A stretch of 35,347 nt of DNA from an uncultured Bacilli bacterium (lineage in GTDB: Bacteria > Bacillota_I > Bacilli_A > RF39 > UBA660), in the NCBI GenBank assembly GCA_944359885.1, contig CALVTC010000007.1, forward strand, positions 1 through 35,347. The letters run 5' to 3'. Below, piece after piece: positions 1 to 35,347 of this stretch. Numbering within the stretch: position 1 is the stretch's first letter; every line of letters begins with the position of its first letter. Below the pieces are notes generated by a model. The model was not told the origin of the DNA. It saw only the letters and a program-made list of their open reading frames with translations, and searched no databases. A program made the translations under genes and the position numbers.

Positions 1-77
1 AATAAAGGCATAAATTGCATTATACCTTTAAATACCAACATTTTTATAAAACTTGCATTTAATTATTTAACTAACTT

Positions 78-737
78 ATGCAACAATTAGAACCAATTCA
101 AAATATTGTTAGTTTTTCTGTTCAATTTTTAGTTGTCATTTTAGTTATTGGAATTGTAGTACTAACAATTATTAATTTTTTAAATATTCGTGATAGAAAA
201 TATGAAATTGGTGTTTTAAGAGCAATTGGGATGAGTAAGTTTAAGGTATGTGGTCTGTTAATTTTGGAGATATTTTTTGTTGCTTTCATATCTTTAGTTC
301 TTGGTACTTCAAGTGGTAGTCTTCTTGCTCAACCAGTTACTAATAAAATTTTGGAACAAGAAATTACATCTTATACAGAATCTACTATGAATACGCAGAG
401 AAATTTTGGAGATGAAGGTTTTGAACGTCCTTCTCAAAATGTAGGTGGTGAAAACGGTAGTGATATTAAAGCTCCCGATGATAGTAACTTTGATGAGCGT
501 GGTGGAAAGAATGCCGATCAAATAATTACTGATTATGTTGATTCTTTAACTGTTCATATTAGTCCCAGTGTTATTCTTGAACTATTTGGTATTAGTATTT
601 TATTAATTGTTGGTAGCAGTGCGGTTGCTTGCTTATTTGTCAATAAGTATAACCCTAATACTATCTTACAAAATAGAAATCAAGGAGAGTGTTATGAGTC
701 CTATTTTAAAAACTACAAATTTATCTTTTTCCTATGA
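78..737 (+). CDS. 5'-truncated FtsX/MacB-type ABC transporter permease
   Basis: This is only the C-terminal half of an FtsX-family permease, the membrane part of a MacB/Vex-type exporter. A hydrophobic segment (about residues 12-35) is followed by the family hallmark RDRKYEIGVLRAIGM (residues 38-52), a second segment, a hydrophilic acidic extracellular stretch (about 100-155) and a last segment ending NPNTILQNR. Family members usually have 400 or more residues with an N-terminal helix and a large extracellular domain; none of that is here. In-frame stops lie at 60-62 and 72-74, and no ribosome-binding site precedes the ATG. The open frame in bases 1-90 (frame 1) does not encode permease sequence. 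The 3' end overlaps the ATPase by 44 bases and its last ~15 residues look unconserved. I read it as a broken or disrupted gene rather than a short functional permease. Confidence 0.6.
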   Translation: MQQLEPIQNIVSFSVQFLVVILVIGIVVLTIINFLNIRDRKYEIGVLRAIGMSKFKVCGLLILEIFFVAFISLVLGTSSGSLLAQPVTNKILEQEITSYTESTMNTQRNFGDEGFERPSQNVGGENGSDIKAPDDSNFDERGGKNADQIITDYVDSLTVHISPSVILELFGISILLIVGSSAVACLFVNKYNPNTILQNRNQGECYESYFKNYKFIFFL

Positions 738-1356
738 TAAAATTCATCCTGTATTACAAGATATTAATTTAGAATTTGAAAAAGGAACTGTTTATGGTAT
801 TTTTGGGAAAAGTGGTGCTGGAAAAAGCACCCTACTTTCCTTACTTGCAGGACTTGAAAAAATAGAGAAAGGTTGTATTTTTTATCAAGAGAAAGATTTG
901 GCAGAACGTAATTTAGATTATTATCGCTGTCATGATGTTGGAATTGTTTTTCAAGCTTATAATTTGTTACCACAGCTTACTGCAATTGAAAATGTTGTCT
1001 TGTCTATTGAGTTAAATAATCCAAAAGAAAAAAATAAAGAGAAAAAGGCACGAAGTTTATTGCAGAAAGTTGGTATTCGTGATGAAGTAATGAATCATAA
1101 AATATTAAAACTTTCAGGTGGAGAGCAACAACGTGTTGCAATCGCTAGAGCATTATCTTATCATGCTGATATTATTTTAGCAGATGAACCTACTGGAAAC
1201 TTAGATCCTGATACGGAGGATGATATTATTCGTCTATTTCTAGATATTGCTCATAAGGAAGGAAAATGTGTTATTATTATTTCTCACTCTAGAGAAGTAA
1301 AAAAACATGTTGATGTTTGCTATCATTTGGTACATGGAAAAATTACGACAAAATAG
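694..1356 (+). CDS. ABC transporter ATP-binding protein, MacB/LolD type
   Basis: A 220-residue ATPase that would energise the FtsX-type permease encoded just upstream, typically an exporter of peptides, antibiotics or lipids. Walker A is GKSGAGKS (residues 38-45); the Q-loop region VFQAYNLLPQLT, the signature LSGGEQQR, Walker B IILADEPTGNLD and the H-loop ISHS are all intact. The start at 694 was chosen over an in-frame ATG at 607 because AAGGAGAG (682-689) sits just before it and homology begins at once with SPILKTTNLSFSYD. Translation is probably coupled to the overlapping permease frame. If the permease is truly broken, this ATPase is orphaned. Family assignment is firm, substrate unknown. 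Confidence 0.88.
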   Translation: MSPILKTTNLSFSYDKIHPVLQDINLEFEKGTVYGIFGKSGAGKSTLLSLLAGLEKIEKGCIFYQEKDLAERNLDYYRCHDVGIVFQAYNLLPQLTAIENVVLSIELNNPKEKNKEKKARSLLQKVGIRDEVMNHKILKLSGGEQQRVAIARALSYHADIILADEPTGNLDPDTEDDIIRLFLDIAHKEGKCVIIISHSREVKKHVDVCYHLVHGKITTK

Positions 1357-1363
1357 CATAAAA

Positions 1364-1393
1364 GAGATTAAGTTTTTACTTAGTCTCCTTTTC
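1364..1393. terminator. Bidirectional terminator between convergent ATPase and sensor kinase genes
   Basis: A 10-bp stem (1364-1373 with 1378-1387, one G-T pair) closes a TTTT loop. It is followed by CCTTTT on the plus strand and by a T-rich tract on the minus strand. The kinase stop codon lies in the loop and 3' arm, so one hairpin serves both converging operons. Confidence 0.75.
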
Positions 1394-2404
1394 TATTACT
1401 CTATAATAGTCATCTTTTAAAAATGACAACTTTACACAGGTAAACTGTTCTTCTTCTGATTTAATACTTACCTTATGACCTAGTTTTTTACATAGTTTAT
1501 CTACAATATATAGTCCCATACCAGTTGATTTTTTACCAAGTCGACCATTTTTACCTGTATATGTTTTTTCAAATACTCTTGGTAAATCCTCTTTTGAAAT
1601 TCCTATTCCATTATCATAAATAGCAAGATCTACTCTGTCTGATTCTTCCTTAGCAATTATTTTTATATATGCCTTTTCTTTTTTGCTATATTTAATACTA
1701 TTATTAATGATTTGATTTATCATAAATTCTAACCATTTAGAATCTGTCAATACTTCGATATTTACATCACTTACGATTAAATCTATTCCATTTTCTAGTA
1801 AAGTGTCTTTATTTTTCAAAGCTACATTACTAATTACTTTGGATAGATTTACTTTTGTAATTAGATAATCCTTTTCAGCATCTTCACTACGTACATAGTA
1901 TAGAATTTGTTCTAGGTAATTATCTAGACGTGATATTTGTTCTAAAAGTTTCTTATTTTGTTCTCCTTTATTGTTATGAATCATTAAAGTAAGAGATGAT
2001 ATTGGTAATTTTACTTCATGAATCCATAGTTCTACATATTCTTTAAAGTCTTGCGTCTGAGTTTTATATTCATTAATTTTTTCTATCATAGATTTATCAA
2101 TTTCATATAAAGCATCCATTAATAATTTACCTTCTAAAAAGTTAGGTTCTTGAAGCATTTCAACAATTAGATATTTTTGGTCTAAATTTTCTAATTTTTT
2201 CTCTAAATCTTGATAGAATGTTTTCTTTCTAATATAATCCATTATAGTTGTAGTTAGTATTCCCAGTATATAGATAATAGATATTGCGATAATTGCTTGA
2301 ATATGGACTTTAAAAGCAAGAAGAATTAGTAAAATAACAAAGTAGAAAGCAAGTAATATTATAATATTTAACCATTTATCCTTTAGATATTCTTTTTTAT
2401 TCAT
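1376..2404 (-). CDS. Sensor histidine kinase, BceS-like (intramembrane-sensing)
   Basis: A 342-residue membrane histidine kinase. Two transmembrane segments (about 12-31 and 36-56) are joined by only a few residues, so it has no real extracellular sensor; this is typical of BceS-type kinases that sense through a partner ABC transporter. The phosphoacceptor motif is WIHEVKLPIS with His129. The N box NQIINNSIKYS (230-240), G1 DNGIGIS (264-270) and G2 GMGL (295-298) are intact. It overlaps the response regulator by 8 bases, indicating coupled translation. The convergent neighbouring ABC genes are a plausible partner or target, but their permease looks broken, so the signal is open. Confidence 0.9.
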   Translation of the reverse strand: MNKKEYLKDKWLNIIILLAFYFVILLILLAFKVHIQAIIAISIIYILGILTTTIMDYIRKKTFYQDLEKKLENLDQKYLIVEMLQEPNFLEGKLLMDALYEIDKSMIEKINEYKTQTQDFKEYVELWIHEVKLPISSLTLMIHNNKGEQNKKLLEQISRLDNYLEQILYYVRSEDAEKDYLITKVNLSKVISNVALKNKDTLLENGIDLIVSDVNIEVLTDSKWLEFMINQIINNSIKYSKKEKAYIKIIAKEESDRVDLAIYDNGIGISKEDLPRVFEKTYTGKNGRLGKKSTGMGLYIVDKLCKKLGHKVSIKSEEEQFTCVKLSFLKDDYYRVIEKETK

Positions 2405-3062
2405 GTAAAATATAGCCCTGTCCTTTCCTAGTTTCTACGATTTCTTTATAGCCAAGTTTGTCTAATTTTGTTCGAAGGCGTGAAATATTTACGGTTAAAG
2501 CATTATCGTTTATATATTCATCGTTATTCCATAAATCTGTCATTAGTTCATCTCTGGTAACAATTTTTCCTTTGTTTTGCAATAAATATAAGAAAATAAT
2601 CATTTCATTTTTCGTTAGAATAATTTCTTCATTTTCTTTCTTTAATATACCTTTTTGAGGAATTACTTCAAAATCATGATAGATTAACTTATCTTTTGGT
2701 CTTTCACTTCTTTTTAAAACAGCAGCAATTCTAAGTAGTAAAATAGTAGGATTGTATGGTTTTGTAATATAGTCATCTGCGCCATAAGACATCGATAAAA
2801 CTTCATCCACTTCACTATTTTTACTTGTAACCATAATAATGGGAATATTATATTCACGTCTTATGTTTTGCAACAGTATTTCACCATTTATCCTAGGTAA
2901 ATTAATATCTAGTAAGATTAAATCTGGTAATTCTTTCTTTATTTGTTCTAAAACATTAGAAAATTCTTTGGTAATGTTTGCTTGGTACCCAGCATTATTT
3001 AATAGTTCTTGCAATTCACTAGCAATAGATAAATCATCTTCTATAATCTTTATTTTTGGCAT
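2397..3062 (-). CDS. Response regulator, OmpR/PhoB family (BceR-like)
   Basis: A 221-residue regulator. The receiver domain (1-115) has the acidic pair E8/D9/D10, phosphoacceptor Asp52 in LILLDINLP, Thr79 and Lys101 in TKP. The winged-helix domain (about 125-221) has ILTKNEMIIFLYLL and a C-terminal SRLRTKLDKLGY / GQGYILHE, characteristic of OmpR-type DNA binding. It is the first gene of the pair with the sensor kinase. A TTTACT-17-TAAAAT promoter precedes it. AGGAG lies 12 bases ahead of the ATG, rather far for efficient initiation; no better in-frame start exists. Confidence 0.92.
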   Translation of the reverse strand: MPKIKIIEDDLSIASELQELLNNAGYQANITKEFSNVLEQIKKELPDLILLDINLPRINGEILLQNIRREYNIPIIMVTSKNSEVDEVLSMSYGADDYITKPYNPTILLLRIAAVLKRSERPKDKLIYHDFEVIPQKGILKKENEEIILTKNEMIIFLYLLQNKGKIVTRDELMTDLWNNDEYINDNALTVNISRLRTKLDKLGYKEIVETRKGQGYILHE

Positions 3063-3089
3063 ATAACATCCATTCTCCTGTCTATTTTT

Positions 3090-3118
3090 ATTTTATCAGA
3101 GGAAAATCATTAAGTAAA
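3090..3118 (-). promoter_or_regulatory. Promoter of the two-component system
   Basis: On the minus strand, TTTACT (3118-3113), a 17-base spacer and TAAAAT (3095-3090) match a SigA promoter, about 28 bases ahead of the response-regulator start. Seen in sequence; activity inferred. Confidence 0.55.
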
Positions 3119-3125
3119 CTTTCTT

Positions 3126-4622
3126 TTACCTTTTTAATATTTTTACTGTGTTGGAAGAAGCTATTTTATTTTGCTCTGTTAAAGACTGATAAAATTCTTT
3201 CTTTTCTTCTCCTAGAAACGTTGGATATTCATAATCTTTATCTTCTATTTTATTTTGTGTAATTTGACTTTTAATTTCCTCTTTGGAAATGTTATATTTT
3301 ATCTCTAGATATTCTATAAATATTTCTTGACAATTTTCTTTTTCAGTTAGTAAAACAACAGACGTATTACTTGTTTCTTCTTCTATTAAATAAGTATTAT
3401 CTATTTGAATTTTTTCTATTAAGGTATCAAAAAGATTAAAAAATGCAATATTATCTTCTAATGTCATTTCTTTTTGATATTCGTTTAATAAAATTAGATT
3501 GTTATAGTATAGTTTTGCTAGTTGTAAAAAAGTAGATGTAGATATATCTTGTTGAGTTGATTTGGTATAGACTAAATCTGGATACTTTTCTTGATTTGTA
3601 GAATTTAGTAGTAAATCTAGACCATTTAATGCAGTAATGTTATCCATAAAGAATTGTATTTTATTTTGACCATAAACAGAAAATGCTTGTAAAAAAGAAG
3701 CAGAATCTTGATATACTAAATATTTTAATAAGTCATTTATTTGATAGTCTTCTCTTAGTGCTAGTGTTGCTTGAATTAAATCTAGGGCCTCATCATAGGT
3801 TAGATAACTTGTCTGTCTATATTCGTTTATTTCTGCTGCATATAGTGTTGCATATATTTCTTTTATAAAGGATGGAATGTAATTATCTAGGTTATTGCTG
3901 TTATTATCCAGACAATTTCTTGTTAATAAGTGGAACTCTTCATGGTAAATTGCATCCGTTTTTAAGATGTCTGGAAGATTTTTATAACTTTCTAGGTAGA
4001 TGATAGAAGAATTGGTAGTTACAGCAATTACTACTGAATTTTCTTCTTTTGAATACAAAATAGCATAATACTCTAATTTACACGCTAACTCTTTCGTATC
4101 ATAGTCTGGATATTTTTGTATTAATTCATTATAGGATGATTGTAGCAGTTCTACTTGTTTGGACATTTCTTCTTCACTTAAAGATTCAAATGTAGTACTT
4201 TTACAGGAGATAGTGTTGCTGTTTTCTGTAATTTTATTTAATACATCTTCCCATTTAATACTATTAGTTTTTTCATCGTATAAACTATTATATGTATGTG
4301 TATTAGTGTTATCTGTTAGAGTTCCTAAGCTTTTCAGTACTAGATTTTCATCTACAGCTATTTTGTCTATATTAGAATTATGAATGGATATATTACTTAT
4401 CTTTTCGATTGCTTGTTTTCCTTCCTCTGAAATATTATCTTCATCTAAAGCTAAGTTTGCTAATCTTTCTATTCCTTCTTCTTGTTGTTCTTGTGTTGAT
4501 GCTAGTAATTGAATTTCTTTTTTATGTTCTTCATATAATTCTTTTATTAAAAATCCTATGATTACTAATTCTACTGCTATTAAAGAATTTAGGATTTGTT
4601 GTTTTTTACTATTTTTCTTCAT
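3126..4622 (-). CDS. Membrane-anchored protein with HEXXH metallopeptidase-like motif
   Basis: A 498-residue protein of no family I recognise. The start at 4622 was chosen over an ATG 57 bases upstream because AAAGGAA lies 11 bases before it and the product then opens with a basic patch (MKKNSKKQQ) and one hydrophobic segment (about 10-26), a signal anchor with the rest outside the cell. Mid-protein it has HEEFH (residues 227-231), and a conserved-looking glutamate in FIKEIYATLYAAE follows 24 residues later at 255. This HEXXH + E spacing is that of gluzincin zinc peptidases. The C-terminal half is helical with no other motif. The peptidase call is inference from the motif alone. It shares a divergent promoter patch with the GDPD gene. 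Confidence 0.6.
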   Translation of the reverse strand: MKKNSKKQQILNSLIAVELVIIGFLIKELYEEHKKEIQLLASTQEQQEEGIERLANLALDEDNISEEGKQAIEKISNISIHNSNIDKIAVDENLVLKSLGTLTDNTNTHTYNSLYDEKTNSIKWEDVLNKITENSNTISCKSTTFESLSEEEMSKQVELLQSSYNELIQKYPDYDTKELACKLEYYAILYSKEENSVVIAVTTNSSIIYLESYKNLPDILKTDAIYHEEFHLLTRNCLDNNSNNLDNYIPSFIKEIYATLYAAEINEYRQTSYLTYDEALDLIQATLALREDYQINDLLKYLVYQDSASFLQAFSVYGQNKIQFFMDNITALNGLDLLLNSTNQEKYPDLVYTKSTQQDISTSTFLQLAKLYYNNLILLNEYQKEMTLEDNIAFFNLFDTLIEKIQIDNTYLIEEETSNTSVVLLTEKENCQEIFIEYLEIKYNISKEEIKSQITQNKIEDKDYEYPTFLGEEKKEFYQSLTEQNKIASSNTVKILKR

Positions 4623-4650
4623 CCTGTGTTTTATTCCTTTCGTATTTATA

Positions 4651-4679
4651 ATCATATAGTATTTTATAAATTTATTCAA
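4651..4679 (-). promoter_or_regulatory. Promoter of the HEXXH protein gene
   Basis: TTGAAT (4679-4674), a 17-base spacer and TATGAT (4656-4651) on the minus strand. Its -35 box overlaps the -35 box of the opposing GDPD promoter by five bases. Confidence 0.6.
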
Positions 4680-4703
4680 TCTTTTTTTCTTTCTTGATAT
4701 ATT
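4675..4703 (+). promoter_or_regulatory. Promoter of the GDPD gene
   Basis: TTCAAT (4675-4680), a 17-base spacer and TATATT (4698-4703), leaving only a very short leader before the ribosome-binding site at 4709. Weaker than its divergent partner. Confidence 0.4.
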
Positions 4704-4721
4704 ATATTAGAGGTGGTATAT

Positions 4722-5426
4722 TTGAACTTATTAAAACTAAAAATTGCACATCGTGGGATTTTCGATAATCAAACCATAATAGAAAACTCTTTACCCTCTT
4801 TTCAAAGAGCGATACGTTATTGTATACCTATTGAGTTAGATGTGCAGTTAACAAAAGATCATCAACTAGTTGTTTTCCATGATGCATCTCTTAAGCGCAT
4901 GACTGGTTTGGAGAGATATTTAGAAGATATTCCTGTAGAAGAATTAAAAAAATATTTTTTACTTTCTACTAAAGAAAAAGTTCCAACCTTAGAAGATGTA
5001 TTAAAACTTATTTCTGGTAAGGTTCCTATCATTATTGAATTAAAAGGAAATAATAAGGATAATATTTTGGCGAAAGAAGTATTAAACACTTTACGTTCTT
5101 ATTCTGGGGAAGTGGCACTACAGTCTTTTCAACCAAGTGTTGTAAAATATTTAAAGAAAAATAGTACTTATCCTGTTGGACTTTTAATCACATATTTTCC
5201 ATCTTCTAAATTTTATAGTTATCTTATGAGTAGTTCTTTTTTGATTCGTTATTGTAATCCTGATTTTTTAGCTATTAATAAAAAAATTATTACAAAAAAA
5301 AGAATCCAAGGCTATCGAAAAAAATATCCGTTCTTTGTTTGGACAATCGATTCTTTGGATGAATATTTAAATTTTTTTGCTTATGCTGATAGTTTTATCT
5401 GTAATAATCTACCCTATTTAATGTAA
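4722..5426 (+). CDS. Glycerophosphodiester phosphodiesterase (GDPD family)
   Basis: A 234-residue cytoplasmic enzyme of the GDPD TIM-barrel family, which cleaves glycerophosphodiesters (for example from phospholipid turnover) to glycerol 3-phosphate and an alcohol. Catalytic landmarks: AHRG near the N-terminus, IELDVQL, the general-acid VVFHD, and IIIELKG on the following strand. It ends with the WTID-type motif FVWTIDS. It has no signal peptide and no membrane segments. The start is taken as TTG at 4722, because AGAGGTGG (4709-4716) lies five bases before it; a GTG at 4713 falls inside that ribosome-binding site. It converges with the following minus-strand gene, with four bases between stops. 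Length is normal for the short cytosolic type. Confidence 0.88.
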   Translation: MNLLKLKIAHRGIFDNQTIIENSLPSFQRAIRYCIPIELDVQLTKDHQLVVFHDASLKRMTGLERYLEDIPVEELKKYFLLSTKEKVPTLEDVLKLISGKVPIIIELKGNNKDNILAKEVLNTLRSYSGEVALQSFQPSVVKYLKKNSTYPVGLLITYFPSSKFYSYLMSSSFLIRYCNPDFLAINKKIITKKRIQGYRKKYPFFVWTIDSLDEYLNFFAYADSFICNNLPYLM

Positions 5427-5430
5427 ATGG

Positions 5431-5751
5431 TTATTTTTGATAGTTCTTTTGATTCGTGTTAGACAGATTATCAAGTTGCAAATTATCAATTGCATCATCA
5501 ATATAATATGTTATATACTCTTTATATTTTGTTAGTACTTCTTTTGTAATTCCATTTATTCTTGTCTCTTCTATTCCTAAAAAATTAGATATTTCTTTTG
5601 TTTCATATACTGTGTCATTTATATATCCTAATTTTAAATAAGCAATTGTTTTTACTTCTGGTGATAATGTTTCTATTACTTTATCTAATAGTGGAAAATT
5701 TATAAAACTAGATAAATTTTGTTCTTTTGGTTGATTTTGCATTTGGTTCAT
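5431..5751 (-). CDS. Stand-alone sigma region-4-like domain protein
   Basis: A 106-residue protein that on its own would be hypothetical. Its residues 28-95 match the extra C-terminal domain of the larger sigma factor at 6800-8110: TLSPEVKTIAYLKLGYIND here against TSSPKEATIALLKLGYVND there, then a helix-turn-helix-like KEISNFLGIEETRINGITKE against EDIADFLKIEKQEVVEATKE. It lies 56 bases downstream of the shorter sigma factor on the same strand. The intervening A-rich DNA has tandem stops and a different frame, so this looks like the detached C-terminus of that copy, now with its own AAAGGT ribosome-binding site. A role as a separate DNA- or polymerase-binding accessory is inference. Confidence 0.7.
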   Translation of the reverse strand: MNQMQNQPKEQNLSSFINFPLLDKVIETLSPEVKTIAYLKLGYINDTVYETKEISNFLGIEETRINGITKEVLTKYKEYITYYIDDAIDNLQLDNLSNTNQKNYQK

Positions 5752-5807
5752 AATTCTTTTACCTTTCCCATTTCTTTTTATTAAACATTTTTGTTTTTTT
5801 TCTTCAT

Positions 5808-6695
5808 TTAATGCTGTTTGACAAGTTTCTTTCCATTCTCGTTTAGGTCTTTGTCAACTGTATCTGAATCTGAGAAAAATGGTAGTAGTCTTTCTACTTC
5901 TTCTGAAAATCGAATTTTCTTTAATCCTTTTTCTTCAATCTGGCGTACTCTTTCTCTTGTTAGACCATATAAATTACCTATTTCTTCTAGAGTCATTGGA
6001 TCTTGATCTAAAAGGCCGTAGTGATACTTTATAATTAAATTATTTCTTCCTTGAGGAATAACAAAATCTATTACTTTTATTAATTCTTCTCTTAGTGCTT
6101 TTTTTATTAATAATGTATTTGGATTGTTGCTTTCATCTGATACAAAATTTAACATATTCTTATTTGTTTCTTCGTTTATAGGTGCATCTAGGCTTAATAA
6201 TTCCATCTGCATCTTTTCTAGTTCTCCTATAGTTTTTTTAGAATAATCTAATTTCTCTGATATTTCTTGTTGGGTTGGGTATCTATTTAACTCTTGTTGA
6301 AGTTGTTCTATTTCTTTTTTATATTTAAATAAATCTGTATAATAATGAACGGGTATTCTAATGGTTCTTCCATCATCTTGTATTGTTCTTATAATCCTTT
6401 GGTTAATCCACAATGTGGCATAGGTTGATAATTTAGTATCCTGACTTAGATCAAATTTGTCAATTGCGGTCATTAGGCCAATATTACCCGCTTGAATATA
6501 ATCATCTAAACTTAGATTATAGTTGCTACTCCTATATTTACTTGCAATTGATATAACTAAACCTTGATTTCTTAAAATCAATTCTTCTCTTGCTTCTTTT
6601 GAACCCTTTTGGGACTGTTTTATAAGTTCTCTTTCTTTTTCTAGTGTTAATAACTCTTTGTTTTTATTTTCCTGTATTGTTTTACTATTATTCAT
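5808..6695 (-). CDS. Sigma-70 family RNA polymerase sigma factor, RpoD-like (short copy)
   Basis: A 295-residue sigma factor with regions 2, 3 and 4 and no region 1.1, so group 2-like. Region 2 includes KFDLSQDTKLSTYATLWINQ, and region 2.4 is RTIQDDGRTIRIPVHYY, close to primary sigma factors and so expected to read a TATAAT-like -10. Region 4.2 is MTLEEIGNLYGLTRERVRQI. It is a tandem paralogue of the gene at 6800-8110, very similar over the first ~285 residues, but stops before the lysine-rich linker and extra domain of that copy. The extra domain continues as the separate 5431-5751 gene. The promoter-proximal block is duplicated too. The ribosome-binding site is poor (GAAGAG), as in the other copy. 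Confidence 0.88.
   Translation of the reverse strand: MNNSKTIQENKNKELLTLEKERELIKQSQKGSKEAREELILRNQGLVISIASKYRSSNYNLSLDDYIQAGNIGLMTAIDKFDLSQDTKLSTYATLWINQRIIRTIQDDGRTIRIPVHYYTDLFKYKKEIEQLQQELNRYPTQQEISEKLDYSKKTIGELEKMQMELLSLDAPINEETNKNMLNFVSDESNNPNTLLIKKALREELIKVIDFVIPQGRNNLIIKYHYGLLDQDPMTLEEIGNLYGLTRERVRQIEEKGLKKIRFSEEVERLLPFFSDSDTVDKDLNENGKKLVKQH
6381..6563 (-). repeat. Near-identical tract shared with 7796-7978 (sigma paralogues)
   Basis: About 183 bases covering sigma regions 2.1-2.4 differ from the tract 1415 bases away at only a handful of positions, including synonymous sites, while flanking parts of the two genes diverge more. This suggests recent duplication or gene conversion. Confidence 0.8.
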
Positions 6696-6702
6696 TTTGA
6701 CT

Positions 6703-6751
6703 CTTCTTTCTTTTTTTTATTATATCTTATTTTTTCGCTAGAAAAAAGATA
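6703..6751 (-). promoter_or_regulatory. Duplicated upstream block with TATAAT, short sigma copy
   Basis: On the minus strand this 49-base block holds a TATAAT at 6724-6719 ahead of the start codon and a T6-CTAGCG-A6 motif where the -35 region would lie. The same block precedes the second sigma gene (8119-8168) with two one-base length changes. No good TTGACA-like -35 is visible at 17 bases. Confidence 0.55.
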
Positions 6752-6799
6752 AAATTTTTGATTTATTAAAATCTGTAATTGTATTTTATATCATAATTT

Positions 6800-8110
6800 T
6801 TACATTCTTATTTTTTTATCGGGTAGGTGGTCTATTATATTATCTACATCACATATTATGTTTTCTTTATACTTTTCTAATATTTCTTTCGTTGCTTCAA
6901 CTACTTCTTGTTTTTCTATTTTTAAAAAATCGGCAATATCTTCAGTAGAAAAATAGGTATCATTTACATATCCTAGTTTTAAGAGAGCAATGGTTGCTTC
7001 TTTTGGCGAAGAAGTAAGTATGGTTTCTTCTAATTGTGGTGTCTTTAGTATTTCTATACTTTCGTTTTTAGCTTTTCTTGGTGTCTCTTTTAAAACAGTA
7101 GGAGTTGCTTCTAGTTTTTGTTGCGAAATTATTTTATCCTGTTCTTCCTTTGTTTTTTGCTTTTGCTTGTCTTTTTTCTTCTTTTTTACTTCATTTGATA
7201 TCTTTCGATTATTTTTATTAGTTTTTTTTGTTTGATATTCTTTTCTTCTTTGCTCTTCTAGGTTTTTGGCAATTGTATCCGCATTTGAAAAAAATGATAG
7301 TAATCTTTCGGTTTCTTTTGAAAGTCGAATTTTATTTAATCCTTTTTCTTCAATCTGACGTATTCTTTCTCTTGTTAGACCATATAAACTACCTATTTCT
7401 TCTAGAGTCATTGGATCTTTATCTAAAAGGCCATAGCGATACTTTATAATTGAATTATCTCTTTCTTGAGGAATAACAAGATCTATTACTTTTATTAATT
7501 CTTCCCTTAATGACTTTTGCATTACCAATGTATTTGGATTTTGTCTATCATCTGAAATAAAATTTAATAAACTGTCTTTATCTTCTTCCCCTATCGTTGA
7601 GTCTAAGCTTAATAATTCCATCTGCATATTTTCAAATCGTTCTATGTTTTTTTTGGAATAACCTAGTTTTTTGAATATTTCTTCCGGGGTTGGATATCTA
7701 TTTAACTCTTGTTGAAGTTGTTGTATTTCTTTTTTGTATTTAAATATACTTTCATGTAGATTGGCTGGTATTCTAATGGTTCTTCCATAATCTTGTATTG
7801 TTCTTATAATCCTTTGGTTAATCCACCATATGGCATAGGTTGATAATTTAGTATCCTGACTTAGATCAAATTTGTCAATTGCGGTCATTAGGCCAATATT
7901 ACCCACTTGAATATAATCATCGAAACTTAGATTATAGTTGCTACTCCTATATTTACTTGCAATTAACATAACTAAACCTTGATTTTTTAAAATCAATTCT
8001 TCTCTTGCTTCTTTTGAGCCCTTTTGGGCCTGTTCTATAAGTCTTCTTTCTTCTTCTCGGGTTAATATATTTTTGTTTTTATTTTCTTCAATTATTTTAT
8101 TATTATTCAT
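6800..8110 (-). CDS. Sigma-70 factor with lysine-rich linker and second region-4-like C-terminal domain
   Basis: A 436-residue protein. Residues 34-117 are sigma regions 2.1-2.4 (KFDLSQDTKLSTYAIWWINQ; RTIRIPANLHES), about 118-170 region 3 and 200-265 region 4 with the helix-turn-helix MTLEEIGSLYGLTRERIRQI. A strongly basic linker (about 286-330, with a KKKKKDKQKQK run) leads to an extra domain at 360-425. In it, IALLKLGYVNDTYFSTEDIADFL aligns with the region 4.2 stretch beginning IIKYRYGLLD, but the recognition-helix residues RERIRQ are replaced by KQEVVE. Ordinary sigma factors end after region 4, so this is an unusual architecture. No region 1.1. The downstream paralogue has the extra domain as a separate gene. 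Sigma identity is firm; the role of the extra domain is unknown. Confidence 0.88.
   Translation of the reverse strand: MNNNKIIEENKNKNILTREEERRLIEQAQKGSKEAREELILKNQGLVMLIASKYRSSNYNLSFDDYIQVGNIGLMTAIDKFDLSQDTKLSTYAIWWINQRIIRTIQDYGRTIRIPANLHESIFKYKKEIQQLQQELNRYPTPEEIFKKLGYSKKNIERFENMQMELLSLDSTIGEEDKDSLLNFISDDRQNPNTLVMQKSLREELIKVIDLVIPQERDNSIIKYRYGLLDKDPMTLEEIGSLYGLTRERIRQIEEKGLNKIRLSKETERLLSFFSNADTIAKNLEEQRRKEYQTKKTNKNNRKISNEVKKKKKDKQKQKTKEEQDKIISQQKLEATPTVLKETPRKAKNESIEILKTPQLEETILTSSPKEATIALLKLGYVNDTYFSTEDIADFLKIEKQEVVEATKEILEKYKENIICDVDNIIDHLPDKKIRM
7796..7978 (-). repeat. Near-identical tract shared with 6381-6563
   Basis: Partner of the tract in the short sigma copy, offset by 1415 bases, covering the region 2 coding sequence. 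Both copies are in direct orientation. Confidence 0.8.
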
Positions 8111-8118
8111 TTAATATT

Positions 8119-8168
8119 CTTCTTTCGTTTTTTTTATTATATCTTATTTTTTGCTAGAAAAAAAGATA
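8119..8168 (-). promoter_or_regulatory. Duplicated upstream block with TATAAT, long sigma copy
   Basis: TATAAT at 8141-8136 on the minus strand inside a 50-base block nearly identical to 6703-6751. The block abuts, and partly overlaps, the terminator of the upstream cupin operon, so the sigma gene probably starts its own transcript here. Confidence 0.55.
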
Positions 8169-8182
8169 GAAATCTCTATCTT
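8157..8182 (-). terminator. Rho-independent terminator of the cupin operon
   Basis: On the minus strand, AAGATAGA-GATT-TCTATCTT is a perfect 8-bp stem with four-base loop, followed by a T run (8164-8158). Confidence 0.85.
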
Positions 8183-8231
8183 CTAATTTTATAAACTCAT
8201 TATTTGTAATCTATGAAAAATATAATTGCAA

Positions 8232-8666
8232 TTATTCATCTTTTAATTTGTTATATTCTTCATCAGATACAACTTCACACCATTCGTTGGAAGTTTCTTC
8301 TCCTGAAACTTCTACAGCAATATGACTAAACCAAGAATCTTTTTTGGCTCCATGCCAGTGCTTTACATTAGCTGGTATTACAATTACTTTTCCAGGTTCT
8401 AAGCTAACTGCATCTTTTCCTTCTTCTTGATACCAACCTGATCCTGCAGTACATATTAATATTTGTCCTCCACCATTTTTAGCATGATGAATATGCCAGT
8501 TGTTCCTACAAGCTGGTTCAAACGTTACGTTTGCTAGAGAAATCGAACTTGCTTTAGGGTCTGTTAGTGGATTCAAGTAACTTTGTCCTTTAAAATATTT
8601 TGCGTAAGCATCATTAGGGTTTCCTAATCCAAATACATTTATTTTTTCAAATTCTTCTTTATTCAT
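8232..8666 (-). CDS. Cupin-domain protein
   Basis: A 144-residue single cupin barrel. The first cupin motif gives NNWHIHHAKNGGGQILICTAG, with histidines in the metal-ligand positions but Gln where the usual glutamate stands; the second is EPGKVIVIPANVKHWHGA with the third histidine. Proteins of this type are encoded with carboxymuconolactone-decarboxylase-like and flavodoxin genes in many Bacillota and are thought to serve in redox or electrophile stress; the substrate is not known. It is the last gene of a three-gene operon (12 bases after the flavodoxin) with a strong terminator behind it and AAGGAGAG before the start. Confidence 0.85.
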   Translation of the reverse strand: MNKEEFEKINVFGLGNPNDAYAKYFKGQSYLNPLTDPKASSISLANVTFEPACRNNWHIHHAKNGGGQILICTAGSGWYQEEGKDAVSLEPGKVIVIPANVKHWHGAKKDSWFSHIAVEVSGEETSNEWCEVVSDEEYNKLKDE

Positions 8667-8677
8667 ACTCGCTCTCC

Positions 8678-9163
8678 TTATAATTTTTTAATCCAATTAT
8701 CTATTTCCTCTGTTGAAGTTAACATTTGGTCTCTTTTGTTATCTTCTGCAGAGAATACTATGTTTAACTCACCCTTAATGTTAGAGTTTGGTAGTAGTGT
8801 CTCATAATCTTTGAAACAGTGACCAATCCACCCAGCGTTTGTACTTGCTACAATGATATCTTTCTTTGATAAATCGTAGTTTTTTAAAAACTTTTTCATA
8901 ACAGGACTAATTCCATACCACCATGTACAAGTTATTAAAACTATTTTTTTATATTTTGTTAAATCTGTAGTAATTTTTTTAATTTCTACATCTCGTTTTA
9001 TGTCGTTGTTTTGCCATTCTTCTACGACTTGATTATAGTCTGTGGAAAATGGTACCATTGGTTCTAATTCTAATATATCGGCATGTAATTTGTTCTTTAC
9101 GTAATTAGCAATACTTTTACTATTTCCTGTAAAACTATAGTAAACTACTAAAGTATCGTTCAT
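8678..9163 (-). CDS. Flavodoxin-like protein
   Basis: A 161-residue flavodoxin-fold protein expected to bind FMN. The phosphate loop is YYSFTGNSKSIA near the N-terminus. The second FMN loop region is TCTWWYGISPVMKKFL, and the third ASTNAGWIGHCFKDYE. The sequence resembles the 'flavodoxin family' reductase-like proteins of Clostridia rather than classical electron-transfer flavodoxins, which have a more acidic surface. It is the middle gene of the operon, 15 bases from its upstream neighbour, with AAAGGAG before the ATG. Likely role is electron transfer or quinone reduction in stress response; this is inference from context. Confidence 0.85.
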   Translation of the reverse strand: MNDTLVVYYSFTGNSKSIANYVKNKLHADILELEPMVPFSTDYNQVVEEWQNNDIKRDVEIKKITTDLTKYKKIVLITCTWWYGISPVMKKFLKNYDLSKKDIIVASTNAGWIGHCFKDYETLLPNSNIKGELNIVFSAEDNKRDQMLTSTEEIDNWIKKL

Positions 9164-9178
9164 TGGAATGCTCCTTTC

Positions 9179-9505
9179 TTATTGTTCATCTTTATAAACT
9201 TCATCAATGATAGGAAATGCTTTCCATGCTAGAGGCCATCCACAATAGAAGGCAAGTTGAGTAATTATTTCTACAATTTCTGTTTTTGTTATACCATGTG
9301 CTTTTCCTAAGGCAATGTGAGATGCAAATGGGCCATCTACAATTCCTTTCCCAAAAAGACCTGCTATTGTTATCATACTTCTATCTCTAGGACTTAATTT
9401 ATCCTCTCTTGACCAAATTTCTCCAAACAATACATCATCATTTAATTCCGCAAACTTTGGAGCTAGCTTTCCTAATTTATCTCTTCCTGCAGTTTGTTTT
9501 TCCAT
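9179..9505 (-). CDS. Carboxymuconolactone decarboxylase family protein
   Basis: A 108-residue CMD-family (AhpD-like fold) protein, first in the operon. Typical features are LSPRDRSMITIAGLF and the helix GKAHGITKTEIVEIITQLAFYCGWPLA followed by AWKAFPIIDEVY. It lacks the CxxC pair of AhpD: a single Cys lies in AFYCGWP, so it is the gamma-carboxymuconolactone-decarboxylase-like type rather than a peroxidase partner. AAGGAGG at 9520-9514 precedes the start. The promoter has the architecture of MerR-activated operons. Members of this group are often induced by aldehydes or electrophiles. Confidence 0.87.
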   Translation of the reverse strand: MEKQTAGRDKLGKLAPKFAELNDDVLFGEIWSREDKLSPRDRSMITIAGLFGKGIVDGPFASHIALGKAHGITKTEIVEIITQLAFYCGWPLAWKAFPIIDEVYKDEQ

Positions 9506-9527
9506 TTTTTCATCCTCCTTCTGTTTT

Positions 9528-9558
9528 ATTATATAACTTCAACTTAACTCTAAGTCAA
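9528..9558 (-). promoter_or_regulatory. MerR-type promoter with 19-bp spacer and dyad operator
   Basis: On the minus strand, TTGACT (9558-9553) and TATAAT (9533-9528) are near-consensus but separated by 19 bases, too long for normal SigA use. Between them 9554-9537 reads CTTAGAGTTAAGTTGAAG, an imperfect dyad with CTT/AAG ends. Over-long spacers with a dyad between the boxes are the hallmark of MerR-family activated promoters. The AdhR-like MerR at 14000-14383 is a candidate regulator. Confidence 0.65.
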
Positions 9559-9654
9559 CTAAAATATTTTTCTTACTTCTTCTTTCAATATTGGTCTTCG
9601 CAAAAATAAAGCAACCGGTAACATTTTTACTTGATAGGTTATGGTTGTTAAGAG
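9559..9654 (-). pseudogene. Remnant of a second ABC-2 permease C-terminus
   Basis: Read on the minus strand, 9654-9601 encodes LTTITYQVKMLPVALFL, matching VTITYQIKMLLVALLLL near the end of the intact permease at 10115-10993. DNA at 9606-9650 is also visibly similar to about 10168-10213. Nothing of the rest of the protein remains. After the match the frame runs on to a stop at 9561-9559, directly beside the -35 box of the CMD operon. Confidence 0.6.
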
Positions 9655-9668
9655 CATACATATTCATA

Positions 9669-9854
9669 TTATTTATCATAATTAGAAAAAATAACTTTTT
9701 CATTTTCTAAAGATACTTCTGTATCATTTTTAACTTAATAAATATCGTTTAAAATAAAATCTTCTTGTACGTGAAATCCTTTCTTGACCATTTTATCAAA
9801 TAGATTGTTAAATGGTACTAAAGACCTTACACAAATTTCTAATTTTTCTTTCAT
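9669..9854 (-). pseudogene. Small decayed ORF with internal TAA
   Basis: From ATG 9854, with a good GTGAGGT ribosome-binding site, the minus strand codes 39 residues beginning MKEKLEICVRSLVPF and stops at 9737-9735. Reading through that TAA gives 21 more sensible residues to a second stop at 9671-9669. The composition looks like a real gene cut short. I do not recognise the family. Confidence 0.4.
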
Positions 9855-10016
9855 AATTACCTCACACTTTCAAATATTAATTCTTTTATTTTTGAAATAT
9901 CAGTATTATCTCCCATATGCATACAAATGACTCTCTTTCTCTCTTACTAGATAGATTTTTAATCGTCAAAAATTAGAAAAATTGGTGGATAAAATTTTAA
10001 ATTTCATAATATTATT

Positions 10017-10118
10017 TTAAACAATATCTGATAACAATTTATTATTCAAGGAATAGTCAATTTTTCTATCGTTTCTTTCCAATTTTAATTCTTCTAATTC
10101 TGTAATTTACCTTTTCAT
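10017..10118 (-). pseudogene. Remnant ORF translationally coupled to the ABC-2 permease
   Basis: An ATG at 10118-10116 overlaps the permease stop (ATGA arrangement typical of coupling). After three codons a TAA interrupts; then 29 codons of well-formed hydrophilic sequence (ITELEELKLERNDRKIDYS onward) run to a TAA at 10019-10017. It is probably the start of a former third gene of the exporter operon. Between 9855 and 10016 I see no gene. Confidence 0.35.
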
Positions 10119-10993
10119 ATTTTGCCCTCTTTTCTTTTTTTGTAGATAATCCATAATAGGATTATATTTAATAAAAGTAAGGCAACGAGTAACATTTTTA
10201 TCTGATACGTTATGGTTACTGATTTTTCTTGAAATGTTAAATGAATACCAAAAGTTTCATATAAAACAGAATGTTGTTCTTTAGGATAGAGAGCTAGAAT
10301 CTTCTTTGTAATCGATGTAGTTTCTATATTTCTAAGAATGCTAGTTGTTTGACATAATGGGAAATAAAAGAAAATATTACGAATAATGTTCGGATAATAT
10401 CCAATTGGAATATATACTCCTGTAAAAAAGCCTATTACTACTCCATATAAAGTCTCGAATGTAGAAAAAGAAGTTATTGTTTTTATTCCTAAAGCAATAA
10501 TTATTAATATTAGTGTTGCGATAATATTAGAAAAAAAGATAATTGAGATACTTTTTAGTATCATTTCGCTTGATGCAATGTCGTGATATTTTATATGAAA
10601 AAATAGTTCAATCCCTATATATACTAGAAAAGTTATGATAGTACTAATAATTAAAGCTGCAAAGAAATAGGAATATATAATTTTTAATTTAGAAAGTGGT
10701 GTGATGAGAAAATCTTTAATTGTGTTGTTGCAGCAGTCTTTGATTAAAATAAAAATAATTGATAAAGTGCTAGTTGCACCTATTACAATTAAAAGTCCAG
10801 AAGTCATCAATCGATCCACAAATAAGCTTGTATAACTACTTATGAAACCATAGTCTTCTACTGCTTTGATTGTAAAATCACGAATAAAAAGAAAATATAG
10901 AGATAATATTACTAGAGATGAGAGAAAACTTAAGATAATATTAGATGGATTTTTTAAAAATAGTTTAATGTGTCTATTAATTAATGTTTTCAT
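10115..10993 (-). CDS. ABC-2 type transporter permease
   Basis: A 292-residue membrane protein with about six transmembrane segments (near 17-37, 62-82, 107-130, 143-168, 176-200 and 262-282), and the ABC-2 family layout: a large loop after the first helix and GVVIGFFTGVYIPIGYYPNIIRN before the last extracellular stretch. It would form the pore of an exporter with the ATPase encoded immediately upstream, whose gene it overlaps by 17 bases. The substrate is unknown; drug, bacteriocin or lipid export are common for this family. It ends in a basic tail KKRKEGKI. The gene is intact, but its partner lacks a canonical start and remnants of a second copy lie downstream. Confidence 0.85.
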   Translation of the reverse strand: MKTLINRHIKLFLKNPSNIILSFLSSLVILSLYFLFIRDFTIKAVEDYGFISSYTSLFVDRLMTSGLLIVIGATSTLSIIFILIKDCCNNTIKDFLITPLSKLKIIYSYFFAALIISTIITFLVYIGIELFFHIKYHDIASSEMILKSISIIFFSNIIATLILIIIALGIKTITSFSTFETLYGVVIGFFTGVYIPIGYYPNIIRNIFFYFPLCQTTSILRNIETTSITKKILALYPKEQHSVLYETFGIHLTFQEKSVTITYQIKMLLVALLLLNIILLWIIYKKRKEGKI

Positions 10994-11840
10994 GAATAAT
11001 CCTCAAAAAAATATCTTCTAAATTACTGTTAGTTAGAGAGAATGTATTAATTTTATACCAAGGTAATTTTTCTAAATAATTAAGAGCTTTCCATGTAGAT
11101 GTTATCTCTTTTTTCTCTGTATGATTTTGGTAGTTAATTTGCAATTGCTTTTTACTGTACTTCTTTATTAATTCTTGATAGGTACCAGTAAATACTATAG
11201 TTCCTGATTTTAAGATACATAGGTTTGTTGCGACTTTTGCTTCTTCTATATAATGAGAGGAAAAAAAGATGGCTATTTTCTTTTTTTTATTTAGTTTTAG
11301 TAGAAAATCCCAGACCTTTTTTCTTGTTTCGATATCTAATGCAGTTGTTGGTTCATCCATAATAATAAGTTCAGGATCCATTACTAAAGCTCTAGCAATA
11401 GTTGCAATTCGTTTTTGACCTCCAGAACAAACTTTATATTTTTGATGGAGAAAATTCTCCATTCCTAATGATTTCGATAAATCTGATATTTTCTTTTGTA
11501 AAATAGGTTTTGAAATATGGTAGAGTTTTCCTCTAATTATTAAGTTTTTATAAACAGTTAATTCTTCATCTAATGTGTTTTCCTGAAATACAAAACCAAT
11601 TTTTTCTGTTAGTACCTTTTTCCCATTCATAGCTACAGTTCCTTTACTTGGTTCTAATAGATTCATAATAATATGTAACAAAGTACTTTTTCCAGCACCG
11701 TTCGGTCCAAGAAATGCAAAAATACTTCCTGCTGGTATTGTAAATGTGACATCTTTTAAAATATGCTTCTTTTTAAAAATTTTATGAATATGGTTTAATA
11801 CAAGAAGGTCGTTTTTTGATTTTGATATATGTGTATTCGT
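10977..11840 (-). CDS. ABC transporter ATPase with no canonical start codon
   Basis: The reading frame encodes a complete exporter ATPase: Walker A GPNGAGKST (residues 45-53), signature CSGGQKR, Walker B LIIMDEPTTALD and H-loop SSHY. The first ATG/GTG/TTG in frame is the TTG at 11681, which lies inside Walker A and cannot be the true start. Upstream, the frame is open to a TGA at 11849-11847. A good ribosome-binding site, AGAGGTGA, sits six bases before ACG (11840-11838), exactly where ATG is expected. So either ACG initiates, or the start has been lost by one T-to-C change. From ACG the product is 287 residues. Sequencing error is also possible. Operon with the ABC-2 permease. Confidence 0.7.
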   Translation of the reverse strand, partial: TNTHISKSKNDLLVLNHIHKIFKKKHILKDVTFTIPAGSIFAFLGPNGAGKSTLLHIIMNLLEPSKGTVAMNGKKVLTEKIGFVFQENTLDEELTVYKNLIIRGKLYHISKPILQKKISDLSKSLGMENFLHQKYKVCSGGQKRIATIARALVMDPELIIMDEPTTALDIETRKKVWDFLLKLNKKKKIAIFFSSHYIEEAKVATNLCILKSGTIVFTGTYQELIKKYSKKQLQINYQNHTEKKEITSTWKALNYLEKLPWYKINTFSLTNSNLEDIFLRIIHENIN

Positions 11841-11888
11841 ATTAGTTCACCTCTTTATAGTATATTCCTTCATTTACCTTTCTTATGT

Positions 11889-11921
11889 AAAAGAAAAGAG
11901 TCCATTTTTGGAATTGACTCT
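11889..11921 (-). terminator. Terminator downstream of the membrane protein gene
   Basis: AGAGTC (11921-11916) pairs with GACTCT (11902-11897) on the minus strand, with an inner TCCA/TGGA pairing, and TTTTCTTTT follows. It separates the membrane protein gene from the ABC exporter operon. Confidence 0.75.
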
Positions 11922-11924
11922 AAT

Positions 11925-12887
11925 TTACCAATCTTTGCCTTTTCGGATTGCTGCTTTATATTCTTTCTTTTTCTGTTTTAAATTGCTTTTTATACTCTTT
12001 TGTTGTTTGCGATTATATTTCTTTTGATTGACTACTCTGCTTATATTCTCTTTTTGCTGTTGATTTTTTAAATATGCGTTCTCAATTGTTAATGACAATG
12101 TACTTGTAACTAGGTATTTGTCTTTTATTATCAAACTTGTTTTTATCCATCTCGATAGACTATCTATTAATGTTAATTTCATAATTGGTTTTAGATCAGA
12201 ATAACCTAGTTGTTTAAAAGAAATGGTATCTTGCAATTGGTTCTCTAAATTATAAAATTCTATTTTATCTGGATATAATTTTATTGTTCTTATGTTATTT
12301 CTAATGGATGTTTTTTTATTCCATTGTACTATTTTTTGCCAGCAGATAGTTTTTCTAATTCTAGGAGTTTTTAAAATATAAATTATCTTATATAGCAAGA
12401 AGGAAAGAATAGTTCCCAATGGAATTATAATTAGTAATTGAAATAATGCGATAAGGGGTGATGCAATTAATAATAAAATAAAATTTAAAACTATTGTTTT
12501 TATTAAGTCAACCCATTCAAATTCTATTGTATGATATATTATATAATATAAAATCACTGGTAAAATAATAGAACCTATCCAGGTAGTGAGAATGGTAGTT
12601 CCAAGAAGTATCTTACTACTTGTTTTTATGGAAGAAATTATACCTTCTATCCATTTAATAATAAATGAAACTAAACCTATACAAAATGATAGAATAATTC
12701 CGCAAAAAATTCCTAATACTTCTGGGTCTATCTTTTTGAAATTTCCTAAATAAATTATATTTTCTCCAAGAGATTGAAAAATTACATAATTTATCAAGAC
12801 AATTAGTCCAAAAGCAATAATACTAATAATAACTACCCCTATTGTACTTTCTGTATCAATTTCTTCCACTAAATACCGCTTACCCAT
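11925..12887 (-). CDS. Multi-pass membrane protein of unknown function
   Basis: A 320-residue protein I do not recognise. About five hydrophobic segments fall in residues 16-175 (near 16-38, 58-80, 93-118, 127-148 and 150-172). A cytoplasmic-looking domain (180-265) contains beta-rich stretches such as IRTIKLYPDKIEFYNLENQ, reminiscent of PH-like or YcxB-like regions but not diagnostic. The last 50 residues are strongly basic with repeated KQKKKEYK-type runs, which could bind RNA, nucleoid or lipid headgroups. AGGAG precedes the ATG. It is a single-gene unit with its own terminator, divergent from the collagen-like gene. Confidence 0.65.
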   Translation of the reverse strand: MGKRYLVEEIDTESTIGVVIISIIAFGLIVLINYVIFQSLGENIIYLGNFKKIDPEVLGIFCGIILSFCIGLVSFIIKWIEGIISSIKTSSKILLGTTILTTWIGSIILPVILYYIIYHTIEFEWVDLIKTIVLNFILLLIASPLIALFQLLIIIPLGTILSFLLYKIIYILKTPRIRKTICWQKIVQWNKKTSIRNNIRTIKLYPDKIEFYNLENQLQDTISFKQLGYSDLKPIMKLTLIDSLSRWIKTSLIIKDKYLVTSTLSLTIENAYLKNQQQKENISRVVNQKKYNRKQQKSIKSNLKQKKKEYKAAIRKGKDW

Positions 12888-13080
12888 AATAACTCCTCAT
12901 TTGTTTTTTTATTGTATACCAAATTTTGGAAATTGTAAATCTAAGTTTTATTTCTATTTGATATTTTTTATTCTTTTTATCCTTGATTTATCTTGGTTTT
13001 AGAAAAAAATTCACATTTGATGGTTATTAGCTTAGCTCCTTTTTTAACTCGTTCATATTATATACTGAAAGGAGGAAAAA

Positions 13081-13920
13081 ATGAATCAAGATAATTTAGA
13101 ACAAATCATGAGAGATTGTTGTAAAGACAAAAAAGATGATTGCTTATGTAGAGTTTTAGATTGTGTATGTAAAAAAGGTGTCACTGGGCCTACGGGGCCA
13201 ACAGGACCTACAGGACCTACTGGATCTAGAGGTGTAACTGGTCCTACGGGAGCTACTGGACCTCAAGGTATTACTGGGCCTACTGGTGCAACTGGATCAC
13301 AAGGAATTCAAGGACCTACAGGGCCAACAGGGCCTCAAGGTGTAACTGGACCTACTGGTGCGAGTGGTTTACAAGGGCCTACAGGACCAACTGGAGCTAC
13401 TGGACCTCAAGGTATAACCGGTCCTACTGGAGCAACTGGTGCTACAGGAGCAACAGGACCTGCTGGAGACCCTGCTACTAATTTAGATAGTTATGCTATG
13501 GTGCATGATGAGACAAATTCTACTATTTCTCATAATCAACCAGTTTTATTCCAAACTACTAATATCTCTAACAAAATTACTTATAATCCTGCAACTGGTG
13601 ACTTTACAATTCCTGAAGAAGGAATCTATATAATTCACTGGTGGATCAATGTAAGACATAGTGATAGTGATCATTCTACTTGTGAACCTAGAACTTTGGG
13701 AATCGAATTCCATCAGTTCTGGCCATCTGATGTTTTAATTGCCCATTCTTCTACACATAATAAACTTACTTGCTGTGATACTGGTACAATTAGTGGTAAT
13801 GCAATCTTTGCGGCACTTCCTGGTGCTAGTTACCGTTTAATTAACACTTCTGGAATTGATATTAGTCTAGTTCCAAACGATTTATATTCAGCTGCTGTTT
13901 CTATTACTAGAATAGTGTAA
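13081..13920 (+). CDS. Collagen-like surface protein, BclA type
   Basis: A 279-residue protein in three parts. Residues 1-32 are hydrophilic with six cysteines (13, 14, 21, 23, 28, 30). Residues 33-131 are 33 uninterrupted Gly-X-Y triplets, mostly GPT, GAT and GPQ. Residues 132-279 form a C-terminal domain of the TNF/C1q-like kind seen in exosporium glycoproteins, including [12 protein letters not shown] and a final AAVSITRIV. In Bacillus and Clostridioides such proteins form the hair-like layer of the spore surface; sporulation genes in this window fit that. The GPT threonines are likely O-glycosylation sites. No classical signal peptide, as in BclA. AAAGGAGG precedes the start. Single-gene transcript with its own terminator. 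Confidence 0.85.
13177..13473 (+). repeat. Collagen-coding imperfect tandem repeats
   Basis: Ninety-nine codons of Gly-X-Y give degenerate 9- to 18-base direct repeats of the GGACCTACTGGA kind. The tract is markedly more GC-rich than its surroundings because of the Gly/Pro/Thr codons. It is prone to length change by slippage or recombination. Confidence 0.8.
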
Positions 13921-13926
13921 TCTTTA

Positions 13927-13957
13927 AAAGGAGCCCCAAACGGACTCCTTTCTTTAT
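13927..13957 (+). terminator. Terminator of the collagen-like gene
   Basis: AAAGGAG (13927-13933) pairs with CTCCTTT (13945-13951), with an inner CC/GG, followed by a T-rich tract. Confidence 0.75.
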
Positions 13958-13999
13958 TATATAGTGGTATGTTGTTGATTTTATATCATTGGTAGATTT

Positions 14000-14383
14000 T
14001 TATACATGGGCAAAATTTTCTGATTCTTTTTTGTTTTTCACTTTGCTTTTATAAAGAGCTATTTTATAATCTATAAATTTTATTGTTTCTTCTTTTTCTT
14101 TCATCTCTTTTAGTAATATTTCTTTTTGGCTCAGTAACATTTCCAGACGTTTATTTTCTCCATTGTTTTTATCATTAGCAAGATTTAAAAACTTTATAAT
14201 GTCTTCTAATGAGAAACCTGCCTTTTTCATACATATAATAAAATTAATTCTTTCAATATCTTCTGATTGATAGTTCCTAATTCCATGTTCTTTTTTTACA
14301 TTTGATAATAGACCAATCTGTTCATAATATCTTAAGGTAGCACTTGGTATATTTACTAACTTACTTGCTTCACTAATTTTCAT
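14000..14383 (-). CDS. MerR-family transcriptional regulator (AdhR/NmlR-like)
   Basis: A 127-residue regulator. The N-terminal winged helix-turn-helix is MKISEASKLVNIPSATLRYY, followed by EQIGLLSNVKKEHGIRNY and the second helix pair ending KAGFSLEDIIKFLNLA. A long coiled-coil dimerisation helix (about 75-118) completes it. No C-terminal cysteine cluster for metals is seen, as in the aldehyde/electrophile-responsive AdhR-NmlR group. The ATG directly follows the TAA of the upstream gene, and AGGAGG lies within that gene's end, so the two are cotranscribed. The CMD/flavodoxin/cupin operon promoter has a MerR-type layout, which makes it the probable target; that link is inference. Confidence 0.88.
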   Translation of the reverse strand: MKISEASKLVNIPSATLRYYEQIGLLSNVKKEHGIRNYQSEDIERINFIICMKKAGFSLEDIIKFLNLANDKNNGENKRLEMLLSQKEILLKEMKEKEETIKFIDYKIALYKSKVKNKKESENFAHV

Positions 14384-14905
14384 TTAAACCTCCTGAAGAG
14401 TATTTTTAGTTGATTTATCATTTGTTTTCTGACTGCTTTTATTTTTGTTGTTACTTTCGTAGATTATTGCCTCGTATAGTAAGTCTACTAAATGATTACT
14501 CGGTGCTAGATTGTATTTTTTTATTATTTGATTAAACACATCATAAGAATGTGTCATATTTAGATAAGGATAGATTAATTCCTTTTTATTATCTAATTCT
14601 TTTAAATAGTCTAGTGTATAACTATCTTCTAATATCAATATTGGTAATTTTTTTACCCAGCTTTTGAATTTTTCAGGAATAAAATACGGATTATTTACGT
14701 AGGTAAAACTTTTCTTGTCATATTGAATCATATTTTTGATGTCTTCATTTTTAACCCATTCATCTTTTAGGCGATAATCAAAACGGTCTAGTAACTTTAA
14801 CCCTTTTAATTTTAATGCGGATAGTTGAGCAATATATCCTTTCTCTTCTTGAGAATGAGTAGGAATTATTTCTACAATAACATATTCATCCTTTTCTAAA
14901 TTCAT
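14384..14905 (-). CDS. Degenerate DnaQ/RNase T-fold protein, probably inactive
   Basis: A 173-residue protein. Its layout resembles DEDDh exonucleases: EYVIVEIIPTHS stands where DIETTG is usual, IAQLSALKLKGLKLLDRFDY matches the second strands, and NHLVDLLYEAIIYESN matches the C-terminal helix with the catalytic HRALxDA region. The acidic residues of Exo I and Exo II are not present, so catalysis is unlikely. The start was set at ATG 14905, not a GTG nine bases upstream, because that GTG is part of the AGAGGTGA ribosome-binding site. It is the first gene of a pair with MerR. The fold assignment is by eye and tentative. Confidence 0.55.
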   Translation of the reverse strand: MNLEKDEYVIVEIIPTHSQEEKGYIAQLSALKLKGLKLLDRFDYRLKDEWVKNEDIKNMIQYDKKSFTYVNNPYFIPEKFKSWVKKLPILILEDSYTLDYLKELDNKKELIYPYLNMTHSYDVFNQIIKKYNLAPSNHLVDLLYEAIIYESNNKNKSSQKTNDKSTKNTLQEV

Positions 14906-14975
14906 TTTATTCACCTCTTTAGTGATTTCTATGTAATAGGTACTCAGTTTTACAGAGTTAGCCTTTTCTTTTTAC

Positions 14976-15052
14976 TGGTGTCCCCGGGCAGAATCGAACT
15001 GCCGACCTATCGCTTAGGAGGCGATTGCTCTATCCTACTGAGCTACGAAGAC
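14976..15052 (-). tRNA. tRNA-Arg (anticodon CCU)
   Basis: The minus strand folds to a full cloverleaf: acceptor GTCTTCG with CGGGGAC, D arm with AGCTCAGTAGGATAGAGC, anticodon stem ATCGC/GCGAT around CTCCTAA (anticodon CCT, reading AGG), T arm with GTTCGATTC, and encoded CCA. It stands 24 bases downstream of the lipoprotein stop. Confidence 0.95.
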
Positions 15053-15056
15053 AAGT

Positions 15057-15078
15057 AGTTTTAACAAAAGTTAAAACT
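15057..15078 (-). other. Perfect hairpin between lipoprotein gene and tRNA-Arg
   Basis: AGTTTTAAC/GTTAAAACT forms a 9-bp perfect stem with a four-base loop, overlapping the lipoprotein stop codon. On the coding (minus) strand no T run follows, so it is a poor terminator there; it may stabilise the mRNA end or guide tRNA processing. Confidence 0.5.
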
Positions 15079-15541
15079 ATCTTTTTTTACAATTGCAGCC
15101 ATTTTTTTGATACATTTTCTTCAAATCATCTATTGCTACTTTACCATTTTTAATAATACTGGCATTTCCATTATCTATTTCGATTAGTTTTTCTGTATTT
15201 ACCTTTTGATAATTGATATTGGTTGTACTAGTTAATGTATTATTTTTTAGTTTAATCTTATTTTCGTAATACTCTAAATTTTGATAATCTTGATAAATTT
15301 CTTCTATTTTTTCTTTATATATTTCTAAAGTTTCTTTCTCCTCTGATGTTATTTGTTCTTCCGTTTGTAGATTAGTTACAATATTATCTTCATATGTTGC
15401 AGTATAGGTAGAACTTAAAGTAATTCCTTCTGTTGGAAAAGTTGTCATGGTACAAGTCATAGTACCAGTTTCTGGAGTACATCCACTACATATTATCGTT
15501 ATTATACTAATCAAAAATATTGGCATTATGTATTTTTTCAT
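15077..15541 (-). CDS. Lipoprotein, YehR/DUF1307-like
   Basis: A 154-residue secreted lipoprotein: signal peptide MKKYIMPIFLISIITIICSGC with the lipobox ending at Cys21, then a mature domain beginning TPETGTMTCTMT. The layout (short beta-strands, TATYEDNIVTNLQ, a helix around 65-90, INYQKVNTEKLIEI) resembles the DUF1307/YehR family, whose function is unknown. It also has a cysteine in TCT and a pair in NGCNCKK at the end. The start lies one base after the RNase J stop, so the two are coupled. Family assignment is by eye. Confidence 0.65.
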   Translation of the reverse strand: MKKYIMPIFLISIITIICSGCTPETGTMTCTMTTFPTEGITLSSTYTATYEDNIVTNLQTEEQITSEEKETLEIYKEKIEEIYQDYQNLEYYENKIKLKNNTLTSTTNINYQKVNTEKLIEIDNGNASIIKNGKVAIDDLKKMYQKNGCNCKKR

Positions 15542-15542
15542 T

Positions 15543-17195
15543 TTATACTTCCTGAATCACTGTAATAATCATAGGTTTTGAACCAGTTTCTTGATAGAAA
15601 AATTTACCAAGACGTTCTCTTACTTCATTTTTGATTTTTGCATAGTCTACTCTTTTGGTGTTTTTTTCAATATTTGCTTCTATTGTTTCCCTTGCTAAAT
15701 CTTTTGTATGTTCTAGTAAATCTTGACTTTCTTTTACATAGACAAAACCTCTTGTTAAGATTTCTGGTCCTCCTAGAATGTCTTTTGTTTGCTTATCTAA
15801 TGTACAACTAATGATAACAATTCCATTTTCTCCTAACATTTCCCTATCTTTTAATACTAGGTTTCCAATATCTCCTTGACTTTTTCCGTCAATTAAGATT
15901 TGATCTACTTCTATATGTTCTTTAGAATCAGTTAATCTTCCCTTTATAAATTCAACAACGTCACCATTTTCTTTTAGAATAATATTTTGCTTTGGTATAC
16001 CAAGTGCTTCTGCTACTTCTGCATTTGCATATTGATTACGATACTCTCCCTTTACTGGAAAGTAGTATTTGGGATTCATTAGATTTATCATTAGCATTAA
16101 ATCCTCACGCGATGCATGATGTAAGAGATGCTTCTTACTTGACAAGCTTACAGCATTTGCTCCTAACATGGCAATCTCATCCATAATTAATGCTGAACGT
16201 TTTTCAATACCTGGATAAGCTGGTTCTGTAATAAAAATAGTGTCTGACTCTTTGATTTTGATGTATTTATCATATCCTTTAATAATTCTTTCTAAGTTGT
16301 TAAATGGTTTTTCTTTTTCATCAGAAATTAGTATTACTGTATCTTTATTTTCCAAATCTGAAAGTGTTCCTATTCTTTTCTTATCTACCGTTAAATACCC
16401 TTCTTCTGTTGCTTTCGTAATCATATCTTGTAGACCTTTCCCCATGATAACCATTTTTCTGTGTGTCTTAGATACCTCATTAAATATCTCTTGAATTCTA
16501 TAAAAGTGAGCTGGGAAAATTGTTGCGATGATTCGATTAGGATTTTTTGCAAGTACTTCACGAATGAATCCTGCTACTCTGTTATTTGGTGATGTGTGTC
16601 CTTCTTTTTCAGCATAGAACGATTCTGACATTAAACATAAAACGCCTTGTTTTCCAACGTATGCAAGTTTGCCAATATCTGTTTTATATGCTCCTTGCAT
16701 CGTTGCATCAAATACAAAATCTCCTGTATAAACAATTGCTCCATCTGGTGTATATAATACATAACATACAGCATCAGGTATCGAATGGGTCACACTAATT
16801 GGAAAAATAGAATTTTTACCAAAATTTATCTTTGTATGTGGTTTAATTTCTTTTAAGTTTGCCTTTTTTAACTGAGATGGTTCTAAATCATTTTTTACCA
16901 TTTCTAATGTAAGTTTTGTTCCATAAACTGGGATATGTGGCAATTTCTCCAAAATATCAGGAACTGCTCCCATGTTACTTTCGTGTCCGTGTGTTAAAAA
17001 GATTCCTTTTATATTCTTTTTATTTTTTACTAAATAATCAAAATTAGGAATAATATAGTCAATTCCCAAATTAATATCGTTATCGTATTTTAGTCCGGCA
17101 TCAAATACAAAAATATCTTTATCTACTTTAACAATATACATATTTTTGCCATTTTCGTTAAGTCCGCCTAAACTAAATATTTTAATTTTACTCAT
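15543..17195 (-). CDS. rnjB: RNase J family protein with eroded catalytic motif (J2-like)
   Basis: A 550-residue metallo-beta-lactamase/beta-CASP protein of normal RNase J length. RNase J enzymes degrade and mature RNA in Bacillota. The N-terminal SLGGLNENGKNMYIV, YTGDFVFD, VTHSIPDA and C-terminal NPKYYFPVKGEYRN identify the family. The central metal motif HxHxDH reads HGHESN (69-74), losing Asp and His, and the SGH loop reads LLHHASRED. Bacillus RNase J2 is likewise weakened and works in complex with J1, so a J2-like structural partner is likely; the J1 gene is not in this window. Promoter and AAGGAAAGGAG precede it. It is upstream of, and coupled to, a lipoprotein gene. Confidence 0.85.
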   Translation of the reverse strand: MSKIKIFSLGGLNENGKNMYIVKVDKDIFVFDAGLKYDNDINLGIDYIIPNFDYLVKNKKNIKGIFLTHGHESNMGAVPDILEKLPHIPVYGTKLTLEMVKNDLEPSQLKKANLKEIKPHTKINFGKNSIFPISVTHSIPDAVCYVLYTPDGAIVYTGDFVFDATMQGAYKTDIGKLAYVGKQGVLCLMSESFYAEKEGHTSPNNRVAGFIREVLAKNPNRIIATIFPAHFYRIQEIFNEVSKTHRKMVIMGKGLQDMITKATEEGYLTVDKKRIGTLSDLENKDTVILISDEKEKPFNNLERIIKGYDKYIKIKESDTIFITEPAYPGIEKRSALIMDEIAMLGANAVSLSSKKHLLHHASREDLMLMINLMNPKYYFPVKGEYRNQYANAEVAEALGIPKQNIILKENGDVVEFIKGRLTDSKEHIEVDQILIDGKSQGDIGNLVLKDREMLGENGIVIISCTLDKQTKDILGGPEILTRGFVYVKESQDLLEHTKDLARETIEANIEKNTKRVDYAKIKNEVRERLGKFFYQETGSKPMIITVIQEV

Positions 17196-17264
17196 ATCAA
17201 TCTCCTTTCCTTTTTATTTTTTGATACAAAGTTAAAAAAGTTTTCCCTTTCGATAAGCGTGTTT

Positions 17265-17294
17265 ATTATATCATAAAATAAACTGTTTTATCAA
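17265..17294 (-). promoter_or_regulatory. Promoter of the RNase J gene
   Basis: TTGATA (17294-17289), an 18-base spacer and TATAAT (17270-17265) on the minus strand, about 70 bases ahead of the start, just downstream of the rnc stop. Confidence 0.7.
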
Positions 17295-17308
17295 CTTGTT
17301 TTATATAG

Positions 17309-17974
17309 TTAAACAGCTAATTTCTCTAATGCTTCTTTTGCAGCTTCTTGCTCTGCTTCTTTTTTAGAACCTGATACTCCGGTACCGTATATGATATCAT
17401 CAATTTTTACTTGTACTGTAAAAGAACGATTATGAGCTGGTCCTTCTTCTTTAATTAATTCATAATGCAAACTTTTTTGATTAGTTTGGACATATTCTTG
17501 AAGTGCACTCTTATAGTCACTGAAAAAGACAATGTTTGGATTTTCAATATAAGGAACGATAATATTTAATACTGTTTTTCTAGCAGTTGCATAACCTAAA
17601 TCTAAATAAATTGCACCTATTAATGCTTCAAATATATCCGCAACAATTGCTTTTTTAAATTTTCCTCCTTCTTTTTCTTCTCCATGACCTACTTTAATAT
17701 ACTTATTGAGCCCTAGTGACATTGAATATTCATAAAGAGCATTCTCACATACGTAGCTTGCTCTTACTTTTGTCATTTCTCCTTCGTTTTCCTTTTTATT
17801 TGAATATAAATAATCAGCAATAACTAAGTCAACTACAGCATCACCTAAAAATTCTAATCTTTCATAATCTTGTTTTGCTCTATGTTCATTTGCATAGGAA
17901 CTATGAGAAAAAGCTGTCTTATATAATTTGATATCCTTTGGTTTAATGTTTAATTTTTTAAATAATTCGTCCAT
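17309..17974 (-). CDS. rnc: Ribonuclease III
   Basis: A 221-residue dsRNA endonuclease that processes rRNA precursors and structured RNAs. The N-terminal nuclease domain has the signature YERLEFLGDAVVDLV and the second acidic site in ADIFEALIGAIYLD, both complete. The C-terminal dsRNA-binding domain (about 150-220) begins DYKSALQEYVQTNQ and ends GSGSKKEAEQEAAKEAL-like (seen as SGSKKEAEQEAAKEALEKL). It lies upstream of the RNase J gene on the same strand but with an independent promoter between, so two RNases are neighbours. The start has GGTGATT before it. It is divergent from yidD. Confidence 0.96.
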   Translation of the reverse strand: MDELFKKLNIKPKDIKLYKTAFSHSSYANEHRAKQDYERLEFLGDAVVDLVIADYLYSNKKENEGEMTKVRASYVCENALYEYSMSLGLNKYIKVGHGEEKEGGKFKKAIVADIFEALIGAIYLDLGYATARKTVLNIIVPYIENPNIVFFSDYKSALQEYVQTNQKSLHYELIKEEGPAHNRSFTVQVKIDDIIYGTGVSGSKKEAEQEAAKEALEKLAV

Positions 17975-18025
17975 ATAATCACCATATTAAGTATATCAAA
18001 AAAGTAGAAATTAGTATACTTATAA

Positions 18026-18054
18026 TTGCTATTTTATATGGTTTATAGTAAAAT
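18026..18054 (+). promoter_or_regulatory. Promoter of yidD and the TroA-like gene
   Basis: TTGCTA (18026-18031), a 17-base spacer and TAAAAT (18049-18054), about 30 bases upstream of the yidD ATG. Confidence 0.6.
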
Positions 18055-18084
18055 GAAATATGTAATATCGGAGCTGGTAGATTT

Positions 18085-18318
18085 ATGAAAGGAATTTTAA
18101 TTAGACTAATTCGTATCTATCAAAAGATCCCCTTTAAAACTCATTTAAGTTGTCGATTTATTCCGACTTGCTCTAATTATATGATAGAAGCGATTGAGAT
18201 TCACGGGGCTTTTTATGGGACTTATCTTGGTATCAGAAGAATTCTTCGATGCCACCCTTTTGGTAAGTATGGATATGATCCAGTTCCTAAAGTGAGGAGA
18301 AAAAAGAATGAAAAGTAA
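18085..18318 (+). CDS. yidD: Membrane protein insertion efficiency factor YidD
   Basis: A 77-residue YidD-family protein that assists YidC-dependent membrane insertion. The family core is clear: [30 protein letters not shown], then [24 protein letters not shown]. Three cysteines stand at the conserved positions. It has an amphipathic N-terminal helix and a basic tail. Usually it is next to rnpA/yidC; here it sits alone beside rnc and overlaps the next gene by 11 bases. Confidence 0.95.
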
Positions 18319-19195
18319 AAAAATATTATTGCTCATCGTATTATTTGTTGTCGCTATTTTTACAACAACTGGTTGCAAACAAGATGATATGGATGATATT
18401 AGAATTTTAGTTACAAATTATCCGAGTGAATATATTACAGAAGATTTATATGGAGAACACTCTAGTATTAGTTCTGTCTATCCTGATGGCGTTGATACTG
18501 ATAAATATGATTTTAGTAAGAAACAACTAGAAGATTTTAGCAAATATGATTTATTTATTTATAATGGACTAATTGAAAAAGAAAGTAATTTAGCATTTGA
18601 TTTATTAGATTTAAACCCTGATTTAAAAATTATTGATACTGCTTATGTACTAGAGACAGAATACTCCCCAGAAGAGTTATGGTTAAATCCATCTTCATTA
18701 TTGATGATGGCACAAAATGTGCGATTAGGGTTAGAAGAATATGTTAGTAGTAGTTATATTAAAAGAGATATAGAAGAAGCTTATGAGGATTTAAAAGTTA
18801 CTTTATCAGAATTAGATGCTGATTACCGATTAGCTGTTGAAAATACAGATAATAAAACTATTGTGGTTGCGACTTCTTCTTTGAAATATTTAGAAAAATT
18901 TGGATTAACTGTTATTTGTATTGATAAAGATGCAACAGAAAAAATGATTAGTGATGCACAAGTTCTTATTGAAAGTGGAAATATTTCTTATTTATACTCT
19001 TTTGAAGGAGATTCTTTAAATGATAAGGCACAAGCATTATTAGATGCAAATGCTGGTTTACAAGTAGAATCTTTACATAAATTAGATAATTTATCAGATG
19101 AAGATCGAGCAAATAAACTTAATTATATAAATATTATGAATCAGAATTTAGATTTAATTAAACAAGAGTTATATCAAGGACAATCTAATTCATAA
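18308..19195 (+). CDS. TroA/ZnuA-fold substrate-binding lipoprotein lacking metal ligands
   Basis: A 295-residue lipoprotein with signal peptide and lipobox TTTGC (Cys23). The mature part follows the cluster-9 metal-binding fold: [18 protein letters not shown], then [30 protein letters not shown], which corresponds to the PHDYEPS segment of ZnuA with the first His replaced. ELWLNPSSL stands for HIWLSP, and [15 protein letters not shown] for TSHxAFxYLxKxYGL, again without His. So all usual zinc/manganese histidines are missing. No permease or ATPase adjoins it. It may bind another ligand or act as a structural relative. Cotranscribed with yidD (11-base overlap); its own terminator follows. Confidence 0.75.
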
Positions 19196-19205
19196 TTAAA
19201 AAAAG

Positions 19206-19229
19206 AAAAGTAGCAGGAGCTACTTTTTT
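19206..19229 (+). terminator. Terminator of the yidD operon
   Basis: AAAAGTAGC-AGGA-GCTACTTTT, a perfect 9-bp stem with a four-base loop, running into TTTTTT. Confidence 0.92.
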
Positions 19230-19313
19230 GGTATTATAATATTTTATTGCTAGTTATAATATAATAATTAAACGATATATCATTGAATTAAATTTTTAAC
19301 TTCTTTTACTTTT

Positions 19314-19607
19314 TTATTCTCCTATATTGTTTAAAACGTTAATATCCTCGTTTATTAATTGTACTAAAACTTCTATATTATAATTTTCAAATTGTTTTTT
19401 TATTTTTTCTACAGGAAGCATAAACAATTCTAAGCGATTTACTAATAATCTATCAATTACTTTTATTTGAATGGAACTTAGATATTTTATTACTTCTATT
19501 ACATTTTTTTCTTTGGTTAGAAAATAGAAGATAATACTTTCGTCGGTTGTTTCTTTTATTTTATTGATTGTTTCTTCTTTTACTCCGTAATCTAGTAAAA
19601 AGTTCAT
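19314..19607 (-). CDS. Small helical protein, last gene of unknown operon
   Basis: A 97-residue protein without family match. It is predicted all-helical, with repeating blocks such as NVIEVIKYLSSIQIKVIDRL and LPVEKIKKQFENYNIEVL, a rhythm loosely like mTERF-type helical repeats. Its ATG overlaps the stop of the 588-residue gene (ATGA), and AGAGGTGG lies inside that gene's end, so translation is coupled. No membrane segment or signal peptide. No terminator with a clear stem was seen between it and the convergent TroA-like gene. Confidence 0.6.
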   Translation of the reverse strand: MNFLLDYGVKEETINKIKETTDESIIFYFLTKEKNVIEVIKYLSSIQIKVIDRLLVNRLELFMLPVEKIKKQFENYNIEVLVQLINEDINVLNNIGE

Positions 19608-21370
19608 ACTTCCACCTCTTTTAATGTTGTTTGTTCTGCAATAGTTTTCTTTAACTGGTTATATTCTTCTTCTGTTATGATTTTGTTATAACAAATAGCG
19701 TATAATAAGGCATCTAGTGTACCTCCAAGATTGTTTTCACACAAAGCATTGTAGATTCTTAGTACTTTTAATTTAGATATTTTTAATCCATTCATATTAT
19801 ATAATAATGTTTCGGTATCGCTAAAGATATTTAAACTCATAATTTCTGGCACTTTGAAAATATCTTCAGAAATTTTATTTTTCATAGATTCTTTAGCTAT
19901 CTTATCGTATTCTTTTTCTTTTTTAAAGATTGGTTTCTTATAGGATGTTTGTAGAATTGCTGTTTTTACATCATAAATATTTTCATATTCTTGACTATCT
20001 ATTGTTAATTCTTTTCTTAAACTTAATTTTTTTACTCCGTTGGACATCGTTAAGCGGAAAGCATTATTTAGTTTTTTATGCTCTGCTTGATATAATTTAA
20101 AAAATAATAATGTTTGGTCTGATAGATACATCGATAAGGCACTTAAGTTGTTTTTAATATATAAGATACCCAGTGAATGATTTTCTATCCATAGGTCAAT
20201 TATCTCAGGGATATTTTTTGATCTTAAGGCAGTTAAAAAGTCATCTAATAGATTCTTTGGTTGAGATATTTTATATAGGCCATAACACTCTAACCAGTCT
20301 AGATTCTGTTTTAAAAGAGAGTTTGATAATAGTAAGATTTCTTTTCCATTTTCTATTGTAGTTCCTATATTTATACCATGTTCTGTTAGTAAAGTAAGAT
20401 TTTTTTTCAAAGATTTTATTCTACCAATTTTATATTTTCCTTCATATAAGTTTTCTTCTTCGATAAAGACACATACTAATGGTTCTAAAGAAGTGATATT
20501 TATTCTTTTTTGTTCTGCTAGTTGACCTATCTCTTCTAGATTTTTCTTAGTAGTCATTAAAAGGTATGTTGTAAGTAATAGACCATCTTCTTTTTCTCTT
20601 AATTTATAAAAATTTAACTTTTGCATGGTACTTAATACTTCTTCTATATTTTTTTTGCTACCCTCTTTTATTAATTTTTTTTGATATTTATCTTCTAGTT
20701 TGAAAAAATCATAGTTATATTTCTCAAAAACTTTTGAAATTTCTGATTCTGTTAAGAGTATTTTAGATTGACTGCTATTAGTTGTGTTTTTCTTTATTAC
20801 ATCTTGATTATATTTTATTAATGATAATAAAATTGCTTGTTTTTTCTCTTCTGTCATATTGCTTTCTTTAAATAAATCTTTGATAGTATCTAATTGTGTA
20901 ATTAAGATATTACTATTTGGGTTTTTAATATTTGAAAGTAAGTCTTTATAATGTTTTGTCATGACCATGATGCGGTTATATTCAGGGTCTAGAGATTGAT
21001 GTTCTTGGTTTTTTTGAGATATATAATTTTCTAAATTTTCTAAAAAAGAATTTAATATTGTCAATTGGTGTGGTAATAGAGTATAACTTGTTTTTTCTAT
21101 TTGATTTAGTGTTAGAAGCGTTTTTATGATGTCTAATTCCTTTTTCATTTCTTGTTTTTCTTCTTCTTTAATAGAAAGACTATCTACTATTGTATTTAAT
21201 TGATTGATGTCTACTTTTGTTATTTCATTAACATCATTTTTTAAGTTCTCTAATATAGTTATCTTTTGAGATAAATTTTGATCTAGATGGGCGCTATATT
21301 TTTTTACTTCTTGTTTCTTTTCGTCAATTGCCTCTTTTAACCATGTAATTAATTCATTTTGTTCTGCCAT
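19604..21370 (-). CDS. Large helical/coiled-coil protein of unknown function
   Basis: A 588-residue cytoplasmic protein that I do not recognise. Residues 1-90 are rich in Lys/Glu and predicted coiled coil. Residues 100-400 are helical, with stretches like LTLLTEHGINIGTTIENGKE and LDWLECYGLYKI that recur with loosely similar spacing. A more conserved-looking C-terminal block has LYNMNGLKISKLKVLRIYN and LDALLYAICYNKIITEEEYNQ. No catalytic motif, Walker box or membrane span is visible. It is the middle gene of a three-gene operon, 21 bases after the preceding gene, with AGTAGGTGAT before its start. Confidence 0.7.
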   Translation of the reverse strand: MAEQNELITWLKEAIDEKKQEVKKYSAHLDQNLSQKITILENLKNDVNEITKVDINQLNTIVDSLSIKEEEKQEMKKELDIIKTLLTLNQIEKTSYTLLPHQLTILNSFLENLENYISQKNQEHQSLDPEYNRIMVMTKHYKDLLSNIKNPNSNILITQLDTIKDLFKESNMTEEKKQAILLSLIKYNQDVIKKNTTNSSQSKILLTESEISKVFEKYNYDFFKLEDKYQKKLIKEGSKKNIEEVLSTMQKLNFYKLREKEDGLLLTTYLLMTTKKNLEEIGQLAEQKRINITSLEPLVCVFIEEENLYEGKYKIGRIKSLKKNLTLLTEHGINIGTTIENGKEILLLSNSLLKQNLDWLECYGLYKISQPKNLLDDFLTALRSKNIPEIIDLWIENHSLGILYIKNNLSALSMYLSDQTLLFFKLYQAEHKKLNNAFRLTMSNGVKKLSLRKELTIDSQEYENIYDVKTAILQTSYKKPIFKKEKEYDKIAKESMKNKISEDIFKVPEIMSLNIFSDTETLLYNMNGLKISKLKVLRIYNALCENNLGGTLDALLYAICYNKIITEEEYNQLKKTIAEQTTLKEVEV

Positions 21371-21391
21371 ATTATCACCTACTATCCACCA

Positions 21392-22192
21392 CTAATTTTC
21401 TACGAATAAAAATCGCTCATTATTCCATTTTCCTAAAACATTATCTTCTTCTGGAAATGTTACTTTAATTTGGAATCTTCCTTCTAACGTTTTTAATATT
21501 TTTCTAAGTTTATCTATATTTTCCGATTTGATTTTTCCTATTTTTCTTTCTACTTGTCTTTTTAGATGAGTATTACTTTTCTCTGTTAATTTTTTTTGTT
21601 GTAATATTATATTTTTTTGAAAAACAGAAAGAAGAACTGCTGTTTTTTCATTTTCTTGCAGATTGGTATATTGTAGACATTCATAAAACTTGTCAATATT
21701 TTCTACTTCTTTATTCTCTTGTAGTTCTTCTATTAAATAATCTAGTCTTTTTATAATTTGTTCTTTTGTTTTTGCTATTTTCTTTATGGAGTCATTCTTG
21801 ATTAATTCTTCATATGCTTGACTAATCTTTAGACGATATTCTTCTAATTTCTTTTTTGTCTCCTCATATTGTTCTGCATGTTTGTAACCTATTTTTTCTA
21901 AAAAGTACATGTTTTTAATTTCTGATTTGAATGATGCGATAATTTTATCTTCTTTTAATGTGTATTTTAACATAGCGTTGAAATCTTCTTCTGCTTCTAA
22001 TTCATCTTGATTTTTACTTGATGCATCATAATATGGAAAGTTACATACATTATTCTCTGTAATTGCTAGCATTCCTTTGATATAGTCTAATAACATATCT
22101 TCTTTTTTTATTTTTGCCAATTCTTTTTCATAGGAACTCTTTTTTTCTTCCATATCTATTTTTAATTTTTCTATCATTCCAGCATCTTCCAT
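21392..22192 (-). CDS. Coiled-coil protein, first gene of unknown operon
   Basis: A 266-residue hydrophilic protein, strongly charged and predicted coiled coil at 10-35 and 95-150. No domain is recognised. The start at 22192 was chosen over an in-frame ATG at 22240: AGGGGTG lies six bases before it, and the upstream start would overlap the promoter. An extended -10 promoter lies directly upstream. It heads the three-gene unit and lies just behind the yqxA-position gene of the sporulation cluster. The C-terminus (IKVTFPEEDNVLGKWNNERF) is the least coil-like part. Confidence 0.68.
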   Translation of the reverse strand: MEDAGMIEKLKIDMEEKKSSYEKELAKIKKEDMLLDYIKGMLAITENNVCNFPYYDASSKNQDELEAEEDFNAMLKYTLKEDKIIASFKSEIKNMYFLEKIGYKHAEQYEETKKKLEEYRLKISQAYEELIKNDSIKKIAKTKEQIIKRLDYLIEELQENKEVENIDKFYECLQYTNLQENEKTAVLLSVFQKNIILQQKKLTEKSNTHLKRQVERKIGKIKSENIDKLRKILKTLEGRFQIKVTFPEEDNVLGKWNNERFLFVEN

Positions 22193-22217
22193 AGCTAGCA
22201 CCCCTATTCTATAATAG

Positions 22218-22246
22218 AGTATAGCATATTTTTTAATCATTGAAAA
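22218..22246 (-). promoter_or_regulatory. Extended -10 promoter of the unknown operon
   Basis: TTTTCA (22246-22241), a 17-base spacer and TGC-TATACT (-10 at 22223-22218) on the minus strand. The TGN extension compensates for the weak -35. It shows that the three genes can be transcribed apart from gpr-spoIIP. Confidence 0.6.
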
Positions 22247-22270
22247 CTATTTTCTATCGAACTATTTTAA

Positions 22271-22606
22271 CTATTTTAAAATTATAGAATTACTAATGGT
22301 TTTCGATATTTCATTAAATAGACCGTTCATTGCTTTATTAAATCCTTGCTCTATTAGTGAAGATAACTTCATTCCAAATTTTGACAAAATATTATTATAA
22401 TCTGCTTCTTCTTCCAAATAATTTTGGGCATTAATCTCCTTTCCTTCTTTTACATCTTGTTCAAATCTTTTTATTGCATCTTCTGTTAATGTTGTTTTTC
22501 TACTTTCTGTATATTCATAATACCCAGTCATTTGACTAACATATAAACCTAAAAATAGAACAACTAAAACTATCATTAGAAGACCAGCTATACTTTTATA
22601 ATTCAT
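22271..22606 (-). CDS. Small single-span membrane protein in the yqxA position
   Basis: A 111-residue protein with one hydrophobic segment (about 5-25) followed by a hydrophilic helical domain, probably outside the membrane. It overlaps the end of spoIIP by 11 bases. In Bacillus the gene at this place (gpr-spoIIP-yqxA) encodes a small membrane protein of the DUF3679 kind; I cannot confirm sequence similarity, so the name is not given. ATG 22606 was taken as start because GGAGGTGA stands nine bases before it; an upstream TTG is too close to that site. A role in sporulation is suggested only by context. Confidence 0.7.
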   Translation of the reverse strand: MNYKSIAGLLMIVLVVLFLGLYVSQMTGYYEYTESRKTTLTEDAIKRFEQDVKEGKEINAQNYLEEEADYNNILSKFGMKLSSLIEQGFNKAMNGLFNEISKTISNSIILK

Positions 22607-23537
22607 ATTCAGCAATCACCTCCAAAAAGCATTCTGAAAAAGCAAGAGATGTATTTAGCACTTCATCGATAGAGTTTTCTGGTCCTCCCATTTCTACTAA
22701 TATAGTAAATGGAGAGAAATCTTGATTGTAAACGCCATTTACTCCTTCCCCTTCTTTTTTATAAATTCCTTTTGAAAGGCCAGGATATTTTTCTTCTATC
22801 TTTTGATTGATTTTTTCAGTAAATGCTAAATTTTCACTATAATTAGGATTTTCTAGACCAATTAAAAATAATATTTTGGCATAACTTTTATTTTCAATTG
22901 TAATTGTAGTTCTATCTTTTGAAAGGCTGTCTCTATGAACGTCAATAAAATATTTTAGGGTTGGATAATTCTTCTTTGCTTCTTCTAAAAAGACTCTACT
23001 TGCCTGATAACTTCCTGCATAGTTCCAACCATGTTGGTTTAGTACTTCTTTGATGCTTTTTTCTTCAACAATTGTTGAATAATTCTTTTCTTCGAATTTT
23101 TCTTCTAATATATAATTATTCATTTGAACTGTTGGCATTACACTATATTCTACAAAACTACTAGGTGTATATTCTTCTGATTGATGACTATTATAAATAT
23201 AGATTAAAGGAGATTTTTCTTGTTGCTGGTTTTGGTTTGGTTCTTTTATTGTTGAAGATGTTTTTTCATCTTGTACTAACCCGTGGTAATTTGCTTTTAT
23301 TAATGTTTTAATTGCTTCTTTTTTAGTAGGAAATAATATATTGATTAATTTTTTTAGTATTGTGTTTTCTTCGTTTTGAGAAAGTAGAATCTCTACAAAT
23401 TCTTTTTGATCAATATTTAAATTTTTACTATCTAGATATTGATACGTTAAATATATACTCCATACAAAAAGGAGTAAAAGAAATATTCTTTTTACTCTAT
23501 TTTTCTTCTTTGGCTTTGAAAAAAAACGTTTTTTCAT
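22596..23537 (-). CDS. spoIIP: Stage II sporulation protein P (SpoIIP)
   Basis: A 313-residue peptidoglycan hydrolase of the DMP engulfment machine; with SpoIID and SpoIIM it thins septal wall so that the mother cell can engulf the forespore. A basic N-terminus and one membrane segment (about 17-33) anchor it, with the catalytic domain outside. The amidase motifs are IYNSHQSEEY (His118, Glu121/122), the FIDVHRDS motif with His201 and Asp203, then GVYNQDFSP and ILVEMGGPEN with Glu282. It lies 37 bases after gpr on the same strand, the classical gpr-spoIIP order. GGTGATAG stands before the ATG. Full length by comparison with known members. Confidence 0.95.
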   Translation of the reverse strand: MKKRFFSKPKKKNRVKRIFLLLLFVWSIYLTYQYLDSKNLNIDQKEFVEILLSQNEENTILKKLINILFPTKKEAIKTLIKANYHGLVQDEKTSSTIKEPNQNQQQEKSPLIYIYNSHQSEEYTPSSFVEYSVMPTVQMNNYILEEKFEEKNYSTIVEEKSIKEVLNQHGWNYAGSYQASRVFLEEAKKNYPTLKYFIDVHRDSLSKDRTTITIENKSYAKILFLIGLENPNYSENLAFTEKINQKIEEKYPGLSKGIYKKEGEGVNGVYNQDFSPFTILVEMGGPENSIDEVLNTSLAFSECFLEVIAEYEL

Positions 23538-23574
23538 ACTATCACCAAAGTTATTTTATCTTATTACAACGGGG

Positions 23575-24612
23575 TTAATTTGTCGGATTAAAGTTAGTAT
23601 GTAGACTTTTATTAATAATATTTCCTAAAAGTATAGAAAGTTTATCTATTAAATAATCAATTTCTTTTGGTGTTACCATCATATTATAATTAACAGGTAA
23701 TAATACTTCTAATAGTAAAGACTTTAGTTCTTCCTCATTTAAAAGGCCTACCATACCTAGGATATCTTCTTTTTGATCTTTTGTTAGAATGTCTTTTTGA
23801 TCTTTATAGTCTTGATTTTGTATGGGAACCAATTTTAATTTTTCATTATCTTGATTGCTAAGTTGATAGCTGATTTTTTTTAATAATAATTCTAGGGTAT
23901 TTTGGACAATTGTTGCGCCATCCACTACTGTTGGAACACCAATTGCAATTACGGGGATGTTTAATGTGTCTTTACTAATTTCTAATCGATTATTACCAAT
24001 ACCACTTCCTGGTGAAATTCCTGCTGTTGTAATTTGAATTGTTTTATTTAATCTATTGATAGAAGAAGATGCTAATGCATCAATTACAATCAGTAAATCG
24101 GGTTTTATTTTATCTTTGATTGCTTCAATTAAATCTTTGGTTTCAATTCCTGTTACTCCGGTTACGCTTGGTTTGAAACTGGCGACATTTTGATAACCCT
24201 CTTCTACTTCTCCAAGAAAAAATAAATGTCTTGTTACTAATACATGATCTAGTGTTTTAGGGCCTAGCGCGTCTGGTGTTGATGATGCATTTCCTAATCC
24301 GATAACTAAGATTTTCATACCACTTTGAAAATTTATTTCCTGCAATACTCTTTTTAATGCTTCAATTCCAATTTTTTCTACTTCTTTAAAATTATTCTTA
24401 TCTGTTATATCTTCGAAAGTAATTGTTTCATATATTCCTTCTTTCTTTTTCCAAGAGGAAGCTACATCTTTATTAATTTTTACTTCTTCTAACGTTATAT
24501 TTTTTTCTTTTCTTATGATCTTTGATACTACTTTATCTTGTTTTTGCCTATTTATTTCATCTACTACTAAATCTGTTCTAAAACCTTTATTTTTTAAATC
24601 AATTGTATGCAT
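23575..24612 (-). CDS. gpr: Germination protease GPR
   Basis: A 345-residue spore protease that cleaves small acid-soluble DNA-binding proteins (SASPs) at germination. It starts with a short propeptide before the FRTDLV segment where the zymogen is processed. Conserved blocks include VIGLGNASSTPDALGP, TRHLFFLG, VTGVTGIETKDLI, LIVIDALASSS, TAGISPGSGIGNNR and AIGVPTVVDGATIV. Its presence predicts SASP genes elsewhere and a true endospore. It is divergent from rpsT, as in Bacillus. AGGTGAG precedes the ATG. I could not find a convincing SigG promoter by eye. Confidence 0.96.
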   Translation of the reverse strand: MHTIDLKNKGFRTDLVVDEINRQKQDKVVSKIIRKEKNITLEEVKINKDVASSWKKKEGIYETITFEDITDKNNFKEVEKIGIEALKRVLQEINFQSGMKILVIGLGNASSTPDALGPKTLDHVLVTRHLFFLGEVEEGYQNVASFKPSVTGVTGIETKDLIEAIKDKIKPDLLIVIDALASSSINRLNKTIQITTAGISPGSGIGNNRLEISKDTLNIPVIAIGVPTVVDGATIVQNTLELLLKKISYQLSNQDNEKLKLVPIQNQDYKDQKDILTKDQKEDILGMVGLLNEEELKSLLLEVLLPVNYNMMVTPKEIDYLIDKLSILLGNIINKSLHTNFNPTN

Positions 24613-24656
24613 ATTTGCTCACCTATTTATAATATTTACAAATAAGGAAAAAATAT

Positions 24657-24685
24657 TTGCTTTTTATAGAATTATTTGGTAAAAT
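24657..24685 (+). promoter_or_regulatory. Promoter of rpsT
   Basis: TTGCTT (24657-24662), a 17-base spacer ending TGG, then TAAAAT (24680-24685). Start codon 30 bases downstream. Confidence 0.7.
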
Positions 24686-24714
24686 TAATGTGTTTATAAA
24701 AGTGAGGTGAAAAT

Positions 24715-24975
24715 ATGCCAAATATAGCAAGTGCTAAAAAAAGAGTACGTTCTAATGCAAAAAAGACAACTGTAAATACTTTCGTAGTTTCTAGTATGAG
24801 AACTGCTGTTAAGAAATTTGAAAAAGAAGTAAAAGCAGGTAATAAAGAAGCAGCAAGCACTAATTATAATATTGCAATTCAAAGAGTTGATAAAGCTATG
24901 TCTAGCGGTAAGATTCATGCTAATAAAGCTGCTCGTTTAAAATCAAGATTAACAAAAATGAAAAATGCTATGTAA
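24715..24975 (+). CDS. rpsT: 30S ribosomal protein S20
   Basis: An 86-residue S20. It begins MPNIASAKKRVRSNAKKT, with the family's typical Lys/Arg/Ala-rich helices, and ends HANKAARLKSRLTKMKNAM. It binds 16S rRNA early in 30S assembly. AAGTGAGGTGA precedes the start; a strong promoter and a terminator make it a single-gene unit. It is divergent from gpr, the same arrangement as in Bacillus. Confidence 0.98.
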   Translation: MPNIASAKKRVRSNAKKTTVNTFVVSSMRTAVKKFEKEVKAGNKEAASTNYNIAIQRVDKAMSSGKIHANKAARLKSRLTKMKNAM

Positions 24976-25003
24976 ATCAGTCAATTCCTTGATTGGTTTT
25001 TTT
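24974..25003 (+). terminator. Terminator of rpsT
   Basis: An 11-bp stem (24974-24984 with 24989-24999, two G-T pairs), loop TTCC, followed by TTTT. It begins inside the stop codon. Confidence 0.8.
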
Positions 25004-25080
25004 ATTTATAAAGATTTTCTTTATCTCAGTTAAGTAAAGATGAGTTAGAAAATGGACTGGCTTACTCCATTCTTTTATTC

Positions 25081-25109
25081 TTTACTTTTTTCATTTTATA
25101 CGATAGAAT
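25081..25109 (+). promoter_or_regulatory. Possible promoter of the transglutaminase-like gene
   Basis: TTTACT (25081-25086), a 17-base spacer and TAGAAT (25104-25109), 39 bases before the start. Upstream, 25004-25080 holds an ATGGA/TCCAT hairpin and no gene. Confidence 0.4.
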
Positions 25110-25147
25110 TAATTTGATACAAGATATCTATTACTACCGGAGGAAAT

Positions 25148-26065
25148 ATGAAGAAAAGTTTAGTTATACTGGGTATTACTCTTATTATTATAGGAGTGTT
25201 ATTTTTTTATCAAAAGGAATTACAAGATGTTTATTATTCCGTGTTACGTCATTTTACTGAAGAAGAAATTCAAATAGAGAAAAATGAGTATTTTAGAAAT
25301 TATGATTTTGCATTTGTTCAAAATACTGATGATTTTGAACCTGATAATAGACAAGAGCTACTTAATATCTTTTATACTGTTATTAATTCTGGAATGAATG
25401 ATTTTACATTTTACTGTCCTGATAGCTATGGAAGTTGTTTAAATGATGTAGAGGTATTAGCGAATGATCAGGATTTACTTTCTCATATTAATAATTTTGT
25501 TCACCCTTTTAATGGATTTAATCATATTGAAACACAATATGACTCTTTAGGGAAAGTTGTTATTCATATTGAAAAAAGTTATACTGATGATCAAATAAGA
25601 CAAATTGAAGCTAAAGTAGATGAATTATCTCAACAATTGATTGTTTCAGATGACAGTGATATTAATAATATTAGAAGAGTTCATGATTATATTATTGATC
25701 ATAGTGTTTATGACTCGGGTAGAAGTGATTATAATATTACTATGTATCGATCTGATATTGCTTATGGTCCTTTGTTACAGGGATATGGAATATGTGGTGG
25801 ATATACTGATGCTATGGAGTTATTTTTGGAGAAAATGGGTATTGAAAGTTATAAAATTTCTAGTGATCAACATGTATGGAATGCAGTATATGTGAATCAA
25901 AACTGGTATCATCTAGATTTGACTTGGGATGATCCTGTTACATCCACTGGAGAAAATATATTAGAACATAATTTCTTTTTAATCGATACTCCTACCCTAT
26001 TAATGCAAGAACAAACGGAGCATGAGTTTGATCAAAATATTTATTCTGAATTAAAAGAAGCCTAG
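25148..26065 (+). CDS. Membrane-anchored transglutaminase-like protein
   Basis: A 305-residue protein with an N-terminal signal anchor (about 4-22) and an extracellular transglutaminase-like (papain-fold) domain from about 165. The catalytic triad is readable: Cys in QGYGICGGYTDAMELFLEKMG, His in SSDQHVWNAVYVNQ, and Asp in WYHLDLTWDDP. Bacterial members act as proteases, amidases or crosslinkers on cell-surface substrates. The region 35-160 is family-less. GGAGG precedes the ATG. It is monocistronic, with its own promoter and terminator, and converges with miaA. Confidence 0.82.
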   Translation: MKKSLVILGITLIIIGVLFFYQKELQDVYYSVLRHFTEEEIQIEKNEYFRNYDFAFVQNTDDFEPDNRQELLNIFYTVINSGMNDFTFYCPDSYGSCLNDVEVLANDQDLLSHINNFVHPFNGFNHIETQYDSLGKVVIHIEKSYTDDQIRQIEAKVDELSQQLIVSDDSDINNIRRVHDYIIDHSVYDSGRSDYNITMYRSDIAYGPLLQGYGICGGYTDAMELFLEKMGIESYKISSDQHVWNAVYVNQNWYHLDLTWDDPVTSTGENILEHNFFLIDTPTLLMQEQTEHEFDQNIYSELKEA

Positions 26066-26084
26066 TGATAAGCTTCTTTTTTTT
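26053..26084. terminator. Bidirectional terminator between transglutaminase-like gene and miaA
   Basis: AAAAGAAGC (26053-26061) pairs with GCTTCTTTT (26072-26080), followed by a T run on the plus strand and TTTT on the minus strand. It lies partly in the 3' end of the plus-strand gene. Confidence 0.82.
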
Positions 26085-26085
26085 A

Positions 26086-26970
26086 CTAAAGTTTTGGAAT
26101 TTTTTTTATATCATTATAAATTTTATTTATTGTTTCTTCGAAATTATCGAAATTTACTTCATACCAAGTTGTTGGAAATTGATGGCGAAAAAAAGTATAT
26201 TGTCTTTTAGCGTAGTGTCTAGAATTTAATTTAATCTGTTCTATTACATCATCTAGTGTTTCTTTCTTATCTAAATATGGTCTAAATTCTTTATATCCGA
26301 TTGCAGTATTTAATATTCTTGATTTATTATAGTCTTCTTTTAGAGAAAGTATTTCTTCTAATAGACCTTCATTCATCATCTTGTCTACTCTTTGATTAAT
26401 TCTATTATAAATTACTTCTCTTGGTGCAGTTAGACCGATTACTGTGATTGGATATAGACATTTATCTTTTTCTGTAGTAATTGGTTCTTTATTTTCGTAT
26501 TTATTTAGTGTTCGAACGAGACGTTTTCTATTATTTTTGTGAATTGTGATACCTGGTTCATATGCTTTTATTTTCTCTAATATTTCTTCGTTTGATAGAT
26601 TGAAATAAGTGTTATTTTTTGTTCCTTTTGTAAAAACATAATTGTATAGAGCTGCTTTAATATATAGACCTGTACCACCCACGATAATTACTCTTTTCCC
26701 TCGTGATGTAATTTCTTCTATTTTTTTTCTAGTATCTTGTTGATAATCATATACACTATATTCTTCTTCTGGATCTTTGATATCTATTAGATGATGAGGG
26801 GCCATACTTTGTTCTTCTTCTGTTGGTTTGGCACTACCAATATTTAGTTTTTTATATATTGCTACGGAATCCCCGTTAATAATTTCAGCATTTATTTTTT
26901 TGGCAAGTTCAATACTTAATTTTGTTTTTCCTACACCTGTTGGACCTATGATGACAATTATTTTTTCCAT
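26086..26970 (-). CDS. miaA: tRNA dimethylallyltransferase
   Basis: A 294-residue enzyme that adds a dimethylallyl group to A37 of tRNAs reading UNN codons. P-loop GPTGVGKTKLS lies at the N-terminus, followed by INGDSVAIYKKLNIGSAKPT and HHLIDIKDP. GGTGLYIKA marks the DMAPP/tRNA-binding site, and FFRHQFPTTWYEV the C-terminal region; the mid part contains RVDKMMNEGLLEE. Normal length. It is the last gene of the uvrC-pilin-mutL-miaA run, 11 bases after mutL. The mutL-miaA order is common among bacteria. Confidence 0.96.
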   Translation of the reverse strand: MEKIIVIIGPTGVGKTKLSIELAKKINAEIINGDSVAIYKKLNIGSAKPTEEEQSMAPHHLIDIKDPEEEYSVYDYQQDTRKKIEEITSRGKRVIIVGGTGLYIKAALYNYVFTKGTKNNTYFNLSNEEILEKIKAYEPGITIHKNNRKRLVRTLNKYENKEPITTEKDKCLYPITVIGLTAPREVIYNRINQRVDKMMNEGLLEEILSLKEDYNKSRILNTAIGYKEFRPYLDKKETLDDVIEQIKLNSRHYAKRQYTFFRHQFPTTWYEVNFDNFEETINKIYNDIKKIPKL

Positions 26971-26981
26971 AATGATTCCTC

Positions 26982-28763
26982 CTAGTCTAGAGAACGTTTA
27001 AATAGTTTTTCTAAATCATATTTTGTATATGTAATGATAGTTGGTCTACCATGAGGGCATGTAAATGGATTCTCGCAATCTCTTAGAGCTTCTAATAACC
27101 AAACTTGATCATCGTATGAAAGATAATCATTTGCTTTTACAGACATTCTACAGGCCATTGTTGCGGCCATACGCCAAACAAATTGATCAAAGTCAAAACT
27201 TTCTTTACTAATAATAATATCTACTACTTTGCGAATACATTCTTCGGCGATATCTTCTGGTATCCAATTAGGGTGAGAACGAATAATGATGGTATTCATT
27301 CCAAACTCTTCTGCTAAAAAGCCATAATCTTTTAGTGTATCTAGATGATTTTTTACAATTAAAAACTCATTTGTAGTTAGTTCTATTTTGATTGGAATTA
27401 ATAGGTCAATAGGAATTACTTTTTCTTTTAAAGACTTCAAAACTTTCTCATAATTTATTCTTTCAGCTGCTGCATGTTGATCGATGATATACATACCATC
27501 TTCATTTTCGGCAATAATGTATGTTAAATATACAATTCCTCTTGGAATCATCTTTTTTATTCTTGTTTTTTTTTCTTCATTTTCTTCTTTTGGATCAGTT
27601 TCCATCATCTGACTTGTACTTTCTGTATCATTTTCGCTATCGGCAATGGAGAAATCTAGAATTGTCTCTTCATATTTTGGCCTTTCTTGTTGTTGATCTT
27701 CTTTTTTGAAAGCACGATAAAGTGGAATTGTTGTTTCTCTTAATGCCTCTTCTGATCTAGTCGCAACTGTTGGTATTAGTGTTAGTTTTTGTAATTGTTC
27801 TGTTATTACATCAAACACTAAACTTTTTAATGTATCCATTTTGGAAAATTTAATATCCATTTTAGTAGGGTGAATATTAATATCAATTAGAATAGGATCC
27901 ACATCGATATTTAGTACAATGATTGGAAATTTATCTTTTGGAATATAGGTATGGTATGCTTCGACAATAATTTTGTTTAAATCGTTATTTTTAATTACTC
28001 TTCCATTTACTAAGGTTGTGATAGCACTTCGATTACTTTTTTGCATTTCTGGATAAGAAATATAACCGTGGATATAGTAATCATCATTTTCTCCTGATAC
28101 TTCTATCATTTTTTTGGTAATATCAGCACCATAAATTTCATAAATTACTTTTCTTAAATCACCATTTCCATCTGTTGCTAATAAAGTTTTATCATTATTG
28201 ATTAGTGTAAATTTTATATTTGGATAAGATAGTGCCATTTTATTTACATATTCTGTGATATTAGCCAGTTCTACATATAAGTTTTTTAGATATTTTAATC
28301 TTACTGGAGTATTATAGAATAAATCTTTTACGGTAATTGTTGTACCTTGCTGTAAGTCACTATATTCTATATGTATATCTTTTCCACCAGATAATGTTAA
28401 GTAAGTTCCTATTTCACCGTTTGAGGTTTTTAATTCCACATTAGAAACAGAGGCAATTGATGGTAATGCTTCTCCACGAAATCCAAGTGATTCAATATTA
28501 AATAAATCATCTAGATTTTTTAACTTGGATGTTGCATGACGAGAAAATGCTAAAGCAGCATCTTCTCTATCCATTCCTATTCCATTATCTGTTACTTTTA
28601 CTTCTTTTACTCCAGAGTCAATTAATTCAATTTTAATTTCATCACTTTTAGCATCGATTGAATTTTCTACTAATTCTTTTACTACATTCATTGTTTTTTC
28701 GACTACTTCTCCTGCAGCAATTTTATTGGCAAGAATTTCATCCATTACTTTGATTTTACTCAT
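26982..28763 (-). CDS. mutL: DNA mismatch repair protein MutL
   Basis: A 593-residue MutL. The N-terminal GHKL ATPase has LANKIAAGEVVEKTMNVVKE, VTDNGIGMDRED, FSRHATSKL and SIESLGFRGEALPSI-type motifs (here NIESLGFRGEALPSIAS). A charged linker spans about 335-400. The C-terminal domain has the endonuclease motif DQHAAAERINYE, ACR-type MACRMSVKAND and CPHGRPT, so it is a nicking MutL as in other non-E. coli-type species. The expected mutS is not adjacent; a pilin-like gene and uvrC stand upstream instead. AGGAAGTGACC precedes the start. Confidence 0.97.
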   Translation of the reverse strand: MSKIKVMDEILANKIAAGEVVEKTMNVVKELVENSIDAKSDEIKIELIDSGVKEVKVTDNGIGMDREDAALAFSRHATSKLKNLDDLFNIESLGFRGEALPSIASVSNVELKTSNGEIGTYLTLSGGKDIHIEYSDLQQGTTITVKDLFYNTPVRLKYLKNLYVELANITEYVNKMALSYPNIKFTLINNDKTLLATDGNGDLRKVIYEIYGADITKKMIEVSGENDDYYIHGYISYPEMQKSNRSAITTLVNGRVIKNNDLNKIIVEAYHTYIPKDKFPIIVLNIDVDPILIDINIHPTKMDIKFSKMDTLKSLVFDVITEQLQKLTLIPTVATRSEEALRETTIPLYRAFKKEDQQQERPKYEETILDFSIADSENDTESTSQMMETDPKEENEEKKTRIKKMIPRGIVYLTYIIAENEDGMYIIDQHAAAERINYEKVLKSLKEKVIPIDLLIPIKIELTTNEFLIVKNHLDTLKDYGFLAEEFGMNTIIIRSHPNWIPEDIAEECIRKVVDIIISKESFDFDQFVWRMAATMACRMSVKANDYLSYDDQVWLLEALRDCENPFTCPHGRPTIITYTKYDLEKLFKRSLD

Positions 28764-28773
28764 AGGTCACTTC

Positions 28774-29193
28774 CTACTCCTTCGGATATGTTTGATCTAG
28801 ATCATTATCAGCACTACAGTCTACATGAACTTCATATTTATAATCTTCTAGACCAGTTGTTGCACTAGTTGTAACATTGGTTACTGTTACACTTCCTGTA
28901 CACAAAGCAGATGTTTGATAAGGATCACTTGGTCGATCAATAAATTGATTATCATAAAGGGTTTCGATTGATATTTCTATGGAGTCCCCTGGGTTTAATA
29001 AAATGTTATTTTCCATTAAATACATTACTGCTCCATCATAGGAAGTAGAGGCAATTGTTTCTACTCCTTGTTTTCTAGAATTTTCTAGATAGATAATTAC
29101 GGATCCTACTGCCACTGCCATTAAAATCCCTAATATAGTGATACTTGCTAGTACCTCTACTAAAGTAAATCCCTTGCTATTTATTCTTTTCAT
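28774..29193 (-). CDS. Lone type IV pilin-like (prepilin) protein
   Basis: A 139-residue protein with a textbook class III leader: short basic MKRINSKG, cleavage before FTLVEVLAS with Glu5 of the mature protein, and a ~20-residue hydrophobic helix. The C-terminal domain has two cysteines (ALCTGS and VHVDCSA) that could form a disulfide, as in major pilins and ComGC. No assembly ATPase, platform protein or prepilin peptidase is in this window. It lies between uvrC and mutL, 27 and 10 bases away, inside what looks like one operon. It could be a competence pseudopilin or a T4P subunit; I cannot decide. Confidence 0.85.
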   Translation of the reverse strand: MKRINSKGFTLVEVLASITILGILMAVAVGSVIIYLENSRKQGVETIASTSYDGAVMYLMENNILLNPGDSIEISIETLYDNQFIDRPSDPYQTSALCTGSVTVTNVTTSATTGLEDYKYEVHVDCSADNDLDQTYPKE

Positions 29194-29220
29194 CTATTTC
29201 ACCCTTTCTTCTTCATTATA

Positions 29221-30984
29221 CTACAACTCTTTTAAATAAGTCGCTAAATTTTTGGCAACATCTTTAGAAACTACTTCTGCAAGCTCTTCTTCCGTCGCTT
29301 CTTTTAAACGTTTTAGAGAGCCGAACTTTTTTAATAACTCTTTTTTTCTAACTTCTCCAATTCCTGGAACAACATCTAAAACACTAGATAACATTCCTTT
29401 TGACTTAATGTTTCTATGATAAGTAATCGCATAACGATGAACTTCGTCTTGAATTCTTGTAAGAAATAGGAATAAGTTAGAATCTTTTTTTACATTTAAT
29501 ATTTCATATTTATCATTCATAATATAACTTGTTTTATGACTATCGTCTTTTACAAGACCAATGATTGGAATATGAAGCCCTAGTGAATCTATAATTTCCT
29601 TGGCAACACTAATTTGGAGCTTTCCTCCATCCATTACAATTAGATCTGGTTTTTGTAAATTTTCCATTAAAACTTTATAATATCTTCGGTATAAGACTTC
29701 TTTCATTGCACTTAAGTCATCTTTTACATCTGCTGAAATTTTAAATTTTCGATATTCATTCTTTAATGGTAAAAAGTCTTCAAATACTACCATTCCTCCT
29801 ACATAGAAGGTTCCAAATAAATGGGAGTTATCAAATGATTCCATTCTAGAGACTGAGTCTAGATGAAGAAGTTCTTTTAGTTCATTAATTGCATTTAAAC
29901 GAAGTTTATCATCCTTCTTCAATGTTTCTTCTTGTAGATCCAATTGCTCTTTTGCATTTTCTTTGGCAAGATCTAGTAATTTTTTTAACTTTCCTTTTTG
30001 TGGCGAATAAGTTCTTATATGAAAATATTCGCTAATTAACTCTTGATTTAACTCTTGTGGTAAATATAGTTCCTTTGGTAGCATACCTTGTTTGTCATAA
30101 AATTTAATTAAGTATTCTACTACTTCTTCTTCCGGATCAACCATAGTCTGAATGATTTCATTGTGTCTTCCAAATAATAATCCATCTCGTATAAAAAATA
30201 TTTCTACGGATAAATAATTTTCATCTTGATAATAATTTATTAAATCAAATTGATAACCCTTATTTAAATCTATTTTTTGTTTGCGAAGGGTAATATCAAT
30301 ATCTTCTAACATTCTCTTTAACTCTAGTGCTTTTTCATAGTTCATTGTATCGCTAGCACGATGCATTTCATCTTTTATTTTTTCTACAATTTCTTTAGAA
30401 TCTCCTTTTAAAAATGAAGTGATTTCTTTTTTCATTTGATCAATTTCTTCTTTATCTACTTCTTTTACACAATAACCAAGACATTCATGAATGTGGTAAT
30501 ACAAGCATAACTCTTTTTTCAATTTATCACACTTTCTTAAGGGATAAATTCTATTAATCATCTCTACTGTTTTTCTTGCAGCAGCAACATTCGGATATGG
30601 TCCATATAAATGGTCTTTTGTTTTTTTTCTCTTTGTGTTTCTAACAATCTTAAGTCGAGGATATTTTTCATTGGTAAGCTCTATATATGGATATGTCTTA
30701 TCGTCTTTTAATAAGATATTATATTTAGGGTCATATTTTTTAATTAATGTTATTTCTAGTATTAAACTTTCTAATTCACTGGATGTCACAATATATTCAA
30801 AATCATCTATTTCTTCTACTAGAGCTCTTGTTTTTCCTGTAGCGGTACCAGTAAAATAACTTTTTAATCTATTCTTTAAATTTTTTGCTTTTCCAACATA
30901 AATAATTACTCCATCTTTATTTTTCATTTGATAACTACCAGGTTTTGTTGGAACTAAGGCAAGTTTTTCTTTAAAATTTTTCAT
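29221..30984 (-). CDS. uvrC: Excinuclease ABC subunit C
   Basis: A 587-residue UvrC, the nuclease that makes both incisions in nucleotide excision repair. The N-terminal GIY-YIG domain has KPGSYQMKNKDG and IYVGKAKNLKNRLKSYF; a four-cysteine-type region RKCDKLKKELCLYYHIHECLG-like segment follows (residues about 150-172). The UVR motif is at about 200-235, and the RNase H-like domain has MESFDNSHLFGTFYVGGMVVF and LIVMDGGKLQ. C-terminal helix-hairpin-helix: VPGIGEVRKKELLKKFGSLK. All catalytic elements present. It heads the run leading to the pilin-like gene, mutL and miaA. A TATAAT (31013-31008) lies upstream, with a weak -35. Confidence 0.97.
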   Translation of the reverse strand: MKNFKEKLALVPTKPGSYQMKNKDGVIIYVGKAKNLKNRLKSYFTGTATGKTRALVEEIDDFEYIVTSSELESLILEITLIKKYDPKYNILLKDDKTYPYIELTNEKYPRLKIVRNTKRKKTKDHLYGPYPNVAAARKTVEMINRIYPLRKCDKLKKELCLYYHIHECLGYCVKEVDKEEIDQMKKEITSFLKGDSKEIVEKIKDEMHRASDTMNYEKALELKRMLEDIDITLRKQKIDLNKGYQFDLINYYQDENYLSVEIFFIRDGLLFGRHNEIIQTMVDPEEEVVEYLIKFYDKQGMLPKELYLPQELNQELISEYFHIRTYSPQKGKLKKLLDLAKENAKEQLDLQEETLKKDDKLRLNAINELKELLHLDSVSRMESFDNSHLFGTFYVGGMVVFEDFLPLKNEYRKFKISADVKDDLSAMKEVLYRRYYKVLMENLQKPDLIVMDGGKLQISVAKEIIDSLGLHIPIIGLVKDDSHKTSYIMNDKYEILNVKKDSNLFLFLTRIQDEVHRYAITYHRNIKSKGMLSSVLDVVPGIGEVRKKELLKKFGSLKRLKEATEEELAEVVSKDVAKNLATYLKEL

Positions 30985-31042
30985 TTAATCACCAACAATT
31001 CTAATTTATTATACCCTATTTTTATAAAAAGAAAAAGTCAAG

Positions 31043-31072
31043 AAAAAAAGAATAGTATCTTCTTTCTATTCT
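31043..31072 (-). terminator. Terminator of the tkt-sirA-yneF run
   Basis: AGAATAG/CTATTCT (31072-31066 with 31055-31049) with a 10-base loop, followed on the minus strand by a seven-T run, just after the yneF stop. Confidence 0.82.
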
Positions 31073-31079
31073 ATTTTCG

Positions 31080-31289
31080 TTATTGATATTTTTGCATTGC
31101 TTTCATCATCTGATTAATTTGTTTTTGATTAGGTTTTCTACCCATCTGCATCATTAATCCTTTTAACATTTCCTCTGTTATTGGAGGATTGTCCTTTAAA
31201 TATTTTTTCATCAGTTTTCTAGCAACAACGACTCCGATAATTAAGCCGATAATAAGTCCTAATAATACCATTAAAATATCGTGTAACAT
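31080..31289 (-). CDS. yneF: YneF/UPF0154 family small membrane protein
   Basis: A 69-residue protein with one N-terminal membrane helix (about 5-24, with [15 protein letters not shown]) and a conserved C-terminal tail [21 protein letters not shown], diagnostic of UPF0154. Function unknown. In Bacillus yneF follows sirA (yneE) and tkt, as here. AGGAGATGA precedes the ATG and a terminator follows. Confidence 0.93.
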
Positions 31290-31342
31290 AAATTCATCTC
31301 CTCACTACTAACATTTTACTAGAATTTTTGTTATTCTACAAG

Positions 31343-31774
31343 TTATATTGCTTCTTTTTCTGCGAATTCTTGTAAAAAGAAGTAATCTTGATATTTAAAC
31401 TCACAAACAAAAAGTCTTGGATTTAATTGATTTAGATATTCAAAGAAAGAAGATGATAATTGTTCTGCCTCTATTTTAATATAACTTTTTTTTACAGTTA
31501 ATCTACTAATTTCATCTCGATAAAGATTGTTATAATAATGAATTTGACCTCTTTTGGAATACGGAATGTCTTGGTGAAGTTTTAAGAATAAATAACGATC
31601 AATTCTATTTTTATCAATTGGATTAATTAATTGTTTAAATAAATGATAACCATACTCAACTTCTTCTTTTTCTAAGTAATAGATTTGTTTTAGAATGTTA
31701 TATAATACTCTTTCATTTCCTCGATATAAATTGATAAACTCTTCTTTAATATCAAAAATAAAATAGACTCTCAT
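31343..31774 (-). CDS. sirA: SirA-like sporulation inhibitor of DNA replication
   Basis: A 143-residue protein, 148 in B. subtilis SirA. The N-terminus YFIFDIKEEFINLYRGNERV parallels SirA, with Phe13 and Tyr17 at the places of F14 and Y18, residues known to contact DnaA domain I. The C-terminal FFEYLNQLNPRLFVCEFKYQ also matches. Gene order transketolase-sirA-yneF is conserved. In Bacillus, SirA is made under Spo0A control and blocks DnaA at sporulation onset. Here an unusual hairpin covers the start region. Identification rests on my memory of the family plus synteny, so an alignment should confirm it. Confidence 0.78.
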   Translation of the reverse strand: MRVYFIFDIKEEFINLYRGNERVLYNILKQIYYLEKEEVEYGYHLFKQLINPIDKNRIDRYLFLKLHQDIPYSKRGQIHYYNNLYRDEISRLTVKKSYIKIEAEQLSSSFFEYLNQLNPRLFVCEFKYQDYFFLQEFAEKEAI

Positions 31775-31818
31775 ATTATCACCTAGTTAATACTATAATC
31801 TATATAAGAGTCTATTTT
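31760..31818 (-). promoter_or_regulatory. Hairpin enclosing the sirA ribosome-binding site and start codon
   Basis: On the minus strand AAAATAGACTCT (31818-31807) pairs perfectly over 12 bp with AGAGTCTATTTT (31771-31760). The 35-base loop contains the ribosome-binding site AGGTGA (31784-31779) and the ATG (31774-31772); the 3' arm covers codons 2-5. ATTTTTG follows, so it could also act as a terminator after transketolase. The 5' arm begins six bases after the transketolase stop. Confidence 0.7.
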
Positions 31819-31824
31819 TGTCGA

Positions 31825-33816
31825 TTATTTTAATAAGTTTTCTACTTTTTCTTCTAAGCTATCAATATCAAAACCATATTTTTTATAGACATCTTCTTTT
31901 GGTGCACTCGTACCATATTCATCTAGAGTAATTAAGTACTTTTTGTTAAAGACTATACTGTTCCATGGCATGGAAGATGATGCTTCTATTACAATTTTTC
32001 TTACTTCTACTGGTAATATTTTGTCTTTATATTCTTCACTTTGTTCTCGAAAGCGCTTAATACATGGCATAGATACTACTCTAATATCCATTCCTTTTAT
32101 TCTAAGACGTTTTGCTACTTCTATTGCTTTATGAACCTCTTCTCCTGTTGAAATTATAATGCCTTGTGGTTTCCTTTCTGTATCATAAACAATGTATCCA
32201 CCTTTCGATACTTCACTTATTTTTGTTGTTTCTAATATTGGTAATTCATTTCTAGATAATGCAATAACAGAAGGACCGCTTTCTTTTTCGAAGATAGTTC
32301 GATAAACACCAATTACTTCATTGGCATCGGCAGGACGAAATACTTCTAGATTTGGTGTTGTTCTAAGAGATGCTAATTGTTCTACTGGTTGATGAGTTGC
32401 TCCATCTTCTCCTACACTGATTGAGTCGTGCGTATAAATATAAGTGACTGGTAAATCCATCATAGCTGACATACGGATACTAGGTTTTTGGTAATCACTA
32501 AAACTTAAAAATGTCGCTCCGTAAGGATGAAATCCACATAAAGCAAAGCCGTTTAATATTGCGCCCATACAATGTTCTCTTACTCCAAAATAAATATTTT
32601 TTCCAGATGGATTTTCTGCAGTAAAGTCCCCTACGTTTTCGATATATGTTTTGGTTGGTTTAAATACATCTGCACTACCGCCAATAACGGTTGGACAGTT
32701 AGGTACAAGAGATGAGAGAATTTTTCCTGAGGTTACTCTAGGAGACTCTTTCTTTTCTAGAGGTGGCTCATAGATTATATCTTTGATATCGAACGATTTT
32801 TTTCCAGTTAAAAAGTCATTTAATATCTTTTTGTCCTCTTCTTCTAAATTTTCTACTGCTTTTTCAAACTTTTCGCTAATATTTTTACAGCGATTATTTA
32901 TCAACATTTGGAAATCATCCATCGTAATTTGTGATATTGTAAAAGGAATATCTCTAATTTGCATTTTTTCTTTGATGGCGCTTACATCATCTTTTGCTAA
33001 TGGACCACCATGTACTAAATTGGTACCTTCTAATTTGGAATATTTACCAATAGTTGTTTTTACTTCGATTAAAGTTGGTTTATCTGTTGATGCTTTAGCA
33101 TCTTCAATTGCTTTTGTAATTGATATGATGTCTTCTCCATCTGGTACAGTTATGACATTCCATCCCTGGGCGATAAATCTCATTGCTACATTTTCTGTAA
33201 AACACATGGATGTACTGCCATCTAAACAGATATTGTTAGAGTCATATAAAACAATTAATTTATTTAATTTTAATGTTCCAGCAAGAGATGCTGCTTCATA
33301 GGATATTCCTTCCATTAAATCTCCATCTCCGCATAATACATAGGTATTAAAATTAATTAGTTCTTTTTTTCCTTTGTTGAATCTTGCTTCTAGATTCTTT
33401 TCTGCCATCGCTATTCCTACTGCTGTTGCTAGACCTTGTCCAAGGGGACCAGAAGTCACTTCAACTCCTGGTGTTTTTTTATATTCTGGGTGTCCTGGTG
33501 TCTTGGAATCTAATTTTCTAAAGCTCTTCAAGTCGTCTAGGGTTAATGGATATCCTGCCATATAAAGAGTAGCGTACAATAAAGCCGAACCGTGTCCTGA
33601 AGATAAAATAAAGCGATCTCTATTATAAAAAGCTGGTTTTTTAGGGTCTATTCTTAAATGATGGGCATATAAGCTGTATAAAATTGGTGCCGCACCTAAA
33701 ACAATTCCAGGATGTCCACTATTAGCTTCTTCAATCATATCAATTCCTAAAGAACGGATTTGATCAACAATTTTTTCTTCTTTTATTTCACTCTCATCTC
33801 GTTTGGGACTTACCAC
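31825..33816 (-). CDS. tkt: Transketolase
   Basis: A 663-residue thiamine-diphosphate enzyme of the pentose phosphate pathway, moving two-carbon units between ketose and aldose phosphates. Substrate and cofactor motifs: ANSGHPGIVLGAAP, SSGHGSALLYATLYMAGY, GPLGQGLATAVGIAMAE, the ThDP motif GDGDLMEGISYEA to NNICLDG, and in the second domain FGVREHCMGAILNG and THDSISVGEDGATHQP. The start was set at GTG 33816, with AAGGAG eight bases before it; a GTG at 33825 lies within that site, and an ATG between them leads straight to a stop in its frame. Upstream of sirA and yneF. Confidence 0.95.
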   Translation of the reverse strand: MVSPKRDESEIKEEKIVDQIRSLGIDMIEEANSGHPGIVLGAAPILYSLYAHHLRIDPKKPAFYNRDRFILSSGHGSALLYATLYMAGYPLTLDDLKSFRKLDSKTPGHPEYKKTPGVEVTSGPLGQGLATAVGIAMAEKNLEARFNKGKKELINFNTYVLCGDGDLMEGISYEAASLAGTLKLNKLIVLYDSNNICLDGSTSMCFTENVAMRFIAQGWNVITVPDGEDIISITKAIEDAKASTDKPTLIEVKTTIGKYSKLEGTNLVHGGPLAKDDVSAIKEKMQIRDIPFTISQITMDDFQMLINNRCKNISEKFEKAVENLEEEDKKILNDFLTGKKSFDIKDIIYEPPLEKKESPRVTSGKILSSLVPNCPTVIGGSADVFKPTKTYIENVGDFTAENPSGKNIYFGVREHCMGAILNGFALCGFHPYGATFLSFSDYQKPSIRMSAMMDLPVTYIYTHDSISVGEDGATHQPVEQLASLRTTPNLEVFRPADANEVIGVYRTIFEKESGPSVIALSRNELPILETTKISEVSKGGYIVYDTERKPQGIIISTGEEVHKAIEVAKRLRIKGMDIRVVSMPCIKRFREQSEEYKDKILPVEVRKIVIEASSSMPWNSIVFNKKYLITLDEYGTSAPKEDVYKKYGFDIDSLEEKVENLLK

Positions 33817-33893
33817 ATTTATCACTCCTTATGTTTTCATTATAACAAAGAAAGTATGTTTTGTAAAAATTTATTCTGTTATTATTTTTTTAC

Positions 33894-33932
33894 TAAAAAA
33901 AGAATTTATGCTAGTGTTTTCATAAATTCTTT
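33894..33932. terminator. Terminator overlapping the 3' end of the 307-residue ORF
   Basis: A perfect 12-bp stem, AAAGAATTTATG/CATAAATTCTTT (33932-33921 with 33910-33899 on the minus strand), loop of ten, then seven Ts. The 5' arm encodes the last residues of the ORF. A weaker T run also follows on the plus strand. Confidence 0.82.
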
Positions 33933-34829
33933 TTGCCTTTTTTCATCTTGTTGTTTTTCTGCTATATCAGGAATAAGAGATTGAAATTCTTCTTGTTCTA
34001 TTGTTTTATGTTTAAATAGCGCATCCATAATTTCTTCGTTCCAAGGATAGTGTTCATTTAATAAATTTCTATAATTATTTAGTGCTTGTACCCCTACGCT
34101 ATGGGCAGTTATTGCTTCTGCAATTGTATTTGCAAGTAAATTCTGTTCTTCTTTGATGATTACGCCATTTAACCATGCCTTTTCTACTACTTTTATAACC
34201 TTACTATCTTCATCTTCGCCCCTTTGGTAAAAACTTATCTGCGTGATTATTTGTTTGGATTCTTCTGTATAGTCTGGTGTAGTATATGCAGTTAAACTGT
34301 TTGAATATGTATATTCTTTATTCCCTTCTAAGTTTTCTTCTGATTTAACAAATATAGTTTCATCTATGATGAAAGAATCTTCTGCTGAGGTATATGCTAA
34401 CTTTAATATGTCTCCATCATTAGAAAATTCTGATATACCATAATCTTTACTTCGAATCATTATTTTTGGATTATTTCCTAATGATAATTCTATCGTATCC
34501 ATATCATTAAGAATATTTCTTATTTTAAAAGAATATTCAAATCTTTCATCATAAAAATTTGGTAAATTTCTACTATTTAATCTTCTTTGTCCTTTATACT
34601 TAATATCTTTACTATCAATTTCCATACAATACCCAAAGATTGGCCCTAAATTTTTTTTATTATTTTTCTTTACCAACTTTTTACGTTGAATAAACCCTAC
34701 TACATTACCAGAATTATCTAATATTTTCCAACGGTTAGAATTATCAGGGCCATCTACATAGTATCCTAATAAATCTAATAATCTTTCTTCACTTTCAATA
34801 CTATCCATGTCTCTTTCTTTATTATCCAT
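33906..34829 (-). CDS. Hypothetical acidic cytoplasmic protein
   Basis: A 307-residue protein with no family I know. No signal peptide or membrane span. The N-terminus is acidic (MDNKERDMDSIESEERLLDL); residues 25-80 look like small beta-strands (WKILDNSGNVVGFIQ), 80-200 beta-rich, and the last 80 helical, ending in a charged KQQDEKRQKEF tail. The start at ATG 34829 was preferred over an ATG at 34892 because AAAGGA stands eight bases before it. A single gene with its own terminator, which its coding end forms in part. Confidence 0.65.
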   Translation of the reverse strand: MDNKERDMDSIESEERLLDLLGYYVDGPDNSNRWKILDNSGNVVGFIQRKKLVKKNNKKNLGPIFGYCMEIDSKDIKYKGQRRLNSRNLPNFYDERFEYSFKIRNILNDMDTIELSLGNNPKIMIRSKDYGISEFSNDGDILKLAYTSAEDSFIIDETIFVKSEENLEGNKEYTYSNSLTAYTTPDYTEESKQIITQISFYQRGEDEDSKVIKVVEKAWLNGVIIKEEQNLLANTIAEAITAHSVGVQALNNYRNLLNEHYPWNEEIMDALFKHKTIEQEEFQSLIPDIAEKQQDEKRQKEFMKTLA

Positions 34830-34950
34830 ACTATTTTCCTTTCTCGGATTTATTGTAACATAATATCCTTGCTTTTTAAAGAAAAGATTCATCTTGGAAT
34901 TAGGTCTAGATGCTAAGGATGCTTTTTATTATTTTTCTAACTATATTTTA

Positions 34951-35151
34951 TTAATAGATAAAGGAACTAAACCATATTAATTTTATAATAATAGTAATTA
35001 CTAAAACAAATAATAGTTCATTGTTATATTCTTTTTTCTTTGGTAATATGATTATACTTATTAGGAAAATCAGAATATTAATTATTATATAAACTAGATT
35101 AGAAGAGTTAGTAAGTGAAAAATCAATTACCAAATTTAATTGATAGTTCAC
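34951..35151 (-). CDS. Possible small two-span membrane protein
   Basis: A 66-residue ORF with two strong hydrophobic segments (about 19-37 and 45-63), split by PKKKEYNNE. It begins six bases after the T run of the tRNA terminator, leaving no room for a promoter, and no clear ribosome-binding site precedes the ATG. It may be a spurious ORF in AT-rich DNA, or be read by terminator read-through. Confidence 0.35.
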   Translation of the reverse strand: MNYQLNLVIDFSLTNSSNLVYIIINILIFLISIIILPKKKEYNNELLFVLVITIIIKLIWFSSFIY

Positions 35152-35156
35152 TGGGT

Positions 35157-35180
35157 AAAAAAAAGACCAATAGGGTCTTT
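35157..35180 (-). terminator. Terminator of the tRNA cluster
   Basis: AAAGACC-CTATT-GGTCTTT on the minus strand, 7-bp perfect stem, followed by a T run, just after tRNA-Leu. Confidence 0.9.
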
Positions 35181-35190
35181 ACTTTCATAA

Positions 35191-35274
35191 TGGTGCGGGT
35201 AACAGGAGTTGAACCTGCACGTCGAAGACACTAGATCCTAAGTCTAGCGCGTCTGCCAATTCCGCCATACCCGC
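35191..35274 (-). tRNA. tRNA-Leu (anticodon UAG)
   Basis: The minus strand gives an 84-base class II tRNA: acceptor GCGGGTA with TACCCGC, anticodon stem CTAGA/TCTAG around CTTAGGA (anticodon TAG), a long variable arm (TGTCTTCGACG), T arm with GTTCAACTC and encoded CCA. It reads CUN codons and is the last gene of the tRNA cluster. Confidence 0.95.
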
Positions 35275-35287
35275 ATACAATTGATAA

Positions 35288-35347
35288 TGGTGGACCCTAC
35301 TGGACTCGAACCAGTGACCGCCCGGTTATGAGCCGGATGCTCTAACC
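35288..35347 (-). tRNA. tRNA-Ile2 (CAU), partial at window end
   Basis: The last 60 bases hold the 3' part of a tRNA on the minus strand: end of the D arm, anticodon loop CTCATAA (anticodon CAT), T arm with GTTCGAGTC, GGGTCC and encoded CCA. The GGCTCATAACC loop and the GGTCC acceptor arm resemble Bacillus tRNA-Ile(CAU), whose C34 is modified to lysidine, more than elongator tRNA-Met. The 5' end lies beyond the window. Confidence 0.8.

Follow-up and report, generated by a model that had tools for sequence, protein, structure and literature searches.

A sigma-70 factor from an uncultured Bacilli lineage with an additional C-terminal domain derived from region 4

Sigma factors are usually described with a fixed set of regions. 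Known SigE and SigK end after region 4, ECF sigma factors lack region 3 and, to our knowledge, none of the tails known from ECF sigma factors is a duplicate of region 4. The closest described systems resemble SigL, the sigma factor studied here, only in part. Like the group 1/2 sigma-70 factors (RpoD/SigA-like), SigL has regions 2, 3 and 4 in order and matches RpoD_Cterm (E 1.9e-65), but it differs from them by region-4-derived modules after region 4, and no equivalog cut-off was reached among the matches listed. ECF sigma factors with C-terminal extensions, such as OrbS (PMC9023288), share with SigL a regulatory tail after region 4; SigL has Sigma70_r3, however, and the ECF (group 4) criterion, the absence of region 3, is not met. 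AsiA of phage T4, known from sigma appropriation (PMC2988021), acts by altering how region 4 meets the beta-flap, and we propose a step of this kind for T, the C-terminal domain of SigL. AsiA is nevertheless a separate phage protein acting on a host sigma. We found no description of a sigma factor with duplicated region-4 modules in the open-access PMC literature, and neither T nor M, a module found ahead of T in relatives, belongs to a Pfam, NCBIfam or PHROG family. On the strength of this limited literature search and the lack of a family, extra modules of region-4 descent placed after region 4 are, within the limits of such a search, an architecture new among sigma-70 factors.

The window, the whole stretch of 35,347 nucleotides that was analysed, carries two sigma factor genes in tandem on the minus strand. 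SigL (6800..8110, 436 aa), delimited by its ORF and by Pfam and NCBIfam matches, comprises region 2 (aa 39-110, 7781..7996; PF04542, E 1.2e-14), region 3 (aa 120-193, 7532..7753; PF04539, E 9.8e-14) and a canonical region 4 (aa 216-262, 7325..7465; PF04545, E 1.2e-12), the last with model helices at 216-225, 236-243 and 247-263. A lysine-rich linker (aa 265-350, 7061..7318, net charge +12), assigned from the sequence and the AlphaFold2 model, in which a single long helix is predicted at 277-327, then leads to the T domain (aa 352-430, 6821..7057). The match of SigL to NCBIfam RpoD_Cterm is below the equivalog cut-off. SigS (5808..6695, 295 aa) has regions 2-3-4 with similar Pfam E-values, lacks T, and has a core 75% identical to that of SigL over 285 aa. 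Downstream of it, also on the minus strand, orf106 (5431..5751, 106 aa) encodes T only (aa 16-92, 5706-5476); it was recognised by its reading frame, profile and alignment, and is 50% identical to SigL residues 358-429 over 72 aa (E 8e-20). Together, the ORFs, the Pfam matches and this identity uphold the arrangement proposed in the preliminary description, that of tandem sigma factors with a tail domain fused in the long copy and standing alone in the gene downstream. As judged from regions 2, 3 and 4 in order, SigL and SigS are members of the sigma-70 family, with polymerase binding and promoter function being inferred. Pfam gave no significant match in the SigL tail or in orf106, and PF04545 in particular did not match the T domain of either. 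No SigL or SigS orthologue above the level of RpoD was found in a genome of the same genus. As to a self-regulated promoter, the element upstream of SigS was not strongly repeated at other sites of the genome, and a promoter scan gave matches at chance level only.

The long-copy tail had been said to be related to region 4, and profile comparisons agree. With hhalign, the T profile aligned to the region-4 profile at 97.6% (E 2.9e-12) over 50 columns without gaps; with larger sets the score was 52.4, as compared with a maximum of 18.8 among 100 column-shuffled nulls, and orf106 itself matched region 4 of the NCBIfam SigE model (PRK08301, E 1.9e-4). Among the non-T matches listed for the T profile in a search of 2352 ORF segments, down to an E-value of about 1e-4 and judged by eye, all were sigma region 4 or T-like ends, except for a short Clostridia fragment (L096). 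In the AlphaFold2 model of SigL (pLDDT 81.8, pTM 0.35), region 4 and T share the helix spacing of 20 and 11 residues. We also modelled a protein of a relative consisting of M and T (L044; pLDDT 78, pTM 0.42). When its T was compared with solved structures by Foldseek, 1ku3 superposed with an rmsd of 1.3 over 52 columns, although every E-value was above 0.001; by VIA, it matched 4g6d_A, domain 4 of S. aureus sigmaA, with a Z of 8.4 and an rmsd of 1.9 over 62 residues, followed by other region-4 chains and with some response-regulator helix-turn-helix domains at a Z of about 7. The low pTM makes the domain packing in both models unreliable. The profiles and nulls show that T descends from region 4, and in the predicted models it keeps the region-4 helices. 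An unrelated fold, which would have refuted the relationship, is thus not what the predictions give. T has the ancestry and the predicted fold of sigma region 4 (PF04545) and differs from it by an acidic recognition helix and by extra conserved N- and C-terminal segments.

The positions that in region 4 read T-R-E-R-V-R-Q-I-E are occupied in T by a conserved acidic E-x-x-E-V-I-E-T-T, so that, as the preliminary description had noticed, the recognition-helix residues are missing; acidic ones stand in their place. E51 is found in 57 of 60 cases and an acidic residue at position 54 in 54 of 60. The mean charge of the recognition segment is -3.2 in T, with no T above -1, as compared with +1.0 in region 4, and the net charge of T is -3.1. 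The basic, -35-reading recognition helix by which a sigma region 4 would be recognised is therefore absent, and we infer from the alignments that T no longer reads the -35 element. T is also the more conserved module: in the RpoD-like set its mean identity is 0.64, as against 0.55 for region 4 and 0.54 for M, and in the SigE/K-like set 0.65 as against 0.47 for region 4, showing that, at the level of aligned residues, it is kept more strictly than region 4 and M of the same proteins. No other part of the tail is as well conserved as T, although T has lost the DNA-reading residues; it therefore probably binds another protein.

A scan of 84,980 species genomes, with a 7-row alignment subset as the query, returned 59 T-bearing loci. 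The order region 2, region 4, M, T was found in 45 of them; the others encode M-T, T alone, six M followed by T, or region 2 and T without region 4 (L080). Except in two fragmentary loci, no more than 20 residues separate T from the C-terminus. M is a second module that, by its profile, derives from region 4 (88%; score 30.8, with 17.4 the highest among the nulls), but support from external models is weak: M of C82, a protein of the window's genome, matched Sigma70_r4 at an E-value of 1.3e-4, below the cut-off. In the L044 model, M has no helix at the place of the first helix of the helix-turn-helix, and M was not folded alone. Of two sigma-4-like modules, as the preliminary description had it, the extra module stands and the count does not, since relatives typically have region 4, one or more M, and then T. 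Two findings go beyond that reading: M follows region 4 and precedes the tail in most relatives, and the tail is common among related genomes.

The M-T tail is found on two classes of core. In 32 of the 45 loci the core is RpoD-like, and in 13 it has the short spacing between regions 2 and 4 typical of SigE/SigK. On the tree of the tail, class labels change at least seven times and a single group is rejected (p-AU 0.003), indicating that the tail moved between the two sigma classes. The linker between M and T varies from 39 to 207 residues. Module number also varies: counted by eye, some relatives have about 5 to 20 M modules ahead of T, one sigma (L140) has about seven M and two T, and a protein of 1864 aa (L133:269-5860) has about 20 M-like modules and then a T-like end. 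No curated family covers this last protein and its ORF has no canonical region 4; a second M-rich frame, of 1585 aa, lies in its vicinity. The tail is also found on proteins that lack a complete sigma core, among them C82 of the window's genome (L007:2568-1447), a 373-aa protein made up of M, an acidic linker and T. The same genome encodes a sigma factor with M and without T (C35, L004:1500-121), and the two could act together. T of related genomes is thus found in sigma factors or in proteins built from region-4-like modules, and the occurrence in unrelated contexts that would have told against the relationship was not seen. Six further proteins of about 670-1300 aa (L137, L138, L141, L142, L146 and L148) have arrays of HTH-like repeats, a T-like C-terminus and an N-terminus with a weak resemblance to sigma region 2 (hhalign 38%; score 25.9, highest null score 16.4).

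At E <= 1e-9, T was detected in 47 of the 241 genomes of the order sample, all in the window's family, and outside this family the class and phylum samples gave weak matches only; one such match (G415) was region 4 of RpoD. M, too, was confined to the family in the class sample (E <= 1e-6). Strong forms of both were thus seen only in the window's family, which probably lies within the order RF39. The T loci come from assemblies labelled uncultured 'Bacilli', 'Tenericutes' or 'Erysipelotrichaceae', some from rumen to judge by their titles and many named 'Lapin', from which we infer rabbit; one record belongs to Candidatus Faecisoma merdavium, placed in RF39 by its authors (PMC8035907). An origin from a phage or plasmid was rejected, as no relative was found in IMG/VR (pattern search), INPHARED or PLSDB and there was no PHROG match. 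No conserved gene neighbourhood of T was found, the commonest neighbour family occurring at 6 of 59 loci.

The residues by which region 4 contacts the beta-flap lie in and near H1, H2 and H5, and it is the helix-turn-helix of region 4 that contacts DNA (PMC2988021). T keeps the flap-contact part without the DNA residues, which leads us to favour, with a probability of roughly 0.4 and in the absence of binding data, the inference that T is a docking module, most likely for core RNA polymerase at or close to the beta-flap. On this reading, SigL belongs to a lineage-restricted sigma-70 family extended at the C-terminus by copies of region 4. In place of the -35 element, T would hold a conserved protein with which all T proteins interact, most likely core polymerase at or close to the flap, and may either tether sigma to the polymerase or compete with region 4 for flap binding, tuning dependence on the -35 element. 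T ends in an F-[IL]-D motif, which was placed on the last helix of RpoD only by a forced global alignment and is weak evidence. Against docking on polymerase, a T bound to the flap would be in competition with its own protein's region 4, at an apparent cost, and a contact with core polymerase does not call for the patchy occurrence of T. More doubtful is the wider idea that region 4 gave rise to a set of modular factors, with 1 to about 20 modules with or without a sigma core and a polymerase-docking T at the end, whose sigma activity would be set by polymerase contacts and module number and not only by reading of the -10 and -35 elements. If true, region 4 was copied, and the copy was stripped of DNA reading and kept more strictly than the original, a new control of promoter choice and a natural test of the roles of region 4 besides -35 binding. 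It would also bear on reduced-genome, spore-gene-bearing gut bacteria known mainly through metagenome assemblies.

Other roles for T have to be weighed against docking on polymerase. Through contacts between T domains, T-bearing sigma factors could bring in M-T proteins, C82 among them, and module arrays. The presence of T both in sigmas and in proteins that have no complete sigma core among related genomes, and of SigL, orf106 and the 373-aa M-linker-T protein in the window's genome, is in keeping with such oligomerisation, and a shared self-contact would fit the high conservation of T; we nonetheless regard it as unlikely, as there is no prediction of or data for a T-T contact and one interface would have to serve many listed proteins. 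Less likely again is an autoinhibitory tail, in which the acidic helix would cover the basic helix of region 4 and block -35 binding until a signal is received. The recognition helices are oppositely charged (-3.2 and +1.0 on average) and M-T linkers of 39-207 residues speak for it, but T is kept without a canonical region 4 in M-T proteins, in the L133 array and in L080, and with a pTM of 0.35 the SigL model offers no packing support. That T and M bind DNA with altered specificity, so that arrays would read long upstream sequences, appears still more improbable: the helix-turn-helix ancestry from region 4, module numbers of 0 to about 20, and the arrays of helicase-associated (HA) repeats on other sigmas of the lineage would suit it, but the recognition helix of T is acidic, its net charge is negative, and the first HTH helix is missing from the M model. 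HA repeats are thought to bind nucleic acid. They were seen in 19 of 98 genomes of the window's family, and two RpoD-like sigmas (L134:3318-7565 and L139:1385-4153) are fused to arrays of them (PF03457), with 12 stretches by Pfam in L134 and about 8 by eye in L139.

A functional split sigma factor, in which orf106 would provide SigS with T in trans, is the least probable of the readings considered. No stop interrupts the orf106 frame between 5853 and 5434, and the SigS stop is at 5810-5808, so that the two frames overlap over 43 nt (5811..5853, minus strand). The junction DNA aligns throughout to that of SigL with a one-base gap, bearing out the tandem stops and frame change of the preliminary description. 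A programmed -1 frameshift was rejected, there being no X_XXY_YYZ heptamer in the overlap and no base run longer than 3. For a working pair speak the start codon of orf106, preceded at 10 nt by a ribosome-site-like AAAGG, and a dN/dS between the two copies of 0.39 in T (0.65 in the core), but the value for T also covers the time that preceded the split. The corresponding dS is 1.07 in T and far lower, 0.21, in the core, suggesting that gene conversion has homogenised the cores. Moreover, of the 20 nearly invariant residues of T, 7 are lost in orf106, with changes such as E51R and K19E at conserved positions, as compared with 4 in SigL and 3 in C82, and broken copies recur in relatives, with an in-frame stop in L059 and frame breaks in L044, L082 and L093; in L077, the N-terminus is joined straight to T. 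The pair also does not qualify as a split sigma factor of the SigO/RsoA type, as SigS has regions 2 and 4 and only T is separate. The loss of conserved residues from the free T and the similar breaks in relatives point to decay or frameshift and not to an established two-gene system. Of the gene fission proposed earlier, the frame change holds; fission into two established genes is the less likely reading. Most likely, SigS/orf106 is a duplicated copy damaged by a one-base frame change, an assembly error not being excluded, and orf106 could act in trans at most and is probably decaying.

Downstream of the sigma genes, also on the minus strand, the window encodes a 517-aa protein (3126-4679) with a hydrophobic N-terminus, an HExxH motif (HEEFH) and no Pfam family. 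Genes for SpoIIP, a germination protease and a collagen-like protein of the BclA/C1q type are found at 22596-24612 and 13081-13920; their presence in this 1.37-Mb assembly indicates that the lineage keeps sporulation genes.
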